Assembly (NCBI GenBank): GCA_017464565.1 | Contig: JAFTZH010000035.1 | Location: 1-64,000 of the forward strand | Reading direction: 5' to 3' | DNA length: 64,000 nt | Origin: Clostridia bacterium | Lineage (GTDB): Bacteria; Bacillota; Clostridia; Oscillospirales; CAG-272 | Shown here: positions 1 through 64,000 of the stretch, piece by piece | How the letters are laid out: each line of letters begins with the position of its first letter | Position numbering within the stretch: position 1 is the first letter of the stretch | Notes under the pieces: model-generated | The model's database searches: none | What the model was told of the DNA's origin: nothing | The model's input: the letters and a program-made list of their open reading frames with translations, nothing else | Program-made: the position numbers and the translations under genes

Positions 1-50
1 GGAAGCCTTATCCAAACGATACAACTCCATTCTAAATTTTAATAACAATC

Positions 51-1253
51 TCATAAGTACTCCTTTACACACTTCGCGTAATTCTCCACAACATACTCCA
101 CCTCGGCATCTGTCAGGCGTGTATGAAGAGGCAGAGATATCTCATTCGCGAAATGCGCGTATGCGTTCGGATAATCCTTTATATCAAATCCTAGATTTTT
201 ATACGCCGTATGCATAGGCAGCGGCTTGTAGTGAACGTTGCACGCAACGCCCGACTCAGCCATTTTCGTGATAATATCGTTTCTCTGCTCCAGCGTAATA
301 TTCGGTATTCTCGTTATATAAAGATGCCCCGAGGAGTTATGCGTGTCGGTATAATGAGGAAGCGTCTCGACACCGAGAGGCTTAAGCGCCTCGTCGTAAC
401 GCTCGATTATCTCCCTGCGCCTTTTCAGCATATCGGGATATCTCTTCATCTGCGCAAGACCTATCGCCGCCATAATATCAGTCATATTGCACTTATACCA
501 CGGACCTACTATATCATACTCCCACGCGCCAAGCTTGGTCTTTGCGAGAGCGTCCTTCGATTGTCCGTGAAGCGAGAGAAGCTGAAGACTCTTGTATATC
601 TCATCATCGTCGACGCCCTCGATGGTTCTCCAAGTGAGCGCCCCGCCCTCTGCCGTCGTAAAATTCTTTACGGCGTGGAAAGAGAATGAGGAAAAGTCGG
701 CTATGCTTCCCGTCTTTTTCCCTTTTCTCTCCGCTCCGAACGAATGGGCGGTATCAGCCATTACGGCTATTCTTCCGAGAGCCTCCTGTATTTTTGAAGC
801 AGGCTTGAATATATCTTTTTTTCTGTTTACTATATCAAATATTCTATCGTAATTACAAGGTACGCCGCCGAGGTCTACGGGTATTATGGCTTTGGTTTTC
901 TCGGTTATCGCCGCTTCGAGCTTGTCATAATCCATCTCGAAGCCGTTCTCCTGCGTATCAACCAGAACTATTTTTGCTCCCGTATGATAAATTACCGACG
1001 CGGAAGCGGTATAGGTATACGCCGAGGTAATCACCTCGTCTCCCTCACCGACTCCCAAAACGCGCAGTGCCATTTCGGCGCACGCGGTCTGCGAGTTGAG
1101 GCATACGCATCTTTTTGTTCCGACGTAATCGGCTATCTCACGCTCAAGCTGTTTCGTTCTCGGACCCGTAGTTATCCAGCCGGAACGCAAAGCTTCGGCC
1201 ACCTCTTGTATTTCAAGTTCGGAAATATCCGGCGGTGAAAAGGAAATATTCAT
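51..1253 (-). CDS. DegT/DnrJ/EryC1/StrS-family PLP-dependent sugar aminotransferase
   Basis: A 400-residue protein of the family that transaminates keto-sugars (usually nucleotide-activated) with PLP in the cytoplasm. Seen: the family N-terminus with SGWITTGP near residues 24-31, MADTAHSFG with the cofactor-binding Asp near 167, and the internal-aldimine lysine in HAVKNFTTAEGG near 196. The start is placed at the ATG at 1253 because a GGGGG ribosome binding site lies about 7 nt upstream and the family consensus begins there; an upstream extension to 1322 has neither. It has its own consensus promoter (1345-1373) and is separated from the upstream aldolase operon by a terminator (1452-1480), so it is a separate unit. 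The sugar substrate cannot be told from the sequence. Such enzymes commonly make amino sugars for surface glycans, antibiotics or modified polysaccharides; the partner genes would lie to the left of the window. Confidence 0.9.
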   Translation of the reverse strand: MNISFSPPDISELEIQEVAEALRSGWITTGPRTKQLEREIADYVGTKRCVCLNSQTACAEMALRVLGVGEGDEVITSAYTYTASASVIYHTGAKIVLVDTQENGFEMDYDKLEAAITEKTKAIIPVDLGGVPCNYDRIFDIVNRKKDIFKPASKIQEALGRIAVMADTAHSFGAERKGKKTGSIADFSSFSFHAVKNFTTAEGGALTWRTIEGVDDDEIYKSLQLLSLHGQSKDALAKTKLGAWEYDIVGPWYKCNMTDIMAAIGLAQMKRYPDMLKRRREIIERYDEALKPLGVETLPHYTDTHNSSGHLYITRIPNITLEQRNDIITKMAESGVACNVHYKPLPMHTAYKNLGFDIKDYPNAYAHFANEISLPLHTRLTDAEVEYVVENYAKCVKEYL

Positions 1254-1344
1254 AATAACCCCCGCGTAATGATTTATAATAATTTTGAAAAGAGTTTCGA
1301 TAAAAATATTTGCAAGACACACCTTGCCTAATTATATTCATTAA

Positions 1345-1373
1345 ATTATATCACACAAATGAACGTTTGTCAA
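1345..1373 (-). promoter_or_regulatory. Sigma-A promoter of the DegT aminotransferase
   Basis: Read on the minus strand: -35 TTGACA (1368-1373), 17-bp spacer, -10 TATAAT (1345-1350), preceded by a TGN extended -10. Both hexamers match consensus. The leader of roughly 85 nt contains a small GCAAG/CTTGC hairpin (1312-1327). Confidence 0.85.
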
Positions 1374-1451
1374 CCGAATGAGAAAAATCCAATAATTTTA
1401 TAAAACTCAAAAAGCTTATAATTTTACTCATTCGCAAGATTCAAAAAAGAT

Positions 1452-1480
1452 AAGGCATCTGTGAATTTCACAGATGCCTT
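1452..1480 (-). terminator. Intrinsic terminator of the aldolase operon
   Basis: A 13-bp perfect stem (1452-1464 with 1468-1480) and a 3-nt loop. On the minus strand it is followed by CTTATCTTTTTT. It ends the operon that starts at the 13275-13303 promoter and isolates the aminotransferase. Confidence 0.85.
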
Positions 1481-1497
1481 TTTGAGTGTGTAACAGC

Positions 1498-2298
1498 TTA
1501 CGACTGCTGTTCTTTGTTTATCTTGTCGCGTACCGTCTGGAGATGCGTTCTCATAGCGATAGCGCCCTTTACCAGATAGTCGTAATCGGTACCCGTAGAT
1601 ATTATGTTAGCTCCGATTCCGACGTAACGGCGTATAAATTCCTCGGTGGCGTTTCCTATCGACACGCCGAAGCTCTTGCCTCTCGCCGAAAGCTTCTCAC
1701 CGACGATATCTATAAGCGCGTTGGTTTTCGGCTGCTCGCTTTTGCCAAGCTCTCCGACTGACGCAGAAAGGTCGCAGGGACCGATTATAAATCCGTCTAT
1801 GTAAGGAACCTCCAATATCTCATCGAGGTTTCTCACCGCCTCCTCGGTCTCTATCTGTACCAGCCTTGCCATATTGAATACGCCCTCGCGGATATATTCG
1901 TTGACGTCATCACATCCGTAACGCACGGCGCGCATAGGTCCGAAGCCTCTCGTGCCGTACGGCGGATACAGAGTGGACTGTATCGCTTCCTCGGCAAGCT
2001 TTTTATTGTTTATCATCGGGAAGATAATACCGTCGGGTCCCATCTCGATTACCTTTTTGGTAGCGTTGTAATCGTTCACGGGAACTCTTACGACTGCCGA
2101 AGTACCCGTCATAGCGACGCCGTTGATACACTCAAGAAGCGTCTTATGGTCGATTGGAGCGTGTTCGGTATCTATCCACACCCAGTCAAAGCCCGCAAGT
2201 CCTAGCATTTCTCCGTGAGACGGTACGGGCAGAGAAATATGAGTACCGTTTATCGGTTCTCTTTTTTCAAGCTTTTCTTTTAAAATATTTTTTCTCAT
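1498..2298 (-). CDS. HpcH/HpaI-family aldolase (class II 2-oxo-3-deoxy acid aldolase)
   Basis: 266 residues, the usual length of the HpcH/HpaI/GarL family. These metal-dependent aldolases cleave 2-keto-3-deoxy acids to pyruvate plus an aldehyde. Visible motifs match the family active site: FDWVWIDTEHAPID (residues 38-50, with the catalytic His just after), RVPVND with the substrate-binding Arg near 71, VQIET with the metal ligand Glu near 150, and GPCDLS with the second ligand Asp near 176. AGGA lies 8 nt before the ATG at 2298. It is the last gene of operon A and follows two hydrolase-like genes after a 32-nt gap, so a role in cleaving a sugar acid released from the same glycan is plausible but inferred. 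The specific substrate (for example 2-dehydro-3-deoxyglucarate or rhamnonate type) cannot be assigned. Confidence 0.9.
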   Translation of the reverse strand: MRKNILKEKLEKREPINGTHISLPVPSHGEMLGLAGFDWVWIDTEHAPIDHKTLLECINGVAMTGTSAVVRVPVNDYNATKKVIEMGPDGIIFPMINNKKLAEEAIQSTLYPPYGTRGFGPMRAVRYGCDDVNEYIREGVFNMARLVQIETEEAVRNLDEILEVPYIDGFIIGPCDLSASVGELGKSEQPKTNALIDIVGEKLSARGKSFGVSIGNATEEFIRRYVGIGANIISTGTDYDYLVKGAIAMRTHLQTVRDKINKEQQS

Positions 2299-2330
2299 AG
2301 CTTTTTCCTAAATTGGTACGATTGGATTTT

Positions 2331-3881
2331 TTATTGAACGGTAAGGTCTATAAAGGTGAAGGTAATATTGTTCTCCGTCGGGGTCAGCTTTTTAGCCTCG
2401 AACACGTTGTCACCTTCTTTAAGAGCGCTGACAGGTACGGCAAAACACTTGAATTGATTTTCCTCACCTATTCGGTCGGGATATCTCACCTCGTAAGCCG
2501 CCTCGTAATCCGTCGGCTCCGTGCAGACTCCGTTTACCTTTACGGCAAACTCAACCTCCGTTACATCGGACGAGGCTTCAAGTCTGAGCAATCCGTACTT
2601 CGATTTCCAGCCGCCCTTGGGAGCCGCCATATCGAATTTGAAGGTAAAGCCGTTATTATCGTTGCCGAGCGAAACTCTTGACAAAGAAAAAGAGGCAAGC
2701 AGATGATTGTAGTGTATACCGTGGAAATAATGCTGTCCCGCGGACTCCAAAAATTCGGCGTCCTTAAGATTTTTCATTATCTCAAACGGAACCTCATATC
2801 CTACCTTGGTCTCGGGCGGATATTGCCAATTTCGATAGAACGGCAGGTTAAACAGTGAAAGTCCGTCGGCACCGTGAGCGTACGCCGTATACGCCGACGT
2901 GTAAAACTGCTCGGGCGACGTATACCTGTATACTTGATTTCCCCCTACCCTGTACGAAGTAGCCTGGCTAAGCATAGCGTATACCAAGGTTTCGGGGTGT
3001 TTTTTCTTGGTATTGCCAAGCAAATGATACTCCTGTCTGGTAAAATAATAATCCCAGAATATTATGAACTCTACTCCCGCGGAGCAAAACGCGTCAATAT
3101 CGAAGCCGAGGTCGGCGTACTCGTTGTCCTCAAGAGGAAGAGTTATTCCGAAATAATATTTTTTACCCGTTTTCGCTGATTTTGCGTCAAGAGCCGCCTT
3201 GACCTTCTCCGCGAACTCTTTCATAATCCGAACTCTCTGCGTCTCGGTGGTAGTATTGAGGTTGAAATATGCGGGCGCTCTCATAAAGTCGAGAAGTATT
3301 CCGTCGATATCGTAGTTTTCGATAAGCTCGTAAATCATATTGAGCTTATATTCTCTTACCGCCTCGTACTGAAAATCAAGCATATTGGCAGCGGCGCCAA
3401 GCTGATTCTGCGCCTGACCTACACGGTACTGAGGATTTTTCTGCCAGAACTTGGATATCCACATTACCTTTGCCTTCGTGGGATCGTCCCCGATATTCAG
3501 GTTGTGAAGGTCGTTCATACGATAGCTGAGGAAGTAAAGCTTCCCTTCCTCGTGAGTCTTATCAAGCTGTATCTGAATGAAATCGTTTCCTTCTTTAGCG
3601 TAATTAAGGAAGCCGTAAATTCTGTCGGTTCCGCCGAACTCGTTATAGAACCAATCGAGATGCTCCGAAACGGGAAGCACCTTTGAGGGATACCACGGCA
3701 CCATACCGTATATCTCGTTTACGAAAACGTCAAAGCCCGCGTCTGCAGCCTCGGTAACCGCCCCGTCAAGCATCGCCTTGGTAAGTACCTGACTTCTCGT
3801 GGGATTATTCTTGTTTATGCAAGACAAAACGTGTCCCGGGTCGTTAAAATAAAATAATGATTTATTTTCTTCAAGCTTCAA
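2331..3881 (-). CDS. TIM-barrel glycoside-hydrolase-like protein, paralogue lacking a signal peptide
   Basis: 516 residues, very similar (roughly three quarters or more identical by eye) to its upstream neighbour at 4029-5765. It starts exactly where that neighbour's export signal and linker end. The middle carries DIDGILLDFMRAPAYFN, which resembles the beta-strand signature of GHL10-type hydrolase-like TIM barrels; the last ~100 residues look like a beta-sandwich (VNG ... LKEGDNVFE). The start is a TTG at 3881 with an independent CAGGAG 9 nt upstream, so this looks like a designed cytoplasmic start rather than a simple truncation. A 118-bp block (3243-3360) is identical at DNA level to 4941-5058. 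Function is unproven; family assignment is by motif resemblance only. A pseudogene seems unlikely because the frame is intact throughout. Confidence 0.8.
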   Translation of the reverse strand: MKLEENKSLFYFNDPGHVLSCINKNNPTRSQVLTKAMLDGAVTEAADAGFDVFVNEIYGMVPWYPSKVLPVSEHLDWFYNEFGGTDRIYGFLNYAKEGNDFIQIQLDKTHEEGKLYFLSYRMNDLHNLNIGDDPTKAKVMWISKFWQKNPQYRVGQAQNQLGAAANMLDFQYEAVREYKLNMIYELIENYDIDGILLDFMRAPAYFNLNTTTETQRVRIMKEFAEKVKAALDAKSAKTGKKYYFGITLPLEDNEYADLGFDIDAFCSAGVEFIIFWDYYFTRQEYHLLGNTKKKHPETLVYAMLSQATSYRVGGNQVYRYTSPEQFYTSAYTAYAHGADGLSLFNLPFYRNWQYPPETKVGYEVPFEIMKNLKDAEFLESAGQHYFHGIHYNHLLASFSLSRVSLGNDNNGFTFKFDMAAPKGGWKSKYGLLRLEASSDVTEVEFAVKVNGVCTEPTDYEAAYEVRYPDRIGEENQFKCFAVPVSALKEGDNVFEAKKLTPTENNITFTFIDLTVQ

Positions 3882-4028
3882 GATTTTATTCTCCTGTTAA
3901 TCAATTACTGCCGCAAAGCGCAGCTGTAATAGCCTCAAAATTCACCTTTGAGGAGAGACGCAGCTTACGTATTCGCTTCGCGATAATACTATAGTCAGCG
4001 CTCTCCTCTGTACTTATGAGTTTAAATT

Positions 4029-5763
4029 TTACTGAATAGTAAGGTCTATAAATGTAAAAGTTATATTGCTCGACGTAGACGTATTTTTCGTAACGTTGAA
4101 AACGTTGTCTCCGTTTTCAAGCAAATATATCGGTACCTCATAGCACTTGAATTGCTTTTCATCACCTATAAGGTCGGGATATTTCACCTCGTAAGCATCC
4201 TTATATTCGGTTGCCGCCACGGTAACTCCGTTTACCTTTACGGTAAAGTCAACCGCCGATACGTCCGAAGAAGCCTCAAGCCTCAGTATTCCGTACTCCG
4301 AGGTCCAACCGCCCTTCGGAGCCGTCATATCAAAGGTAAAGTTGAAGCTCTTGTTGGAGTTAGTCAATACTATTCTTGACAAAGAGAACTCGGCGTTCAG
4401 ATGATTATAGTGTATACCGTGGAAGTAATGCTGTCCCGCAGATTCCAAGAATTCGGTATTTTTCAAATTGTTTACTATATCAAACGGAACCTCGTACCCT
4501 ACGTCCGTGCCGGGTGAATACTGCCAATTTCGGTAGAACGGCAGATTGAACATAGAAATTCCGTCGGCGCCGTGAGCGTAAGCCGTATACGCGCACGTAT
4601 ACCACTGCTCCGCCGTCGTATATCTGTAGACCTGATCTCCGCCTACCTTATACGATGTTGCCTGACTTACCATAGCGTAAGCCAAAACCTCGGGATGCTC
4701 GCTCTTTACCTCTTCGAGAAGGTCGTATTCCTGTCTTGTAAAGTAATAATCCCAGAATATAAAGAGGTCTACGCCTGCCTGGCAAAACGCGTCGATATTG
4801 AATCCAAGGTCAACGTACTCGTTATCCTCAAGAGGAAGAACAACGCCGAAATAATACTCCTTGCCCGTCTCCGCCGATTTAGCGTCAAGGGCAAGCTTTA
4901 CCTTTGCCGCGAAGTCCTTCATAATGAGAACTCTCTGCGACTCGGTGGTAGTATTGAGGTTGAAATATGCGGGCGCTCTCATAAAGTCGAGAAGTATTCC
5001 GTCGATATCGTAGTTTTCGATAAGCTCGTAAATCATATTGAGCTTATATTCTCTTACCTCCGCATACTGAAAATCAAGCATATTGGCAGCGGCGCCAAGC
5101 TGATTCTGCGCCTGACCTATACGGTACTGCGGATTTTTCTGCCAGAACTCCGATATCCACTGAATTGCCGCCTGATTCGGGTTGTCTCCGATACTCAGAT
5201 TGTGAAGGTCGTTCATACGATAACTGAGAAAATAAAGCTTCCCTTCCTCGTGTGTTTTGTCAAGCTGTATCTGAACGAAATCGTTTCCGTTTTTAGCATA
5301 GGTAAGGAAACCGTAGCCGTCGTCCTTGCCTCCGAACTCGTTATAGAACCAATCGAGATGCTCCGAAACGGGAAGCACCTCGGAGGGATACCACGGCACC
5401 ATACCGTATATCTCGTTTACGAAAACGTCAAAGCCCGCGTCGGTAGCCTCGGTAACGGCTGCGTCAAGTCTCGTTTTGGTTACTATCTGACTTCTGCTCG
5501 GATTGTTTTCGTTGATACAAGAAAGTATGTGTCCGGGATCGTTAAAATAAAACAGCGATTTGTTTTCTTCAAGATTAACCTCTTCGGCGTCAGGAGTTTG
5601 GTCGCCGTTTGAGCTTGTGGTAGTCATCACTTCTACTCCGCCGCCCGACGAGGCGGAGCTTTCGTCTCCGCCGCTTTCGTCGGTCGCACAGGAACACAAA
5701 CCCATAAGAATCATAACCAACGCCAAAGACATTGAGATAAGTCTGTTTTTAAGGCTTGTTTTC
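4029..5763 (-). CDS. TIM-barrel glycoside-hydrolase-like lipoprotein
   Basis: 578 residues. Residues 1-27 form a lipoprotein signal with lipobox LCSC, then a Ser/Gly/Thr-rich tether to about residue 65, then the same barrel as its downstream paralogue (NEIYGMVPWYPS, YFLSYRMNDLHN, DIDGILLDFMRAP, FIFWDYYFTRQEY, YAHGADG) and a C-terminal beta-sandwich (about 455-578). It should be anchored on the outer face of the membrane. The barrel motifs recall hydrolase-like families of uncertain substrate; acidic residues in the DGILLD segment are candidate active-site residues, but this is not established. GGAGG sits about 10 nt before the ATG at 5765 (the coding segment reads down from that ATG). It follows the sugar-binding lipoprotein gene by only about 5 nt, so the two are probably co-translated and act on the same ligand. 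Confidence 0.82.
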
Positions 5764-5770
5764 ATTCGTT

Positions 5771-7249
5771 TTAAGCCTCCAGATAGTAGAGGTAAAGGTC
5801 TACGAGCTCTTCAAGCTTGTTCTCATAAAGCTGTTTATTGGAATCCCACCAGCTTGATATTCCGCTGTCTCCTCTTTCTATAAGTGTCTTAACGCCAATG
5901 TAAATGTTGTCGCTGTAGCTGTTTCCTATCTGCGACTGATAGAATGTAGCAAAGTCAAAGCGGACGGTGCTTCTTATAAGCGCTAACATCTCGGCATCCT
6001 CTGGAGCCTGAATCGCTTGTGTAGAAAGCACGGTCTCATAGTACTGGGGAATGAAATTGTTGTAGGTCGAATAGTTGAGATATTCAAATACTATACAAGC
6101 CTTTTCAACGTCAGCCGTAGCGGGAATATGAGCTATTTCCCATCTCAAGCTGTTCGTATAATAGCTTTCCTGAAGCTCGTCGTATTTAGGATAAGGAAGT
6201 ATTCCGTAGTCGATACCCGAATCACGAACCGTTCCGCTCGCGAGATACTCAACCGCCATACAGCCGAAGAGAGCCTGCGAGTTAGCGAAATATTCGATAA
6301 CCGACTCGTCGCTTGCGGTGTGGAATACGTGGTTGTTCTCCTTGAAGAATTTAAGATAAGTATCGAAAACGTCAACGAGGTGAGTATCGTAATATCCGCT
6401 TATTGACATATTACCCTCGTCGTCCTTGTCAACGATAGGAGTATCCGAGCCTACCATAGCACACATAGACTTATGGGTATTTCCTACAAAGCCGTATACG
6501 TCAACGTTATCGTACTGCTCGTTGTGGTTGGTATCCTCGTATATGGAGTTTACCATCTTCTCCATAATTTCGTAGGTCCAGCCGCCGTCGCGGACGAGCT
6601 GATAGATATCTTCGCCCTCTACGAAGCTCGAGAGCTGTTTCTCGTTATACATAGTCTTGTTGAAATACAAGCCCATCATCGTGGTAACCTGACTTACTAC
6701 GAACGAACCCGAAGCGGCGTAAAGCTTTCCGCCTATATCAACGGTATCGTTGATAAGCTCCTTGTCCCACCAGGGCTGGTCGAGGTGGAGGTATTCGGAA
6801 TCGTTGAAATTGTAGTACATACCCTCAAGAGCCATAGCCATCGTATAGTACGACTGACCGATAATAAGGTCGTAAGCCTCGTTCTGCGATGAAACTCTTA
6901 TCTCACTGGCAAACGCGTCTCTGCCCGCGCTTCTTCCCTCAAGAGGATTGAAGGAAAGAGTTACGCCGTATTTGTTCTGAACGTCGTTATTTCTGTTGTA
7001 TACAGCCTCGTTTATAACTGTTTTAGTATCCTCGGGGGTAACGTAATAGTCGTCAACCTGCGTCGTACAAAGCACTCTGTATTCCGCGCCCTCGTAATTG
7101 CGCTCAGCGAAGGTAATTCCTTCTTCCCCTGCTACCGTCGAAGCGGTAGTTTCGGCTGTCTCCTCTTCTTCCTTTTTACATCCGGAGAAAAGGAAGGCGG
7201 AGGTGAGCATAAGGATACAAAGCATAAGCGAAAGTATTCTTTTCATCAT
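5771..7249 (-). CDS. Extracellular solute-binding lipoprotein (ABC sugar-binding type)
   Basis: 492 residues. It begins with a lipoprotein signal and lipobox FSGC near residues 21-24, then an acidic KKEEEE tether. Features of family-1-type sugar-binding proteins are seen: YDLIIGQSYY near 130, QPWWDKE near 160, LYFNKTMYNE near 195 and GWTYEIMEKM near 220. It is homologous to the binding protein at 24716-26218 (shared PWW-K and FNK segments). Known role of the family: delivering an oligosaccharide to an ABC permease. No permease or ATPase gene is present in the window, so its partner is elsewhere or the protein has another ligand-capturing role. Two adjacent ATGs (7249, 7246) follow an AGGAGG; either could be used. 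Confidence 0.88.
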   Translation of the reverse strand: MMKRILSLMLCILMLTSAFLFSGCKKEEEETAETTASTVAGEEGITFAERNYEGAEYRVLCTTQVDDYYVTPEDTKTVINEAVYNRNNDVQNKYGVTLSFNPLEGRSAGRDAFASEIRVSSQNEAYDLIIGQSYYTMAMALEGMYYNFNDSEYLHLDQPWWDKELINDTVDIGGKLYAASGSFVVSQVTTMMGLYFNKTMYNEKQLSSFVEGEDIYQLVRDGGWTYEIMEKMVNSIYEDTNHNEQYDNVDVYGFVGNTHKSMCAMVGSDTPIVDKDDEGNMSISGYYDTHLVDVFDTYLKFFKENNHVFHTASDESVIEYFANSQALFGCMAVEYLASGTVRDSGIDYGILPYPKYDELQESYYTNSLRWEIAHIPATADVEKACIVFEYLNYSTYNNFIPQYYETVLSTQAIQAPEDAEMLALIRSTVRFDFATFYQSQIGNSYSDNIYIGVKTLIERGDSGISSWWDSNKQLYENKLEELVDLYLYYLEA

Positions 7250-7284
7250 AATTTTGCGCCTCCTTTGCGCGTTTTGGTAAAGGA

Positions 7285-8664
7285 TTACGCCTCTACTTTC
7301 TTTTTACAAATTACGCAAGCCATTCCCGCGCAAAGAACCACGAGAAGTATCATAGCTTCAACCGAGCCTCCGCATCCGCCCTTCTCTTCCTCCTCGGCAG
7401 CCGTAGTCGTAGCAGCGGCGGTCGTGGTCGCGGCGGTAGTCTCGTCGGGAGTTACGAGCTTGAGTATTTTATTCTTTGCTATAGTGGCTACCTTTTCAAC
7501 CGAGGTTTTGTCGGTCTGAAGGTCTATATCAGAGAGAGCCTTCGTGATAATTTCCTCTACCTTTGCCTTGGTCTCCGCGTCAAGAGTTGAGAGGTCAACA
7601 AGCTCGTTAATCATCTTCTTGCTGTCGGTCTTTGCGGCTTCGAGTTCTTCCTCTGCGGTAAGCTCGGCATTGGTCTTAAGAGCGTCTATCTTTCCCTTTG
7701 CCTCTGCAAGCAAATCGTAAGCCGCGCTGCCGGTAGCAGCGGTGTCAAGCTTGCCCTTGTACTCGGTGATTATAGCCTCAATCTGTGCCTTTTCAGTGTC
7801 TCTGTAATCGTCAAGCTTTACGTAGGTGTCAAGCGTGCTCTTGCTTGAGGAAATTATAGATGCAAGCTCGTCTGCGCTGACGTTTGCCTCTGTGGGTCTG
7901 GTTGCCTTGTATACGCTTACCTTACGGAAGTAGATATCAACGTCTGCGTCAGCGTCGGCAGCCATTACGGACGATTCCATTTTGAAACGGTTAATACCCG
8001 AGGGAACGTCAACCAAATTTGCCGTAGTGCCGTTTCCTTGGTGAATCTGTGTCTGCTCGTGAACCTTATTTCCGTCAACGTAGTATAAGAGCTTATTGTT
8101 GAGAGCATCAAATACTACCGATATGGTGTGATAAGTGGCAGTTGAACCTACCGAGAGAGTGGCTATCGTGGAACCGTGCGACATAAAGTAGTATCCACCG
8201 TTGCCGTCAGACTGTCTTGCGTTGTTTGTGGTAAGAGAACCGTCAGCCTTAATTACCATAAAGTAATACCACTTTCCGCTACCGTCGACCATTCCGACCT
8301 CAAAATGAGCGTCGTTCTTCAACTCGGCAAGCTTAAGGGTAATGCTGTAAACTATGCAGTTACCCGTAAGAGAGCCAAGCGTATTAAGGTCAAAGCCTAT
8401 GAGCTGGTCGTTAAGACGCTGAACGCGCATAGCCTGCGTGCCTCCGTCGTCAACGAGAGCAGTAGCGTCTCCGGAGGGAAGCCAACCGTTGTCTGTCGTG
8501 TTAATAACGCATTTTCCTCCGCCCGAGAGCGTTCCGCTGGTAATAGAAGTCATAGTCGTGAAATCAAGGGTTGCTACGTCTACGGGAGTATCGTCAGCGC
8601 TCGCGGGTATGCAAAGTGCGAGAATGAATATCAGTGTCAATACTAAAGATATTATCTTTTTCAT
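7285..8664 (-). CDS. Secreted LamG-like surface protein with helical stalk and Gly-Cys-Gly C-terminal anchor
   Basis: 459 residues. Layout: signal peptide (1-23, ending ASA), a predicted concanavalin/LamG-like beta-sandwich (about 27-240; YYVDGNKVHE is the typical Asp-Gly hairpin), a helical stalk rich in Ala, Glu, Lys and Asp (about 250-405), a Thr/Ala linker (about 408-425), then EEEEKGGCGGSV, a hydrophobic helix and KKKVEA. The sandwich matches the first sandwich of the upstream secreted protein (9007-11025), including the NRFK and VD(I/V) positions. The Cys motif plus helix plus Lys tail looks like a sorting or anchoring signal and recurs in 17925-19730. AAAGGAG precedes the ATG. The sandwich suggests carbohydrate binding, but this is unproven. 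Third gene of cassette A. Confidence 0.8.
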   Translation of the reverse strand: MKKIISLVLTLIFILALCIPASADDTPVDVATLDFTTMTSITSGTLSGGGKCVINTTDNGWLPSGDATALVDDGGTQAMRVQRLNDQLIGFDLNTLGSLTGNCIVYSITLKLAELKNDAHFEVGMVDGSGKWYYFMVIKADGSLTTNNARQSDGNGGYYFMSHGSTIATLSVGSTATYHTISVVFDALNNKLLYYVDGNKVHEQTQIHQGNGTTANLVDVPSGINRFKMESSVMAADADADVDIYFRKVSVYKATRPTEANVSADELASIISSSKSTLDTYVKLDDYRDTEKAQIEAIITEYKGKLDTAATGSAAYDLLAEAKGKIDALKTNAELTAEEELEAAKTDSKKMINELVDLSTLDAETKAKVEEIITKALSDIDLQTDKTSVEKVATIAKNKILKLVTPDETTAATTTAAATTTAAEEEEKGGCGGSVEAMILLVVLCAGMACVICKKKVEA

Positions 8665-8760
8665 AATTTTTCTCCTTTTATAACAGGGGGGTATCGTTTG
8701 TTTCCGCGGGAGACGGAAGCTTCAACGGTCTGCCCTCTCCCGAGGTATGATAATTTTTAA

Positions 8761-8788
8761 GTCTCCTCCCTCCTGCGAGGGAGGAGAC
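8761..8788 (-). other. Strong intercistronic hairpin between peptide A and the anchored protein
   Basis: A perfect 12-bp GC-rich stem (8761-8772 with 8777-8788) and a CTGC loop. On the minus strand it is preceded by an A-tract but followed by TTAAAAATTA rather than a T-run. It may therefore be a partial terminator or an mRNA-stabilising 3' end for the upstream genes. On the plus strand it is followed by GGCTTTTTT, a textbook terminator form, although no plus-strand gene precedes it. Confidence 0.6.
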
Positions 8789-8806
8789 GGCTTTTTTATT
8801 CGTAAA

Positions 8807-8989
8807 TTACCAAGCGTTGAAATCGTTGTCGCTTCCCGCACCCTCTTCGTATTCTGTAAGAGCGGGAGGAGGCGTGGTGGTTGCAACGGTGGTTGCTGTA
8901 GTCGCAGCCGGTTCGTCAGACGCCGCTATAATGTCAAGCGCGTCAAATATTTCAAGCTCTGCTTCGGGAAGAACGTAATATTTTTTCAT
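8807..8989 (-). CDS. Short two-block peptide A (YxxPE leader-like, C-terminal Trp)
   Basis: A 60-residue ORF with a strong AGGAGG about 8 nt before its ATG, 17 nt after the large secreted gene. It is not a classical signal peptide. Residues 5-24 fit Y-x2-P-E-x-E-x3-F-x3-D-[IV]-[IL]-x-A-S, and residues 45-60 fit E-Y-[DE]2-x3-S-x-N-x4-W. Both blocks align without gaps to peptide B (19765-19905). Residues 25-44 are a Thr/Ala/Pro linker like those of the neighbouring surface proteins. The layout suggests a leader plus a core, or a sorting tag plus a functional tail. YxxPE recalls the YxxP motif in lasso-peptide leaders, but no lasso cyclase, protease or RRE gene is in the window. Function unknown; coding status is supported by the ribosome binding site and by conservation with its paralogue. 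Confidence 0.8.
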   Translation of the reverse strand: MKKYYVLPEAELEIFDALDIIAASDEPAATTATTVATTTPPPALTEYEEGAGSDNDFNAW

Positions 8990-9006
8990 TTTTCTATCCT
9001 CCTAAA

Positions 9007-11025
9007 TTACTTTATGAGCGTGCTTACGTACGCGCCGTTGGTGTAAGTTATTACGAAGCTGTTAGCGTCGGGGGTCTTTACGCCGTCCTGCGAGTAGCTA
9101 TACGCGTTTACGGTAAAGGTTACCGTTCCCGTAGCGGGAATATCGTATATAGTAACTGCGAAAGCGTATTTTCCGCCAAGCTCTTTAGCCTCGATGCTCT
9201 CTTCTATTCCGTGCTCACCGTAAGCGGTAAGAACTCTGTATACCTCGGTAACCGAAAATTCCTTCTTCTCCTTCGCTCCGTTGACTACCGTTCCCACGGT
9301 ATCGTTAGCGTCAGCGTACTCTACTGCTGAATATTCACAGGAGATATCAAATCCTACCGAGCTGTATTCGAGAGAATCAACCGCTCCTACGAAACGTACA
9401 GCCTGCATACCATCGGAAACGGCAGACTCCTGAACGCCTCTGTAAAGAGTTTCGATAGGCTCCGCGTTTTCGGGAGCAACGTCGTTGTGAACGTTTATGG
9501 ACTTAAGATTTATGTCAACGAGAGCGTTGTGCTTCTGAACCTCGCCCTTGACTCTGTAAACGTCCCAAGGAAGATCGGCTACGGCACCGCCGGTACCCTG
9601 AAGCGCCTGATATCTCGTGTATTTTGCGACTCCGTCAATATAGAAGGTCTCTACGTTACTGTCGCAGTCATAAGCTACCGAAAGAGTATGGTACTGACTG
9701 TCGTTAATATTGCCTATCTTAACACCGCCGTCAATCGTCTTATAGGTGGTAGCACTGTCGGTAACTATCTTATAGTCAACGTAGACGTCTCCGCCCGCAA
9801 CGACTCCGAAGGAATAATATACCTTTGTATTGCCGTTGCCTACCAAGGACATAGCGTAAGAGCCGCCCTCTTCTATCGCGTTGTACTTAATGGTGTTGCT
9901 GTAAACGAACTGCGAGGAGATATGAGCGGCAAGCTCCGTGAGCTGCCAGGAGGTAATGGTGGGATACGCGTTTGTACGCTTGATATTGAGAACCTGAGTC
10001 TCACCGTCGGTCAGAAGCGAACTCTCAACTCCAAGCCAATCGTTATCCGCGGTAACTCCTCCGCTCATAGTCATATTCGTAAAGTTCTCGCATACTTTGG
10101 TTCCGCTTATATCTGACAGCGAACCGAACTCAACGGTAGTATCGGGATAATCGGAATCTATGTAAATACGTACGTTCTTAAAGTTTACGTCTACTACCGC
10201 GTCAGCCTGAAGGGCTTCATATTTAAAGCGGTTGATGTTTGCGGGAACAACAACGTCTTTTACGGATGCGGTCGTTCCTTCGTTTCCGCCGTCGTTTACC
10301 TTCTGAGCAATGCCCTCTCCGCTGAACTTAAGGTCTCCGTCAATATATACTTCCTGCTTGTTCTCGGCAGCGTCGTATACTACCGATATGGTGTAGTACT
10401 TACCATCCTCAAGAGTAGCAACGACGTCTCCGTCCACAAGACTGTAATACTTCGTCGTCTTATCTCTCGTCTGCGTAGCGTTTACAACGACGGTTCCGTC
10501 ATCAAGGATTCCCGCGTAATGCCACTTGCTTGCGCTGTCTACCATTGCCCAAGAGAACATACCGCCGTCCTCTATCTGATTTACTTTCAGATTCATCTCC
10601 ATAACGATGCGGTCGCCCGAGGTATATTTCAGGTTAGCAATATCAAATCCTTCGAGAGATTTGTCGTTACGGAGCAGGTTAAGTACGGTTACTCCGCCGT
10701 CATCCTTGAAGGACGACGCGCCGTCAAGCCAGTTGCTTCCGTTAGTAATGGTAGCGCTTGCCTTGTTAGCCTGCGTCGTAAACGCCGACGTGGAGGACAA
10801 GGTTTTTCCCGTCATTTTACTGAAATCAACGTTGATGATTTCTCTGCCGCATTCAAGCGCGTTAACATCATCGGTTGGAGCTTCCGGGACCACCGGTTCC
10901 GCCGTTGCGCTGGCAACGGGAGCCATAGTAGCCTGACCTGAATTTGAAGCAGACTCCGCCGACATTGGCAAGGCTATGGCAAGAAGCATAACCGCCGATA
11001 AAATAATTGCAATCAGTTTTTTCAT
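9007..11025 (-). CDS. Large secreted protein: two LamG-like sandwiches plus a C-terminal beta domain
   Basis: 672 residues. Signal peptide (1-23, cleavage near MSA), a short Ala/Pro linker, LamG-like sandwich 1 (about 58-275, with YIDGDLKFSG) and sandwich 2 (about 285-510, with FYIDGVAKYT), then a C-terminal domain (about 535-672) with AVRFVGAVDSLEYSSVGFDI and YDIPATGTVTFTV. That last domain is also found in the locus B protein (19928-22543; GIRFISVIND..., FDIPAGTDVEFTV). There is no anchor at the C-terminus, so it is predicted to be released or held by partners. No catalytic motif is evident, and ligand binding is an inference from the fold. AGGAGG precedes the ATG. First gene of cassette A and probably co-transcribed with the GH172 gene upstream. 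Confidence 0.8.
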   Translation of the reverse strand: MKKLIAIILSAVMLLAIALPMSAESASNSGQATMAPVASATAEPVVPEAPTDDVNALECGREIINVDFSKMTGKTLSSTSAFTTQANKASATITNGSNWLDGASSFKDDGGVTVLNLLRNDKSLEGFDIANLKYTSGDRIVMEMNLKVNQIEDGGMFSWAMVDSASKWHYAGILDDGTVVVNATQTRDKTTKYYSLVDGDVVATLEDGKYYTISVVYDAAENKQEVYIDGDLKFSGEGIAQKVNDGGNEGTTASVKDVVVPANINRFKYEALQADAVVDVNFKNVRIYIDSDYPDTTVEFGSLSDISGTKVCENFTNMTMSGGVTADNDWLGVESSLLTDGETQVLNIKRTNAYPTITSWQLTELAAHISSQFVYSNTIKYNAIEEGGSYAMSLVGNGNTKVYYSFGVVAGGDVYVDYKIVTDSATTYKTIDGGVKIGNINDSQYHTLSVAYDCDSNVETFYIDGVAKYTRYQALQGTGGAVADLPWDVYRVKGEVQKHNALVDINLKSINVHNDVAPENAEPIETLYRGVQESAVSDGMQAVRFVGAVDSLEYSSVGFDISCEYSAVEYADANDTVGTVVNGAKEKKEFSVTEVYRVLTAYGEHGIEESIEAKELGGKYAFAVTIYDIPATGTVTFTVNAYSYSQDGVKTPDANSFVITYTNGAYVSTLIK

Positions 11026-11081
11026 AATAAACCTCCTAAATTAAATTTTGTTTCTATTTGCAACTGATTGGTCCTACAAAT

Positions 11082-12173
11082 TTAAATGATTTCGAGCTCG
11101 TTCTTCTCGGGAAGGGTCGGCATCTCACCGCATATCCTGTCGAGATAGAAGAATACCACCGATGAGATATCGTCCTGCAAGGGCAGATATCTTCTTCTGG
11201 GCAAGCTCTCCGCGTCGCTCGTTCTCCAGCCGAGCGCCTGAATGGTTACCTTGAGATCCTCGTCAAAATAAACGGGGTCTACTATATGCCAACGGTACAT
11301 ATTGAAGCGCGTCTGCGACCTATAAAGTCCGTCGGGACGAAGCACCTTTGAAAGTCCCGCGTAGGGCGTGCAGTATTCCTGATACTTTCCGCCTACGTCA
11401 AAGTTATACGAGCCGCAGAAATAATCCTCGGTTCCCGTTCCGCAGATAGTGGGAAATTCGGTGTCGCCGTCGATATAGAACTTTATTTCGCCCTCTCCCC
11501 ACCAGCCGCTGTTATTGACACCCCAGAACATATACGTTCCGACGTAGTGTCCTTTTCCCTTTACCGTATCGAGCAGAGTATATACCTCCTTATAAGGAAG
11601 CGGATTCTTGCGGCGGAACTGCGCGTGGAAATATCCGAGTCCCGCGGGAAGCTCGTCGAGAATATAATCTATCTGATAGTAAAGGATAACGGGCTTGTAG
11701 AAAGTATTTTCTATCGTCATCTTACAATGCGTATAGAACGGCATCTCCCAATAACAGTTGAAGGCTCTCTTGGGATTTACGCATATCATCATAGACGTAA
11801 GCTGTCGGTATTCCTGATAATCGGCGCTCGCGAAGAAATCGCACAGAGGCGTTTCTATCGACGGTATCTCCGAGTTATCCCAATAGGTTCTGAATATCAA
11901 CGCGCGGTTTACCTCGGCGTTATCTACCATCCAGATATGCTTTATCATTCCGGGACCCGCGATATCCGCGATACTTCTCGTCTCACCCGGCTCGATAATT
12001 ATGTAAGGCGATATCTTCCAGCCCTGTCCAAGCTCGTGCGCGCAGCAAGCACTCACGCCCTCAACGTCCATCGCCGCCTTTCCCTTTTCTCCGTTTACGT
12101 TCTCGGCAGACAGCGATCTTGCTTTTGCGCTTGAAAGCTGTGCCAGACTGTAAACTCCGTGTGGATTGTACAT
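11082..12173 (-). CDS. DUF2961 / GH172-family glycosidase
   Basis: 363 residues with clear DUF2961 hallmarks: GPGMIKHIWM near residue 74, WGEGEIKFYIDGD near 222, the signature GTGTEDYFCGSYNF near 241, and the C-terminal LGWRTS region. DUF2961 was reclassified as GH172, whose characterised members act on alpha-D-fructofuranosides (difructose dianhydride I) or alpha-D-arabinofuranosides. The Glu in GTGTEDY is the expected catalytic residue. No signal peptide is present, so it should act in the cytoplasm on imported material. It lies 15 nt downstream of the sialidase-like gene. With a xylulokinase on the opposite strand, a pentose-containing glycan is a reasonable guess for the locus but not shown. 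Confidence 0.88.
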   Translation of the reverse strand: MYNPHGVYSLAQLSSAKARSLSAENVNGEKGKAAMDVEGVSACCAHELGQGWKISPYIIIEPGETRSIADIAGPGMIKHIWMVDNAEVNRALIFRTYWDNSEIPSIETPLCDFFASADYQEYRQLTSMMICVNPKRAFNCYWEMPFYTHCKMTIENTFYKPVILYYQIDYILDELPAGLGYFHAQFRRKNPLPYKEVYTLLDTVKGKGHYVGTYMFWGVNNSGWWGEGEIKFYIDGDTEFPTICGTGTEDYFCGSYNFDVGGKYQEYCTPYAGLSKVLRPDGLYRSQTRFNMYRWHIVDPVYFDEDLKVTIQALGWRTSDAESLPRRRYLPLQDDISSVVFFYLDRICGEMPTLPEKNELEII

Positions 12174-12188
12174 CGTTTTTTCTCCTTT

Positions 12189-13247
12189 TTATTTCGTTAT
12201 TTTCAACCGCATATGCATCACGTTTACACGCGCCTCGTCATACGCGTCGGAATACTGAATAAGCAAATACTTTCCGCCGTCGGTATCGTTGAGCACTATA
12301 TTGTTCGAATAGTAGCAAAGCTTCTTTTCGGTTTCGAGGTAAACTCCCTCGTCCCAAGTATATCCGTCCTTCGATGAGTAAAGCACGAACCCCTTTTCCT
12401 TCTCGCCTCTGCCGTGAAGTATATACACTCCGTCGATAAGCGCGGTCTGCGGATTGCGTATTCCCTTTTCAAGATAGCACGCTCCCGCCGAGCTCCAGCT
12501 AAAACCCAAATCGTCGCTCACCATATGGTCCATCTCACGCTCCGCGTTTATATTGTAAGCGTACATATGAAGTCTGCCCTGCCCGTCGAAAAGCAGCGAG
12601 CCGTAGCCTCTGCCTATAGCGTCGAGCGGTATATCGCTTCTCTCTTCAAAGCTCTCTCCGCCGTCAAGGCTTACGAAAAGCTTATATATATCTTCTTTCT
12701 TGTTGCCCGTGAACTTTACCGCTCCGTCGTTGGCGAATTGGAGCATATAGATAACTCCGTCTCTCTCAAGCGCGTCGTATATTCTTCCTTTATAGGGGGA
12801 TACCTCGTGGGGCTTGCTCCAGCTCTCTCCTCCGTCGTAGGATATCACAACCATTGGAGTGAACCACGGTTCACAGCAAACGGGGTGAAGCGTATCATTC
12901 CGCAAGCAGAACGCCACTATCCTTCCGTCCTTCCACGTAACCGCCTTCTCTACCGAGATAGTATACACACCGTTCAGAAGCGCTTCCGTTGAGTACGGAA
13001 GCTCGCGCGGCTCTGAATAGGTCTTGCCCGCGTCATTTGATATCCTATACTCTATCCAGCCGAACGCCGAGTGTCCCTTACACCTGACGGGCGAGCAGTT
13101 GGAGTTGAAATCTATAAAGGTGTCGGGCGCGAACTCAACCATAGCGTGGCTCATATGCCCGCTTCTGCCCCTGCTTTTATTGTCAACGTAAAGCTCCGGT
13201 TCGTCGAGCACTACGCAGTATTTTTCTCTGTCTATTTTGTGCCACAT
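12189..13247 (-). CDS. Cytoplasmic sialidase-like six-bladed propeller protein (BNR/Asp-box repeats)
   Basis: 352 residues, no signal peptide. About five Asp-box motifs are visible (S-x-D-x-G-x-x-W/F-type turns): NDAGKTYSE near residue 72, SYDGGESWSK near 137, SLDGGESFEE near 193, SDDLGFSWSS near 246 and SSKDGYTWDE near 292. These define a sialidase/exo-alpha-sialidase-like fold. The family contains true sialidases and many other glycosidases, and I could not identify a full arginine triad, so the reaction is open. It is the first gene of operon A, 28 nt or so from its own promoter leader, with AAGGAAGG upstream of the ATG. Confidence 0.78.
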   Translation of the reverse strand: MWHKIDREKYCVVLDEPELYVDNKSRGRSGHMSHAMVEFAPDTFIDFNSNCSPVRCKGHSAFGWIEYRISNDAGKTYSEPRELPYSTEALLNGVYTISVEKAVTWKDGRIVAFCLRNDTLHPVCCEPWFTPMVVISYDGGESWSKPHEVSPYKGRIYDALERDGVIYMLQFANDGAVKFTGNKKEDIYKLFVSLDGGESFEERSDIPLDAIGRGYGSLLFDGQGRLHMYAYNINAEREMDHMVSDDLGFSWSSAGACYLEKGIRNPQTALIDGVYILHGRGEKEKGFVLYSSKDGYTWDEGVYLETEKKLCYYSNNIVLNDTDGGKYLLIQYSDAYDEARVNVMHMRLKITK

Positions 13248-13274
13248 AGCAAACGCACCTTCCTTTCTCCATTT

Positions 13275-13303
13275 ATTGTATCATTACACGCATAGACCGT
13301 CAA
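13275..13303 (-). promoter_or_regulatory. Sigma-A promoter of operon A
   Basis: Minus-strand -35 TTGACG (13298-13303), 17-bp spacer, -10 TACAAT (13275-13280). It drives the sialidase-like gene and, given the short gaps, probably everything down to the terminator at 1452-1480. It lies back to back with the AraC promoter at 13372-13400. Confidence 0.82.
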
Positions 13304-13343
13304 TGAAATATAAACTCATAATATATAACAAATCAACGATTTT

Positions 13344-13380
13344 TAAAAAATCTTATTTTTCGTAAAAAGTCTTGATTTTT
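13344..13380 (+). promoter_or_regulatory. Candidate AraC operator: two direct half-sites
   Basis: Two near-identical AT-rich direct repeats, TAAAAAATCTTATTTTT (13344-13360) and TAAAAAGTCTTGATTTTT (13363-13380), with starts 19 bp apart. The second overlaps the -35 of the AraC gene. AraC-family proteins often bind tandem direct half-sites about two helical turns apart, overlapping -35. The assignment is inferred. Confidence 0.45.
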
Positions 13381-13400
13381 ATAACAGATAGGTATATAAT
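13372..13400 (+). promoter_or_regulatory. Sigma-A promoter of the AraC-xylB unit
   Basis: -35 TTGATT (13372-13377), 17-bp spacer, -10 TATAAT (13395-13400). The predicted start leaves a leader of about 66 nt before the ATG at 13473. Confidence 0.85.
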
Positions 13401-13472
13401 ATACAAAACGGAAAGTTGGGCATATGCTTTTTTGGCAAAATTTAACTGCTCACTTTATTTTTACTTTTTATT

Positions 13473-14369
13473 ATGAACGAAAACAAAAAAGACGTCATTT
13501 TTCTTGACATATCACAAATTAAAGACATTGACGACGATTTTACGTTGCTTGAATACGACGAGGACCCGAACGCTCTCTTTAAGCTGATTCACCGATACCG
13601 AGGGCTTAACGAGCCTTTTTTGGCGAACTCTCTGCATTGGCACAAATACTACGAGCTTGAATTTATCTACGACGGCAAGGGTACTCACATACTCAGCAAG
13701 TCCTCGTCAAAAATGTACCGCGGATACGCCTGTCTCCGCACCCCTATGAATATACACTCGACTCTTCAGGATATGAGCGCTCCACTGAAGCTCTACAACA
13801 TAAAATTCTCCGAGCATTTTATTCCAAAAAATATCGCCACTCACCTTCTCTCCTCCGATAATTCCTTTTGGGTTATATACGACGAGAAAGAGCTTGAAGA
13901 GGTGATTGACGCGATAAACCGACTCGCGAAGGAGCTTCAGTCAAAGGACGGTTATTCTGAATCGGTGATAAAGGCTGTATTCACAGAAATATTCGTAAGC
14001 TTTATAAGGAAATACGACCTTAGAGCCGAAAAGAACGAGAACGAAAATCCCCACGTGCAAAGCGCGCTCAAATATATAAACAATAATTTCCGAGACGATA
14101 TCACGCTGAAAAGTCTGGCAGAGCATATGTATCTATCCCCAAATTATTTAGGAAATCTTTTTATAAAGGAAATGGGACAGACCTGCTCCGAATACATACA
14201 AGGGCTCAGATTTACGCTTGCGATACAGCTTCTTCTGAACACCGAGCTTTCGGTAAAGGAAATAACCGACCAATGCGGATTTCATTCCACCTCCTATTTC
14301 ATTCGCAAATTCAGGGAGAAATACGGAGAGCCGCCTATGCAATACCGAGCCAATAAACGAACGATTTAA
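13473..14369 (+). CDS. AraC-family transcriptional regulator A
   Basis: 298 residues: an N-terminal cupin-like sensor domain (about 20-170; LHWHKYYELEFIYDGKG is the typical metal-free sugar-sensing cupin strand) and a C-terminal double helix-turn-helix (about 195-295; DITLKSLAEHMYLSPNYLGNLFIKE and LSVKEITDQCGFHSTSYFIRKFREKYGEPPMQYR). Known role: activating catabolic operons in response to a sugar. It is transcribed divergently from operon A and followed by xylB after 29 nt, so it probably controls both. No Shine-Dalgarno sequence is visible before the ATG (the upstream 25 nt are T-rich), which suggests weak translation. Confidence 0.92.
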   Translation: MNENKKDVIFLDISQIKDIDDDFTLLEYDEDPNALFKLIHRYRGLNEPFLANSLHWHKYYELEFIYDGKGTHILSKSSSKMYRGYACLRTPMNIHSTLQDMSAPLKLYNIKFSEHFIPKNIATHLLSSDNSFWVIYDEKELEEVIDAINRLAKELQSKDGYSESVIKAVFTEIFVSFIRKYDLRAEKNENENPHVQSALKYINNNFRDDITLKSLAEHMYLSPNYLGNLFIKEMGQTCSEYIQGLRFTLAIQLLLNTELSVKEITDQCGFHSTSYFIRKFREKYGEPPMQYRANKRTI

Positions 14370-14398
14370 AATTATATAACGACCACGGAGGAAAAATT

Positions 14399-15877
14399 AT
14401 GAAATATTATATCGGAGCCGACCTCGGAACGTCGGCGCTCAAGCTCCTGCTTACCGACGCCGACGGAAATATACTCTCCTCGGTTACCAACTCGTACGAG
14501 GTCCGCTATCCCCGCGCGGGCTGGAGCGAACAATCCCCTGCCGATTGGTGGAGCGCGCTCGTACTCGGAATAAAACAGCTTACGAAGGATATCGACAAAG
14601 ACAAGGTAGCGGGCTTGGCGGTAGCGGGACAGATGCACGGTCTCGTCGCTCTTGATAAAAACGACGCCGTAATACGTCCGGCGATACTTTGGAACGACGG
14701 AAGAACCGATAAAGAAACCGAGTACCTTAATACCGTCATTGGAAAGCAGCGCCTGTCAGAGCTTACCGCGAATATCGCGTTTGCCGGATTTACCGCGCCG
14801 AAGATACTCTGGATGAGGGCAAACGAAAAGGATAACTTTGACAGAATAGCAAAAATTATGCTTCCCAAAGACTACATAAATTACAGACTTACGGGAGCTC
14901 ACGCGACCGACTTCTCCGACGCGTCGGGTATGCTTCTGCTCGACGTAAAGAACAAACGCTGGTCGCCTGAAATGCTTGAGGTGTGCGGGATATCCGAAGA
15001 ACAGCTCCCCGCTCTTTGCGAAAGCTATCAAACGATAGGAACGCTTCTTCCCGAAGCAGCCCGCGAGCTTGGTCTTAACGATAACGTAAAGGTAGCGGCA
15101 GGCGCGGGAGACAACGCAGCGGCGGCAATAGGCACCGACACAGTAAGCAAAGGAAAATGCAACGTATCTCTCGGAACGTCGGGAACTATATTCATTTCAT
15201 CGGACGGCTTTGCCGTTGACGATAACAACGCGCTGCACGCATTCTGCCATTCAAACGGAAAATATCACCTTATGGGGTGTATACTTTCCGCCGCGTCCTG
15301 CAATAAGTGGTTCTGCGGCGAGATACTTCACACCGGTGATTATTCGGGAGAGGAAAAGAAAATTACCGAGGATATGCTGGGTAATAACGGCGTATTTTTC
15401 CTTCCCTATCTTATGGGCGAGCGCAGTCCGATAAACGATACCGACGCCGTGGGCACATTCGTCGGTCTGCGCCCCGACACCAAGCGTGAGAATATGCTTC
15501 TAGCAGTGTTTGAAGGCGTGGCTTTCGCTATAAGAGACAATCTGGAAATAGCAAAATCCCTCGGTATAAAAATTGAGCGCAGTACGGTCTGCGGCGGAGG
15601 AGCAAAGTCAAAAATTTGGAGAACCATACTCTCTAACGTTCTCAACGTAAAGCTTGACGTTCCGCTCGTTGAGGAAGGACCCGGACTTGGTTCGGCTATG
15701 CTCGCTATGGTAGCCTGCGGTGAGTACGAAAGCACGGAGCAGTGCGCCGACAAGCTCTTTAAAATCAAGGAAACCGTAGTTCCCGACGAGGCTATCGTCA
15801 AGCGCTACGAGGAAAGGTATGAAAAATTCTCAAAGATATACCCTGCCTTAAAGCCTGTATTCAAAGCAATAAAATAA
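14399..15877 (+). CDS. xylB: Xylulokinase (FGGY family)
   Basis: 492 residues, the normal length. It phosphorylates D-xylulose to xylulose 5-phosphate with ATP, feeding the pentose phosphate pathway. Seen: the N-terminal phosphate loop GADLGTSALK (6-15), AGQMHGLV (76-83), WNDGRT (98-103), FSDASGML (172-179), GAGDNAAAAIG with the catalytic Asp near 238, FLPYLMGERSP and the C-terminal CGGGAKS. A GGAGG lies 9 nt before the ATG. It follows the AraC gene and ends at a terminator. This points to a xylose-, arabinose- or other pentose-yielding substrate for divergon A. Related FGGY kinases act on other sugars, so xylulose specificity is likely but not certain. Confidence 0.93.
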   Translation: MKYYIGADLGTSALKLLLTDADGNILSSVTNSYEVRYPRAGWSEQSPADWWSALVLGIKQLTKDIDKDKVAGLAVAGQMHGLVALDKNDAVIRPAILWNDGRTDKETEYLNTVIGKQRLSELTANIAFAGFTAPKILWMRANEKDNFDRIAKIMLPKDYINYRLTGAHATDFSDASGMLLLDVKNKRWSPEMLEVCGISEEQLPALCESYQTIGTLLPEAARELGLNDNVKVAAGAGDNAAAAIGTDTVSKGKCNVSLGTSGTIFISSDGFAVDDNNALHAFCHSNGKYHLMGCILSAASCNKWFCGEILHTGDYSGEEKKITEDMLGNNGVFFLPYLMGERSPINDTDAVGTFVGLRPDTKRENMLLAVFEGVAFAIRDNLEIAKSLGIKIERSTVCGGGAKSKIWRTILSNVLNVKLDVPLVEEGPGLGSAMLAMVACGEYESTEQCADKLFKIKETVVPDEAIVKRYEERYEKFSKIYPALKPVFKAIK

Positions 15878-15882
15878 ACGAT

Positions 15883-15913
15883 AATCGGGTGAGCAAAAGC
15901 TCACCCGATTTTT
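15883..15913 (+). terminator. Intrinsic terminator of xylB
   Basis: A 12-bp stem (15883-15894 with 15899-15910), AAAA loop, followed by TTTATA; 5 nt after the xylB stop. Confidence 0.92.
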
Positions 15914-16002
15914 ATAAAATAAACTTCATATCAATGAATAATTCTCCGCGATTGACAAACACTAACAAGGCAAGAACTGATATTCAAAGGAGATTTTTAT
16001 AT

Positions 16003-16560
16003 ATGAAAGCAACAGGAATAGTAAGAAGGATAGACGACCTCGGAAGAGTCGTTATCCCAAAGGAAATAAGACGCACTATGCGTATCCGCGAGGGCGACCC
16101 TCTTGAAATATATACCGACCGTGAGGGCGAGGTCATATTTAAAAAATATTCCCCGATAGGCGAGCTTGCCTCGTTTGCGACACAATACGCCGAAACGCTT
16201 CACAAAACCTGTAATATGTCGGTTATCATCAGCGACAGAGACGCGGTGATAGCCTGCGCAGGCGTATCGAAAAAGGAATACACCGACAAACCGTTATCCG
16301 ATTCGGTGGAAAATATAATAGAAAGCAGAAATATGTACGTTTGGCGCGAAGGGAGCGAAAAGCTTCCCGTAATTTCCGATGGCGGCTCACACTTCGTAAG
16401 CTGCGCTATGCCGATAATCAGCGAGGGAGACGTCATCGGATGCGTGGTATCTCTCGCCGAGCTTGACAGCGATAAAATACGAGAAAATATAAACGGTGAG
16501 CTTGAATCAAAGCTCGTACTGACGGCGGCCGGATTTCTTGGAAAACAGCTTGAAAGCTAA
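16003..16560 (+). CDS. spoVT: Stage V sporulation protein T (AbrB-type regulator)
   Basis: 185 residues: an N-terminal SpoVT/AbrB swapped-hairpin DNA-binding domain (1-45, MKATGIVRRIDDLGRVVIPKEIRRT is the family signature) and a C-terminal GAF-like domain (about 55-180, with CAGVSKKEY and VISDGG). In Bacillus and Clostridia it is a forespore regulator of sigma-G-dependent genes. The start is set at the ATG at 16003 because AAAGGAG lies 10 nt upstream and homologues begin there; the frame is open to 15889 but without a ribosome binding site. A TTGACA occurs at 15952-15957, but no good -10 follows it. It stands alone between two terminators and is unlikely to be functionally tied to the glycan loci. 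It marks the organism as a spore-former or a descendant of one. Confidence 0.93.
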   Translation: MKATGIVRRIDDLGRVVIPKEIRRTMRIREGDPLEIYTDREGEVIFKKYSPIGELASFATQYAETLHKTCNMSVIISDRDAVIACAGVSKKEYTDKPLSDSVENIIESRNMYVWREGSEKLPVISDGGSHFVSCAMPIISEGDVIGCVVSLAELDSDKIRENINGELESKLVLTAAGFLGKQLES

Positions 16561-16563
16561 ATC

Positions 16564-16598
16564 AAAACGGCTGTAAGTCATTGACTTACAGCCGTTTT
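16564..16598. terminator. Bidirectional terminator between spoVT and the oxidoreductase
   Basis: A 15-17-bp near-perfect palindrome (AAAACGGCTGTAAGT with its complement) followed by TTTTTTG on the plus strand and TTTTGAT on the minus strand. It serves convergent spoVT and operon B. Confidence 0.9.
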
Positions 16599-16615
16599 TT
16601 GTTTTGAGAAAAATC

Positions 16616-17902
16616 TTATTCGTGATTTCTTATCTCGTTTACGTATTCCTCCATATTGATGACAGTTCCCTCGACTCTCGACTTTTCTGCCGCGAACGCG
16701 ACGAGGTGGTTTTCGATAGAGGTGGTAACGTCGGATATGGATTTACCCGTATATTTATCGAGAAGAAGCTCGCAGAAGGCCTTGATTATTCCCTGGTCTC
16801 CCCCGCCGTGTCCGCCCTTTATGGTCTCGTCCTTAACGGCGTTCATAATGGATATCTTCTCTTCTTTTCTGGTGGCGAAATCAAACAGCGTAATGTGGTC
16901 GTCCGACATCTCCGCATTAATCTCACCCTTCGTACCCATAATACGAATCTTTCTTCCGCCCTTGTTAAAGGCGCTCATCGTAAAGGATACGGTAATTCCG
17001 CTTTCATATTCGAGATTGACTACCTGATGGTCAACGACGTTGTTGGGGCAATCAAATACGCATCTGCCGTAATCGGTTTTGGTAATAGCCTTTAGTATAT
17101 CGTCGTCGGTAGGCTTGTGCTTTCTCGTAGCCGTCGAAACGAATGGCGGGAAATTTCTGTCTTTATATATTTTGAGCGCGCTGTAAGGACAGCTGTCGTT
17201 TTCGGGACAGCCCTGATAGCAAAACTCGGGCGCGCCCGCGGGTTTGTTTTCCTTCACGAAATATGTCAGCGAACCGAAGCTTTGAAGGCGCGTGCATCTT
17301 TCACCGATAAGCCACTGAATGATATCGAGGTCGTGGCAGGATTTCGCAAGTATCATAGGAGAGCTGGTAGAACTGTCTCTCCAGTTTCCTCTGACGTAAC
17401 TGTGGCTCTGATGAACGTTTCCGACACACTCGATATGAATGATATTCATTATGCGTCCTATTTTTCCGCTGTCTATAATGTCTTTAAGGAGACGGAAGAA
17501 AGGCGTATAACGGAGAACGTGGCACACGACCACTCTGACTCCCTTTTCGTTTGCGTAATCCGCAATTTTCAAGCACTCCTCGGGAGTTACCGAGGCGGGC
17601 TTTTCAAGCAGAAGCTCGTAGCCCATAGAGATAGCCTTCATAGCGGGTTCAAAGTGTCCTCTGTCCTGCGTCGCGATTATAGCGGCGTCGGCGAACTTCG
17701 GCACCGAGAGTATCTCCTCCCAAGTGTTGAAAACGCGTTCTTCGGGAATAGAAAACTTATCCTTAATGTAATTTCTTCTGACGGGATCGGGATCGGCAAC
17801 ACCTACCACGTCCATCATCTCGGGGCAGGTCTCTGCCCCGAGATCAAGATAAGTAGTACCTCTGTCGCCTGCTCCTATCAGGATCAGCTTTACTTTTTTC
17901 AT
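16616..17902 (-). CDS. Gfo/Idh/MocA-family NAD(P)-dependent oxidoreductase
   Basis: 428 residues. Rossmann nucleotide-binding GAGDRG (residues 9-14), the family EKP motif (LLEKPASVTPEE near 95-106), and a C-terminal substrate domain with SCHDLDIIQWL. A cysteine-rich insert (CYQGCPENDSCPYS near 226-239, with CVFDCPNNVVDHQ near 280) could bind metal and is typical of one subfamily. The family oxidises or reduces hydroxyl groups of sugars, inositols and derivatives; the substrate here is unknown. It is the last gene of operon B, 22 nt after the anchored surface protein, and is probably the cytoplasmic step for the sugar taken up by that operon. Only a weak AAGG precedes the ATG. Confidence 0.9.
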   Translation of the reverse strand: MKKVKLILIGAGDRGTTYLDLGAETCPEMMDVVGVADPDPVRRNYIKDKFSIPEERVFNTWEEILSVPKFADAAIIATQDRGHFEPAMKAISMGYELLLEKPASVTPEECLKIADYANEKGVRVVVCHVLRYTPFFRLLKDIIDSGKIGRIMNIIHIECVGNVHQSHSYVRGNWRDSSTSSPMILAKSCHDLDIIQWLIGERCTRLQSFGSLTYFVKENKPAGAPEFCYQGCPENDSCPYSALKIYKDRNFPPFVSTATRKHKPTDDDILKAITKTDYGRCVFDCPNNVVDHQVVNLEYESGITVSFTMSAFNKGGRKIRIMGTKGEINAEMSDDHITLFDFATRKEEKISIMNAVKDETIKGGHGGGDQGIIKAFCELLLDKYTGKSISDVTTSIENHLVAFAAEKSRVEGTVINMEEYVNEIRNHE

Positions 17903-17924
17903 AATACACTATTGCCTTTGCTGA

Positions 17925-19730
17925 TTATTGTTCCTTTTTCTTTTTTGCAACTCCGAAAGCAAGCGCGGAGGATGCCACAGCGCCTATTACGAGAACGGTA
18001 CCCGTAACCGAGCTTCCGCAGCCCTTCTTCTCTTCTTCAGCCGCAGTGGTCGCAGCCGCCGTAGTAGAAGCAGTGGTAGCGGCGGTAGTGGTAGCCGCGG
18101 TGGTAGTTGCCTCAGTGGTCGTCGAAGAGGATGCGTTCGTGTCTATTGCGTCGGCAGATACGTTCTGAACGAGAGCGCCTGCCTCTGCGGGCCATACGAG
18201 AGACTCGTAAGAAGCGAGGTCATCGGTTGCCACGATCTGAATGGAAGCTACCTCGATAGAAGAAGCGTATCCAAACATAATACCCATATATCTGTCGGCG
18301 GTCGCGAGAGTATTCGCGGTCTTTGAAAGAATAGCCGAATTATCTCCGCACTCAAACTTGAGCGAACAGCAGTAACGCTCGAGAGCCGAATAGGTCATAG
18401 TAACCCACTCGCCCGACTGATAATCGGTAACTATCTTAGCCCAAGCGGTTTCGTCAAGAGCGGTTGCGTTATCAACGGTACCATTGTAACGAACGCAGGT
18501 ATTCTTCGTGGTAGTAACCGTTCCCTTTTCGTCGTTCATCTCCGCGGACTGAACGAACGCGAGATAGCTTGAGCTATCGCTCGTAAAGCGGAACTTAATC
18601 TTAACCTCATAGTTCTGAATGTTCTTCGGGACAGCGTTTGCGGTAAAGAGCATATAAGCTCCGCCTCCGCTCGTTACCTTAAGAACTCCATTTTCAACGA
18701 CGTACTGCGAGGGAGTGGAGTTGTTGGTAAGGAAGTAACCCGTAGAATCAATATCGGTAACCTTGGAGAAATCCATATTGTGAAGGACGTAGCCTGCCTT
18801 GTACTTGGTATCAACGCTGTCGGTGTATTCAAGCGTCTTCTCCGCGGGCATTACACGGTTGGATATTTCAGCATCTGAAACGTAAGCTCCGTAAGTTACT
18901 TCAACCTTTTTGATAAGCGCGCTGGATTCTATGGTCTTGGTATTGGTTCTGATGAACATACCGAAGTAACCGCCGTCGGTTTCAAGTCCCGTCGTGTGCG
19001 TATAAACGACCTCTGCGTCTGCCGTGCTTACGACTACCTTTTTACAAACGTTGTTTTCAACTACGAACGTATACTTTCCAAGCGAGCCCTTCTCACCGTC
19101 GGTCGTACCCTTGAGAGCACTGTACATATCAGTCTCACTGCCCGATTCAACCGTCCAGCCCGTATTTAGCACGAGCTTATTCTGGGTATTTGAGTCAAAG
19201 CGGAAGTTTACTCCGTCAGGGCAAGAATTTGCGGTGTTTGCTTCTATACTCGTAAGAGTAGCGTCGCCATCCTCAAAATTAGAGGTTGCGGTATCACCGT
19301 ACAGCCAACCGAAATAGAGATAATCCGAAATGCTGGAGGACATCGAAATGCTTATACAGTAGTTGCTCTGATTTTTATAAGCGTCGGTCGTAAGAACGAT
19401 ACCGGCGTAGTAGCGGTATACTGCGGAGATATCAAGACCTTCACTCGTAAGGTTGTAATAAAGGTCGCCTTCTCCGGGTGCTTTGGGAAGTCCCGTGCTG
19501 GTATCAAGATCTCTTGAGAAACGGTACCAGATAGGCATATATCCGGTATAGGTGTTAAGAAGAATGTCAAACTTTTTAGCCTCGGTGTACTCGTTCTGCG
19601 TGTATAACTCGGTAAAGTCAACGCTCTCAAGAACGTCTCCGTTCTCGTAGGTAAGAGCGTTTACGGCAATTGCCGAGAACGCCGTGAGAACGAACACGAG
19701 GGCGAGAAGCATAGATAATAATTTTTTCAT
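17925..19730 (-). CDS. Secreted surface protein with two beta-sandwich domains and Gly-Cys-Gly C-terminal anchor
   Basis: 601 residues. Signal peptide (1-25), domain 1 (about 33-290), domain 2 (about 310-510), a Thr/Ala linker (about 540-565), then EEEKKGCGSSV, a hydrophobic helix and KKKKEQ. Domain 1 is clearly homologous to the repeats of the upstream protein 19928-22543: both have an AVYRYYAG / AYRYTQG strand, FGW, and KVVVS...YTHTTGL...GGYFGMF. The C-terminal anchor matches that of 7285-8664 in motif and spacing despite unrelated helix residues. Fold and carbohydrate binding are inferred; no catalytic motif is seen. GAGG precedes the ATG. Third gene of cassette B. Confidence 0.8.
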   Translation of the reverse strand: MKKLLSMLLALVFVLTAFSAIAVNALTYENGDVLESVDFTELYTQNEYTEAKKFDILLNTYTGYMPIWYRFSRDLDTSTGLPKAPGEGDLYYNLTSEGLDISAVYRYYAGIVLTTDAYKNQSNYCISISMSSSISDYLYFGWLYGDTATSNFEDGDATLTSIEANTANSCPDGVNFRFDSNTQNKLVLNTGWTVESGSETDMYSALKGTTDGEKGSLGKYTFVVENNVCKKVVVSTADAEVVYTHTTGLETDGGYFGMFIRTNTKTIESSALIKKVEVTYGAYVSDAEISNRVMPAEKTLEYTDSVDTKYKAGYVLHNMDFSKVTDIDSTGYFLTNNSTPSQYVVENGVLKVTSGGGAYMLFTANAVPKNIQNYEVKIKFRFTSDSSSYLAFVQSAEMNDEKGTVTTTKNTCVRYNGTVDNATALDETAWAKIVTDYQSGEWVTMTYSALERYCCSLKFECGDNSAILSKTANTLATADRYMGIMFGYASSIEVASIQIVATDDLASYESLVWPAEAGALVQNVSADAIDTNASSSTTTEATTTAATTTAATTASTTAAATTAAEEEKKGCGSSVTGTVLVIGAVASSALAFGVAKKKKEQ

Positions 19731-19764
19731 AATAAATTACCTCTTTTTTAAATAAGGGGGTGGA

Positions 19765-19905
19765 TTACCATCTCATTCCGCTGTTTGCCGAAACATTAGA
19801 ATCGTCGTATTCGACAGAAGCAAGCTCAAGAGACGCGAGAAGCACGTCGCTCGATGAAAAACTGATTTTTTCAAGCTCGGGAGCAATATATTTAATCTTT
19901 TTCAT
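19765..19905 (-). CDS. Short two-block peptide B (YxxPE leader-like, C-terminal Trp)
   Basis: A 46-residue ORF, start ATG at 19905 with AAAGGAG about 9 nt upstream, in the 22-nt gap after the large secreted gene; stop TAA at 19765. Residues 6-25 fit the same 20-position block as peptide A (Y-x2-P-E-x-E-x3-F-x3-D-[IV]-[IL]-x-A-S). Residues 31-46 fit the same C-terminal block (E-Y-D-D-x3-S-x-N-x4-W). Only five residues separate the blocks, against 20 in peptide A. Both peptides begin MKK and end in Trp. The size would miss many gene-calling cut-offs. Function unknown; a precursor peptide, a sorting tag or a small partner of the flanking surface proteins are all open. Confidence 0.78.
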   Translation of the reverse strand: MKKIKYIAPELEKISFSSSDVLLASLELASVEYDDSNVSANSGMRW

Positions 19906-19927
19906 TTTTAATTTCTCCTTTACTCAA

Positions 19928-22543
19928 TTAATAGGGTATGTAGAGCGTCGAGAAGAGTACGAGGTGGTCGGAGTTGTGCGTGGTAGAGGTTCCGTCCGTA
20001 AGTGCCAGAGTTCCGTAAACTTCTCTCGTGCTGAACTCAACGTCAGACGACATAATCATATTGTCAAATGCTCCGCCCGAGCAGGTCTGAATATATCTGC
20101 CCGTGTAAATAAGGAGAGATACGCTCTCGTCAAAGCAAGCTTCCATAGCGGCGTACTGATGATTGTTATAATCACCGAGGAGCACGAAGCTTGTATTTGA
20201 ACGCTTGGATATCATATTATCGTATATAGAGGAAAGCTGTGTCTCATAGCTGTTGCTCTCGGTGTGAGTAACGTAGAAATCAACGAGACTTCCGTCTATA
20301 TTAATAACCGCGTGGAGCGCGCATCTGTTCTCAACGTCACCGCTGGTATTGGGAATCGCAACGGTCTCGGTCGAGGTAATGGGATATTTGGAGATAATAG
20401 CGTTACCGAAGGTACCGCCGTCATACTCTCTTCCCGAAGCAAAATAGTAATAATCGTATCCGAGCTTGTCGGCAATAAGCTTAACGGTATCCTGATTGCC
20501 GTTTCTGCCCGTATTCACGTCAACCTCCTGAAGACCGACTATCTCGGCACCCGTCGCCTTGATATCAGCGGCTATGTAGGAGTAATCGTAAGCGTTGGCA
20601 CCCGTCGAATCACCGTAGGTGTAACCGCCCGTAAGCATACCCGACTTTATATTGTAAGTAGCAACCTTAACGCTGTTCTCCGCCTCGAAGGTGTAGGAGG
20701 TGAAGGATATCTTCTTACCCGTCGTATCTATAACGAAGGGTGTAACGGTAAACTCTACGTCGGTTCCCGCGGGAATGTCAAAGAGCGTATCGCAGTAGAA
20801 GTATTCGCCGTTGAAATCAGCGGGGGTGTAGCTTACCGAGGAAGCGTCGGTATAGCCCTTGATAGAGCTGTATACGTACTTGGAAGTATTGCTGAAGTTC
20901 TTGCTGGACGCGCCGCCGTCAATGCTTGCGACAACGTCATAACCCATAGCGTCGTAATTATCAATGTCGTTTATTACGGAAATGAAGCGGATTCCGTAAG
21001 TAGATGTGGTAGAAAGTGTCTTCTGATGTCCTACCATTTTAACGTTGTTGTCGATGACGCTTATCGACTTGATAATCATTGCATTAGTACTTGCTTTAGC
21101 AGTTACTACTCTGTTATACATACCGAAGTTACCTGCGGATGCATCAAGACCTGTAGCGTGGGTGTACTTAACAGTAACACCACCACAGCTTACAACCACC
21201 TCGGAACACTTGTTATCAACAACTCTGAATTCCATGGTGGTCTCACCAGGGAGAGTTACGTTGTCAACAACGAGGTCCATATTAGCGCGAAGCTGTACTG
21301 CATCTCCGCTCGCAATAGTCCAACCGTCTATAGTAAGAGCGGAATCAACCACCTTAAAGAATGTCTTGGGGTGAGAATTTTCAAACAAAGTGCTTCCTGT
21401 TGCATAGAAGCTATCATCTGCAGGCAATCCCCAACCAAAGTATATTACGTTTGTATAATCATTGTCGAGATATGCTCTCATATCGACCTTGATAGCGTAA
21501 TCGGAATGCTTTGTAAGATCGTAGTTGCTCGTAGAAAGACGTACACCTTGTGTATATCTGTAGGCAGACTTAACAAGGAGACCTTCATCTGTGTATCCTG
21601 CGGTAGCAAAGTTAGTGTTATCTGTACCTGTTGCAAACTGGAAATCAATAGTGGTAGCACCGGGAGCTTTAGCGGCAACTGCCTGTGCATACTTTGCCTT
21701 GAAATCAACAGAGCCAACAGTAGTACCCGAAGAATTCTTAACAGTAATAGAAGAAACCTTCATATAAGGGCAATCTGCTAAGTTTGTCGAGTGTGCAAAA
21801 ATGTAAAATTCTCCGCTTGAAGCGTCAAAGGAAAGAATATTAGCATTCGCGTTAAACACCTGTGTCGTGCTACCGCTAGTAACTGTTACCGTGCTCAAAT
21901 AGTTATTAGCAACAGCAAACGAGAAGGTTGAATCCTGCTTAGCCTCGTTTGCAGTATCCATCGCTGTATAAAGCGCAATTCTGTTATCAGGAGAATACGA
22001 AGTATTGTTAAGATGGAATCTCGCATTTCCAGGCGTGCGGAAGTTGGTCCAGTAGTAAGCCAAACCGTTTGTATCGTTTTGAGTTCCCGTAATGGTTTTA
22101 TCTTCAGGATTTTGTCCCCAGCCAAACCAAATGTACGAAGTGCTACGAGCAAAGTCCTTACGACACGAGATTATATCTGCCTGCATGCTGATCTCAACGG
22201 TATAACTAGAAAGTTCCGAAAGATCAACAAAATCTCCCGCTTTGATAGCAAATCCCGAAAAATGTCGATATGCGGGTGCCATCACAAGTCCGTCAGCCGT
22301 AAGTGCGTGTACCTGAGGCTGAGTCCAGTCGGAAGAACTGTTTACATTTGACCACTGGTAGTCGATAGGTGTAACGCCGAGGTCTACCGCAGATGCTGTC
22401 TTGGTAAGATCCGCTGTGTAGAGAACGTTATTACCCTCCGACGTGTATTCAGCAGCCGTCGTTTGTTCTGCGCTGACGGGCATTATGACGAGACACGACA
22501 TAATCATCAGCGCGCTGAAAATGATTGATAAAATCTTTTTCAT
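19928..22543 (-). CDS. Secreted multidomain protein with C-terminal endonuclease/exonuclease/phosphatase domain
   Basis: About 871 residues. Signal peptide (1-26), two beta-sandwich repeats (about 38-275 and 285-505; both with AYR(H/Y) and FGWG strands), a beta domain (about 515-630; GIRFISVIND, FDIPAGTDVEFTV) shared with 9007-11025, and an EEP-fold domain (about 635-871). The EEP active-site set is complete: TYNIKSG, LQEVD, YVTHTE, LGDYNN and HNSDH. EEP enzymes hydrolyse phosphodiesters or phosphomonoesters in DNA, phospholipids or sugar phosphates using Mg2+. Closest EEP relatives are the three tandem proteins at 27446-30276 (shared RNGNQDT loop). The start is set at 22543 because AAAGGA lies 8 nt upstream; an ATG at 22561 has no ribosome binding site. 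First gene of cassette B. Confidence 0.85.
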   Translation of the reverse strand: MKKILSIIFSALMIMSCLVIMPVSAEQTTAAEYTSEGNNVLYTADLTKTASAVDLGVTPIDYQWSNVNSSSDWTQPQVHALTADGLVMAPAYRHFSGFAIKAGDFVDLSELSSYTVEISMQADIISCRKDFARSTSYIWFGWGQNPEDKTITGTQNDTNGLAYYWTNFRTPGNARFHLNNTSYSPDNRIALYTAMDTANEAKQDSTFSFAVANNYLSTVTVTSGSTTQVFNANANILSFDASSGEFYIFAHSTNLADCPYMKVSSITVKNSSGTTVGSVDFKAKYAQAVAAKAPGATTIDFQFATGTDNTNFATAGYTDEGLLVKSAYRYTQGVRLSTSNYDLTKHSDYAIKVDMRAYLDNDYTNVIYFGWGLPADDSFYATGSTLFENSHPKTFFKVVDSALTIDGWTIASGDAVQLRANMDLVVDNVTLPGETTMEFRVVDNKCSEVVVSCGGVTVKYTHATGLDASAGNFGMYNRVVTAKASTNAMIIKSISVIDNNVKMVGHQKTLSTTSTYGIRFISVINDIDNYDAMGYDVVASIDGGASSKNFSNTSKYVYSSIKGYTDASSVSYTPADFNGEYFYCDTLFDIPAGTDVEFTVTPFVIDTTGKKISFTSYTFEAENSVKVATYNIKSGMLTGGYTYGDSTGANAYDYSYIAADIKATGAEIVGLQEVDVNTGRNGNQDTVKLIADKLGYDYYYFASGREYDGGTFGNAIISKYPITSTETVAIPNTSGDVENRCALHAVINIDGSLVDFYVTHTESNSYETQLSSIYDNMISKRSNTSFVLLGDYNNHQYAAMEACFDESVSLLIYTGRYIQTCSGGAFDNMIMSSDVEFSTREVYGTLALTDGTSTTHNSDHLVLFSTLYIPY

Positions 22544-22586
22544 TGTGTTTTTTCCTTTCATAATTTTTTATTAAGGTCAACTTTAT

Positions 22587-24716
22587 TTATGAAAATGTCC
22601 TTGCGTACTGCGGTTTGCTTCCGACCGCGTGCGGTAAGGGCAAGATCATCACCGAATTGTCCGCCATCATCAGGTTTTCTTTAACACTGTTGACGTCGAA
22701 ATTGTTTGCGGGGTTATTCCAAAGGGTAAAGGAGGGATTTATCACCGTCTCGTAAGGACTCGTCCACAGCGCCGTATCCGCCGCCATAGCCGTATACATA
22801 AGACTGTTTCCTCCGTTATAGCCGTGGTGCGCTACCTGAACGATATCGCATTTCAGAGTTTTCGCGTACATACGGTACATTACGAGAGACATATCGTTAT
22901 GCGCGTCTCCGAGGAAGGTTATCTTCTGCCCGCCTATCGTTACGGTAAAGACTACCGACATTGAGTTTGTAACGAGCATAGTGGAGGGCGCAAGCTCCTC
23001 GTGAGTATAAAGTATATCCACAAGCGCGTCGCCGTACCACGCTTCCATTCCCGCGTGAGCTATCATAGTTTCTGCCGAAGGATATTTGAGAAGCGCGGAC
23101 TTGAAGCTCTTTATTATCGAGGTTATAGTCTCCGTCGTTCCCGACGCCTCGGTATTCTGTCCGTACGTCTCTATGGTAGGCAAATTGAACACTACCTGCT
23201 CAAGCGTAACGTTACTCGCGTAATTTTCGGTAAATCCAAGAAATCCGCCGTAATGGTCGGAGTGCGGGTGTGAGAATATCCACGCTGCGACGATAGGCTT
23301 TACGTCAAGCACGTTCTGCGAGACGAGCTGTTCGTATATCGTCTTATAGTTCTTTTCGTAATTAAGACCGCCGTCGTAAACTATAAAACGTCCGTCAGAC
23401 AGCCTTATGATAAAGGCGCACGCACCGTTTATCTGGGTAAGCTGAGGCGTGGTTACCGCCTCCCCCATATCACTCTCAAGACGAGGAAGCGATGAGTTCT
23501 CTATCGTATCCGCCGATATCACGACGTTTCCGAGATACGCTACGTAATTTACGTGGAGTATATTATATCCGTCGGTATAAGTCGAAAAGATATTGCCGTT
23601 TACCTCTTTTGTATCATACTTTTTAAAGCCGTAATCGTCAAGCGACGCGGCGTATTGCAGATAGGTCTTCTGCGTCTGCGAGGTGAACAGAACGTAATAC
23701 GAGTTCATCTCCGAGAGGGTAACCTGTCTTGGAGAAGCTTCCTTGAATTCGGGGATAAAGCCGTAGCCGTCGGGCGCGTGCATACCGAGCACCGACTCTA
23801 CTATCGAAAGACTTCCCGTCTTTCCCGCCGTCTTTACGACCTCCTCAAGACGCGCGACCCCCGCCGAAATATCTCCCGTAAGCGTAAGGCTCTGCAAGGA
23901 CGCATCGTATTCCATACGATAATTTACGTAGGTCGCCGCGCTCTCCGCGGATATATCTCTGTTAGTATCGCCGATAAGTATCTCGGCTCCGCTTTTTGCC
24001 TTATCGTCGGAAAACACGTTAAGCGTAATTCCCGTCGCGCTCTCTATCGCTGTTTTTATTCTGCCCGCAAGCGCCGCTCCGTCGGTAAGAGACGCGGCGT
24101 AAATTATATCAGGCTTTACCGCAGAGCTTACTATCTCGTACTCCGCGTAAGGCTCGCTCGTATAGTTGAGCTTTCCGTCGCAGGAGAGCTTTCCGTTTTG
24201 ATAGGTACACTGCGAAACGAAGTAATTTACAGCGTCCTCGTAAAGCAGAATATTCGACGCCGCGATAACGACGCTGCCGTTTACCGCCTTGACGGTAAAG
24301 GTATTATCGGCGAGAGAGGCGAGCGCGTCGTTACTCTCGCTTCTTCCCGTGTTTCCGATAAGAATCTTTAGCTTTTCATTATCCTTCGCGAGCGTGCTGA
24401 AAAGCACGGCGGGAGTTCCCTCACTGAGCTCCTTCATCGTCTCGCGCAAGCGTATCGCAAGCTCTCCGAGAGCGTTCTCTTTTACTTGGTTATAGACTAT
24501 CTCGGGAGTACTTCCGTCTCCGTTTATCAGAATATGTCCCTCGGGAATCGTCATAGGCTCTTCTTCCTCCGTTTTTGTCGGCGCGGTCGTACTATCGGGG
24601 AGAGCCGTGGTGGTAACCTCGGGCTCGTCTGTATCAGATTTTCTGCACGAGACGGCACCGAGTGTAAGAACGCCGATGAGAAGTAAAGCGACAAGCTTAA
24701 TTCCTTTAGCTCTCAT
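22587..24716 (-). CDS. Metallo-beta-lactamase-fold lipoprotein with two hydrolase-associated N-terminal domains
   Basis: 709 residues. Lipoprotein signal with lipobox AVSC (about residues 21-24), a Thr/Pro/Glu tether, two copies of an alpha/beta domain (about 55-165 and 190-300; each with an ILIG(N/D)T-R turn), a linker domain (about 320-400), then a metallo-beta-lactamase domain (about 410-690) with HPHSDHYGG, LGDAHND and AHHGYNGG, giving the expected His/Asp metal ligands. The ILIGxTxR domain also occurs in the EEP lipoprotein 28319-29578 and resembles N-terminal domains of some alpha-glucuronidase-type hydrolases. The start is the ATG at 24716, which overlaps the preceding stop as TGATG, implying translational coupling to the binding protein. 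Substrate unknown; phosphodiester or lactone hydrolysis are family options. Confidence 0.87.
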   Translation of the reverse strand: MRAKGIKLVALLLIGVLTLGAVSCRKSDTDEPEVTTTALPDSTTAPTKTEEEEPMTIPEGHILINGDGSTPEIVYNQVKENALGELAIRLRETMKELSEGTPAVLFSTLAKDNEKLKILIGNTGRSESNDALASLADNTFTVKAVNGSVVIAASNILLYEDAVNYFVSQCTYQNGKLSCDGKLNYTSEPYAEYEIVSSAVKPDIIYAASLTDGAALAGRIKTAIESATGITLNVFSDDKAKSGAEILIGDTNRDISAESAATYVNYRMEYDASLQSLTLTGDISAGVARLEEVVKTAGKTGSLSIVESVLGMHAPDGYGFIPEFKEASPRQVTLSEMNSYYVLFTSQTQKTYLQYAASLDDYGFKKYDTKEVNGNIFSTYTDGYNILHVNYVAYLGNVVISADTIENSSLPRLESDMGEAVTTPQLTQINGACAFIIRLSDGRFIVYDGGLNYEKNYKTIYEQLVSQNVLDVKPIVAAWIFSHPHSDHYGGFLGFTENYASNVTLEQVVFNLPTIETYGQNTEASGTTETITSIIKSFKSALLKYPSAETMIAHAGMEAWYGDALVDILYTHEELAPSTMLVTNSMSVVFTVTIGGQKITFLGDAHNDMSLVMYRMYAKTLKCDIVQVAHHGYNGGNSLMYTAMAADTALWTSPYETVINPSFTLWNNPANNFDVNSVKENLMMADNSVMILPLPHAVGSKPQYARTFS

Positions 24717-26218
24717 CAATACTCACCGTTTGAGCCGTAATATTCGTATATATCCTCAAGCTTTGCGTTTACTATAATAGACTGACCGCTGATAGCCGAC
24801 TTTATCGCCGTGCTCGCATCGGATATACGAAGCTGTATAGCGGACGCGGTTCCGAGACGGAAGATATTGTCAAGCTCCATTACCGTCTTTCCTCTCTGGT
24901 CGTAGCCGAATACGATATCAAGCATTACCGCGGATTCGGGGTCGTTAGCGGTTCTCGCCTTGATTATCTCGTCGTAATAAACGGGCTTGAGCATCTGATA
25001 GGAGTACGCTCCGAGCCACTCGAGAACGGTACAGGTTCTCTCGAGAGCTTCTTTGCTGGGCATCGTCATAGGTATTCCGCAAACGGCACCGCCCTCGTAA
25101 ACGAGTCCCGTGTACTGAGACTGAAGCTCATCGTCGTATTTAGGCATAGGAACTATACCGTAATTTATTTCGCTGGAAGGAAGATAGGTACGCATATCTC
25201 CTACCGTTCCACCCATAAACACTGCGTTTCCGCTCAAAAATCTTCCTTGGAAATCCTTATCGGGAAACGCTCCGTTTCCGCCGTTCCAGCTTGCGGAGTC
25301 GTAAGAGGTACGTATCCAGTTGTTCATTCCCTCTCCGTTGCTCTTAAAGAAATAGTTGAGAACGTCGGTATATACGTTTATAAGATAGTCGTCCGCAGTC
25401 GTAAGCTTGAGCTTTCCTTCGTTCGTTCTCTCGACAAGCTCAACTCCGCCGCCCGCAAGGAACGCGGAGGAAACTCCTATATGAGAAACTACTCCGTATC
25501 TGTATTCGTCGCCGCCGTCTATTCTCGTATCCTCGGTCATCTTGTTAAGAACCTCAAGAGTCCACGTACCCTCGGTAACAAGCTCGTAAGGGTTGTCAAC
25601 TCCGTGCTGGTCAAGAATGTCCTTGTTGAACGCGAGACACCAGGTGGAGTCATTCCACATCATCTGCATATCACCTATAAGGAAGAAGGAATTGTCCGCT
25701 ATGGTAAGATTATCCATATCGTCCTTATACCACCAAGGCTTGTCAAGGTTGAGATATTCAGCGTACGAGTTTGTAGAAATGTAAATTCCCTGCTGTGAAA
25801 GTATAGCCTGCGCCCAGGATTCGTTGTAGCAGATATCGTAGGTATGCGTAGCAGTTCCTACGAGGTTGGATATGGTATTTTTACATTCGTCATATCCCTG
25901 CTCGGTAACTTTAAACTTTATACCAAGCTCCTGCTCTATGTAGCGGTTTCTCTGATATATAGCCGCGTTAATGTTGGTGGAGCTGTCCTCCGCGTCCATC
26001 GTGGTAAGACCGTAGTTACTGATGTTATTGAGTATATTGAACTCATAATCATCGTAATATCCCTTCGGAAGATCTCCGTAAAGGTCGGCAGTACCGTCTC
26101 CTCCCGCGGTAACCGTGGTTGCCGCCGCTTCTTCTTCCTCCTTGTTGCACGCGCCGAGCGTGAACGCGGCGGAAAGAAGCAGAATAACGCACAGAATAGC
26201 CGAAAGAATTCTCTTCAT
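24716..26218 (-). CDS. Extracellular solute-binding lipoprotein (ABC sugar-binding type), locus B
   Basis: 500 residues. Lipobox LGAC near residues 21-24 followed by NKEEEE; binding-protein features include INAAIYQRNRYIEQELGIKF near 85, DICYNES near 128, DKPWWYKDDMDNL near 157 and AFNKDILDQHGVDNPYELV near 195. Homologous to 5771-7249. The start is set at the ATG at 26218, which has AAGGAAGG about 8 nt upstream; an ATG six codons earlier lacks one. It is the first gene of operon B and is followed by the metallo-beta-lactamase gene with a 1-nt stop/start overlap. No ABC permease is encoded in the window. Confidence 0.88.
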   Translation of the reverse strand: MKRILSAILCVILLLSAAFTLGACNKEEEEAAATTVTAGGDGTADLYGDLPKGYYDDYEFNILNNISNYGLTTMDAEDSSTNINAAIYQRNRYIEQELGIKFKVTEQGYDECKNTISNLVGTATHTYDICYNESWAQAILSQQGIYISTNSYAEYLNLDKPWWYKDDMDNLTIADNSFFLIGDMQMMWNDSTWCLAFNKDILDQHGVDNPYELVTEGTWTLEVLNKMTEDTRIDGGDEYRYGVVSHIGVSSAFLAGGGVELVERTNEGKLKLTTADDYLINVYTDVLNYFFKSNGEGMNNWIRTSYDSASWNGGNGAFPDKDFQGRFLSGNAVFMGGTVGDMRTYLPSSEINYGIVPMPKYDDELQSQYTGLVYEGGAVCGIPMTMPSKEALERTCTVLEWLGAYSYQMLKPVYYDEIIKARTANDPESAVMLDIVFGYDQRGKTVMELDNIFRLGTASAIQLRISDASTAIKSAISGQSIIVNAKLEDIYEYYGSNGEY

Positions 26219-26298
26219 TGTTATCCTTCCTTTCATAATAATGTTTTTGTTTTTTCTTGCCGAGCACCGTAGCTCAATTGGTTTGGGAAATTTTTAGG

Positions 26299-26327
26299 AG
26301 AATACGCGCTTCGCGTTCCTGTGTAAA
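26299..26327 (-). promoter_or_regulatory. Sigma-A promoter of operon B
   Basis: Minus-strand -35 TTTACA (26322-26327), 17-bp spacer, -10 TATTCT (26299-26304), about 80 nt before the ATG of the binding-protein gene. The -10 is imperfect, as expected for an activator-dependent promoter. Confidence 0.6.
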
Positions 26328-26528
26328 GTTTTTGTAAAGTTTCCGCTTTTTAGCGAAAAGCGGAAGCCTTCAAAATCAAAGCATAAAAAGAAAATTTAGG
26401 TAGTCTTTGATATATCTTTCACAAAAATATCCTTGCAAAACGCTTATTTTCCAACAACAGTATAAACCAACTGCGCTTTTTAATCAATATTCAATCCACG
26501 CATATTTCTTCATTTTTCACGCAAGCTA

Positions 26529-26557
26529 TTTACTCGATATTATAAATATGGTATAAT
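26529..26557 (+). promoter_or_regulatory. Sigma-A promoter of AraC regulator B and the EEP genes
   Basis: -35 TTTACT (26529-26534), 17-bp spacer, -10 TATAAT (26552-26557) with a TGG extended -10. The leader is only about 15-20 nt and carries AAGGAGG. Confidence 0.75.
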
Positions 26558-26577
26558 TCGCTCAAGGAGGTGCTGAT

Positions 26578-27453
26578 ATGTATAAACTTCATCACGATTA
26601 CAACTGCACTGATATTCTGCTTCCCGATTCCCTTCATTCGGACGCTATCTCGGTAGTAGAGGTCGGGCATTCCTCTCCTCCCGCGGGCTATTCTTCACTA
26701 AAAAACAAGAGAGACGTTTACGTTCTCCACTACGTATATCAAGGCAAAGGAAGCTTTCTCGGTATGCCGCTCGAAGCCCCCTGCGGTTTTCTGATGACCC
26801 CCGAAGAGCTTCAGTATTATTCGGTATCCTCCGAGCCTGACGCTCCGCAGTGGGAGCAGTATTGGATAATGTTTAAAGGAAATAACGTAAAGGAATTTCT
26901 CGCTAACGCGGGCTTCTCCCTCTCACCGCATATATTTAAGGTAAACAATATAAAGCGCGAATGGGGCGTTTTCGACGACCTTTTCAGAACCGAGAATTAT
27001 CTTGAAATAAACGACAGCCTTTATATGCTCTCGGTACTTTTCAATATATTTTCTCTTCACGCGGTAAACGAGCCGATATCGGGAGAATCTGTTCCCTCTT
27101 ACAGCTCTTACGTCCGCGGAGCGCTTGCGTATATCAAGGATTTTTATATTTTAAATCTCTGCGAGAACGATATTGCCAAGGCGGTGCATATATCGACCAA
27201 ATATCTTCACAAGCTTTTCAAGGAAGAGGTCGGAATGCCTCCTATGAAATATCTTAACTCTTACAGAATAAGCTGCGCGAGAAAACTGCTTCTCAACAGC
27301 CGTCTGCCAATCAGTCAGGTCGCCGCTCACGTGGGATTTAACGACGCTAATTATTTTTGCAGGGTATTTCAGCGCTTCAACAACGGAGTCTCTCCTCTGC
27401 AATACAGAAAAAGTCTGCCAAAATCCGGCGAAAAGGAGAATAAAAATGTTTAA
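26578..27453 (+). CDS. AraC-family transcriptional regulator B
   Basis: 291 residues: an N-terminal cupin-like sensing domain (about 20-165; DVYVLHYVYQGKGSF, then QYWIMFKG) and a C-terminal double helix-turn-helix (about 180-280; ENDIAKAVHISTKYLHKLFKEEVGMPPMKYL and LPISQVAAHVGFNDANYFCRVFQRF). AAGGAGG 7 nt before the ATG. Its last codons overlap the next gene by 8 nt, so regulator and EEP genes form one operon. It is divergent from operon B, which it probably activates. Same layout as regulator A and divergon A, though the two sensor domains differ. Confidence 0.92.
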   Translation: MYKLHHDYNCTDILLPDSLHSDAISVVEVGHSSPPAGYSSLKNKRDVYVLHYVYQGKGSFLGMPLEAPCGFLMTPEELQYYSVSSEPDAPQWEQYWIMFKGNNVKEFLANAGFSLSPHIFKVNNIKREWGVFDDLFRTENYLEINDSLYMLSVLFNIFSLHAVNEPISGESVPSYSSYVRGALAYIKDFYILNLCENDIAKAVHISTKYLHKLFKEEVGMPPMKYLNSYRISCARKLLLNSRLPISQVAAHVGFNDANYFCRVFQRFNNGVSPLQYRKSLPKSGEKENKNV

Positions 27454-28291
27454 AAGAATATCCGCTCTCGTAATTTCACTTTTTCTTCTTTTCAGCATTA
27501 TTTCCTGTGATAAGGAAAACGCCGAACACGAAGCTGCCGAGGGCAGCACCGCACTGACAACCATACAGACTACCGAACAGACGACTGCCGCAGAAATCAC
27601 CTCCTCCGTTCCCGACAAAATAAACGTAAAAATCGCCAATTATAATATTCACAACGGTGCCGACGTTGAATACAGGTATTCTTTGCTGGCACAGGACATA
27701 GTAAACGAGGGGGCTGAAATAGTCGCGTTGCAGGAAATTGATTATAAAACCGCCCGCAACGGAAATCAGGATACTTTGGCAGTTCTCGCAAATAAAACGG
27801 GGCTTCAATATTACCGTTTTGCTCCCGCTATGGACTATCAAGGCGGTCAATACGGCGTCGGACTCCTTTCAAAATATCCGATAACCGAGACCGAAATAAT
27901 AAACCTTCCCGCAAAGGTATCCTCGGACGAGCCGAGAGTTTGTCTGCACGCGAAGATAGATATAAACGGTTTCGTATTCGATTATTTCGTTACGCACTTA
28001 AACAATAACGCGGCAAAAGAATCGCTTCTCGCAATAAGCAAGGTATCCGCGCTCTGCGCGCCGTTCATTATTTCCGGAGACTTCAACACCGATCAATATT
28101 CCCTCTTCTCCAACGTTCTCAACTCCTACATTGTAAGCAACGATAAAAACAAGATAATGACGTCGGACGAGTATGCCTTTGATAATTTCGTGCTTTCAAA
28201 CAAGATAACCTATAAAAACGCGTATGCCAAGGATACAGGGCACTCCGACCATTACATACTCGTATGCGACGTAACCATACCGACAAAATAA
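27446..28291 (+). CDS. EEP-fold hydrolase lipoprotein 1
   Basis: 281 residues. Lipoprotein signal with lipobox IISC (about 17-20), a Thr-rich tether to residue 50, then a complete endonuclease/exonuclease/phosphatase domain: NYNIHNG, LQEID, VTHLNN, SGDFNTD and GHSDHY supply the expected Asn, Glu, His, Asp/Asn and His active-site residues. It should act at the cell surface on a phosphoester (nucleic acid, phospholipid head group or phosphorylated glycan; not resolvable here). GGAG precedes the ATG, which lies inside the end of the AraC gene. First of three tandem paralogues. Confidence 0.88.
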   Translation: MFKRISALVISLFLLFSIISCDKENAEHEAAEGSTALTTIQTTEQTTAAEITSSVPDKINVKIANYNIHNGADVEYRYSLLAQDIVNEGAEIVALQEIDYKTARNGNQDTLAVLANKTGLQYYRFAPAMDYQGGQYGVGLLSKYPITETEIINLPAKVSSDEPRVCLHAKIDINGFVFDYFVTHLNNNAAKESLLAISKVSALCAPFIISGDFNTDQYSLFSNVLNSYIVSNDKNKIMTSDEYAFDNFVLSNKITYKNAYAKDTGHSDHYILVCDVTIPTK

Positions 28292-28318
28292 GAGCTTTAT
28301 TTAAAAGGAGAAACCCAA

Positions 28319-29578
28319 ATGATAAAAAAGATAACTGCTTTAACGCTTGTTATTTTAATGCTTTTCAGCTTTATCGCCTGTGATTCGGAAGCCGGCGGGA
28401 ACGAAAACACAAAAGAAAACTCTGACGCTGCCGCCACGTCTCAAACAACCGAAGCGCAGACCACGGCTGAAGCGGGAGGAAGCGCGGAAGTAACCGATAA
28501 GCTCGTACTTTTCGCAGACGGAGAAACAAAATATAAAATAGTTTATCCCTCAGTTGCAAACGACACTTCCCTTGCGGCAAGAACCGCCGCGTCGGCACTC
28601 AAGAACGCCTTTGCTTCTGCCTTCGGCGTAACGCCCGAAACGGTAAGTGAAAGTACCGAGGCAACGGAATACGAAATAATAATCGGAAATACCGAAAGAA
28701 CGACATCAGCTATCGTACTTGCGAAAAACGAGTACATAATAAAAGCATCAAACAAAAAAATATTCATCTTCGCGGGAAGCGACGAGGCGCTGACCTCGGC
28801 GGTAACTTATTTCATCAATACCTACGTTATAAAGGACCAAAACGGCGCTTGTTATATATCCTTAAATCTCAGCATAAGGGAGAGCGCCGAAATAAACGAA
28901 AAAACAATCAATTTAAAGACAGCCACCTATAATATCAAAAACGGAGAGCTTGTGGAGTACAATTACAATCTCATAGCTCAGGATATTCTGAATGAGGGCG
29001 CTGAAATAGTCGCGCTTCAGGAAATAGACAAGAACACCACCCGTAACGGCAACAAGGACACTATGGCTATTCTCTCCGAAAAAACGGGATATCAGTACTA
29101 TAAATTCGCAAAGGCCATCAACGTTCACGGCGGTGAGTACGGAGTCGCGATACTTTCAAAGTATCCCATAACCGAGACCGAAATAATAGACCTTCCCGAG
29201 CTTTCAAGCGAAGATGAAGACAGAGTATGCCTGCACGCGAAGATAAATATAAACGGATTCATTCTCGATTATTTCGTTACTCACACAAATATGAGCTGCG
29301 TTGACGTCTCTCTCACCGAAATAAACAAGAGTACCTCGCAGTGTTCCCCCTTTATTCTCGCAGGAGATTTCAACACCTCGGATTTCTCAAAATTTATGGC
29401 AATTTTAAATTCCTATACCGCAAACAATTCCTCAAACAACATAGCTACTGCGGGAACGCACAAGTTCGATAATTTCGTTCTTTCAAACAAGATAACCACC
29501 CAAAAGGTTTACGCGAAGGATACGGGACATTCGGATCACTGTATGCTCGTATGTGAATTGACCATACCGATTAATTAA
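28319..29578 (+). CDS. EEP-fold hydrolase lipoprotein 2 with an N-terminal accessory domain
   Basis: 419 residues. Lipobox FIAC (about 18-21), a Thr/Ala/Glu tether, an accessory alpha/beta domain (about 60-190, with EIIIGNTERTT and AVTYFINTY) and an EEP domain (about 198-419) with TYNIKNG, LQEID, VTHTN, AGDFNTS and GHSDH, all catalytic positions present. The accessory domain is the same type found twice in the metallo-beta-lactamase lipoprotein 22587-24716, which links the two divergent halves of this locus. AAAAGGAG precedes the ATG. Probably surface-anchored; substrate unknown. Confidence 0.88.
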   Translation: MIKKITALTLVILMLFSFIACDSEAGGNENTKENSDAAATSQTTEAQTTAEAGGSAEVTDKLVLFADGETKYKIVYPSVANDTSLAARTAASALKNAFASAFGVTPETVSESTEATEYEIIIGNTERTTSAIVLAKNEYIIKASNKKIFIFAGSDEALTSAVTYFINTYVIKDQNGACYISLNLSIRESAEINEKTINLKTATYNIKNGELVEYNYNLIAQDILNEGAEIVALQEIDKNTTRNGNKDTMAILSEKTGYQYYKFAKAINVHGGEYGVAILSKYPITETEIIDLPELSSEDEDRVCLHAKININGFILDYFVTHTNMSCVDVSLTEINKSTSQCSPFILAGDFNTSDFSKFMAILNSYTANNSSNNIATAGTHKFDNFVLSNKITTQKVYAKDTGHSDHCMLVCELTIPIN

Positions 29579-29601
29579 TTTTTACGATTTGGAGAAGAAA
29601 T

Positions 29602-30276
29602 ATGAAAATCAAAACGGCTACTTATAACATTCATAACGGCTTTGACGTAAAATACGATTATTCCATTCTCGCGGAGGACATTCTGAATGAAGGCGCGGAA
29701 ATAGTAGCCCTCGAAGAGGTAGATCAGTTCACCGCCCGCAACGGAAATAAGGATACTATGGCTATTCTCTCCGAGAAAACCGGCTACAAGTATTATAAAT
29801 TTGCGGCTGCGATAGATTATAAGGGCGGAGAATACGGCATCGCAATACTCTCAAAGCACCCGATAGCAGACACCGAGATAATAAGCCTTCCCACCACCCG
29901 CGAGGGAGAGGAAAAAAGGAAATGCCTGCACGCCAAGATAGACGTAAACGGCTCCCTTCTTGATTATTTCGCAGCTCACTGCGACCAGAAAAGCATCAGA
30001 GAGCAGCTTTCAAAAATAAACGAAAGCACCTCAAAATGCCCCGTTTTCGTTCTCGCCGGAGACTTCAACGTACAGGAGAGTGAAAAATTTTCTGTCATTT
30101 CAAACTCTTATTCGTTAAACAACGCTCCGACGAAAATAATTACAACCGCAGATAATTACTCTTTCGATAATTTCGTACTTTCAAACGGTATAAAAGCAGA
30201 AAAAGTTTACGCAAAGAACACAAAACATTCCGATCATTATATATTCGTCTGTGAATTGTCCATACCGCTCGAATGA
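29602..30276 (+). CDS. EEP-fold hydrolase 3, cytoplasmic paralogue
   Basis: 224 residues: the EEP domain alone, with no signal peptide or lipobox, starting directly at TATYNIHNG. Active-site residues are kept (ALEEVD with its Glu, AAH with the His, AGDFNVQ, KHSDHY), although the usual TH is AH and LQE is LEE. It is clearly a paralogue of the two preceding lipoproteins (shared ARNGNKDTMAILSEKTGY segment). Presumably it acts in the cytosol on the imported product or protects the cell from the same substrate; this is inference. GGAG before the ATG; the operon ends at the terminator right after it. Confidence 0.87.
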   Translation: MKIKTATYNIHNGFDVKYDYSILAEDILNEGAEIVALEEVDQFTARNGNKDTMAILSEKTGYKYYKFAAAIDYKGGEYGIAILSKHPIADTEIISLPTTREGEEKRKCLHAKIDVNGSLLDYFAAHCDQKSIREQLSKINESTSKCPVFVLAGDFNVQESEKFSVISNSYSLNNAPTKIITTADNYSFDNFVLSNGIKAEKVYAKNTKHSDHYIFVCELSIPLE

Positions 30277-30280
30277 AGAT

Positions 30281-30313
30281 AAAGCGGCTCGCCGATTGGC
30301 GAGCCGCTTTTTA
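30281..30313 (+). terminator. Intrinsic terminator of the AraC-EEP operon
   Basis: A 13-bp stem (30281-30293 with 30298-30310), GATT loop, then TTATA, 4 nt after the last EEP gene. Confidence 0.9.
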
Positions 30314-30320
30314 TACAAAA

Positions 30321-30352
30321 AATCAAGGGACGGCATACGCCGTCCCTTGATT
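30321..30352 (-). terminator. Intrinsic terminator of rplS
   Basis: A 14-bp stem (30321-30334 with 30339-30352). On the minus strand it is followed by TTTTTTG; plus-strand reading also gives TTTTT, so it can act both ways between convergent operons. Confidence 0.9.
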
Positions 30353-30367
30353 TTTCTCAAAGATAAA

Positions 30368-30709
30368 TTATATTTTCTCTTTGACCTTAGATGCCTTACC
30401 AACTCTGTCGCGGAGATAGTAGAGCTTCGCTCTTCTGATCTTACCAACGCGAACAAGGTCTACCTTAACAACGTTAGGCGAGTGGATGGGGAAAGTCTTC
30501 TCAACTCCGCAGCCGTAAGAAACGCGTCTTACGGTAAAAGTCTCGGAGATGCCGCCGCCGTGCTTTGCGATAACGGTTCCCTCAAACATCTGAATTCTTT
30601 CACGAGCACCCTCTTTGATTCTGTTGTGAATGCGAACGGTATCACCGATGTTCACTACGGGTACTTCTTTCTTAAGCTGCTCACTTGTAAAAGCCTGAAT
30701 CAAATCCAT
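30368..30709 (-). CDS. rplS: 50S ribosomal protein L19
   Basis: 113 residues, the usual size. [20 protein letters not shown] at the N-terminus, [26 protein letters not shown] near 22-48, [21 protein letters not shown] and [19 protein letters not shown] are typical L19. It sits at the 30S-50S interface. The start is the ATG at 30709 with AAGGAGG 9 nt upstream; a longer open frame to 30787 runs through the regulatory leader and is not coding. It is monocistronic, with its own promoter, leader and terminator. The usual trmD/rimM neighbours are absent. Confidence 0.96.
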
Positions 30710-30711
30710 TT

Positions 30712-30770
30712 TGTCAGTCCTCCTTAAAATCCGGGCATTCTTGCAGAGCTTCGCAGCGGACTGCCCTTGT
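30712..30770 (-). promoter_or_regulatory. Candidate L19 (rplS) autoregulatory leader
   Basis: On the minus strand a GGGCAGTCCGC arm and an AAGAATGCCC arm enclose an inner hairpin (about 30733-30766), and a second copy of GGAC falls in the GGAGGAC ribosome binding site, so GTCC could pair with it. This resembles the Firmicutes ribosomal-protein L19 leader family, by which L19 represses its own translation. The match is from memory of the family, not a covariance search. Confidence 0.55.
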
Positions 30771-30797
30771 TTTTGCGTTTTACGCACATTTCAAATT

Positions 30798-30826
30798 ATT
30801 ATATCACATCTTTTTGCGTTTTGCAA
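30798..30826 (-). promoter_or_regulatory. Sigma-A promoter of rplS
   Basis: Minus-strand -35 TTGCAA (30821-30826), 17-bp spacer, -10 TATAAT (30798-30803) with an extended TGA. Confidence 0.82.
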
Positions 30827-30845
30827 TAGCAAATTTGAAATTTTA

Positions 30846-32255
30846 TTATTTATTTTTCGATTTTTTTGGCAAAAGATGCAGAAATTCGCGCGCTACCCCG
30901 ACGATTCCCTTTATATTTACGGCTGCGATAAACAAAATCATAACTATCTGCGCTATCATATAATATCTCACGCCGCTATACATAACCGCCATCTGCAGGA
31001 ATATCAGAAGCACATTCACGGTAAGCTTAACGGGATGCACGTTGAAATTGACGTACTTCTTCGTATCGTAAGCCCTTACCACGTATACGGCAAGATAGCT
31101 GATAAATGTAGCGACCGCCGCTCCCATCGCTCCGTGGTCGGGAATAAGAATGAAATTGAGTACGACGTTTATCGCCGCTCCCATAAGCGAAGTTAGCATA
31201 GATAGAACGCTTTTCTTTTCCACGAAATAAACGCTTCCCATAAAGGATACCAAGGTAGAGAACACCGTTGCCGCAATCAATATCGGAACGTAGCGCCACG
31301 ACTCGTAATACGAGTCAGCCATAAGTATCTCGGTAAAAATCTTGCTTGACGCTATCAGCACCGAGGCTGCGACGAAAATAAAAGCCAAATACGCTTTATA
31401 AATCGTATCGAAAAACTTTTGTCTTTCTTCGCCCTCGACGTCCTTGACTACCGAGAACTGCCAAGCTTCTATAAAGACTCCGCAGGCGAGTGTCAAAAGC
31501 GTGGGTATCTTATACGCCGCCGCGTAAAGTCCCGTCTCGTCGATTCCGCAAAACGCCCTGACTATATATCTGTCGGAAACCGAGGTAACCAGCCAAAGCA
31601 TCGTTGTTGGAATATACGGTACGCTGAATTTCAAAAGCTCGGAAAGCGTTTTCTTTGAAAATTTCGCGGGAGAGAAATCACGGTACAGCTTCGCCACGAA
31701 AACTATGAGTATCGTTACGGCTAAATCCCCTATAACTACCGAGAGGACGTAACCGAACGCGCCAAGCTTGAACACCCACAGGAAGAGTACGTTGAGTATC
31801 ACGGTAAGAACGGTATTTACGATACCCTGAACGGCAAACAGCGTAGTTCTTCCCTGCGCTCTTACGTACTGCGCGCAAGCCGAATGAAAATTGGCGCAGA
31901 CGACGTAAGCCCCTATAAGAAGTATATATCCGTCAAAAACTCCCGCAAGCTTAAAGAATGGCAATATCAAGAAGGTTACCGCGCTTCCTACAATCAAAAC
32001 CGAGATACTCGTGGAAAAGACCTGCTTTTTATCCTCGCAGTCAAGCGAAAAACGGAAAAGTCCTTCGCACACGCCTATACACGCGAGCGGAATGATTATA
32101 TTTGCCGTCTGCGTAACGAGGTCTGCAGTACCGAATGAATCGGGCGAGAGAACGAGGGTGTAAAACGGCATCATCAAAAGAACTATTATCTTTGACGCAA
32201 GCGTTCCCGTCCCCAATATCATCGTGTTTGATATAAGCTTTTTATACTTATTCAT
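30846..32255 (-). CDS. Polysaccharide/lipid-linked oligosaccharide flippase (MATE/MVF superfamily)
   Basis: 469 residues with about 12-14 predicted membrane helices. The N-terminal NTMILGTGTLASKIIVLLMMPFYTLVLSPDSFGTADL is the Wzx/polysaccharide-biosynthesis signature, and FSVPYIPTTMLWLVTSVSDRYIVRAFCGIDETGLYAAAYK (about 210-250) is the second repeat. It would flip undecaprenyl-linked glycans across the membrane for capsule, teichoic-type or exopolysaccharide assembly. It stands 16 nt after yebC and lacks glycosyltransferase neighbours, so the glycan is unknown. Only a weak GCGGAAA ribosome binding site is present. Confidence 0.9.
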   Translation of the reverse strand: MNKYKKLISNTMILGTGTLASKIIVLLMMPFYTLVLSPDSFGTADLVTQTANIIIPLACIGVCEGLFRFSLDCEDKKQVFSTSISVLIVGSAVTFLILPFFKLAGVFDGYILLIGAYVVCANFHSACAQYVRAQGRTTLFAVQGIVNTVLTVILNVLFLWVFKLGAFGYVLSVVIGDLAVTILIVFVAKLYRDFSPAKFSKKTLSELLKFSVPYIPTTMLWLVTSVSDRYIVRAFCGIDETGLYAAAYKIPTLLTLACGVFIEAWQFSVVKDVEGEERQKFFDTIYKAYLAFIFVAASVLIASSKIFTEILMADSYYESWRYVPILIAATVFSTLVSFMGSVYFVEKKSVLSMLTSLMGAAINVVLNFILIPDHGAMGAAVATFISYLAVYVVRAYDTKKYVNFNVHPVKLTVNVLLIFLQMAVMYSGVRYYMIAQIVMILFIAAVNIKGIVGVAREFLHLLPKKSKNK

Positions 32256-32271
32256 ATTTTCCGCAACGGTA

Positions 32272-33003
32272 TCAGTCGCAGTTTTCCCAGTTGTGATATA
32301 CGTTCATAACGTCGTCGTCATCTTCAAGATGCTCGATAAGAAGATTCATAAATTTAATATCGTCTTCATTCTCAAGCGTAACGTAATTGGAGGGTATCTT
32401 GCTCTTTTCAGCAGAAGCTATCTCGTAGCCTGCCGCCTCAATAGCTTCCTTAACGGCGTAGAGATCGTCCGAAACGGTGTATATCTCAAAGATATCCTCG
32501 TCAGCGAGAAAGTCTTCGGCGCCCGCCTCAAGAGAGGTCTCCATAAGCTTGTCCTCGTCTATATCCCCGTCCTCGTTTGAAATAACTATAACGCCCTTTT
32601 CCTCAAAGAGATATCCGACACTTCCCGTTTGTCCGAGATTTCCGTGATATTTCGAGAAATAAGAACGAACGTTGCCCGCGGTTCTGTTTCTGTTGTCGGT
32701 GGTAGTCTCAACTATAACGGCGATACCGGCGGGGCCGTATCCCTCGTAAACTATCTCTTCATAGGTCTCCGAGGTACTTCCCTGTGCCTTTTTGATTATA
32801 CGGTCTATGTTGTCATTGGGTACGTTATTTGATTTTGCCTTTTGTATCAAATCGCGGAGCTTGGAGTTAGATACGGGGTCGGGTCCTCCCTCCTTAACGG
32901 CAATTGATATTTCCTTTCCTATTTTGGTAAACACCTTCGCTCTCTGCGCGTCGGTCTTTTCCTTTTTGTGTTTGATATTGGCCCATTTACTGTGTCCTGA
33001 CAT
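32272..33003 (-). CDS. yebC: YebC/PmpR family protein (TACO1-like)
   Basis: 243 residues with the invariant N-terminus SGHSKWANIKHKKEKTDAQRAKVFTKIGKEI, VEGYGPAGIAVIVETTTDNRNRT-type core (residues about 85-110) and an acidic C-terminus. Family members are reported as transcriptional regulators or as ribosome-associated factors relieving proline stalling; the exact role here is not decided by sequence. It lies between argS and the flippase with short gaps and is probably co-transcribed. AGGTAGG precedes the ATG. Confidence 0.93.
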   Translation of the reverse strand: MSGHSKWANIKHKKEKTDAQRAKVFTKIGKEISIAVKEGGPDPVSNSKLRDLIQKAKSNNVPNDNIDRIIKKAQGSTSETYEEIVYEGYGPAGIAVIVETTTDNRNRTAGNVRSYFSKYHGNLGQTGSVGYLFEEKGVIVISNEDGDIDEDKLMETSLEAGAEDFLADEDIFEIYTVSDDLYAVKEAIEAAGYEIASAEKSKIPSNYVTLENEDDIKFMNLLIEHLEDDDDVMNVYHNWENCD

Positions 33004-33021
33004 TATATATTTACCTACCTT

Positions 33022-34734
33022 TTAAATTTTTTCAGTTTTTTTCATACAAACGAGACCGAACGCGTTGCCCAAAACCGTTTTGGTTGCCGACGCTAACATA
33101 AGCCTCGTATTTCTTATTTTTTCATCGTCAACGCCGAGAATGGTACAGTTGTGATAAAATCTGTTAAACGCGGACGCGACATCGAGGATATATCTTATTA
33201 TCACCGAAGGCTCGTAGGTATCAATAGCCTCAAGCACCTTTTCCTCAAAGGTTGAAAGCGCCTTTACGAGTTCTTTTTCCTCGTCAGCCGTAACCGTAAA
33301 CTCCATACTCGCGTCAGGCTCTCCGCCCTTTTCAAGCACCGAGCACGCTCTCGCATAGGTGTACTGAACGTAAGGTCCCGTGTTTCCGTCAAAGCTGAGC
33401 GCATCCTCCATAAGGAAATTGATATCCTTCATTCTGCTTCCCGAAAGATAGTAGAATACCACTGCTCCGATTCCGACCGCCTCCGCGGTTTCTTCTCGGT
33501 TGGGAAGGTCGGGATTTTTCTCGTTTATTATCGCGCTGACCTTTTCGATAGCGAGGGCAAACAAATCCTTAAGCAATATTACGTTTCCCGTTCTCGTAGC
33601 AAGCTTCTCTCCGTTTATGCTTACCGTACCGTAAGGAACGTGAACGAGCTTATCGTACCAATCGTATCCCATAAGCTCTACGACCTTGAACCACTGCTTG
33701 AAATGCAGGCTCTGTCCCGCCGACGTAACGTAAATAGCCTTGTCAAACCCGTAGGTCTCCTTGCGGTAAACCGCGGCGGCGATATCTCTCGTCGGGTAAA
33801 GCGTCGAGCCGTCTCTCTTAAGTATCAGGCAAGGAGGCATACCGTATTCTTCAAGGTCAACGATAGAGGCTCCGTCGTCTATCTTCATAAGCCCCATATC
33901 GCGCAGCTTTTGTACCTGCGCGGGCATTTTATCGGTATAGAAGGATTCGCCCTTGTAGCTGTCAAACTCTATTCCGAGCTGCTTATAAGTCTTTTGATAT
34001 TCCGCGAGGCTTATTTCGACGAACCACTGCCACAGCGCGATATTTTCCTCGTCTCCCTGCTCAAGCTTATGGAATTCTTCTCTCGCCTTGTCGTTGAGAG
34101 AAGCGTCCTTCTCTGCTTCGGCGTGGAATTTAACGTAAAGCTCAACGAGCTTGTCTATACCGCCTTCCTCTATAAGCTCTTTATTGCCCCACATACGATA
34201 AGCAACTATAAGCTTTCCGAACTGCGTGCCCCAATCTCCGAGATAGTTAATGCCAACGCATTTGTATCCCGCAAACTCGTGCAGTCTCTTGAGTGAATGT
34301 CCGATAACGGTAGTTCCGAGATGTCCTATATGGAACGGCTTTGCCACGTTGGGCGAGGAGTAGTCAAGCACGACCACCTTTCCGTCTCCGAGCGAGGGCG
34401 CTCCGTATTTTTCCTTTTTTTCGGATATCTCAAGCAACACCTTGCGAGCCATATAATTTCCGTCAAGGTATAAGTTGAAATATCCGTTAAGCGCCTCGGC
34501 TCTCTCCACGCACGGACAATCAAAGCCGTCCGCAATAGCCGCCGCTATCCTCGGCGGCGCGTTTCTGAGCGTCTTACTGAGCTTAAAGCAAGGCAGAGCG
34601 AGATCTCCCATTTTAGCGTCGGGAGGATATTCGAGCATCTGCTCTATCGTATCCGCGCCAATCTCCGCTTCGGGATAAGCCGAGCGTACTTTTTCTTCGA
34701 TTTTTTCCGAAATTATCTTTTTTATATACAGCAT
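33022..34734 (-). CDS. argS: Arginyl-tRNA synthetase
   Basis: 570 residues. An N-terminal Add-1-type tRNA-recognition domain (1-110), the class I HIGH motif in PNVAKPFHIGHLGTT (about 126-140), GDWGTQFGKL, DGSTLYPTRDIAAAVYRK, and a C-terminal DALR anticodon-binding domain (NTGPYVQYTYARA, then FNRFYHNC). No canonical KMSK, as usual for many ArgRS enzymes. It ends with KKTEKI instead of the common PERM-type terminus. It charges tRNA-Arg in the cytoplasm. It heads a unit argS-yebC-flippase from the promoter at 34785-34813. Confidence 0.96.
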   Translation of the reverse strand: MLYIKKIISEKIEEKVRSAYPEAEIGADTIEQMLEYPPDAKMGDLALPCFKLSKTLRNAPPRIAAAIADGFDCPCVERAEALNGYFNLYLDGNYMARKVLLEISEKKEKYGAPSLGDGKVVVLDYSSPNVAKPFHIGHLGTTVIGHSLKRLHEFAGYKCVGINYLGDWGTQFGKLIVAYRMWGNKELIEEGGIDKLVELYVKFHAEAEKDASLNDKAREEFHKLEQGDEENIALWQWFVEISLAEYQKTYKQLGIEFDSYKGESFYTDKMPAQVQKLRDMGLMKIDDGASIVDLEEYGMPPCLILKRDGSTLYPTRDIAAAVYRKETYGFDKAIYVTSAGQSLHFKQWFKVVELMGYDWYDKLVHVPYGTVSINGEKLATRTGNVILLKDLFALAIEKVSAIINEKNPDLPNREETAEAVGIGAVVFYYLSGSRMKDINFLMEDALSFDGNTGPYVQYTYARACSVLEKGGEPDASMEFTVTADEEKELVKALSTFEEKVLEAIDTYEPSVIIRYILDVASAFNRFYHNCTILGVDDEKIRNTRLMLASATKTVLGNAFGLVCMKKTEKI

Positions 34735-34784
34735 ATCTGAAAACCTTTCCTTATAGGTCTGTTATAAATAACGTCAACTTTTTT

Positions 34785-34813
34785 ATTATACTACACCAAA
34801 CGGTCTATTTCAA
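34785..34813 (-). promoter_or_regulatory. Sigma-A promoter of argS
   Basis: Minus-strand -35 TTGAAA (34808-34813), 17-bp spacer, -10 TATAAT (34785-34790). No ARG box or T-box structure was recognised in the short leader. Confidence 0.82.
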
Positions 34814-34845
34814 GCTTTTTCGTAAAAAAGCGTCAGTCCGTTTTA

Positions 34846-36522
34846 TCAACCCCCCGCGTCTTCATCTATCATCTCCCGCGCGGCTTGCCTTTGGATGTCG
34901 CTTATCTCTATACCGCCAAGTATTCTCGCTATTTCCTCAACCCTTCCGTCGTAATCAAGCTCCTTGAGGTCTGTAGCCACCCGCCCGTCGGCTTCGCTCT
35001 TTGAGATAAACAAATGATTGCTTGCGAGAGAGGCTATCTGTGCCGAATGGGTAACGCATACTACCTGTGAATTCCGTGATATCTCACGCAGCTTTATACC
35101 GACCTTTCTTGACGTCTTGCCCGATATTCCGGTATCTATCTCGTCAAATATCGCGGTATCTATACCGTCGCACTCGTTCAGCACGCTCTTGAGAGAGAGC
35201 ATAATTCTCGCGAGCTCTCCTCCCGACGCTATTTTGTCAATAGGCATCATAGGCTCACCCGGATTTGCGGATATAAGAAATTCCGCGCGGTCAAGTCCGT
35301 TAGCGTCAAAATCGGCAAGTGCCTCAAGAGAAATATCGAATTTGACCTTGGGCATATCCAGAAATTCGAGTGCTTCGGTTATTTTGAGAGTAAGCGAGCG
35401 CGCCGCGTTCAATCTCTTCTTTCTTATCTCAATAGCCTTTTGGGATGCCTTGTATGATATATCGTTCAGGCTCTCCGTAAGCTTTATTATCTCGTCCTCG
35501 GAGTTTTCGATAAGGTCGAGCCGCGTCTGCGCGTTGTCCCTGAAATTAAGTATATCCTCTACGGTTGAACCGTATTTTTTCTTTAACCTTGAAATCGCTT
35601 CAAGTCTGCTCTCTATTTTATCTATCCTTGCCGTAGGGTCGTCCTCCGAAATATCGGCTATCGAAGCGAGCGTCGCCGCTATATCGTCGATTTCGTATTT
35701 TACGTTCACGAGCCGTTCGGCAAGGGACACCGCCTCGGGAAGCGTATTGGAGAGCTGCAGAAGCGCGTTCTCCGCCTTCTCGACGAGATATATAGCGCCG
35801 ACTCCCTTTTCGCTTCCGTTGAGTGCCCTGTCCACGAATGAATAGTTCTTTCTTATTCTTTCAGAGTTCTGAAGCTTTTGGGATTCTAAAAGCAGGGCTT
35901 CCTCCTCGCCCTGACGAAGCTTTATAGAATTTATATCGTCTATCTGATATTTCAGCATCTCGCGCAAGCGATTCATCTCCATAACGTCCTTGTTGAAGGA
36001 GTCTATCCGTTCTCTCAGGCGGAGCAATTCGCCGTATATCTCTCTGTACTCCCCCAAAAGCTCACCACAGCCCGCGTAAGCGTCTATAATTCCAAGATGA
36101 TTTCTTTTGTCAAGCAAGGTCTGGTTGTCGTTCTGACCGTGTATATTGAACAGAAGCGACGAGATTTCCCGCAGTACCGATATCGGTATCACTCTCCCGT
36201 TAAGCCTTGCAGATGATGCCGAATCAGAATTTACGGTTCGGGACAGCATAAGGCAGCCGTCGTCAAGAGAAAATCCCAGCTCCTTTATCTTTTGTGCCGC
36301 CTTCTCGTTTATATCGCAAAAGACGGCGGAGACTTCAGCAGTTTTCTCTCCCGAGCGTATCATATCCTTGTCGGCTCTTACTCCGCCAAGGAGATTTAGA
36401 CAGTCTATTATTATAGATTTTCCCGCGCCCGTCTCACCCGAAAGCACGGTAAAGCCTCGTTTCATATCCACGTCAAGCTTTTTTACTACTGCTATATTTT
36501 CTATATGAAGCGATAGTATCAT
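34846..36522 (-). CDS. recN: DNA repair protein RecN
   Basis: 558 residues. SMC-like ATPase: Walker A GETGAGKS (29-36), FNIHGQNDNQTLL (about 125-137), a long coiled-coil middle (about 150-370), the ABC signature ASGGELARIMLSLK and Walker B AIFDEIDTGISG (about 455-470). It acts in double-strand-break repair, tethering DNA ends. It is the last gene of the nusB-recN operon. GGGAG 5 nt before the ATG. Confidence 0.96.
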   Translation of the reverse strand: MILSLHIENIAVVKKLDVDMKRGFTVLSGETGAGKSIIIDCLNLLGGVRADKDMIRSGEKTAEVSAVFCDINEKAAQKIKELGFSLDDGCLMLSRTVNSDSASSARLNGRVIPISVLREISSLLFNIHGQNDNQTLLDKRNHLGIIDAYAGCGELLGEYREIYGELLRLRERIDSFNKDVMEMNRLREMLKYQIDDINSIKLRQGEEEALLLESQKLQNSERIRKNYSFVDRALNGSEKGVGAIYLVEKAENALLQLSNTLPEAVSLAERLVNVKYEIDDIAATLASIADISEDDPTARIDKIESRLEAISRLKKKYGSTVEDILNFRDNAQTRLDLIENSEDEIIKLTESLNDISYKASQKAIEIRKKRLNAARSLTLKITEALEFLDMPKVKFDISLEALADFDANGLDRAEFLISANPGEPMMPIDKIASGGELARIMLSLKSVLNECDGIDTAIFDEIDTGISGKTSRKVGIKLREISRNSQVVCVTHSAQIASLASNHLFISKSEADGRVATDLKELDYDGRVEEIARILGGIEISDIQRQAAREMIDEDAGG

Positions 36523-36591
36523 TTCTTCTCCCTTTTATCAAAAGCGTTTTTAATCGGAGAGCAAGTCTTAAGACCGAGTTATAAATGTTAA

Positions 36592-37047
36592 TCAAAAGGT
36601 TTTCATAAGCTCTCTTATCTTTTCGCTTATATCCTTGGACGCCTCGGTATCGGTGGTAACGATGATTATGGTATCGTCTCCGCCCACGCATCCGAGAATA
36701 TTGTGCATATTCAAGGCGTCCACTCCCGAAGCCACCGCCTGCGCGAGTCCCGGATAGGTTTTGAGAACGACGTTGTTTCCCGCGTAATTAACGCTTAATA
36801 TAGAGTCAACCACGGCGTTATTGAACTTCAAATTAGCCGAATGACCGCGCGTATTGTTTACGGTATATTTATAGGTTCCTTTAGACGTAAGAACCTTCGT
36901 GAGCTTCAGCTCGCGCATATCTCTCGATATAGTTGCCTGAGTAACGTTATATCCGTCGGCGCGAAGCCTTGATATCATTTCGTCCTGAGTTTCTATCTCG
37001 TATTTGGATATCAGCTCAAGTATCTTTTCCTGTCTTTCGTTTTTCAT
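36592..37047 (-). CDS. argR: Arginine repressor ArgR
   Basis: 151 residues: a winged-helix N-terminal domain (1-75; RQEKILELISKYEIETQDEMISRLRADGYNVTQATISRDMRELKL) and a C-terminal arginine-binding oligomerisation domain (80-150; GLAQAVASGVD, GCVGGDDTIIIVT). It represses arginine biosynthesis with arginine as co-repressor. The argR-recN adjacency is typical of Firmicutes. Confidence 0.95.
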   Translation of the reverse strand: MKNERQEKILELISKYEIETQDEMISRLRADGYNVTQATISRDMRELKLTKVLTSKGTYKYTVNNTRGHSANLKFNNAVVDSILSVNYAGNNVVLKTYPGLAQAVASGVDALNMHNILGCVGGDDTIIIVTTDTEASKDISEKIRELMKTF

Positions 37048-37068
37048 AAATTCAAAGCTCCCGTAAAA

Positions 37069-37938
37069 TCAAATGAACTGCTTCGTTCGTATTTTGGAAT
37101 AAAAGCTTCTTTCCTTAACCCGTATGAGCTTCGTCGTAAGCTCGGATTTGGTTATAACGGCGGTGTCCCCGTAATAAAGATCGTAAGTAACTCTGCCGTC
37201 AAGAGTAAGATGCAGCACCTTTTCGCGCAAGCATACGTTTTTCACCTCAAGACGCGCGGTATCGGGAAAAACGAGGGGTCTGGTAAGTAATGAATGAGGG
37301 CATATCGGCGTTACGCAGAAACAGGATAGCTTGGGATCTACTATCGGACCTCCCGCCGAAAGAGAGTACGCCGTGGAACCCGTAGGGGTAGCTATCACGA
37401 GACCGTCCGCCCTGAAATCTGATACTATTACTCCGTTGTCCGAAAGCTGAAGGTCAACTATTCTCGCGGTGGAACCGTTTGCGACGACCGCCTCATTAAG
37501 CGCGAAGGACGCGTTTTTACTCTGCCCCTTATTGGTAATTATCTCGACTGACAGCATAGCTCTGTCATCAATGGTATACTCACCCGCAAAGACCTTGTCT
37601 ATCAGGTCAAGCTCGTCAAGCTCAAGCTCGGTCATATATCCGACGCGCCCGAGATTTATACCGAGTATCGGAACGCCCAAGGGAGCGGTTCTTCTTGCCG
37701 TTTCAAGCATAAATCCGTCCCCTCCGAGAACTATCGCCATATCCGCTGACAGATATATCTCGTCGGGGTTCTTATATACGAACTCCTTGCGATGCTTGCG
37801 GCTTCTGAATATTTTATCCTTATACGCCGAAAGTACGAATATCTCCGAGCAATAAGAGGATATTTTCTCCGCAACCGTATAAGCGGCGTCCGCCTTTTCT
37901 TTTATATTGAAATTTGATATAAGTGCAACCTTTTTCAT
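37069..37938 (-). CDS. nadK: NAD kinase
   Basis: 289 residues. It makes NADP from NAD and ATP. GGDG with the catalytic Asp at about 72-75, NLGRVGYMTEL near 96-106, NEAV, and the glycine-rich FRADGLVIATPTGSTAYSLSAGGPIV near 178-203 are all present. The start is the ATG at 37938 (GGAGG 7 nt upstream); a TTG directly before it is less likely. Standard position between tlyA and argR. Confidence 0.95.
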   Translation of the reverse strand: MKKVALISNFNIKEKADAAYTVAEKISSYCSEIFVLSAYKDKIFRSRKHRKEFVYKNPDEIYLSADMAIVLGGDGFMLETARRTAPLGVPILGINLGRVGYMTELELDELDLIDKVFAGEYTIDDRAMLSVEIITNKGQSKNASFALNEAVVANGSTARIVDLQLSDNGVIVSDFRADGLVIATPTGSTAYSLSAGGPIVDPKLSCFCVTPICPHSLLTRPLVFPDTARLEVKNVCLREKVLHLTLDGRVTYDLYYGDTAVITKSELTTKLIRVKERSFYSKIRTKQFI

Positions 37939-37956
37939 CAAAAAGCCTCCGAAGGT

Positions 37957-38739
37957 TTATCTTTTGGTTATATTTAAAATCGTTTTGTCGTCGATTTTGG
38001 CTTTGAGACAGCTTTTCTTTACAAAATACGCAAGATATTCCTTGTTCCCGTCTCCTCCCGTTATCGGAGAGCATATAAGCCCTATACAGTCAAATCCGTT
38101 ATCTACCGCGCAGTTTATTACTCTTTTAACGGCAAGATAACGGTACGCCGCGTTTACGACTATTCCGTTTTTTCCGATTCCCTGCTTTCCCGCCTCGAAC
38201 TGCGGCTTGATAAGACTTACAAAAATACCGTTATCCTTAAGAACCGAAGATATCTGCGGTATTACGTAGGTCTGCGATATAAAGGAAAGGTCTGCTACGG
38301 CAACGTCGCAAGCCTCGCCGACGACCGAGAGAGAAAGCTCCCGCGCATTAAAATGCTCGATAGAGGTAACTTTTGGATTTTGCCGTATCGTCTCGTGAAG
38401 CTGACCGCAGCCCGCGTCCACCGCCACGACCGACGCCGCTCCTCTTTTAAGCAAGCAATCGGTAAATCCGCCCGTTGACGCACCGACGTCCACCGCGCGT
38501 TTGCCGTTTACGTTTATTCCGAAAGCGTCAAGAGCCGCTTCAAGCTTCATTCCTCCGCGGCTGACGTATTTAAACACCTGCTCTATAGCTACCTTATGCT
38601 CGATTTCGGGGTCGATAGCGGCAGACGATTTTTTAACCAAAGCTCCGTCGATAGTTACCGCCCCCGCGTCAATGAGGTCCTGTGCTTTTTTACGGCTGCT
38701 CACGTATCCCGCCGCGTTAAGATATACGTCTACTCTCAT
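37957..38739 (-). CDS. tlyA: TlyA-family rRNA 2'-O-methyltransferase (S4 plus FtsJ domains)
   Basis: 260 residues: an N-terminal S4 RNA-binding domain (1-60; RVDVYLNAAGYVSSRKKAQDLIDAG) and a RrmJ/FtsJ-type SAM methyltransferase domain (about 65-250; VDVGASTGGFTDCLLKRGA, VAVDAGCGQL, ADLSFISQ, LIKPQFEAG). Homologues 2'-O-methylate cytidines of 16S and/or 23S rRNA. GAGG lies just before the ATG. Confidence 0.93.
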   Translation of the reverse strand: MRVDVYLNAAGYVSSRKKAQDLIDAGAVTIDGALVKKSSAAIDPEIEHKVAIEQVFKYVSRGGMKLEAALDAFGINVNGKRAVDVGASTGGFTDCLLKRGAASVVAVDAGCGQLHETIRQNPKVTSIEHFNARELSLSVVGEACDVAVADLSFISQTYVIPQISSVLKDNGIFVSLIKPQFEAGKQGIGKNGIVVNAAYRYLAVKRVINCAVDNGFDCIGLICSPITGGDGNKEYLAYFVKKSCLKAKIDDKTILNITKR

Positions 38740-38755
38740 AACTGCCTCGCACCGC

Positions 38756-39247
38756 TCAAAGCATAACGAAGGACATAAGTATTCCGACCGTTATACCGAG
38801 AAGCGCACCTACGAACACCTGAAAAGGCGTATGGCCCACGAGTTCTTTAAGTCCCGTATTTATGCTTTCGGCTTTTCCCGAAAACAGCTCCTTCGTTATC
38901 TTATTTATTATTTTCGCCTGCTTGCCCGTTTCGTATCTGACACCCATAGCGTCGTTAATGACTATCATAGCTAACACTCCGCTTATGGCTACCTCTGCCG
39001 ATGCAAGCCCGCATTTTATAACCGCTGCGGTTACGAGTGCGCATACCGCTGCAGAATGAGAGCTTGGCATACCCCCGTTTGAAAACAGGAGAGTGAGTAT
39101 ATTAAAGCTTCTTTCCTTGAACATACCCGTAAACACCTTGAATATCTGCGCGGCTATCCAACCCGTAACGGCGCTTATCAAAAGATAGTTACTGAAAAGC
39201 GATTTTACACCATACAAAAAGTCTTCCAAATCATCCTCCAAAATCAA
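38756..39247 (-). CDS. Divergent PAP2-family membrane protein (DUF212/YuiD-like)
   Basis: 163 residues with 4-5 predicted membrane helices. SNGGMPSSHSAAVCAL (about 56-71) and NDAMGVRYETGKQAKIIN are the DUF212 hallmarks, a branch of phosphatidic-acid-phosphatase-like proteins. A lipid-phosphate phosphatase role, perhaps on isoprenoid pyrophosphates given the adjacent ispA, is inferred. The longest frame starts at TTG 39247, overlapping the ispA stop; a GGAGG just inside the frame suggests that a TTG about six codons later may be the true start. It occupies the place where many Firmicutes carry dxs. Confidence 0.87.
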   Translation of the reverse strand: MILEDDLEDFLYGVKSLFSNYLLISAVTGWIAAQIFKVFTGMFKERSFNILTLLFSNGGMPSSHSAAVCALVTAAVIKCGLASAEVAISGVLAMIVINDAMGVRYETGKQAKIINKITKELFSGKAESINTGLKELVGHTPFQVFVGALLGITVGILMSFVML

Positions 39248-40128
39248 TAACTTCTGTCAAGAAGATACGCCGCGAAATCGGTAAGTATCTCCGAATTTTC
39301 ATAGTCCGAAACCGCCGATACGGCTTTTGCCGTAAGCTCGCCCGCATACCGTTTTGCCTCATCTACGCTGAAATATTTCATAAACGTAGTCTTATCCGTA
39401 TCCGAGCCGACCGATTTTCCCGCCGTCTCCTCGGTAGCCGTAGCGTCTATTATATCGTCTATTATCTGAAAAGCAAGACCTATCCCGTCTGCGTACTCTG
39501 CGGCGGAACGTGCCTCGGGCGAGTTTTTAGCGGCGCCTGCCGCCAACGCGCCGAGAAGAGCGGACGCTTTTATAAGCGCTCCCGTTTTCATAGAATGGAG
39601 CTTCAGCAGCGTTTCAAGAGGAAGCCTGCGCTTCTCTCCCGCAAGGTCTATTACCTGACCTCCGACCATTCCGAACGCCCCTGCGTATTCCGCAAGCACC
39701 CTTACGGCCTCTGCCGTGCCATCGGCACGAACGTATCCGTTTGAGGCGGCGGTGCCGAACGCTCTCGTAAGCAGACTGTCTCCCGCGAGAAGCGCGGTGG
39801 AATATCCGTAAACCTTGTGATTGGTCGGCTTTCCGCGGCGCAGATCGTCGTCGTCCATACAAGGAAGGTCGTCGTGTATCAAAGAATACGTGTGTATCAT
39901 TTCAACAGCGCACGCAAAAGGAAGCGCCGCGCGGTCCTCTCCGCCGAAAAGTCTGCAAAACTCAAGCGTCAAAAAGGGGCGTATACGCTTTCCGCCCGCA
40001 AAAAGCGAATATTTTTCGGCATCGAGCAACACCGATATATCCGAATCTTCTCTTTTATAATATTCTTTAAGCGCTCTTTCAACGAGCGCCGCGTCCTCCG
40101 AAAGACGCGTCTCTATCTCTCGTGTCAT
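39244..40128 (-). CDS. ispA: Polyprenyl (farnesyl/geranylgeranyl) diphosphate synthase
   Basis: 294 residues. First aspartate-rich motif DDLPCMDDDDLRRGKPT (about 91-107) and second DDIIDATAT (about 217-225); GGKRIRP near 45-51 and GGQVIDLAGE near 155. It condenses IPP with DMAPP/GPP, in the cytoplasm, for isoprenoids such as undecaprenyl phosphate. Chain length is not resolved by eye. Overlaps xseB by 4 nt (ATGA). Confidence 0.93.
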   Translation of the reverse strand: MTREIETRLSEDAALVERALKEYYKREDSDISVLLDAEKYSLFAGGKRIRPFLTLEFCRLFGGEDRAALPFACAVEMIHTYSLIHDDLPCMDDDDLRRGKPTNHKVYGYSTALLAGDSLLTRAFGTAASNGYVRADGTAEAVRVLAEYAGAFGMVGGQVIDLAGEKRRLPLETLLKLHSMKTGALIKASALLGALAAGAAKNSPEARSAAEYADGIGLAFQIIDDIIDATATEETAGKSVGSDTDKTTFMKYFSVDEAKRYAGELTAKAVSAVSDYENSEILTDFAAYLLDRSY

Positions 40129-40379
40129 ATTGCACCTCCGTCGCTTTCACTCAAAGCCTCAAACGCTTTTTCCTCCGGCTCTCCGTCAGTGTTGAAGGTA
40201 AGCATATTTACCTTTCTCTGCGCGCCGTCAAGCACATCTTTGCAATATCTTACGAGAGTTACGCCCTCCTCGTACAGCTTAAGAGAGGCATCAAGCGAGA
40301 CGTTTTCCTTTTCAAGCTCGTCCGCTATCTCTTCAAGCCTTTTCATAGCGGCTTCAAACGAAAGCTCATTCTTCTTCAT
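40125..40379 (-). CDS. xseB: Exodeoxyribonuclease VII small subunit
   Basis: 84 residues, LSFEAAMKRLEEIADELEKENVSLDASLKLYEEGVTL is the conserved helical core. It pairs with XseA to degrade single-stranded DNA. ATG at 40379 has AGGAAG about 9 nt upstream; a TTG two codons earlier is less likely. Gap of 24 nt from xseA. Confidence 0.94.
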   Translation of the reverse strand: MKKNELSFEAAMKRLEEIADELEKENVSLDASLKLYEEGVTLVRYCKDVLDGAQRKVNMLTFNTDGEPEEKAFEALSESDGGAI

Positions 40380-40403
40380 CTTCAAATTCTTCCTATCTGT
40401 AAT

Positions 40404-41621
40404 TTATTTCTCGTTTACCGATATTTTAGAAACTACCGTCTCGGCTCTGCCGTCGGACATTATCACGGTCAAGCTTTGTCCCTCTTTCATTTGAGAGACC
40501 GAGCTTATTATTTCTCCCGCTTCGTCCTCCACCGCACCGTATCCTCTTGAAAGCACCGCTAACGGATTGACTCCCGAAAGCCTTGCCGAAAGCTCCGAAA
40601 GAGCGCTTTTTGAAGCGCGCAGACGTTCTTTTTCCGAACTGTCAAGCCGTGAATATATATTATCAAGCTTGAGAGACGAGCGTTCAAGACGCGCCTTAGG
40701 GGAATTGAGAGAAATTATTTTCGTAAGTCCCGACAAAAGCTCGGCGCGTGATGAGAGCGCTCTCTCGGCTCCGTCGAATATTCTTCCGAAATTGTATTCC
40801 GCGGCTGAAGCGAGGGACGATATGTCGGGCACCGCAAGCTCCGCGGCTGCCGAGGGAGTGGGGGCGCGGCAATCGGCGGCAAAATCGCAAAGAGTAAAAT
40901 CGGTCTCGTGTCCCACGGCAGAGATCACGGGGATATCAGACTCCGCGACCGCTCTCACCAAAGCCTCGTCGTTAAACGCCCAAAGGTCCTCGATAGAGCC
41001 TCCGCCCCTGCCTATTATTATCACGTCCGCGCTTTTCAAATGGTTAAGAAGCTCTATACCCATACGAAGCTGAGAGGGCGCCTCCGCTCCCTGCACTGCC
41101 GACGGGAATACGATTATATCCGCAAGCGGATATCTTCTCGCAGTAACGTTAAGCATATCCCTTATCGCAGCTCCCGTGGGAGAGGTGATAATTCCTATGC
41201 GCCTCGGCATTTTTGGAAGCACTTTTTTTCTTTCCTGCGAGAACAAGCCCTCCGCCGACAATTTCATTTTCAGCGCCTCGTATGCTCTCGTAAGCTCGCC
41301 CTCACCGTCAGCCCTCATAGTCTGAACGTATATCTGATACTGTCCGCTCTTCTCGTAAAGAGAAACTCTGCCGTACACGGTGACCTTCATTCCGTCGGCA
41401 GGCAAGAAGGAAAGTCTTGCCGCCGCGCTTCTGAACATAACGGCGCTAACTGCCGCGTTGTCGTCCTTCAACGAAAAATAAAGGTGTCCGGAGCTGTTCC
41501 GCTTAAAATTTGATATTTCACCGCATACCGCAACGCCCGACAAAAAATCGTCAAGCTCCATCATCTGCTTGATATACGCGTTTAGCGCGGATACGCTGAC
41601 CGAATTATCTCCGATATTCAT
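40404..41621 (-). CDS. xseA: Exodeoxyribonuclease VII large subunit
   Basis: 405 residues: an N-terminal OB-fold (1-100; CGEISNFKRNSSGHLYFSLKD), and the catalytic core (about 120-310; RIGIITSPTGAAIRDMLNV, IIGRGGGSIEDLWAFNDE, PVISAVGHETDFTLCDFAADCRAPTPSAAAEL). The coiled coil and C-terminus (GYGAVEDEAG) follow. The start is ATG 41621 with GGAGG 9 nt upstream; the longer TTG start overlaps that site. Forms ExoVII with XseB. Confidence 0.95.
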   Translation of the reverse strand: MNIGDNSVSVSALNAYIKQMMELDDFLSGVAVCGEISNFKRNSSGHLYFSLKDDNAAVSAVMFRSAAARLSFLPADGMKVTVYGRVSLYEKSGQYQIYVQTMRADGEGELTRAYEALKMKLSAEGLFSQERKKVLPKMPRRIGIITSPTGAAIRDMLNVTARRYPLADIIVFPSAVQGAEAPSQLRMGIELLNHLKSADVIIIGRGGGSIEDLWAFNDEALVRAVAESDIPVISAVGHETDFTLCDFAADCRAPTPSAAAELAVPDISSLASAAEYNFGRIFDGAERALSSRAELLSGLTKIISLNSPKARLERSSLKLDNIYSRLDSSEKERLRASKSALSELSARLSGVNPLAVLSRGYGAVEDEAGEIISSVSQMKEGQSLTVIMSDGRAETVVSKISVNEK

Positions 41622-41648
41622 TTTTCTCAACCTCCGCGCTCACAATTT

Positions 41649-42596
41649 TCAAGAAAGATATTCTTTTCTGCAAAGCAAGGCTATGCCCGCCGCGTTGTCC
41701 GCCGAAAACTCGGGTGCCGAAAAATAAGCCTCGAAGCTTTGGCGTATATCATTTCTCATATAAGTATTCGACATTACCCCTCCTCCGAACAGAACGGGCA
41801 TACTGCCGTATTTATCCATAATCTGCCGACACATCTCGGCAAGAGTTCTGCGTATAAACTCAAAAACGAACGCCGCCGTGGCAGACGCGTCCTTTTCCTT
41901 ACCGTAAAGTCCGAGCGCCATATTTTCAAGTCCCGAAAGATTGCAATAACCGTTCTTTACCGATATTCTCGGTTTGGGAATCCTTCCACGGTATTCAAGC
42001 GCGAGACTCTCAAGACGCGCTCCGCAGGGAAAGTCAAGTCCAAGAGCTACTCCTACTCTGTCTATAACCTGACCTGCGTTCAGGTCGAGAGTAGCGCCGA
42101 CGAGCTCGGTCTTTATCGTGTTTCCGAAAGGCTTTACGAGAAGCGCCTCGGTAGTTCCACCCGATACGTGAAAAGCAATAAATTCTCCCGTCAAAAGCTT
42201 GTCCGCGTGTCCCGATGAATACGCCGCCGCCATTATATGACCGTTCTGATGAGAAAAAGGCAGAACGGGAATATCGGCCGCCGCCGCGAACGAGTTTGCC
42301 GCCGCGACTCCCGCGAGAAAGCATGGCATATACGAATCCTCCGCGTCTCTCGGCTTTGATGACACACCCACCGCCAGCGGCTCGTATCCTTGTTTCAAGA
42401 CCTCAGCGAGCCTTGCCGTAAGCTCTGGCAGATTTTTGACGTGCGCGAATACTGCGTCAGACTGACGAAGCCCGCATTCTCCCGATTTTACCCTGAGCGG
42501 AAATTTGAGATTTGCCACTATCTCGCCGTCGTACGAGCATACCGCCGCGGAGGTGGTATAATTACTCGTATCAAAGCCCACGAAGCATTTTTTCAT
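41649..42596 (-). CDS. TsaD/Kae1-like paralogue (M22-type fold) with HQNGH metal motif
   Basis: 315 residues of the ASKHA/Kae1 fold: FDTSNYTTSAAVCS at 8-21 replaces the ESSCDETA-type start of true TsaD, SHQNGHIMAA (about 115-124) replaces HxEGH, and FHVSGGTTEALLV, GATLDLNAGQVIDRVG, FGGGVMSNTYMR and EFSADNAAGIA follow. Both metal-binding His are kept, but the Glu between them is Asn. A canonical TsaD makes t6A in tRNA; this divergent copy sits between nusB and xseA, where a paralogue is common in Clostridia, and its reaction is not established. Overlaps nusB by 4 nt (ATGA). Confidence 0.82.
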   Translation of the reverse strand: MKKCFVGFDTSNYTTSAAVCSYDGEIVANLKFPLRVKSGECGLRQSDAVFAHVKNLPELTARLAEVLKQGYEPLAVGVSSKPRDAEDSYMPCFLAGVAAANSFAAAADIPVLPFSHQNGHIMAAAYSSGHADKLLTGEFIAFHVSGGTTEALLVKPFGNTIKTELVGATLDLNAGQVIDRVGVALGLDFPCGARLESLALEYRGRIPKPRISVKNGYCNLSGLENMALGLYGKEKDASATAAFVFEFIRRTLAEMCRQIMDKYGSMPVLFGGGVMSNTYMRNDIRQSFEAYFSAPEFSADNAAGIALLCRKEYLS

Positions 42597-43009
42597 TTTT
42601 TATCTTTCCCGCCCTCAAGGCTGTCTTTTACGGAATTGAGTACTCCGTTGATAAAAGCTCTTGCTTTTTCGTCGTCGTACTTCTTCGCAAGCTCAACCGC
42701 CTCGTTTATAGATACGCTGTACGGAATCGACTTCTCGTAAAGCATCTCGTAAGCGCCTATCCTTAAAATAGAGCGGGAAACGTTGGTAAGTCTGCTCGTT
42801 TTCCAGCCGTTCGCGTGCTCTCCTATGAGCTTGTCCAGCTCCTCATTTTTTTCCATTATCGTAAAATAAGCGGTCTTTACGTATTCGTCCGCGGGTATCT
42901 CCCTGTTCTCGACAGAGGTATAAAATATATCCTCCGCCGGCTCGTCCGAACGAAACTCCGATTCAAATAAAAGTCCGAATACCGCTTCTCTTGCTTCTCT
43001 TCGTGTCAT
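42593..43009 (-). CDS. nusB: Transcription antitermination factor NusB
   Basis: About 138 residues, all-helical: MTRREAREAVFGLLFESEF at the start and TSRLTNVSRSILRIGAYEMLY ... PYSVSINEAVELAKKYDDEKARAFINGVLNSV (about 75-125) at the end are diagnostic. It binds boxA RNA with NusE in rRNA antitermination. The ATG at 43009 has AGAGG very close; a TTG at 43054 would add 15 residues but has no ribosome binding site. First gene of the long nusB-recN operon. Confidence 0.93.
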   Translation of the reverse strand: MTRREAREAVFGLLFESEFRSDEPAEDIFYTSVENREIPADEYVKTAYFTIMEKNEELDKLIGEHANGWKTSRLTNVSRSILRIGAYEMLYEKSIPYSVSINEAVELAKKYDDEKARAFINGVLNSVKDSLEGGKDKK

Positions 43010-43099
43010 AATCCTCTGCTTTTCGGACGCCCTTCGTCCAAAAAATCCTTTCAAGCGTTAAAAATTATAAAAACAGCACAATTATCCATATTACTTATT

Positions 43100-43128
43100 A
43101 TTATAAATCTTTTTCCCTAAAAAGTCAA
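43100..43128 (-). promoter_or_regulatory. Sigma-A promoter of the nusB-recN operon
   Basis: Minus-strand -35 TTGACT (43123-43128), 17-bp spacer, -10 TATAAT (43100-43105), about 90 nt before the nusB ATG. Confidence 0.85.
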
Positions 43129-43217
43129 GAAATTCAATGAATAATTATAAATTTATTCATTATGATAATATAATAAAAATTCAAAAAACGTAAATAATGA
43201 AAATTTACAAATTACTC

Positions 43218-43246
43218 TTGAAAAAAATTAATATTTATGATATCAT
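43218..43246 (+). promoter_or_regulatory. Sigma-A promoter of the DUF3021-like membrane-protein unit
   Basis: -35 TTGAAA (43218-43223), 17-bp spacer, -10 TATCAT (43241-43246) with extended TGA. It lies back to back with the nusB promoter. Confidence 0.72.
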
Positions 43247-43281
43247 TGGCGTATACTTTTTGAAAGGAATACAGCTTTCCT

Positions 43282-43710
43282 ATTAATTTTAAAAGCCTTA
43301 CCAAAAAAGTCCTCACCGACGCCTGTATCTTTTTTTCTCTTATCACCGCTATATACAGCGTCATAGTAATGATAATATACGTTGACGATACCGAGGTTCT
43401 GCTCGACGCATCAAGAGTATTGTTATTTTTCGTAGCGTCCCTGCTCTTCTCACTTGCGAACGGAATATTTAAAATAAAGCGTATTCATACTGCACTGCGC
43501 TTCATAATCCACTATATTCTATGCGTTTTCGCGTTTGCGGCTTGCTTTATGCTTCCGGTATCTCCCGATGCCTCCACGATGCTTGTAGGTATCGTCATCT
43601 TCTCGGTAATTTACTTCGTCATCGCGGCACTCGTCGCTCTTTTCCGTTCCAGATACAAATCTAAAAAAGAAGAAACCTCAGAATACAAATCTCAATTTTC
43701 CAAAAAATAA
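43282..43710 (+). CDS. DUF3021-like four-helix membrane protein, probable non-AUG start
   Basis: From 43282 the frame encodes 142 residues with four predicted membrane helices: TDACIFFSLITAIYSVIVMIIY, RVLLFFVASLLFSLANGIF, IIHYILCVFAFAACFML and TMLVGIVIFSVIYFVIAALVALF, then a charged tail. The first ATG (43369) would delete the first helix; the frame is open upstream to a stop at 43261, with GAAAGGA at 43262-43268 and an ATT at 43282 as the best-placed initiator. The size and layout match DUF3021. Function unknown. It heads a short + unit with two lipoproteins. Confidence 0.6.
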   Translation: MNFKSLTKKVLTDACIFFSLITAIYSVIVMIIYVDDTEVLLDASRVLLFFVASLLFSLANGIFKIKRIHTALRFIIHYILCVFAFAACFMLPVSPDASTMLVGIVIFSVIYFVIAALVALFRSRYKSKKEETSEYKSQFSKK

Positions 43711-43766
43711 ATCCGTCTCCTCATTTTTTGTTCTACATATTCGCTAACCGAAAAGGGAGACAAAAA

Positions 43767-44531
43767 ATGAAAATAAGGCTGTCTATATTCTTGATAATAA
43801 CCGTTCTGTGCTGCTCGCTCGCGTCCTGCGTGTCGGAGCCTGCGGAAGCTTCTCTTGAGCTTTCGGATAGTGAGGCTTACAGCGCAACGCTTTCCGAAAC
43901 GGAGGATTACGGTCAGGAATATATAGACAGTCTTATTTTTATAGGCGAATCCACTACCTATCATCTAAAAAGCCGAGGAGTATTAAAGGACGGTGAGAAC
44001 ACGAGGCAGGTGTGGGCACCGAAAAGCGGAACCGTAAACCTCGATATGGGAACGAAAAATCTGAAAATCGTATATCCGAACACAAGCGAGCTGCTCACCT
44101 GCGCGGAGGCGGCGGAAAAAGCAAAACCCGAATATGTAATTTTCACCTTTGGTCTCAACGGAGCGGTAAACAACGTAAGGAAAGGCGAGGAATATTATAA
44201 AAGCTGTTACCGTTCCCTGATAAACTCGGTAAGAGAGGCTTCTCCCGACACAAAAATAATCCTTCAATCCGCGTTTCCGATAGCCTCGAATATGGATATG
44301 AGCAACTATTCGGTAGATCTTCAAACGCTCAACGAATATATCGACGTAATAAATCTCTGGACGCTGGAGCTCGCTTGCGAGGACGGTCTGCGCTATCTGA
44401 ATACCGCTGAGATTTTAAAGGACGGTCAAGGACTTCTGCGCTTTGAGCTTCAAGCGGGAGACGGTCATCATCTTACCGCCGAGGCATACCGCGAAATTCT
44501 TTCATATATAAGAACTCACGGATACGTATAA
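43767..44531 (+). CDS. SGNH/GDSL-type hydrolase lipoprotein
   Basis: 254 residues. Lipobox LASC near 17-20, then an SGNH fold: block I FIGESTTYH (nucleophile Ser in GES, about 58-66), FGLNGAVNNV (block III, about 129) and GDGHHLTAEAYREI (block V, catalytic Asp/His, about 230-243). Family members de-esterify acyl or acetyl groups from glycans and lipids outside the membrane; the substrate is not resolved. ATG 43767 with GGGAG upstream; a GTCTCC at 43713-43718 is complementary to the GGAGAC at the ribosome binding site, so translation may be modulated. Probably co-transcribed with 43282 and 44550. Confidence 0.85.
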   Translation: MKIRLSIFLIITVLCCSLASCVSEPAEASLELSDSEAYSATLSETEDYGQEYIDSLIFIGESTTYHLKSRGVLKDGENTRQVWAPKSGTVNLDMGTKNLKIVYPNTSELLTCAEAAEKAKPEYVIFTFGLNGAVNNVRKGEEYYKSCYRSLINSVREASPDTKIILQSAFPIASNMDMSNYSVDLQTLNEYIDVINLWTLELACEDGLRYLNTAEILKDGQGLLRFELQAGDGHHLTAEAYREILSYIRTHGYV

Positions 44532-44549
44532 AACAAGGAGGATTTTACT

Positions 44550-45044
44550 GTGAAAACTCAAAAAATATTTTTTTGCATAATTCTTGCGCTTTCCCTTCTT
44601 CTCTGCTCCTGTGCCAAAAAAGCCGAATACGCGGACGGCGTCAGCTGTGAGGATATCGCAGCCTACCTTTCAAAAACCGAGCTTGACGACGATGAATACG
44701 CCGAATACGACCGAGAATATTTTGAATACTTTTTCCCCGACGCAAAGGTTCCCGAAGATTTTAAAATAATTTACTCAACCGATACTGGCGACATCGACGA
44801 GATTGGCATTTTTCACACGAACAGCGAAGCCGAGGCAAACGAGCTTTCATCAGCCACAGAAGCCTATATTGAAGAAATGCGGGAAACACAGCGCGCTTTT
44901 ATAGCGAGCTACGCTCCCGAAGAACTGCCCAAGCTTGACTCCGCAGAAGTGAGAACGTTCGGAAATTACGTGGTCTACGCCATAACGGACGAGGACGACA
45001 AAGCGGATATTTTTCTTGCCGTTGATAATACCTTGAAGAAGTAA
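44550..45044 (+). CDS. DUF4358-like lipoprotein
   Basis: 164 residues starting with GTG (AAGGAGG 8 nt upstream). Lipobox LCSC near 18-21; then an acidic Tyr-rich segment and IDEIGIFHTNSEAEANELSSATEAYIEEM, with VRTFGNYVVYAITDE near the end, the pattern of DUF4358 proteins common in Clostridia. Function unknown. It ends 4 nt before a strong terminator and is spaced 18 nt after the SGNH hydrolase, which suggests a shared surface role. Confidence 0.78.
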   Translation: MKTQKIFFCIILALSLLLCSCAKKAEYADGVSCEDIAAYLSKTELDDDEYAEYDREYFEYFFPDAKVPEDFKIIYSTDTGDIDEIGIFHTNSEAEANELSSATEAYIEEMRETQRAFIASYAPEELPKLDSAEVRTFGNYVVYAITDEDDKADIFLAVDNTLKK

Positions 45045-45048
45045 ATAA

Positions 45049-45083
45049 AGAAACGGCGGAGTTTTTCAGGCTCCGCCGTTTCT
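45049..45083. terminator. Bidirectional terminator between convergent units
   Basis: A 13-bp stem (45049-45061 with 45071-45083) of AGAAACGGCGGAG and its complement, with T-rich flanks on both strands. Confidence 0.88.
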
Positions 45084-45095
45084 TTGTATTTATTT

Positions 45096-45416
45096 TCAGG
45101 TACAGTCAAAATATACCCAAGCCAAAAGCGCCTGTACGAGCATCTGCGTTTGAAAGCTCAAGGAAAGCAATCCCATAATAAAGCTTGCCGCCGACAAAAT
45201 ACAGACTATAATAGCCAATACTCTGCAAACGTCAGCTTTTACCTTGCAAAGTCCGACTATTCCCGTTATAAACATAACGAGTCCGAGAGCGCAGGAAAGT
45301 ATCCCGCCTATCTCCAAATCAAGCAAGAACTCAAAAGCCCTGACTACCGAATCTATACCAAACGCGATAAATACGAGACTTATGAGAATTTTAGTAAGAT
45401 TTTTCTTCTTTGCCAT
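45096..45416 (-). CDS. Small four-helix membrane protein of unknown function
   Basis: 106 residues, KKKNLTKI at the start, then four predicted helices (about 10-27, 35-57, 63-80, 84-102) with scattered Cys. No motif recognised. GAGGG lies before the ATG. It follows glyQS by 17 nt and ends at the shared terminator. Confidence 0.72.
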   Translation of the reverse strand: MAKKKNLTKILISLVFIAFGIDSVVRAFEFLLDLEIGGILSCALGLVMFITGIVGLCKVKADVCRVLAIIVCILSAASFIMGLLSLSFQTQMLVQALLAWVYFDCT

Positions 45417-45433
45417 ATTTCCCTCACGCGCTT

Positions 45434-46831
45434 TTAAAACGCTATTGCTTTTTCAATATAATCCTTAAGCTCGGATATCGGTATGCGCACCTGCTCCATA
45501 GTATCTCTGTCTCGAACGGTAACGCAGTTATCTACCTCCGAATCAAAATCGTAAGTAATGCAAAGAGGCGTTCCTATTTCGTCCTGACGGCGATATCTCT
45601 TTCCGATAGAGCCTGCCTCGTCGAAATCAACGTTGAAATATTTAGCAAGCTCGTCAAATACCTCTCCCGCCTTGTCCGAAAGCTTTTTTGAAAGAGGCAG
45701 AACAGCCGCCTTGAAGGGCGCGAGGAACGGATGCAGATGAAGCACTACGCGTACGTCATTTTTCTCCGCGTCTATTACCTCCTCGTCATAAGCGTCTATA
45801 AGGAACGCGAGAGCTACGCGGTCGGCTCCAAGGGACGGCTCAACGACGTAAGGAATGTATTTTTCGTTAGTCTCGGGATCAAAATACTGCATATCCTTAC
45901 CGCTGTGGTTTGCGTGCTGGGTAAGGTCGTAATCGGTTCTGTCCGCAACTCCCCAAAGCTCTCCCCAGCCGAACGGGAAAAGGAACTCAAAGTCGGTGGT
46001 AGCCTTGGAATAGAAGCAAAGCTCCTCGGGGCTGTGGTCGCGAAGCTTGAGATTTTCCTCTCTCATACCAAGGTCAAGAAGCCATTTCTTACAGTAGTCC
46101 TTCCAGAAATTGAACCATTCAAGGTCGGTTCCGGGCTTACAGAAGAATTCAAGCTCCATCTGCTCAAATTCTCTCGTGCGGAAGGTAAAGTTTCCGGGCG
46201 TTATCTCGTTTCTGAACGATTTACCTATCTGACAAACACCGAAAGGAAGCTTTTTGCGTGAGGAACGCTGTATCGCGGGGAAATTCACGAAAATTCCCTG
46301 CGCCGTCTCGGGACGGAGGTAAAGCTCGGTAGACGAGTCCTCGGTTACGCCCTGATAGGTCTTGAACATAAGGTTAAATTTCTTTATATCGGTAAACTCG
46401 GTGCTTCCGCAATCGGGACACTTGATTCCCTTTTCTCTTATATAAGCCGCCATCTGCTCGAAGGTCCAGCCCGCGGGATTATCCTCAAGCCCGTTCTCAA
46501 AAGCGTACTCCTCTATAAGCTTATCCGCGCGATGACGCACCTTGCACGCCTTGCAGTCCATAAGGGGATCGGAAAAGCCTCCTACGTGGCCCGAAGCCAC
46601 CCAAGTCTCCGAGTTCATAATGATAGCGCTGTCAAGACCTACGTTATACTTACATTCCTGAACGAACTTTTTCCACCAAGCCTTCTTGACGTTGTTCTTG
46701 AACTCAACGCCGAGAGGACCGTAGTCCCAAGAGTTGGCAAGACCGCCGTATATCTCGGAGCCGGGGAAAATAAAGCCTCGGTTCTTACACAGCGCAACTA
46801 CCTTATCCATTGTTTTTTCCGAATTTTTCAT
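45434..46831 (-). CDS. glyQS: Glycyl-tRNA synthetase (dimeric alpha2 type)
   Basis: 465 residues. Class II synthetase: N-terminal [25 protein letters not shown] (about 19-44), motif 2 [45 protein letters not shown], motif 3 [14 protein letters not shown], and a C-terminal anticodon domain (about 370-465; [14 protein letters not shown]). A Cys pair (DCKACK ... KCPDCG) suggests a zinc site. The start at 46831 has AAAGG about 11 nt upstream and matches family length; the frame is open to 46903 over the promoter. No T-box leader is visible. Confidence 0.95.
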
Positions 46832-46884
46832 AATCAATGCCACACCTTTCCAAAATGAAACGACAATATATATCAATAAAGTTG

Positions 46885-46913
46885 ATTTTACCACATAAAG
46901 CAAGTATTGTCAA
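46885..46913 (-). promoter_or_regulatory. Sigma-A promoter of glyQS
   Basis: Minus-strand -35 TTGACA (46908-46913), 17-bp spacer, -10 TAAAAT (46885-46890) with extended TGG. Confidence 0.83.
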
Positions 46914-46940
46914 GGCATTTTGCCCAAACTCAATATAATT

Positions 46941-48284
46941 TTATTCTCCCGCCACGCTCATTCCGCGCACCAATATATCTGGCGCTCCGAACGAGGTAAA
47001 GCCCGAGGGGAGTCCGAAGCTGACTTCGTTTGAGGTGTCTTCGATATTTTTAAGAAGCTCAAAGAAATTTCCCGCCACGGTAAAAGACTTGACCGCCTCG
47101 CATATCTTTCCGTCTCTTATTCTGAAGCCCTCGCTGTCAATTGAAAAATCTCCCGTAACCGCGTCTGCTCCCGCGTGAAGTCCTTTGAGAGCGGTTACGT
47201 AGATACCGTCCTTGACGGTTGAAGCAAGCTCGTCAAGACTCTTTTCTCCGCCCGCGAGGCAGAAGCTGTAAGGCGCTATCGACACGGTATCTCCGTAGCT
47301 TGCTCTCTGTCCGTTGCCCGTTGAGGAAATCCCCGCCTTGAGTGCCGACGAAATATCGTAAAGCAAGGTTTTGAGAATACCGTTTTTGATAACCGTCTTT
47401 TTATAGGTAGCAACCCCTTCTCCGTCAAACGAGGTCTGAGCCGTACAGCCCTCTCTCATCGGGTCGTCGGTAACGGTAACGCAGTCGGAGGCTATCCTCT
47501 CTCCCTCTTTATTCTTTAATAGGGACAATCCGAGCTGCGCGTTTCTTGCCGAAAATACGGAAGAAAAGGCAGACAGCAGCGCTCTCGTCTGCTTTGAGGA
47601 AAATACGATATCGTATTTTCCCGACGGTATCTTGACCGCTCCAAGCTTTGACAAAGCCCCCTTGACAGCCTTTTCGGACAGCTCCGCGAGCTTTTCAATA
47701 TCTATCTCCTCTTTTGCCTCAAAGCACTCCTCCGATTCCCCGTCCCGATTTACGACCGCTTGAACGTAAGAGCCGTACACGCCGTATTTGTTCGACAAAT
47801 CAAGCCCGTGAGAATTTACCAGCCTCATCTCCGACTCTCCCGCAAAAACACAGCTTTGAGTTCCGTCGGCAATATAGTCGCTTTGCGCGTAGGTTGCCGC
47901 CTGAAGCTCAAGCGCACTATTTTTTATTTTTGCCGTATTCGGCATAACGAAGCTCTCCGTATTGGTTTTTTGATATTCGTCGGAGCCCTCGTAGATAACC
48001 GCGGGATCGTCGCTCTCTATATTTTGGGCGTTAGATATCGCCCTATTGACGATAGCGCGCATCTCTTCCTCGCAAAGAAGCTCGCTCGACGCCGTTCCTA
48101 TCTTTCCGCCGACGATACATCTAAAGCAAACTCCGCCCGACACTCCGTAATTAAACGCCGATATCTCATCCTTAAGAGTTTCCGCCGAGACCGAGGAATC
48201 GAACGTATAAAAGACCTCGTATTCCTCAAGTCCTGCCGCGCCCGCGGCTTCAAACACGTATTTCTTTATATCTTCAAAATTCAT
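46941..48284 (-). CDS. pmbA: TldE/PmbA-family metalloprotease subunit
   Basis: 447 residues, partner of TldD. Seen: LVNSHGLDLSNKYGVYG (about 155-170), YDIVFSSKQTRALLSAF, and the C-terminal FSIDSEGFRIRDGKICEAVKSFTVAGNFFELL. It lacks the HExxxH zinc site, as expected of the TldE subunit. The pair degrades unfolded peptides and in some bacteria matures RiPPs such as microcin B17. AAAGG before the ATG; 24 nt after tldD. Confidence 0.93.
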   Translation of the reverse strand: MNFEDIKKYVFEAAGAAGLEEYEVFYTFDSSVSAETLKDEISAFNYGVSGGVCFRCIVGGKIGTASSELLCEEEMRAIVNRAISNAQNIESDDPAVIYEGSDEYQKTNTESFVMPNTAKIKNSALELQAATYAQSDYIADGTQSCVFAGESEMRLVNSHGLDLSNKYGVYGSYVQAVVNRDGESEECFEAKEEIDIEKLAELSEKAVKGALSKLGAVKIPSGKYDIVFSSKQTRALLSAFSSVFSARNAQLGLSLLKNKEGERIASDCVTVTDDPMREGCTAQTSFDGEGVATYKKTVIKNGILKTLLYDISSALKAGISSTGNGQRASYGDTVSIAPYSFCLAGGEKSLDELASTVKDGIYVTALKGLHAGADAVTGDFSIDSEGFRIRDGKICEAVKSFTVAGNFFELLKNIEDTSNEVSFGLPSGFTSFGAPDILVRGMSVAGE

Positions 48285-48307
48285 ATAAAAATCCTTTCAG
48301 CAAGATA

Positions 48308-49687
48308 TCATCTTCCGCCTACCGTAATATTCTTAACTCTGATAAGCGGCTGTCCGACGTCGGTTGGTATACTTCCGCTCGACGAGCCGCACATTCCCTG
48401 ACCCGTAGCGAGATTCTGTCCCACCATATCTATGTCCTTCAGTATCTGCGAGCCGGTGCCTATAAGAGACGCTCCTCTTACCGCCTCGCATATCTTTCCG
48501 TTTCTTATCATATATCCTTCTCTTACGGCGAAATTGAAGGCTCCCGTAAGCGGATTTACCGAGCCGCCGCCCATCTCCTTGGCGTAAAGCCCGTATTCGA
48601 TAGACGATATTATATCATCGTTTTTATCGGGTCCGTTGTCTATGAAGGTATTAGTCATTCGCGAGGTCGGCTCAAAGGTATATCCCTGTCTGCGGCTGTT
48701 GCCCGTCATAGGCATACCCATACGCCTTGAGCCGAGACGGTCTATCATATAATTTTTGAGTATTCCGTTCTCAATAAGCACGTTTCTCTGCGTAGGATTG
48801 CCCTCGTCGTCTATATTGACCGAGCCCCACGCGTTAGGTATCGTTCCGTCGTCTATCGCGGTTATTTTTTCGTTCGCTATCTTCTGACCGAGCTTTCCGC
48901 ACATCTCCGACATTCCCACGCCTACCTGCGTCGCCTCAAGCGAATGTCCGCAGGCCTCGTGGAATATAACGCCTCCGAACCCGTTCTCGATAGCCACCGT
49001 CATCTGTCCGGCCTTGCAGTATCCCGCACCGAGATTTACCATAGCCTGCTTTGCCGCGTGAGTGCCTATATCCGAGGGATTGAAAAGCTCAAACATTTCA
49101 AGTCCCATACCTCGCCCCGGTGAGCAGGAGCCAGATTGATTTTCGGTACCGTCGGAAGCCACGGCATTAACCGCTATCCTCGTTCTCACGTGTCTGTCGT
49201 TTGCAAGGAGACCTTCGCTGTTCGCCACCATTATCGAATGGTCTACGTCGGCAAGCGTTCCCTGCACCTGAACTATCGCGTCGCCGTAATTCTGCGCCGA
49301 AAAGCAAGCCTCCTTCAATATATCTGTCTTTCTCCTCATAGGAGCCTCGGAGGGATATATCCTCACGGGGTGTATATCAAGCACCCGCTTTGGCGTAAGA
49401 GATATTGATATCTGCGCGTCTCCCTCACCCATAGCGTCGGATACCGAGCGGGCGCATTCGAGAAGTCCCTCACGGCTTATATCTGCGGTAGAAGCGTATA
49501 TGGTACGCGTTCCGCTAAAGGCTCTTATACCTACGCCCGACAGAAAATTATCGTATATCTTGTCTATTTTACCTCCGACGAAGCGTATACTGTTCGTTCT
49601 CGTCTGCTCGGCGTATATCTCGGCAAAATCCGCTCCGCTCGCCATAGCTGCGCACAGCACCTCTTCTATAAGTTTTTTAGCAAACAT
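48308..49687 (-). CDS. tldD: TldD-family zinc metalloprotease subunit
   Basis: 459 residues. FHEACGHSLEATQVG (about residue 245) is the HExxxH zinc motif of TldD; SGTRTIYASTADIS near 60, GSCSPGRGMGLEMF, the YMIRNGKICEAVRGASLIG C-terminus and GSSSGSIPTDVGQP are typical. It works as a heterodimer with PmbA in the cytoplasm. Follows tgt by 18 nt with GGAGG 4 nt before the ATG. Confidence 0.94.
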   Translation of the reverse strand: MFAKKLIEEVLCAAMASGADFAEIYAEQTRTNSIRFVGGKIDKIYDNFLSGVGIRAFSGTRTIYASTADISREGLLECARSVSDAMGEGDAQISISLTPKRVLDIHPVRIYPSEAPMRRKTDILKEACFSAQNYGDAIVQVQGTLADVDHSIMVANSEGLLANDRHVRTRIAVNAVASDGTENQSGSCSPGRGMGLEMFELFNPSDIGTHAAKQAMVNLGAGYCKAGQMTVAIENGFGGVIFHEACGHSLEATQVGVGMSEMCGKLGQKIANEKITAIDDGTIPNAWGSVNIDDEGNPTQRNVLIENGILKNYMIDRLGSRRMGMPMTGNSRRQGYTFEPTSRMTNTFIDNGPDKNDDIISSIEYGLYAKEMGGGSVNPLTGAFNFAVREGYMIRNGKICEAVRGASLIGTGSQILKDIDMVGQNLATGQGMCGSSSGSIPTDVGQPLIRVKNITVGGR

Positions 49688-49704
49688 AAAATCCTCCGAA
49701 AAAA

Positions 49705-50841
49705 TCAGTTTTGAGAGCGTTCTCCCAAAATATTTCTGTATTTCTGATAGAAACTTTCAAAATATCCTCCGTCAAGGGCGTTCCTTATCTCCCGAGTGAG
49801 ATTGTTGTAAAAATAGAGATTATGAGCCACCGCAAGTCTCATTCCGAGCGACTCCTTTGCCTTTATAAGATGTCGGACGTAGGAGCGGCTGTAATTGCGG
49901 CACGCGGGACATCCGCAGTTCTCGTCAAACGGGCGGGGATCCTTTGCGTACTTTTCATTTAAAAGATTCATCTTTCCGTGCCACGTGAAAAGATTTCCGT
50001 GTCTGGCGTTACGGCTGGGCATTACGCAGTCGAAGAAATCAACGCCCATATGAACCGCTTCAAGTATATTGCAGGGGGTTCCGACCCCCATAAGATATCT
50101 CGGCTTATTTTTAGGCATATGAGGCTCTACCGCGTCTATTATTCGGTACATCTCCTCGGTCTCCTCTCCAACGGCAAGTCCGCCTATCGCGTATCCCGCG
50201 AGGTCAAGCTCAGATATCTGATTCATATGATTTATTCGCAGATCCTCGTAAGTTCCTCCCTGATTTATACCAAAAAGAAGCTGGCTTTTGTTTATGGTTT
50301 CGGGAAGCGAGTTAAGTCTGTCCATCTCGTTCTTACAGCGAACGAGCCAGCGCGCCGTGCGCTCACAGGACGCCTTGACGTATTCGTAAGGCGCTGGATT
50401 TTCAATACACTCGTCGAACGCCATAGCTATCGTGGAGGCGAGATTGGATTGTATCTGCATACTCTCCTCGGGCCCCATAAATATCCTTCTGCCGTCTATA
50501 TGCGAAGCGAAGCGAACGCCCTCCTCGGTTATTTTACGCAGCTGTGCCAAGGAAAATACCTGAAATCCTCCGCTGTCGGTCAGTATCGGTCTCTCCCAAT
50601 TCATAAACTTGTGCAAGCCGCCCATCTCGTGTATCAGCTTGTCTCCGGGACGGATATGAAGATGATACGTGTTTGAAAGCTCCACCTGACAGTCAAGATC
50701 TATAAGCTCTCTGGACGACACCCCGCCCTTTATTGCGGCACAGGTGCCGACGTTCATAAACACGGGAGTCTGTATATCTCCGTGTACGGTATGCAAAACT
50801 CCGCGTCTCGCTCTTCCGTCTGTTGCTAAAATTTCAAACAT
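49705..50841 (-). CDS. tgt: Queuine tRNA-ribosyltransferase
   Basis: 378 residues. It exchanges guanine-34 for preQ1 in tRNAs with GUN anticodons. Nucleophile Asp in PILTDSGGFQVFSL (about 90), GGLAVGE, the second Asp in GVDFFDCVMPSRNARHG (about 268) and the zinc site CGCPACRNYSRSYVRHL ... AHNLYFYN. Heads the tgt-tldD-pmbA unit. I found no convincing promoter in the AT-rich leader. Confidence 0.96.
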   Translation of the reverse strand: MFEILATDGRARRGVLHTVHGDIQTPVFMNVGTCAAIKGGVSSRELIDLDCQVELSNTYHLHIRPGDKLIHEMGGLHKFMNWERPILTDSGGFQVFSLAQLRKITEEGVRFASHIDGRRIFMGPEESMQIQSNLASTIAMAFDECIENPAPYEYVKASCERTARWLVRCKNEMDRLNSLPETINKSQLLFGINQGGTYEDLRINHMNQISELDLAGYAIGGLAVGEETEEMYRIIDAVEPHMPKNKPRYLMGVGTPCNILEAVHMGVDFFDCVMPSRNARHGNLFTWHGKMNLLNEKYAKDPRPFDENCGCPACRNYSRSYVRHLIKAKESLGMRLAVAHNLYFYNNLTREIRNALDGGYFESFYQKYRNILGERSQN

Positions 50842-50937
50842 TATTTTTCCTTTGGGAAAGAGAAACCTCTTATAAGAAAATTATCTTTCCCCCAACCCCT
50901 ATCTTTTCAAAAATTTTTGATTTTTTATATTTTGTTC

Positions 50938-50972
50938 GTCAGCGTTTTCTTTTTGGTTACTTTTTCTTTTTT
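50938..50972. repeat. 35-bp direct repeat, copy 1
   Basis: Identical to 51038-51072; the two starts are exactly 100 bp apart. T-rich on the plus strand with a GTCAGCG head and an internal TTTTTGGTTAC. Lies between mutL and tgt. Confidence 0.9.
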
Positions 50973-51037
50973 GAATTAATTGCTTTTATACTTTATAAAA
51001 TGATAAAGCGAGTAAAAATTAAATGTAAATCAAGTCT

Positions 51038-51087
51038 GTCAGCGTTTTCTTTTTGGTTACTTTTTCTTTTTTAAAAGAAAAAGTAAC
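51038..51087. repeat. 35-bp direct repeat, copy 2, ending in a 15-bp palindrome
   Basis: Copy 2 spans 51038-51072; its 3' half (51056-51070) is perfectly complementary to 51073-51087, giving a long hairpin just after the mutL stop. The T- and A-tracts sit inside the stem, so it is a weak terminator candidate. Copy 1 lacks the second arm. Confidence 0.85.
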
Positions 51088-51099
51088 GTTTATCTTCTC

Positions 51100-53163
51100 C
51101 TAACACCTTTCAAACTGATGGTCTATCTTCTTTTTCGACAACTCCATAGCGACGGGTCTGCCGTGAGGACAAAAGGTTATATCGGGAAGCTCCATAAGCT
51201 TTGATACAAGCCACTCCACGTATTCGGGAGGATATTCTCTGCCCGCCTTTATCGCCGCCTTGCAGGACGCCTGATAAAGCGCTTTTTCAAATACTATATC
51301 CCGCGTCAGCATAGCGGTTCCCGTATCGCTCTTCAGCCTGTCGGCTATCACCGCAAGCATATCCGAAACGGCGTCAAGTGATATTCCCTCGGGAACTGCC
51401 GACACGCTGACGGTGTATTTGCCCAAAGAAAATTCAAAGCCCGTCGCCTCAATCTCGTCTCTGTATTCCGCAAGGGAGGCGACCTCGTCGGAGGTCATCA
51501 TAACCTCAAGAGGTATCATAAGAAGCTGTGAGACTCTCTCACCGTTCTTCATAGATGCTTTAAGCCTCTCGAAAATAACTCTCTCGTGCGCCGCGTGCTT
51601 GTCTATAAGAAGCATTTTTTCCTCAAGCTCGACGACCACGTAAGAGTTGAACAGCTCTCCTACTATCCTGTACCGCAAGGATTTAGCCTCGGGAACGGGT
51701 ACCGTATTTACCGTTTCTCCGCTTATATTTGAATGCTCGTTCTCTCTTTTAGGTATCTCTCTTATAGGCGGAACAGGTTCTACTCCCTCCGTTTTCGGAG
51801 TAATAGCCGCAGATGTTCCCGATACCGACTTTACTTCTTCAGCTTCTTCGGCTCTTTTGATTTTTTCGATTTTTTCGTCACTCGCCGTCAATATTCTCTC
51901 GGAGATTCCCATGTCCTTTGCCGTAACCCCCGCATCAGTTTTTCCCGCATATTCACGCGCGTATTCGTTAGCCGTCATATGAAGAAAAGCGCCCGACGTC
52001 CCCGATTTGCCCGAAGGCTTGCTTGCCGCGGGAGCGGAATAAAGCTCTGCCGATATCTGCCGTTTTTTCACCGATTCCCCGCGGATATCTCCGACAGGTA
52101 CCGGTGAATCCGACATACGACCGACGGTATTCGATGAAGCCCTGTTATTCGTTATCAAAAAATCGGGGCGCGCGCTGTTTTCCTCAAGCGCGTTTCTCAC
52201 CGCGTAGTATATAGCCTCGAAAACCAATTTTTCGTTTGAAAATTTCACCTCGAGCTTCGCGGGGTGAACGTTGACGTCCACCGTCGCGGGATTTACGTTT
52301 ATATAAAGCACGCAGGCGGGAAATTTTTCGGGAGGTATGTAGGAGGTATACGCCTGCTCTATCGCGGCGCAGGCGGTCTTGCTTTTTACGTAGCGTCCGT
52401 TTATGAAGAAATTCTGATAATTTCGGTTTGAGCGCACATTGTCGGAGCGTCCTACGAAACCGCTCACCGATATTCCCTCGGCGTCGCTCTCGACCGCTAT
52501 AAGCCTTGACGCGAAATCCCGTCCGAATACCGAATATACGGTATTGCGAAGTATACCGTCGCCAACCGTTTCAAGCCTTACCGTACCGTCCACTATCAAG
52601 CGGAAAGCTATTTCGGGCTTTGAAAGCGCTATCTTTTCGACAGCCGCGCAAACCGCGGTAGACTCGGTAACGTCCTTCTTCAAAAATTTTCTTCTCGCGG
52701 GTACGTTGGCAAATAAATCCTCAACTATAACCGTCGTCCCGTCGGAGCAGGCTCTCTCGTAAATTCCGAGTATTTCACCGCCCTGCGAGTCGAGCATAGC
52801 TCCCGTCTCGGCAGAGGCAGTCTTGGATATTATTCTGAGGTGTGATACCGACGCTATGGCGGCGAGCGCCTCGCCGCGAAAGCCAAGCGTAATTATGCCG
52901 TCAAGGTCCTCCGCTTCTTTTATCTTGCTCGTAGCGTGCCGTCTTATCGCAACGGGAAGATCCTCGGGCTCTATTCCGCAGCCGTTGTCCGATACGCGCA
53001 TAAAAGTAACGCCGCCGTTCTGTATCTCGACGGTTATCCTATCCGCGCCCGAATCTATCGCGTTTTCAAGCAGCTCCTTAATAACCGAAGCAGGTCTGTC
53101 AACGACCTCGCCCGCGGCGATAAGGTTTGCTACCGCAAATGAAAGTACGTTTATCTTTCCCAT
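51100..53163 (-). CDS. mutL: DNA mismatch repair protein MutL (endonuclease type)
   Basis: 687 residues. GHKL ATPase N-terminus with AGEVVDRPASVIKELLENAIDSGA (about 17-40), DNGCGI and GFRGEALAAIASV; a low-complexity linker (about 340-490); and a C-terminal endonuclease domain with DKHAAHERVIFE (about 534-545), fitting DQHA(x)2E(x)4E with Gln replaced by Lys, and CPHGRP near the end. It nicks the new strand after MutS recognition. Gap of 26 nt after mutS. Confidence 0.95.
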   Translation of the reverse strand: MGKINVLSFAVANLIAAGEVVDRPASVIKELLENAIDSGADRITVEIQNGGVTFMRVSDNGCGIEPEDLPVAIRRHATSKIKEAEDLDGIITLGFRGEALAAIASVSHLRIISKTASAETGAMLDSQGGEILGIYERACSDGTTVIVEDLFANVPARRKFLKKDVTESTAVCAAVEKIALSKPEIAFRLIVDGTVRLETVGDGILRNTVYSVFGRDFASRLIAVESDAEGISVSGFVGRSDNVRSNRNYQNFFINGRYVKSKTACAAIEQAYTSYIPPEKFPACVLYINVNPATVDVNVHPAKLEVKFSNEKLVFEAIYYAVRNALEENSARPDFLITNNRASSNTVGRMSDSPVPVGDIRGESVKKRQISAELYSAPAASKPSGKSGTSGAFLHMTANEYAREYAGKTDAGVTAKDMGISERILTASDEKIEKIKRAEEAEEVKSVSGTSAAITPKTEGVEPVPPIREIPKRENEHSNISGETVNTVPVPEAKSLRYRIVGELFNSYVVVELEEKMLLIDKHAAHERVIFERLKASMKNGERVSQLLMIPLEVMMTSDEVASLAEYRDEIEATGFEFSLGKYTVSVSAVPEGISLDAVSDMLAVIADRLKSDTGTAMLTRDIVFEKALYQASCKAAIKAGREYPPEYVEWLVSKLMELPDITFCPHGRPVAMELSKKKIDHQFERC

Positions 53164-53189
53164 ATCAACCTCAAGTAAAAACTATAACT

Positions 53190-55778
53190 TTATTTAAGTC
53201 TCTTCTGCAATCCGAACAAAAAGCTCATCGCCTCGTACGGAGAAAGCGTGTTTATATCTATCGCTTTAAGCTCCTCTATGACCTGCGCCTCAAGGCAATC
53301 GTCAAAGCTTATGAGCGTATCGTCCTTCTCCTCGGTCTTCGAGTCGGACGCCGAAACCGCTCTCGCTGTCGCTTCGACCGAAGCGAGCACCTCTTTTGCC
53401 CGCTTGATAACCTCGTTCGGAAGTCCCGCGAGCTTCGCCACCTCAATTCCGTAGCTGTCGTCGGTCGAGCCCTTTATTATTTTGCGGAGAAAGGTAATAT
53501 TGTCCCCTCTCTTTTTGGCGGCAATATTGTAATTCACCACCCCGTCAACATCGCCCTCAAGAGACGTGAGCTCGTGATAGTGCGTGGCGAAAAGCGTTTT
53601 CGCTCCTATCTTGCGGCTCGCGGTATATTCCGCGATAGCTCTCGCTATGCTCATACCGTCAAAGGTAGAGGTTCCTCTGCCCACCTCGTCGTATATTATG
53701 AGACTTCTCTTGGTAGCATTTCTCAAAATATACGCTACCTCGTTCATCTCAAGCATAAAGGTAGACTGACCCGAAGCAAGATCGTCCGACGCTCCTACTC
53801 GAGTGAACAGCTTGTCCACCACTCCTATTCTCGCCTCCGAAGCGGGTACGTAAGAGCCTATCTGAGCGAGAAGCACGATTATTGCGACTTGACGCATATA
53901 GGTGGATTTTCCCGCCATATTAGGTCCCGTTATAAGCATCAGGCGGTTATGAGCGGTATCGAGCTCCGCGTCGTTCGGAACGAAATAGGTATCCTTTACG
54001 AACTGCTCCACGACGGGATGTCTGCCGTCCTTTATTGATATAACGTCGCTCTCGTCCACCTCGGGACGAACGTATTTATTTCTCACCGCAACACCCGCGA
54101 GGCTGAGATATACGTCTATCTTTGCCATATCCGCCGCAGTCCTGCGTATTCTCGCATTATTCTCGGCAACAAAATCTCTTATAGTACAGAATATCTCGTA
54201 TTCAAGCGAGCATACCTTATCCGCCGCTCCGAGAATCTTCGCCTCCATATCCTTAAGCTCCTGCGTAATATATCTTTCGCAGTTTGCAAGCGTTTGTTTT
54301 CTTATGTATCTGTCGGGAACCTGATCGGCAAACGAACGTGTTACCTCGATATAATATCCGAATACCTTATTGTATCCTACCTTGAGCGTTTTGATTCCCG
54401 TGCTTTCGCGCTCCTCGGCGGCTATCTTCTCCACCCAGCTCTTGCCGTCCCTCATAATCGTGCGCAGCTCGTCAACATCCTTATCGTATCCGTCGGCAAT
54501 AATTTCGCCCTCTCGTATCGAAAAAGGAGGATTCTCGGAAATAGCGTTATTAATTTTCTCATAGATATCCTCAAGGGTATCAAGCCCCTCGTATATCGAC
54601 GCTATCTCATCACTCACACAGCCGCTTATTCTCGATTTCAATTCGGGAAGAACCGATATGGTAGAAGCTATCGCGCGCAAATCCTTTCCATTAGCCGTTC
54701 CGTAGACCACCTTGGTAAGCAGTCTTTCAAGGTCAAGCACTCCGTCAAGAAGAACGCAAAGCTCCTCGCGGAGCATATAATCTCCCGCAAATTCTCCCAC
54801 GGCGTTCTGTCTCGCGGCTATCTTTGCGGTATTGAGCAGGGGATGCTCTATCCATTTTCTCAAAAGTCTCGCTCCCGCCGCCGTGCGCGTTTTGTCAAGC
54901 ACCCACAAAAGCGAGCCTTTTTTCTCCTTGCTGCGCATAGTTTCGCATATCTCAAGATTGCGGCGCGTATTTATATCCATTTCGAGATACTGACCGTCGC
55001 TGTAAACGTTAAGCTCCCTAATATACGAAACGTCGTTCTTCTGCGTCTCCGAGATATACGACAGAAGCGCGCCGAGAGAGCATACGAGCGCACGGTCGTT
55101 CAGCGTATCCTCGCGTATCGAGTCCTTGAACTGCAAAGCTACTGAGGTTTTCGCGTCGTTATAATCAAACCTTGCGCTTTGCCTGTCTCCGAGCATCGAC
55201 GAAAGCCTGTCCCGAAGCAGTATCTCCGCTTCTCCGAGCTTTGAGGCTGAAACGTTGGTGATTACCTCGCGCGGCTGATAGGTTCCAATCTCGTTGCAGA
55301 GGCGGGAGATTATCGAATCCCCGCAAAACGAGGTTGCGTATATCTGCGCCGTGGAAATATCGGCAAAGCTGACTCCGCACTCGTAATCGTTCAGATATAT
55401 CGAGCAGAGATAGTTGTTCTTGGTTTCGGTAAGAAGATTGGTCTCTATAAGCGTTCCGGGTGTTACCACACGGACGACCTCTCTTTTAACGAGACCCTTG
55501 GCAAGAGCGGGATCCTCGGTCTGCTCGCATATAGCGACCTTATATCCTTTCTCGATAAGCTTTCCTATATATCCTTCCGAGCTGTGATACGGAACGCCGC
55601 ACATAGGCGCCCTTTCAGCCTCGCCGCAATCCCGCCCCGTAAGCGTCAGCTCAAGCTCGCGGGACGCAAGCACCGCGTCGTCGAAAAACATCTCGTAAAA
55701 ATCTCCGAGACGGTAAAAAAGCAGATAATCCTTATATTGATTTTTTACTTCAAAATACTGCTCCATCATTGGAGTCAT
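53190..55778 (-). CDS. mutS: DNA mismatch repair protein MutS
   Basis: 862 residues. Mismatch-recognition GDFYEMF (Phe-x-Glu, about 25-31), Walker A GPNMAGKSTYMRQ (about 612-624), Walker B IIYDEVGRGTSTFDGMS and FATHYHELT. The ATG at 55778 has GGAGG 9 nt upstream; a TTG two codons earlier is less likely. Lies in miaB-ricA-mutS-mutL order, as in Bacillus subtilis without cotE. Confidence 0.96.
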   Translation of the reverse strand: MTPMMEQYFEVKNQYKDYLLFYRLGDFYEMFFDDAVLASRELELTLTGRDCGEAERAPMCGVPYHSSEGYIGKLIEKGYKVAICEQTEDPALAKGLVKREVVRVVTPGTLIETNLLTETKNNYLCSIYLNDYECGVSFADISTAQIYATSFCGDSIISRLCNEIGTYQPREVITNVSASKLGEAEILLRDRLSSMLGDRQSARFDYNDAKTSVALQFKDSIREDTLNDRALVCSLGALLSYISETQKNDVSYIRELNVYSDGQYLEMDINTRRNLEICETMRSKEKKGSLLWVLDKTRTAAGARLLRKWIEHPLLNTAKIAARQNAVGEFAGDYMLREELCVLLDGVLDLERLLTKVVYGTANGKDLRAIASTISVLPELKSRISGCVSDEIASIYEGLDTLEDIYEKINNAISENPPFSIREGEIIADGYDKDVDELRTIMRDGKSWVEKIAAEERESTGIKTLKVGYNKVFGYYIEVTRSFADQVPDRYIRKQTLANCERYITQELKDMEAKILGAADKVCSLEYEIFCTIRDFVAENNARIRRTAADMAKIDVYLSLAGVAVRNKYVRPEVDESDVISIKDGRHPVVEQFVKDTYFVPNDAELDTAHNRLMLITGPNMAGKSTYMRQVAIIVLLAQIGSYVPASEARIGVVDKLFTRVGASDDLASGQSTFMLEMNEVAYILRNATKRSLIIYDEVGRGTSTFDGMSIARAIAEYTASRKIGAKTLFATHYHELTSLEGDVDGVVNYNIAAKKRGDNITFLRKIIKGSTDDSYGIEVAKLAGLPNEVIKRAKEVLASVEATARAVSASDSKTEEKDDTLISFDDCLEAQVIEELKAIDINTLSPYEAMSFLFGLQKRLK

Positions 55779-55827
55779 AGCCAATATCCTCCGAAGCGCG
55801 TAAGCGCTTTTCTATAAAATTTATCCG

Positions 55828-56214
55828 TCAATGACAGCCCGAACAGGTAGAACAGTTATGAGTGCAGGACGAGGGAGTCTCTCCCGTGATATTCGAGGTT
55901 ATAGTCGCGTTTACCGCGTTCATAAGCTCGTTTACCTCTGCCTGTACCTCGTTGAGCGTTATAAATACGGGGCTTTCGGTTATCTCTTTGTAGAGGCAGT
56001 CTATTCTCTTCTGTATGATATCTATAAATACGGTATCTCTCTCGGGCTTGGTTATTTCTCCCTGAAGAGCCTTTTGCTGTACCTCGTATTCCACCAGCTT
56101 TTTCTGAAGCTCGGCGTCGGCTACGTAAGCCTCCTTAGCCGCCTCAAGTCTTTTAAGTCTGTCGTCCTCTTTAAGCGTTTTGCCGAGCAGTGCGGCAAGC
56201 TCCATAATATCCAT
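55828..56214 (-). CDS. YlbF/YmcA-family protein (RicA-like) with Cys-rich tail
   Basis: 128 residues, helical (1-105), then a tail with SCTHNCSTCSGCH. The position right after miaB and before mutS is that of ricA (ymcA) in Bacillus, whose product forms a complex with RicF and RicT that carries iron-sulfur clusters and affects RNA maturation by RNase Y and modification by MiaB. Four Cys in the tail could ligate a cluster. The Ric role is inferred from position and fold family. Confidence 0.82.
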   Translation of the reverse strand: MDIMELAALLGKTLKEDDRLKRLEAAKEAYVADAELQKKLVEYEVQQKALQGEITKPERDTVFIDIIQKRIDCLYKEITESPVFITLNEVQAEVNELMNAVNATITSNITGETPSSCTHNCSTCSGCH

Positions 56215-56244
56215 TTTCTTTTTTCCTTTCGGTTTTAAAATTTT

Positions 56245-57675
56245 TTATTTTACTTTCTTTCCGTACAGAGCGAAGGTGTCTCCCCGCTCTATAAATATAT
56301 CTAAAAATTTTCCCGTATCTGAATCGTCTCCGTCAAAAAAGACTATCTTATTTCCCTCGGTTCTTCCGCTGAATACGTCGGGATTATTTTTGCTCCGTCC
56401 GTCGCAGAGAACGCGCACCGTCTTGTGCTCCAGCGGCTTGTTTTTGGCAAGAGATATGGCGTTCTGCGTTTCGAGCAGTCGGTTAAATCTTTCGCTCTTT
56501 ACGGCGTCGGATATCTGATTTTCCATATTGCAGGCCGGCGTTCCGCGCCTCGGAGAGTAAATAAAGGAATATATCATATCGAACTGCGCCCTCTCAAGCG
56601 CGCGCAGAGTATCCTCAAAGTCCTCTTCGGTCTCCCCGGGAAATCCAACCATAATATCGGAGGTTATCACCGCGCCGGGCATCTTCTCTGTTATATAATC
56701 GAGAATAGCGATATATTTTTCAAACGTATATCTGCGGTTCATAACTCGCAGTACTTCGTCGCTTCCCGCCTGCATAGGAAGATGAAAATGCTTTGCTATA
56801 TGCCGTCCCGCCGCCATAGTATCTATAAGCTTATGAGTCGCGTCCTTCGGATGACTCGTCATAAAGTGGAGCATATAATCTCCCTCTATCGTGTCAAGCA
56901 TAGCGAGAAGGTCGGCAAAATCGTAGTCGTATCCGCTGTCCTTGCCGTAAGAATTGACGTTCTGACCGAGAAGAGTGATATCCTTGTAGCCCTTTTTTAC
57001 AAGCTCCTCCACCTCCGAGAAAACGGCTTCTCTCGTTCTGCTTCTCTCCCGTCCTCTTACGTAAGGCACTATACAATAAGAGCAGAAATTGTTGCAGCCG
57101 TACATAACCGACACCCACGCGCGCACGCCGTCGTTACGTTTTATCGGTATTCCCTCGGCAACGAGATAATCAGCCTCCTCGGGACAATAAATTCTGCGTC
57201 TGCTTTCCGTTCTCTGAATAATAAGCTCGGGCAAACGGTGTATCGAGGAGGTTCCAAAGACGAAATCGACGTAAGGGTAGCTGTGCTTTATCTCGTTCAC
57301 GCGATGCTCCTGAGTTACCATACAGCCGCACACCGCGATTATCGTTTCGGGGTCTTTGCTTTTGATATGCTTATACTGTCCTATAACCGAGAGCGCCTTT
57401 TGCTCGGCGTGCTCCCGTATGGCACAGGTATTGACGACGATAAGCGACGCGCCCGCAGGCTCCGCCGTTAGCTCATATCCCATCGCCTCTGCCATTCCCG
57501 ATATTTTTTCGCTGTCTGCTTCGTTCTGCTGACAGCCGAAGGTCATAACGAAGGCACGGCGGCGCTTGCCGCGTTCCCGCGCGTATATATCATTCTCTTT
57601 TTTTATTCTTTTAATGTATTCAAATTGTCTGTCCATCTCTTCGGGGGACAAAACGTTATTTTTTTTACAATCCAT
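56245..57675 (-). CDS. miaB: tRNA-2-methylthio-N6-dimethylallyladenosine synthase
   Basis: 476 residues. UPF0004 domain with TFGCQQNEADSEKI, NTCAIREHAEQK and VCGCMVTQE (three Cys, about 45-120), radical SAM CNNFCSYCIVPYVRGRERSR (about 192-212) and a C-terminal TRAM domain (about 405-470). It adds methylthio to i6A37 with two [4Fe-4S] clusters. GGGAGAGG lies in the leader. First gene of the miaB-mutL operon. Confidence 0.95.
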   Translation of the reverse strand: MDCKKNNVLSPEEMDRQFEYIKRIKKENDIYARERGKRRRAFVMTFGCQQNEADSEKISGMAEAMGYELTAEPAGASLIVVNTCAIREHAEQKALSVIGQYKHIKSKDPETIIAVCGCMVTQEHRVNEIKHSYPYVDFVFGTSSIHRLPELIIQRTESRRRIYCPEEADYLVAEGIPIKRNDGVRAWVSVMYGCNNFCSYCIVPYVRGRERSRTREAVFSEVEELVKKGYKDITLLGQNVNSYGKDSGYDYDFADLLAMLDTIEGDYMLHFMTSHPKDATHKLIDTMAAGRHIAKHFHLPMQAGSDEVLRVMNRRYTFEKYIAILDYITEKMPGAVITSDIMVGFPGETEEDFEDTLRALERAQFDMIYSFIYSPRRGTPACNMENQISDAVKSERFNRLLETQNAISLAKNKPLEHKTVRVLCDGRSKNNPDVFSGRTEGNKIVFFDGDDSDTGKFLDIFIERGDTFALYGKKVK

Positions 57676-57771
57676 AAAATACGTAACCTCTCCCGCCGCA
57701 GAACTTTACGGCGTCGGTCGGCGTATGACGCTGTGAAGAAGCCTCAAAATCCGACAAATTCTCAATATAAT

Positions 57772-57800
57772 ATTATAATATAAACACCTTGATTTGTCAA
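57772..57800 (-). promoter_or_regulatory. Sigma-A promoter of the miaB-ricA-mutS-mutL operon
   Basis: Minus-strand -35 TTGACA (57795-57800), 17-bp spacer, -10 TATAAT (57772-57777): full consensus. Confidence 0.9.
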
Positions 57801-57832
57801 GTTCAATATTACCCGATAAAATTGATTTAAAC

Positions 57833-57870
57833 GTAAAAAAAACAGCCTTCACAAAATAGAGTGAAGACTG
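57833..57870 (-). terminator. Intrinsic terminator of the DUF3792-like gene
   Basis: Stem CAGTCTTCAC with GTGAAGGCTG (57861-57870 with 57843-57852; one C/A mismatch) followed on the minus strand by TTTTTTTT (57833-57842). Confidence 0.87.
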
Positions 57871-57879
57871 CTTTAATAT

Positions 57880-58332
57880 TTATTTTCTTCTTCTCCTCGG
57901 TTTTGCTCTGCGGTAAGAGCCTATGAACGCGCCGAAAACCGACATAAGAAGCATAGACGCTCTGAGCAGGAGAGACACCGGCAGAGAGTATCCGCTCGAA
58001 TAGCTCTCGTCAAAAAATAACGATACGAAAAACAAAAACAGCGTAAGAACGGCACCACTGAAAAGTCCGCATACGAGGGCGTTTCCCTTATTTATTTTAG
58101 CCGCCGAAAAGCCCGCCGAAAGAGAGGCTATGTATACCGTAAAAAGTCCGAAAACAGCGGTAACCGAATCGGGATCGGGGTTTGCGTACGCCGCGGCGGC
58201 TGACGCGAACCATAAAACCACGGTTACCGCAACCGATACGCCAAATCCGATAAAGCTGCTTTTTATAATTGACGACGCGCCTCCGTCTCCGTTTCCCGAC
58301 CTTCTTCTGACACTCTTTTCCGCATATCCCAT
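57880..58332 (-). CDS. TIGR04086/DUF3792-like membrane protein
   Basis: 150 residues with four predicted helices (about 27-50, 58-76, 85-106, 118-138), a basic Arg-rich N-terminus and a RRRRK tail. Length and layout match the TIGR04086 family of Clostridial membrane proteins with no known function. Stands alone with its own terminator. Confidence 0.62.
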   Translation of the reverse strand: MGYAEKSVRRRSGNGDGGASSIIKSSFIGFGVSVAVTVVLWFASAAAAYANPDPDSVTAVFGLFTVYIASLSAGFSAAKINKGNALVCGLFSGAVLTLFLFFVSLFFDESYSSGYSLPVSLLLRASMLLMSVFGAFIGSYRRAKPRRRRK

Positions 58333-58410
58333 TTTTATCCCTCCGACGAAAATAAATCTGTAATAAATATATTATCGCCGTATGAGAATTATTCTCGGCC
58401 GCGCGGCTCT

Positions 58411-58911
58411 TTACGCTTTCTCCGAAATTATATTTTTCAAACGCTCGTAAAACGCCGCGTATTCGTCCGCCTTATCCTCGTTTGGAGTAAATACATACTG
58501 ACCGTAGCCCTTCGCCACGTAAAATTCTTCCTCCGAGAAATAAATTCTGGCACTTCCTTCGCCGTCTCCTATCGAAACGCTGATATCCCAGCTTCCCGCC
58601 AAGGTCTTGCGCGTCTCGGAATATTTTGCCTTCTCGGTAGCCGAAATAAGCGCGTCGGCAATATCAAGCGCCTCATCTCCTGTTGGGAACGCGGTTACCT
58701 CGTCAGGAAGCGCGGCTTCGTTATACAGCGGGTCGGTTATTATCATAACGTCGTCATCCGACGCGGCTTCAAATGCCTCTCTTGCCTCTGACATTTTATC
58801 GCGCGCGGACAAAACGGGAGCTATGAAAACGGCCCCCAGCACCAGAGCCAAGACCAAAGCTATTATCACGGCGGCTATTATTATAACTCTACTAGAATTC
58901 TTTTTGCTCAT
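58411..58911 (-). CDS. Single-pass membrane protein of unknown function
   Basis: 166 residues: a short basic head, one hydrophobic helix (about 8-32), a coiled segment and an extracellular domain of about 110 residues (WDISVSIGDGEGSARIYFSEEEFYVAKGYGQYVFTPNEDKADEYAAFYERL). GGAGGG lies 8 nt before the ATG at 58911. It is 14 nt after tmcAL. No family recognised. Confidence 0.75.
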   Translation of the reverse strand: MSKKNSSRVIIIAAVIIALVLALVLGAVFIAPVLSARDKMSEAREAFEAASDDDVMIITDPLYNEAALPDEVTAFPTGDEALDIADALISATEKAKYSETRKTLAGSWDISVSIGDGEGSARIYFSEEEFYVAKGYGQYVFTPNEDKADEYAAFYERLKNIISEKA

Positions 58912-58925
58912 ATCCGTTCCCTCCG

Positions 58926-60095
58926 TCAAAAAATTACAGGAGATTTTCTTATCAGCTCTCCCGCCGTACTTTCTCTTTCAAGCGCGAGAGAATAAAGTGA
59001 ATCGAGCCGTTCCGAAAGCTCCGCCTGCCGCCCTGCCCGCTCGTCAGCGGGGACGTCCGCCGCCTTTGAAAGTACCGTAACGGAGGTCTTATTGCGTCTC
59101 TCGGCAAGAAGTCTTCTGCCTCTCTCGTTGGCTCCGAGCATATTTACGTAGGCAGGCGTACCCGAAATATCGGCTCTCGTTACGCCGACGAGCGAAAACA
59201 AAACCGCTCTCCTTATGCGCGAATCGGTATATCTTTTGGTTTTAAGGCTCTCAAAAAAGCTCTCCTCTCCGCACTCGCGGGCAACGCGGCATATTCTTGA
59301 CGCAAGTCCTCCGTCGGCTTCAGCGATATCGTCAAGCTCCTCCGCTTTTTTCATTCTGAAATACAGCTTGACAGCCTTTTCTATTCGCGCGATATCGGCA
59401 AGCCCGCGCTTATCTTCCGCCCTGCGTAAAACCGAGGCGGCACCGTCGGGCATATATTTTGAAACCGCGTCAGCCCCCCGTTCCGATACGGCTTTTCTTA
59501 TAGCGGTTGCCGATTGAAAGCCTTCCGCCTCAAGATTCTCGCTTCCGTACGCCGCTCCCTCTCTTTTCACGGTAAAGAACGAGAGAGACGAACCGAGCTT
59601 TTTCGCCGCCTTCAGATATTCTATGCCGAGTATATCATTCGAGGAATAGCTTCTGCCCGTTTTTGAGGATAACAAATCAAAATAAGCCTCGGCGCTTCCC
59701 GCGTTTCCCGAAAGCCTGTTTTTATACTCAAAAACGAATTCCTCACCCGAAGCGATTTCCGCCGCGCGCGACAGCTCCGCGATATCTCCGCACTCCGATC
59801 CGAAGCAAAGCACGTCCGAAAATTCTCCCGCTATCCGAACTCCGCAAAGCGCAAAGCTCTCCGCTCCCGACGCGCACCATGGAAAAGGAAGCTCAAGCAC
59901 GAGATCGGCTCCCGACGCGAGAGCCATTTCCGCCCTGTAATATTTGTCAGCTAAAGCAAGCTCGCCTCTCTGCACCGCGTTTCCGCTCATAACGCAGACT
60001 ATTGCTTCCGCTCCCGACGCTCTTGCCGCGTCTATTATATATTTATGTCCGTTGTGAAACGGATTAAATTCGGATATTATTCCGTAAGCAGACAT
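58926..60095 (-). CDS. tmcAL: tRNA(Met) cytidine acetate ligase (TmcAL, YlbM family)
   Basis: 389 residues. Nucleotidyltransferase-like N-terminus GIISEFNPFHNGHKYIIDAAR (5-25, HxGH), VMSGNAVQRGELALADKYYRAEMAL near 36-60, LELPFPWCASGAESFA, and SSNDILGIEYLKAA near 152. It forms ac4C34 in elongator tRNA-Met from acetate and ATP. It is divergent from ackA, so acetate-linked genes lie back to back, an arrangement I recall as common in Clostridia. Confidence 0.92.
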   Translation of the reverse strand: MSAYGIISEFNPFHNGHKYIIDAARASGAEAIVCVMSGNAVQRGELALADKYYRAEMALASGADLVLELPFPWCASGAESFALCGVRIAGEFSDVLCFGSECGDIAELSRAAEIASGEEFVFEYKNRLSGNAGSAEAYFDLLSSKTGRSYSSNDILGIEYLKAAKKLGSSLSFFTVKREGAAYGSENLEAEGFQSATAIRKAVSERGADAVSKYMPDGAASVLRRAEDKRGLADIARIEKAVKLYFRMKKAEELDDIAEADGGLASRICRVARECGEESFFESLKTKRYTDSRIRRAVLFSLVGVTRADISGTPAYVNMLGANERGRRLLAERRNKTSVTVLSKAADVPADERAGRQAELSERLDSLYSLALERESTAGELIRKSPVIF

Positions 60096-60166
60096 ATTTT
60101 TCTCCTTTGCACAGCTATTTTTAGTGGAATATTTTATCTTTTTTATCGCTTTTTTCTGATTTTTAC

Positions 60167-60195
60167 TTGAAATAGTTCCGTTATTGTAGTATAAT
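60167..60195 (+). promoter_or_regulatory. Sigma-A promoter of ackA
   Basis: -35 TTGAAA (60167-60172), 17-bp spacer, -10 TATAAT (60190-60195). Confidence 0.87.
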
Positions 60196-60231
60196 CTTTA
60201 TTATAAAATATTTTGGAGGATTTTTAACTGA

Positions 60232-61464
60232 ATGAACGTATTAGTTGTAAACGCAGGTTCAAGCTCGCTGAAATATCAGCTTTTTGACACCAACACGGAC
60301 ACCGTTCTCGCAAAAGGTATATGCGAGAGAATCGGTATTGAAGGCTCTAAAATAGAGCACAAGCAGCTCATAAAAGGTCTTAAGAGCGTAAAGGAAGTCC
60401 CTATGACCGACCACTCGGTAGCTATGCAGCTCGTAGTTGAGATGCTTACCGATAAGGAAGTAGGCTGTATCTCGAGTATGGACGAGATAGAGGCTGTCGG
60501 ACACCGCGTAGTACACGGAGGAGATTACTTCTCAAAATCCATATTGCTCACCGACGACGTTCTCGACAAGCTCGAATGCTGCCGTGATTTCGCTCCTCTT
60601 CACACAGGCGCTCACATTATGGGAATCAAGGGCTGTCTTGCCGTTATGCCCACGAAGCCGCAGGTTCTCGTTTTCGACACGGCGTTCCACCAGACTATGA
60701 AGCCCGAGGCTTTCGTTTACGCGCTTCCCTACGAATATTACGAAAAGTACGGTATACGCCGCTACGGTATGCACGGAACCTCTCACAGATACGTAAGCGC
60801 AGAAATGGCAAAGCTTCTTGATAAGCCTCTTGAGGAAACCAAGATAGTTACCTGCCATATAGGAAACGGCTCGTCCATTTCCGCGGTAAAGGGAGGATGC
60901 GTCGTAGACACCTCTATGGGCTTTACTCCTCTCGCGGGCGTTGAAATGGGCACTCGCTGCGGAGATATCGACCCCGCCATAGTTCCTTACGTTATGGAAA
61001 AAGAAGGACTCTCCCCCGCAGAAATAAACGACGTTATGAACAAGAAATCGGGATTCCTCGGAGTATCCGGATTTTCCTCCGACTCACGCGACCTTGAGCA
61101 GGCTATTGCCGACGGTCCTTCCAATCCCAATTACGAGAGAGCTTCCCTCGCCGTCAACATACTCAAGCACCAGATAAAGAAATTTATCGGAGCTTACGCC
61201 GCTATAATGAACGGACTTGACGCCGTGGTATTTACTGCGGGTATAGGCGAGAACAACTCTCATCTCCGCGAGATAATATGCGAGGATATGGAATTCCTCG
61301 GAATCGAGATAGACAAGGAAGTAAACGAAAAAGCCGTTCGCCAGCCTAACACCGTTAAGCTCTCAACCGACGCGTCGAAGACTGCCGTTTATCTCATTCC
61401 CACCAACGAGGAGCTGGTTATCGCGAGAGATACCGCAGAGCTTGCAAAAAGCGTAAATAAATAA
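60232..61464 (+). CDS. ackA: Acetate kinase
   Basis: 410 residues. VNAGSSSLKYQLFD (5-18), HRVVHGG (about 88-94), VFDTAFHQTM, YGIRRYGMHGTSHRYV, HIGNGSSISAVKGG, GEMGTRCGDIDP-type (VEMGTRCGDIDP) and FTAGIGENN are present; catalytic Asp and Arg are kept. It converts acetyl phosphate and ADP to acetate and ATP, the main energy-yielding step of acetogenic fermentation. No pta gene next to it. GGAGG about 12 nt before the ATG. Confidence 0.97.
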   Translation: MNVLVVNAGSSSLKYQLFDTNTDTVLAKGICERIGIEGSKIEHKQLIKGLKSVKEVPMTDHSVAMQLVVEMLTDKEVGCISSMDEIEAVGHRVVHGGDYFSKSILLTDDVLDKLECCRDFAPLHTGAHIMGIKGCLAVMPTKPQVLVFDTAFHQTMKPEAFVYALPYEYYEKYGIRRYGMHGTSHRYVSAEMAKLLDKPLEETKIVTCHIGNGSSISAVKGGCVVDTSMGFTPLAGVEMGTRCGDIDPAIVPYVMEKEGLSPAEINDVMNKKSGFLGVSGFSSDSRDLEQAIADGPSNPNYERASLAVNILKHQIKKFIGAYAAIMNGLDAVVFTAGIGENNSHLREIICEDMEFLGIEIDKEVNEKAVRQPNTVKLSTDASKTAVYLIPTNEELVIARDTAELAKSVNK

Positions 61465-61485
61465 TTACATATTAAGCTCTTTCAG

Positions 61486-61520
61486 CACAGGATACCGACG
61501 CGTCGGTATCCTGTGTTTTT
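61486..61520 (+). terminator. Intrinsic terminator of ackA
   Basis: A 13-bp stem (61486-61498 with 61503-61515), CGCG loop, then TTTTTT. Confidence 0.92.
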
Positions 61521-61606
61521 TACGTAGAATATTGTAACACAAAGATTTACAAAAATCAACAGCTATCAAATATCTTTAACTTTAAGTAACTTTTTTTGCG
61601 TAGCTC

Positions 61607-61635
61607 TTGATAAAAAAAACAAAATATGATATACT
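61607..61635 (+). promoter_or_regulatory. Sigma-A promoter of the plsY unit
   Basis: -35 TTGATA (61607-61612), 17-bp spacer, -10 TATACT (61630-61635) with extended TGA. Confidence 0.82.
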
Positions 61636-61674
61636 GTTTTAAATATGTTTTTATCCTCTGGAGGTATATATTTT

Positions 61675-62439
61675 ATGTCTTTATTCGATTTTTTCAGTAT
61701 TGGCATTTCGGGTTATCTAACCTCGGATAAGTTTGGCTTGAGCGAGGGCTGGACGATCGCGGTAATGATATCCGCCGCTCTTATATGCATAGTCGCTCCC
61801 TATCTTCTCGGAAGTATGAATTTCGCCATAATAATCTCAAAGAAAAGATACAAAGCCGACATACGAAGCTTCGGAAGCGGAAACGCGGGAGCCACCAATA
61901 TGATGCGTACCTTTGGAAAGGCGGCGGCAGGTCTTACCTTTCTAGGAGACGCTCTCAAGGCATTCGTCTCGGGAATGATCGGATATGCCGCTATGGGACA
62001 GTACGGCGTATACATCGCGGGACTTTTCTGTATTCTCGGACATATGTTCCCCGTATACTATAAGTTCAAGGGCGGAAAAGGCGTAGTTACCGCGGCGATA
62101 TCCATACTTATGTGCAACCCGCTCGTGTTCCTTATACTTTTCGTGATATTCGTGCTTATCGTGCTCGCGACCAGATATATATCTCTCGCGTCGGTTATGT
62201 GTATGCTCCTTTATCCCGTCGTTCTTGACCGTATCGAAAAGCTGCTCAACGGAGCTACCGGCGCTTACGTTATAATAGCGCTTATAAACGCCGTTCTCGT
62301 TATATTTATGCATAGAGAAAATATCAAGCGTCTGATACAAGGAAAGGAGAATAAATTTTCCTTTAAAAAGAGCGTGAAAGCCGAAGACAAAAAAGCGGAA
62401 AATACTGCCGACGTAAAGGTAAACGATAAAGATGAATAA
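61675..62439 (+). CDS. plsY: Glycerol-3-phosphate acyltransferase PlsY
   Basis: 254 residues, polytopic. PlsY motifs: LLGSMNFAIIISKK (about 43-56), RSFGSGNAGATNMMRTFGK (about 63-81) and GHMFPVYYKFKGGKGVVTAA (about 122-141). It acylates sn-glycerol 3-phosphate with acyl-phosphate at the membrane. The C-terminal ~40 residues are a charged, Lys/Glu-rich extension not usual in the family. ATG 61675 has GGAGG 10 nt upstream; an earlier ATG at 61645 has none. Overlaps the next gene by 8 nt. Confidence 0.93.
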   Translation: MSLFDFFSIGISGYLTSDKFGLSEGWTIAVMISAALICIVAPYLLGSMNFAIIISKKRYKADIRSFGSGNAGATNMMRTFGKAAAGLTFLGDALKAFVSGMIGYAAMGQYGVYIAGLFCILGHMFPVYYKFKGGKGVVTAAISILMCNPLVFLILFVIFVLIVLATRYISLASVMCMLLYPVVLDRIEKLLNGATGAYVIIALINAVLVIFMHRENIKRLIQGKENKFSFKKSVKAEDKKAENTADVKVNDKDE

Positions 62440-63628
62440 TAACTCCACCTCAAATCCCGTAAACACGGAAAAGCTCGCGTCGCTGATACTTCTCGCCGCC
62501 GAAAAGCAGTCGCTGAAAAAAGCCGTTTTTTCAAAGCCCGCCGATAAAACGATAGTCCGTATGGTAATGACAGTAAGAAATATTTCTTCAAAAAATCTTC
62601 TTCAAGCAGAATACTTTCACACCGACAACAAGGCAAAGCACAAAAATATCTCTTTTGAGGACGCGGAAATAGAGCTTTCGAAAATAATATCGGGCTTTTC
62701 ACAGATAAATCTCATTTGTACCGCAGGAAGCTGTGAATATAAGCTTTCAAAATCGGGAAGCTCGGTAATAATCGGAGAGAGCAAGCTCCGCCGGGCTCTG
62801 CTTGCCGACGGTATAGATAAGGTAAGCATTCAGAAAAATAATATCGAAAAAAAGCACGTTCTCGACGGCTCCGAGCCTTTTTTGAAGCTCCTCGGCATTT
62901 CCGACGAAAACGGACGAATATACGACAAAAAACAGCTCAAATTCCGTCAGATAAACCGCTTTGTAGAAATGATTCGGGATATCGAGGGCGAGCTTCCGAA
63001 GGGCGAAATATCCATATGCGACCTGTGCTGCGGAAAAAGCTATCTCTCGTTTGCCGTTTATCATTATTTCGCAAACGTTCTTAATTATAAGGTAACTATG
63101 GTGGGGGTAGACCTCAAATCAGACGTTATCGAATACTGCTCCGAGGTAGCCGAGAAGCTCGGCTTTGACGGCTTGCGCTTCGTATGCGGAAACGTACTCG
63201 ACTTTCAGGCTGAAGTTTTGCCCGATCTCGTCGTCTCTCTTCACGCCTGCGACACCGCGACCGATATCGTGCTCGACAAGGCGATAGAATGGAACACAAA
63301 AGTAATTCTCGCCACTCCCTGCTGTCATCACGAGCTTAACCATACGCTGAATTGCGGAAAGCTTTCCTTTATCGCGGAGCACTCTATGCTGAAGCAAAAA
63401 TTCTGCGACGCGGCAACCGACGCCCTGCGCCTTAAACGGCTTCAGTCCCGCGGATACCGCACGGCGGCACTTGAGCTTGTCGAAAGCGCTCCTAAAAACA
63501 TTATGCTACGCGCCGTAAAGACCTCAAGCGCCGATTCTCCGAGCGCGAAACGCGCAAAAGAAGAATACGAACTCGCCAAGGCTTTCCTGCTCGGCGCCGA
63601 TATTCCCACAAGCAGAGGTAACGAATGA
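62432..63628 (+). CDS. SAM-dependent methyltransferase (METTL25-like domain, PF13679 type)
   Basis: 398 residues. An N-terminal region (1-170) of unknown fold, then a Rossmann methyltransferase: ICDLCCGKSYLSFAVYHYF (about 193-211), VGVDLKSDVIEYC, VVSLHACDTATDIVLDKAI (about 268-286) and ATPCCHHELNH. The CCGKS...HACD...PCCHH pattern is that of PF13679 methyltransferases, whose substrate in bacteria I do not know. Overlaps plsY by 8 nt and the folC-like gene by 4 nt (ATGA). Confidence 0.85.
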   Translation: MNNNSTSNPVNTEKLASLILLAAEKQSLKKAVFSKPADKTIVRMVMTVRNISSKNLLQAEYFHTDNKAKHKNISFEDAEIELSKIISGFSQINLICTAGSCEYKLSKSGSSVIIGESKLRRALLADGIDKVSIQKNNIEKKHVLDGSEPFLKLLGISDENGRIYDKKQLKFRQINRFVEMIRDIEGELPKGEISICDLCCGKSYLSFAVYHYFANVLNYKVTMVGVDLKSDVIEYCSEVAEKLGFDGLRFVCGNVLDFQAEVLPDLVVSLHACDTATDIVLDKAIEWNTKVILATPCCHHELNHTLNCGKLSFIAEHSMLKQKFCDAATDALRLKRLQSRGYRTAALELVESAPKNIMLRAVKTSSADSPSAKRAKEEYELAKAFLLGADIPTSRGNE

Positions 63629-64000
63629 CCTATCATAACGCAGAAAAATATATAAGCTCCGCGCCGAAGGAAACGAGCGGAAAACACTCCTTTGACAGAA
63701 CGGAATACCTATGTACGCTTCTGAATATCCCCTACAAAAAGATAAATTACGTTCGCCTTGCGGGAAGCAACGGAAAAACCATTTGCTCGGCGCTTCTCTC
63801 CTCCGTGCTTTCAAAAGCGGGTTATAACGTCTGCACTCTTAATATGTCGGATTTGAGCGACCCAAAGGAAAACGTTCGCCGCAACACTCTGCCTATGACC
63901 GTATCGGAATTCAGCGAGACCGTCTCGGAAATATCCGCGGCGTGTACCCTGATGAAGCGAAATATAGAAGCCGCGCAAGCTTCGGTATCCGATACCGAGG
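63625..64000 (+). CDS. Folylpolyglutamate synthase-like Mur ligase (partial, runs off the window)
   Basis: Open frame from ATG 63625 to the window end, about 125 residues. SFDRTEYLCTLLNIPYKKINYVRLAGSNGKT contains the Mur-ligase P-loop as GSNGKT (FolC normally GTNGKGS), followed by CSALLSSVLSKAGYNVCTLNMSDL, matching FolC's position for switching to the next strand. The C-terminus is missing, so folate versus another Mur-ligase substrate is open. ATGA overlap with the methyltransferase implies coupling. Confidence 0.72.
   Translation, partial: MTYHNAEKYISSAPKETSGKHSFDRTEYLCTLLNIPYKKINYVRLAGSNGKTICSALLSSVLSKAGYNVCTLNMSDLSDPKENVRRNTLPMTVSEFSETVSEISAACTLMKRNIEAAQASVSDTE

Follow-up and report, generated by a model that had tools for sequence, protein, structure and literature searches.

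The closest described counterpart of the genes studied here is the system for linear polyphosphorylated peptides (LPPs), encoded in the lpp clusters of Paenibacillus. According to its description (PMC13381572), LppB residues N33 and D70 hold the YxxP motif, LppS, with the catalytic residues S29/H68/D93, cuts after FET, and LppK phosphorylates Ser3 of LppA; the roles of LPPs and paeninodins are stated there as unknown. Lasso peptides, of the paeninodin type and others, likewise have a B1-like RRE and a YxxP-type leader, together with an HprK-like kinase in the paeninodin branch. In PEP-CTERM/exosortase and GlyGly-CTERM/rhombosortase (PMC1569441, PMC3237569) one central machine also serves many dispersed surface-protein targets, but there the protein itself contains the tag, whereas here a gene of its own would encode it and the machine would consist of an RRE, a kinase and a peptidase. 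In the literature we found the LPP system and no report of micropeptides paired with secreted proteins.

We describe a large, overlooked family of micropeptides in gut Clostridia, two of which are encoded in the window, that is, in the whole stretch of 64,000 nucleotides analysed. We consider it somewhat probable that they are leader-core precursors of one central LPP-like machine, dispersed and each co-made with a secreted protein. The features shared with LPP (PMC13381572) are a discrete RRE with the YxxP-binding Asn and Asp, an HprK-like kinase and an archaeal-type signal-peptidase-like leader peptidase with Ser-His-Asp, a precursor with an N-terminal YxxP block, a Ser near the expected cut and a highly variable C-terminus, and the position of some loci among polysaccharide genes. 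The LPP leader reads YxxPxVLxHQxIxFETxxS and the one here PE...F...D[VI][IL]xxS; YxxP and Ser are common to both, HQ and FET are missing from the one here, and the distance from Tyr to Ser is 19 here and 18 in LPP. LPP precursors number one to three per cluster, and a pairing with secreted proteins is not described in the portion of the paper used here, whereas the present precursors are dispersed, one behind each secreted-protein gene. In addition, the genome of the window (G000) has no match to the NTP transferase model PF14907, and no exporter or other transporter lies by its machine. By analogy the micropeptide system works like the LPP system; however, because motif, gene set and cluster layout differ, we do not count it as an LPP member.

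Two micropeptide genes and their family

The features around the two genes are listed by position.

7285-8664, minus strand: gene following micropeptide 1, for a secreted protein that carries a C-terminal anchor of its own
8761-8788, minus strand: strong hairpin in the interval between micropeptide 1 and the gene that follows it (-26.2 kcal/mol, z -6.3)
8807-8989, minus strand: micropeptide 1, 60 residues
8918-8989, minus strand: leader-like block of micropeptide 1, residues 1-24 (Y5, P8, F15, D19, S24)
8918-8920, minus strand: codon of Ser24 (Y+19), which the analogy to LppA Ser3 marks as a predicted kinase target
8998-9003, minus strand: Shine-Dalgarno AGGAGG of micropeptide 1, right after the stop of partner 1, read from the sequence
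9007-11025, minus strand: partner 1, 672 residues, signal peptide, no anchor found
9043-9408: copy of the domain shared by partners, without Pfam match
17925-19730, minus strand: gene following micropeptide 2, for a secreted protein with an anchor like that of the 7285-8664 product
19765-19905, minus strand: micropeptide 2, 46 residues, leader-like block residues 1-25 (Y6, P9, F16, D20, S25)
19831-19833, minus strand: codon of Ser25, predicted kinase target by position
19928-22561, minus strand: partner 2, secreted, start probably 22543 (871 residues), stop 22 bp before micropeptide 2
20681-21001: copy of the shared domain, without Pfam match

Judged by their sequence, both micropeptide ORFs are genuine genes of the minus strand, each with an ATG start and a good Shine-Dalgarno sequence. 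A plus-strand reading of the two regions was rejected, as nothing comparable is encoded there; the first-pass annotation had the coordinates of both ORFs right, and both lie on the minus strand. Beyond its leader-like block micropeptide 1 has a Thr/Ala/Pro linker, followed by an acidic tail with a terminal Trp. Neither micropeptide matches any Pfam or NCBIfam family, and a phage origin was rejected after a search with a 1 kb stretch gave no match. Between the two, 8 of the N-terminal 20 positions are identical (shuffle p 0.0004) and 5 of the last 16 (shuffle p 0.003), which the first-pass annotation had taken for two conserved blocks of one family. The N-terminal block recurs widely and far above chance; the Trp-terminated block is not characteristic of the family, since Trp occurs in the tail of 59 of 108 members, no fixed tail motif is common to the family, and the E-Y-[DE]2...W match is kept in close orthologues of micropeptide 2 only.

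The signature of the N-terminal block is Y-x2-P-x6-[FL]-x3-D-[VI]-[IL]-x2-S. The spacing from Y to D is exactly 14 in 106 of the 108 members read in context and in all 41 members of an independent class-wide set; the D itself is kept in 103/108 and 41/41, and the Ser at D+5 in 101/108 and 41/41, respectively. The 108 members have acidic tails, with a net charge of -4.2 on average, and in 95/108 an aromatic residue lies near the end. The further homologues in Clostridia that the first-pass annotation had anticipated were retrieved with a profile of the N-terminal block: at E<=0.05 there are 10 matches in the genome of the window and up to 25 per genome in its relatives, while at E<=0.001 there are 8 in the former and 48 of 293 genomes are positive class-wide. 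The combined match sets suggest about nine real copies in the genome of the window. Among 14 close pairs dN/dS is 0.05-0.31 in 13 and 0.50 in one, and for micropeptide 2 and its orthologues in L165 and L209 it is 0.18-0.22; because of these low values the family ORFs look translated and constrained.

A variant leader, YEKAxAEVxxFDNSDVITTSG, adjoins kinase and RRE genes in Faecalibacterium and Blautia (L294 10001-15024, L259, L306). In L294 a radical SAM/SPASM enzyme is encoded there too, as is the peptidase, and this company suggests a different product for that leader.

The RRE, kinase and peptidase genes

The genome of the window contains one discrete RRE and one kinase relative, in adjacent genes, after which comes the peptidase gene.

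G000, contig C15, 9771-11234 (locus L142): central three-gene machine of HprK-fold kinase, discrete RRE and Ser-His-Asp peptidase

No precursor gene lies beside this machine; precursor genes are found in or near the cluster in L069, L078, L262, L300 and L301. Some relatives have both an NTP transferase and an MsbA-like exporter. Mining based on clusters would miss dispersed RiPP-type precursors, because their genes are far from those of the enzymes. The named close relatives of the machine come mostly from metagenome-assembled genomes of herbivore-gut Clostridia, and the isolates among them are Blautia schinkii and Faecalibacterium gallinarum.

The RRE of L142, 87 residues long, matches PF05402. 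The RRE profile picks up TbiB1 and TfuB1, as well as two chains of the PqqD family (9x90 and 9x8z) that, going by their residue numbering, we take to be PbaB1 and LppB. Mapped through the two PDB chains with an offset of 18, which also places PbaB1 G42/Q79, LppB N33 and D70 fall on positions 35 and 72 of the RRE alignment, where Asn is present in 11/14 and Asp in 14/14 sequences. On this alignment the discrete RRE keeps the Asn and Asp of the predicted YxxP contact, a feature of LPP; paeninodin RREs, in contrast, carry Gly/Gln. The kinase has no Pfam match and only weak matches to HprK-related NCBIfam models. It contains a Walker A motif, GDKP and GTPWxGK, and the AlphaFold2 model of a kinase relative (L242, pLDDT 94.8) matches HprK/P and PEPCK; on the strength of the model we assign it as HprK-like, as in LPP. 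In the peptidase, S32, H71 and D87 are invariant in 13 sequences, and TIGR02228 and SipW models match, both below their cut-offs. By sequence it is an archaeal-type signal peptidase I with a Ser-His-Asp triad, the third feature shared with the LPP enzymes.

The distribution of the machine follows that of the micropeptides. Among near-complete relatives the RRE is found in 19/20 family-positive and 10/47 family-negative genomes (p 1.3e-8), with the same counts for the kinase, and class-wide in 45/48 against 59/245 (p 2e-20), p values that ignore shared ancestry; a comparison restricted to the genus shows a weak association (11/18 vs 3/12, p 0.07). Kinase and RRE went undetected in eight family-positive genomes, seven of them less than 90% complete and the eighth, G032, 98% complete. 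In G032 the leaders are variants reading KELLMNGDS or KEFLMNG[EG]S (L074, L240), and its micropeptides may use diverged machinery. Secreted-protein gene, micropeptide, kinase and RRE occur in one locus in L262, L300 and L069, and in L374 a secreted-protein gene, a micropeptide and a kinase-like gene follow in succession.

By analogy with LPP, then, the micropeptides are very probably substrates of the RRE, kinase and peptidase. The first-pass annotation's view of them as leader/core peptides whose YxxP motif an RRE would recognise is supported by a family that tracks a discrete RRE with conserved YxxP-contact residues, along with a kinase of HprK type and a peptidase with Ser, His and Asp. Its lasso comparison fared otherwise: nothing encoded in the genome of the window matches PF13471, the lasso leader peptidase model, which exceeds its cut-off in 2/59 relatives, and lasso membership was rejected.

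Secreted partners encoded upstream

In 98 of the 108 cases a gene on the same strand ends between -4 and 43 bp upstream of the micropeptide, with a median gap of 16 bp. By a simple hydropathy rule, a heuristic of our own that leaves 20 partners without a call, at least 78 of these 98 partners have a signal peptide, compared with 82 of 789 background genes (about 10%). The pairing with a secreted-protein gene was repeated class-wide (31/41 vs 18/266 in the background, Fisher p 2e-21). An anchor heuristic, also our own, called 66 partners free and 12 anchored, against 44 free and 110 anchored among other nearby exported proteins (p 1.7e-16); many of the 12 'anchored' calls look false when read, although a few partners do have anchors (L179, L217). 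The partners are large and varied, and in the sample scanned few Pfam domains were matched, namely a pectate-lyase-like adhesive domain, GLUG, Ig-like and endo/exonuclease domains, with no known cell-wall anchor domain in that sample. These data support a micropeptide ORF that is, as read from gene order and sequence, the cistron immediately 3' of a secreted protein mostly without a recognisable anchor. The link with secreted proteins drawn by the first-pass annotation is thereby borne out in a sharper form, and an LPP-like machine appears tied, gene by gene and across many Clostridia families, to such proteins, a pairing that gives it a concrete, testable role in surface-protein handling.

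The same arrangement bears on whether the micropeptides could be ordinary RiPP products of this machine, for instance signals or antimicrobials, with gene position reflecting shared regulation or export timing. The machinery is of RiPP type, similar leaders occur in compact Faecalibacterium and Blautia clusters, some with radical SAM enzymes, and the varied tails look like diversifying cores. However, a family that reaches 25 copies in one genome, almost every copy lying 5-40 bp behind the gene of a large secreted protein, would have an unusual cluster layout, no immunity gene caught our eye, and the partners are preferentially unanchored; we regard this explanation as rather unlikely.

A C-terminal domain of partner 1 (residues about 540-661), without Pfam match, is common to 53 of the 98 partners, and partner 2 carries it together with a C-terminal endonuclease/exonuclease/phosphatase domain. 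There are 11 copies in the genome of the window and 29 in G009, and none in most genomes of the same genus that lack micropeptides. When the search starts from the shared domain, the micropeptide is usually the next gene. However, the domain is not required for micropeptides, because G010 has micropeptides without a copy of it. The predicted structure of the partner C-terminal domain is of low confidence (pLDDT 62) and was set aside.

The likeness of tails correlates as well with that of the partner C-termini (rho 0.30) as with that of the rest of the partner (rho 0.29), and in G010 five near-identical micropeptides with one identical tail adjoin different partners; for both reasons pairwise specificity between tail and partner is unsupported, and the G010 case also suits ordinary RiPP products. 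A mature peptide joined covalently to its partner, for instance at the C-terminus, as a tag supplied in trans would fit the strict one-behind-one gene order. It also has an example in L177, where a secreted protein (6387-7973) ends in DCVYRSWESLFGE, resembling the tail of a nearby micropeptide, DCGYTSWGNLFGE; the two align with a score of 53, and reversed tails score 46 at best. This is one fused case picked from many comparisons, however; no joining enzyme was identified and the partners have no conserved C-terminal acceptor motif, so that we consider a covalent tag quite improbable. A general fusion of tails to secreted proteins was rejected on account of this single case.

The genes next after the two micropeptides encode secreted proteins with anchors of their own: a Thr-rich linker, GGCGGS, a hydrophobic stretch and a Lys-rich end in the product of 7285-8664, and KGCGSS, a hydrophobic stretch and KKKK in that of 17925-19730. 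Neither copy matches the NCBIfam CTERM models. An anchor of this type, with an acidic or Thr-rich linker, [KG]GC[GKS]S, a hydrophobic stretch and a Lys/Arg-rich end, recurs in about 20 further proteins of L062-L235, and its invariant Cys is reminiscent of MYXO-CTERM. Elsewhere in the window, 2331-3881 and 4029-5765 encode adjacent, very similar secreted or lipoprotein-like proteins, by eye a recent tandem duplication, and the product of 4029-5765 has a weak match to the GHL10 glycosyl-hydrolase family.

A possible route to the cell surface

The gene of the secreted protein and that of the peptide stand in tandem, each with its own ribosome site. The YxxP block would then be bound by the RRE, as the motif, the RRE residues and the co-occurrence suggest, the kinase would phosphorylate the conserved Ser of D-[VI]-[IL]-x2-S, and the peptidase would cut off the leader just before this Ser, so that a tail of some 20-30 residues, acidic and aromatic, would remain. 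Binding, phosphorylation and trimming are proposed because of the analogy with LPP. In the last and weakest step, which we put forward tentatively, the tail might be exported, stay attached to the cell surface by way of the modified Ser, and help to retain or organise the co-encoded secreted protein; the unanchored partners, the replacement of micropeptides by lipoproteins and the Thr-rich linker of micropeptide 1 led us to it.

The replacement is seen behind proteins with the shared domain, where small lipoproteins with a low-complexity linker and an acidic tail sometimes take the place of the micropeptide (L394, L406, L403). In the genome of L403 (G016) neither a family member above the strong cut-off nor a kinase was detected. 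It is conceivable, if still doubtful, that each unanchored secreted protein is held in trans by its own phosphorylated, trimmed and surface-fixed peptide tail, and if so, a lipid anchor would let the small lipoproteins, whose tails are similar, serve this purpose too. The adaptor role for surface proteins suggested by the first-pass annotation is possible in this form.

The micropeptides themselves have no signal peptide, and tandem cistrons would give matched dosage, as might be expected of a cytoplasmic regulator, sensor or secretion chaperone of the upstream protein that the RRE, kinase and peptidase switch or destroy. Such a role seems to us a poor candidate, as the Thr-rich linker of micropeptide 1 resembles those of surface proteins in the window, exported small lipoproteins fill the same slot, and ABC exporters are present in 21/68 kinase loci.

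The lipoproteins in the slot behind secreted-protein genes, where they alternate with micropeptides, are 73-102 residues long (L230 3252-3485, L170 3551-3772, L233 3232-3480, L394, L403 and L406), and their tails are short, acidic, often aromatic and often Trp-bearing.
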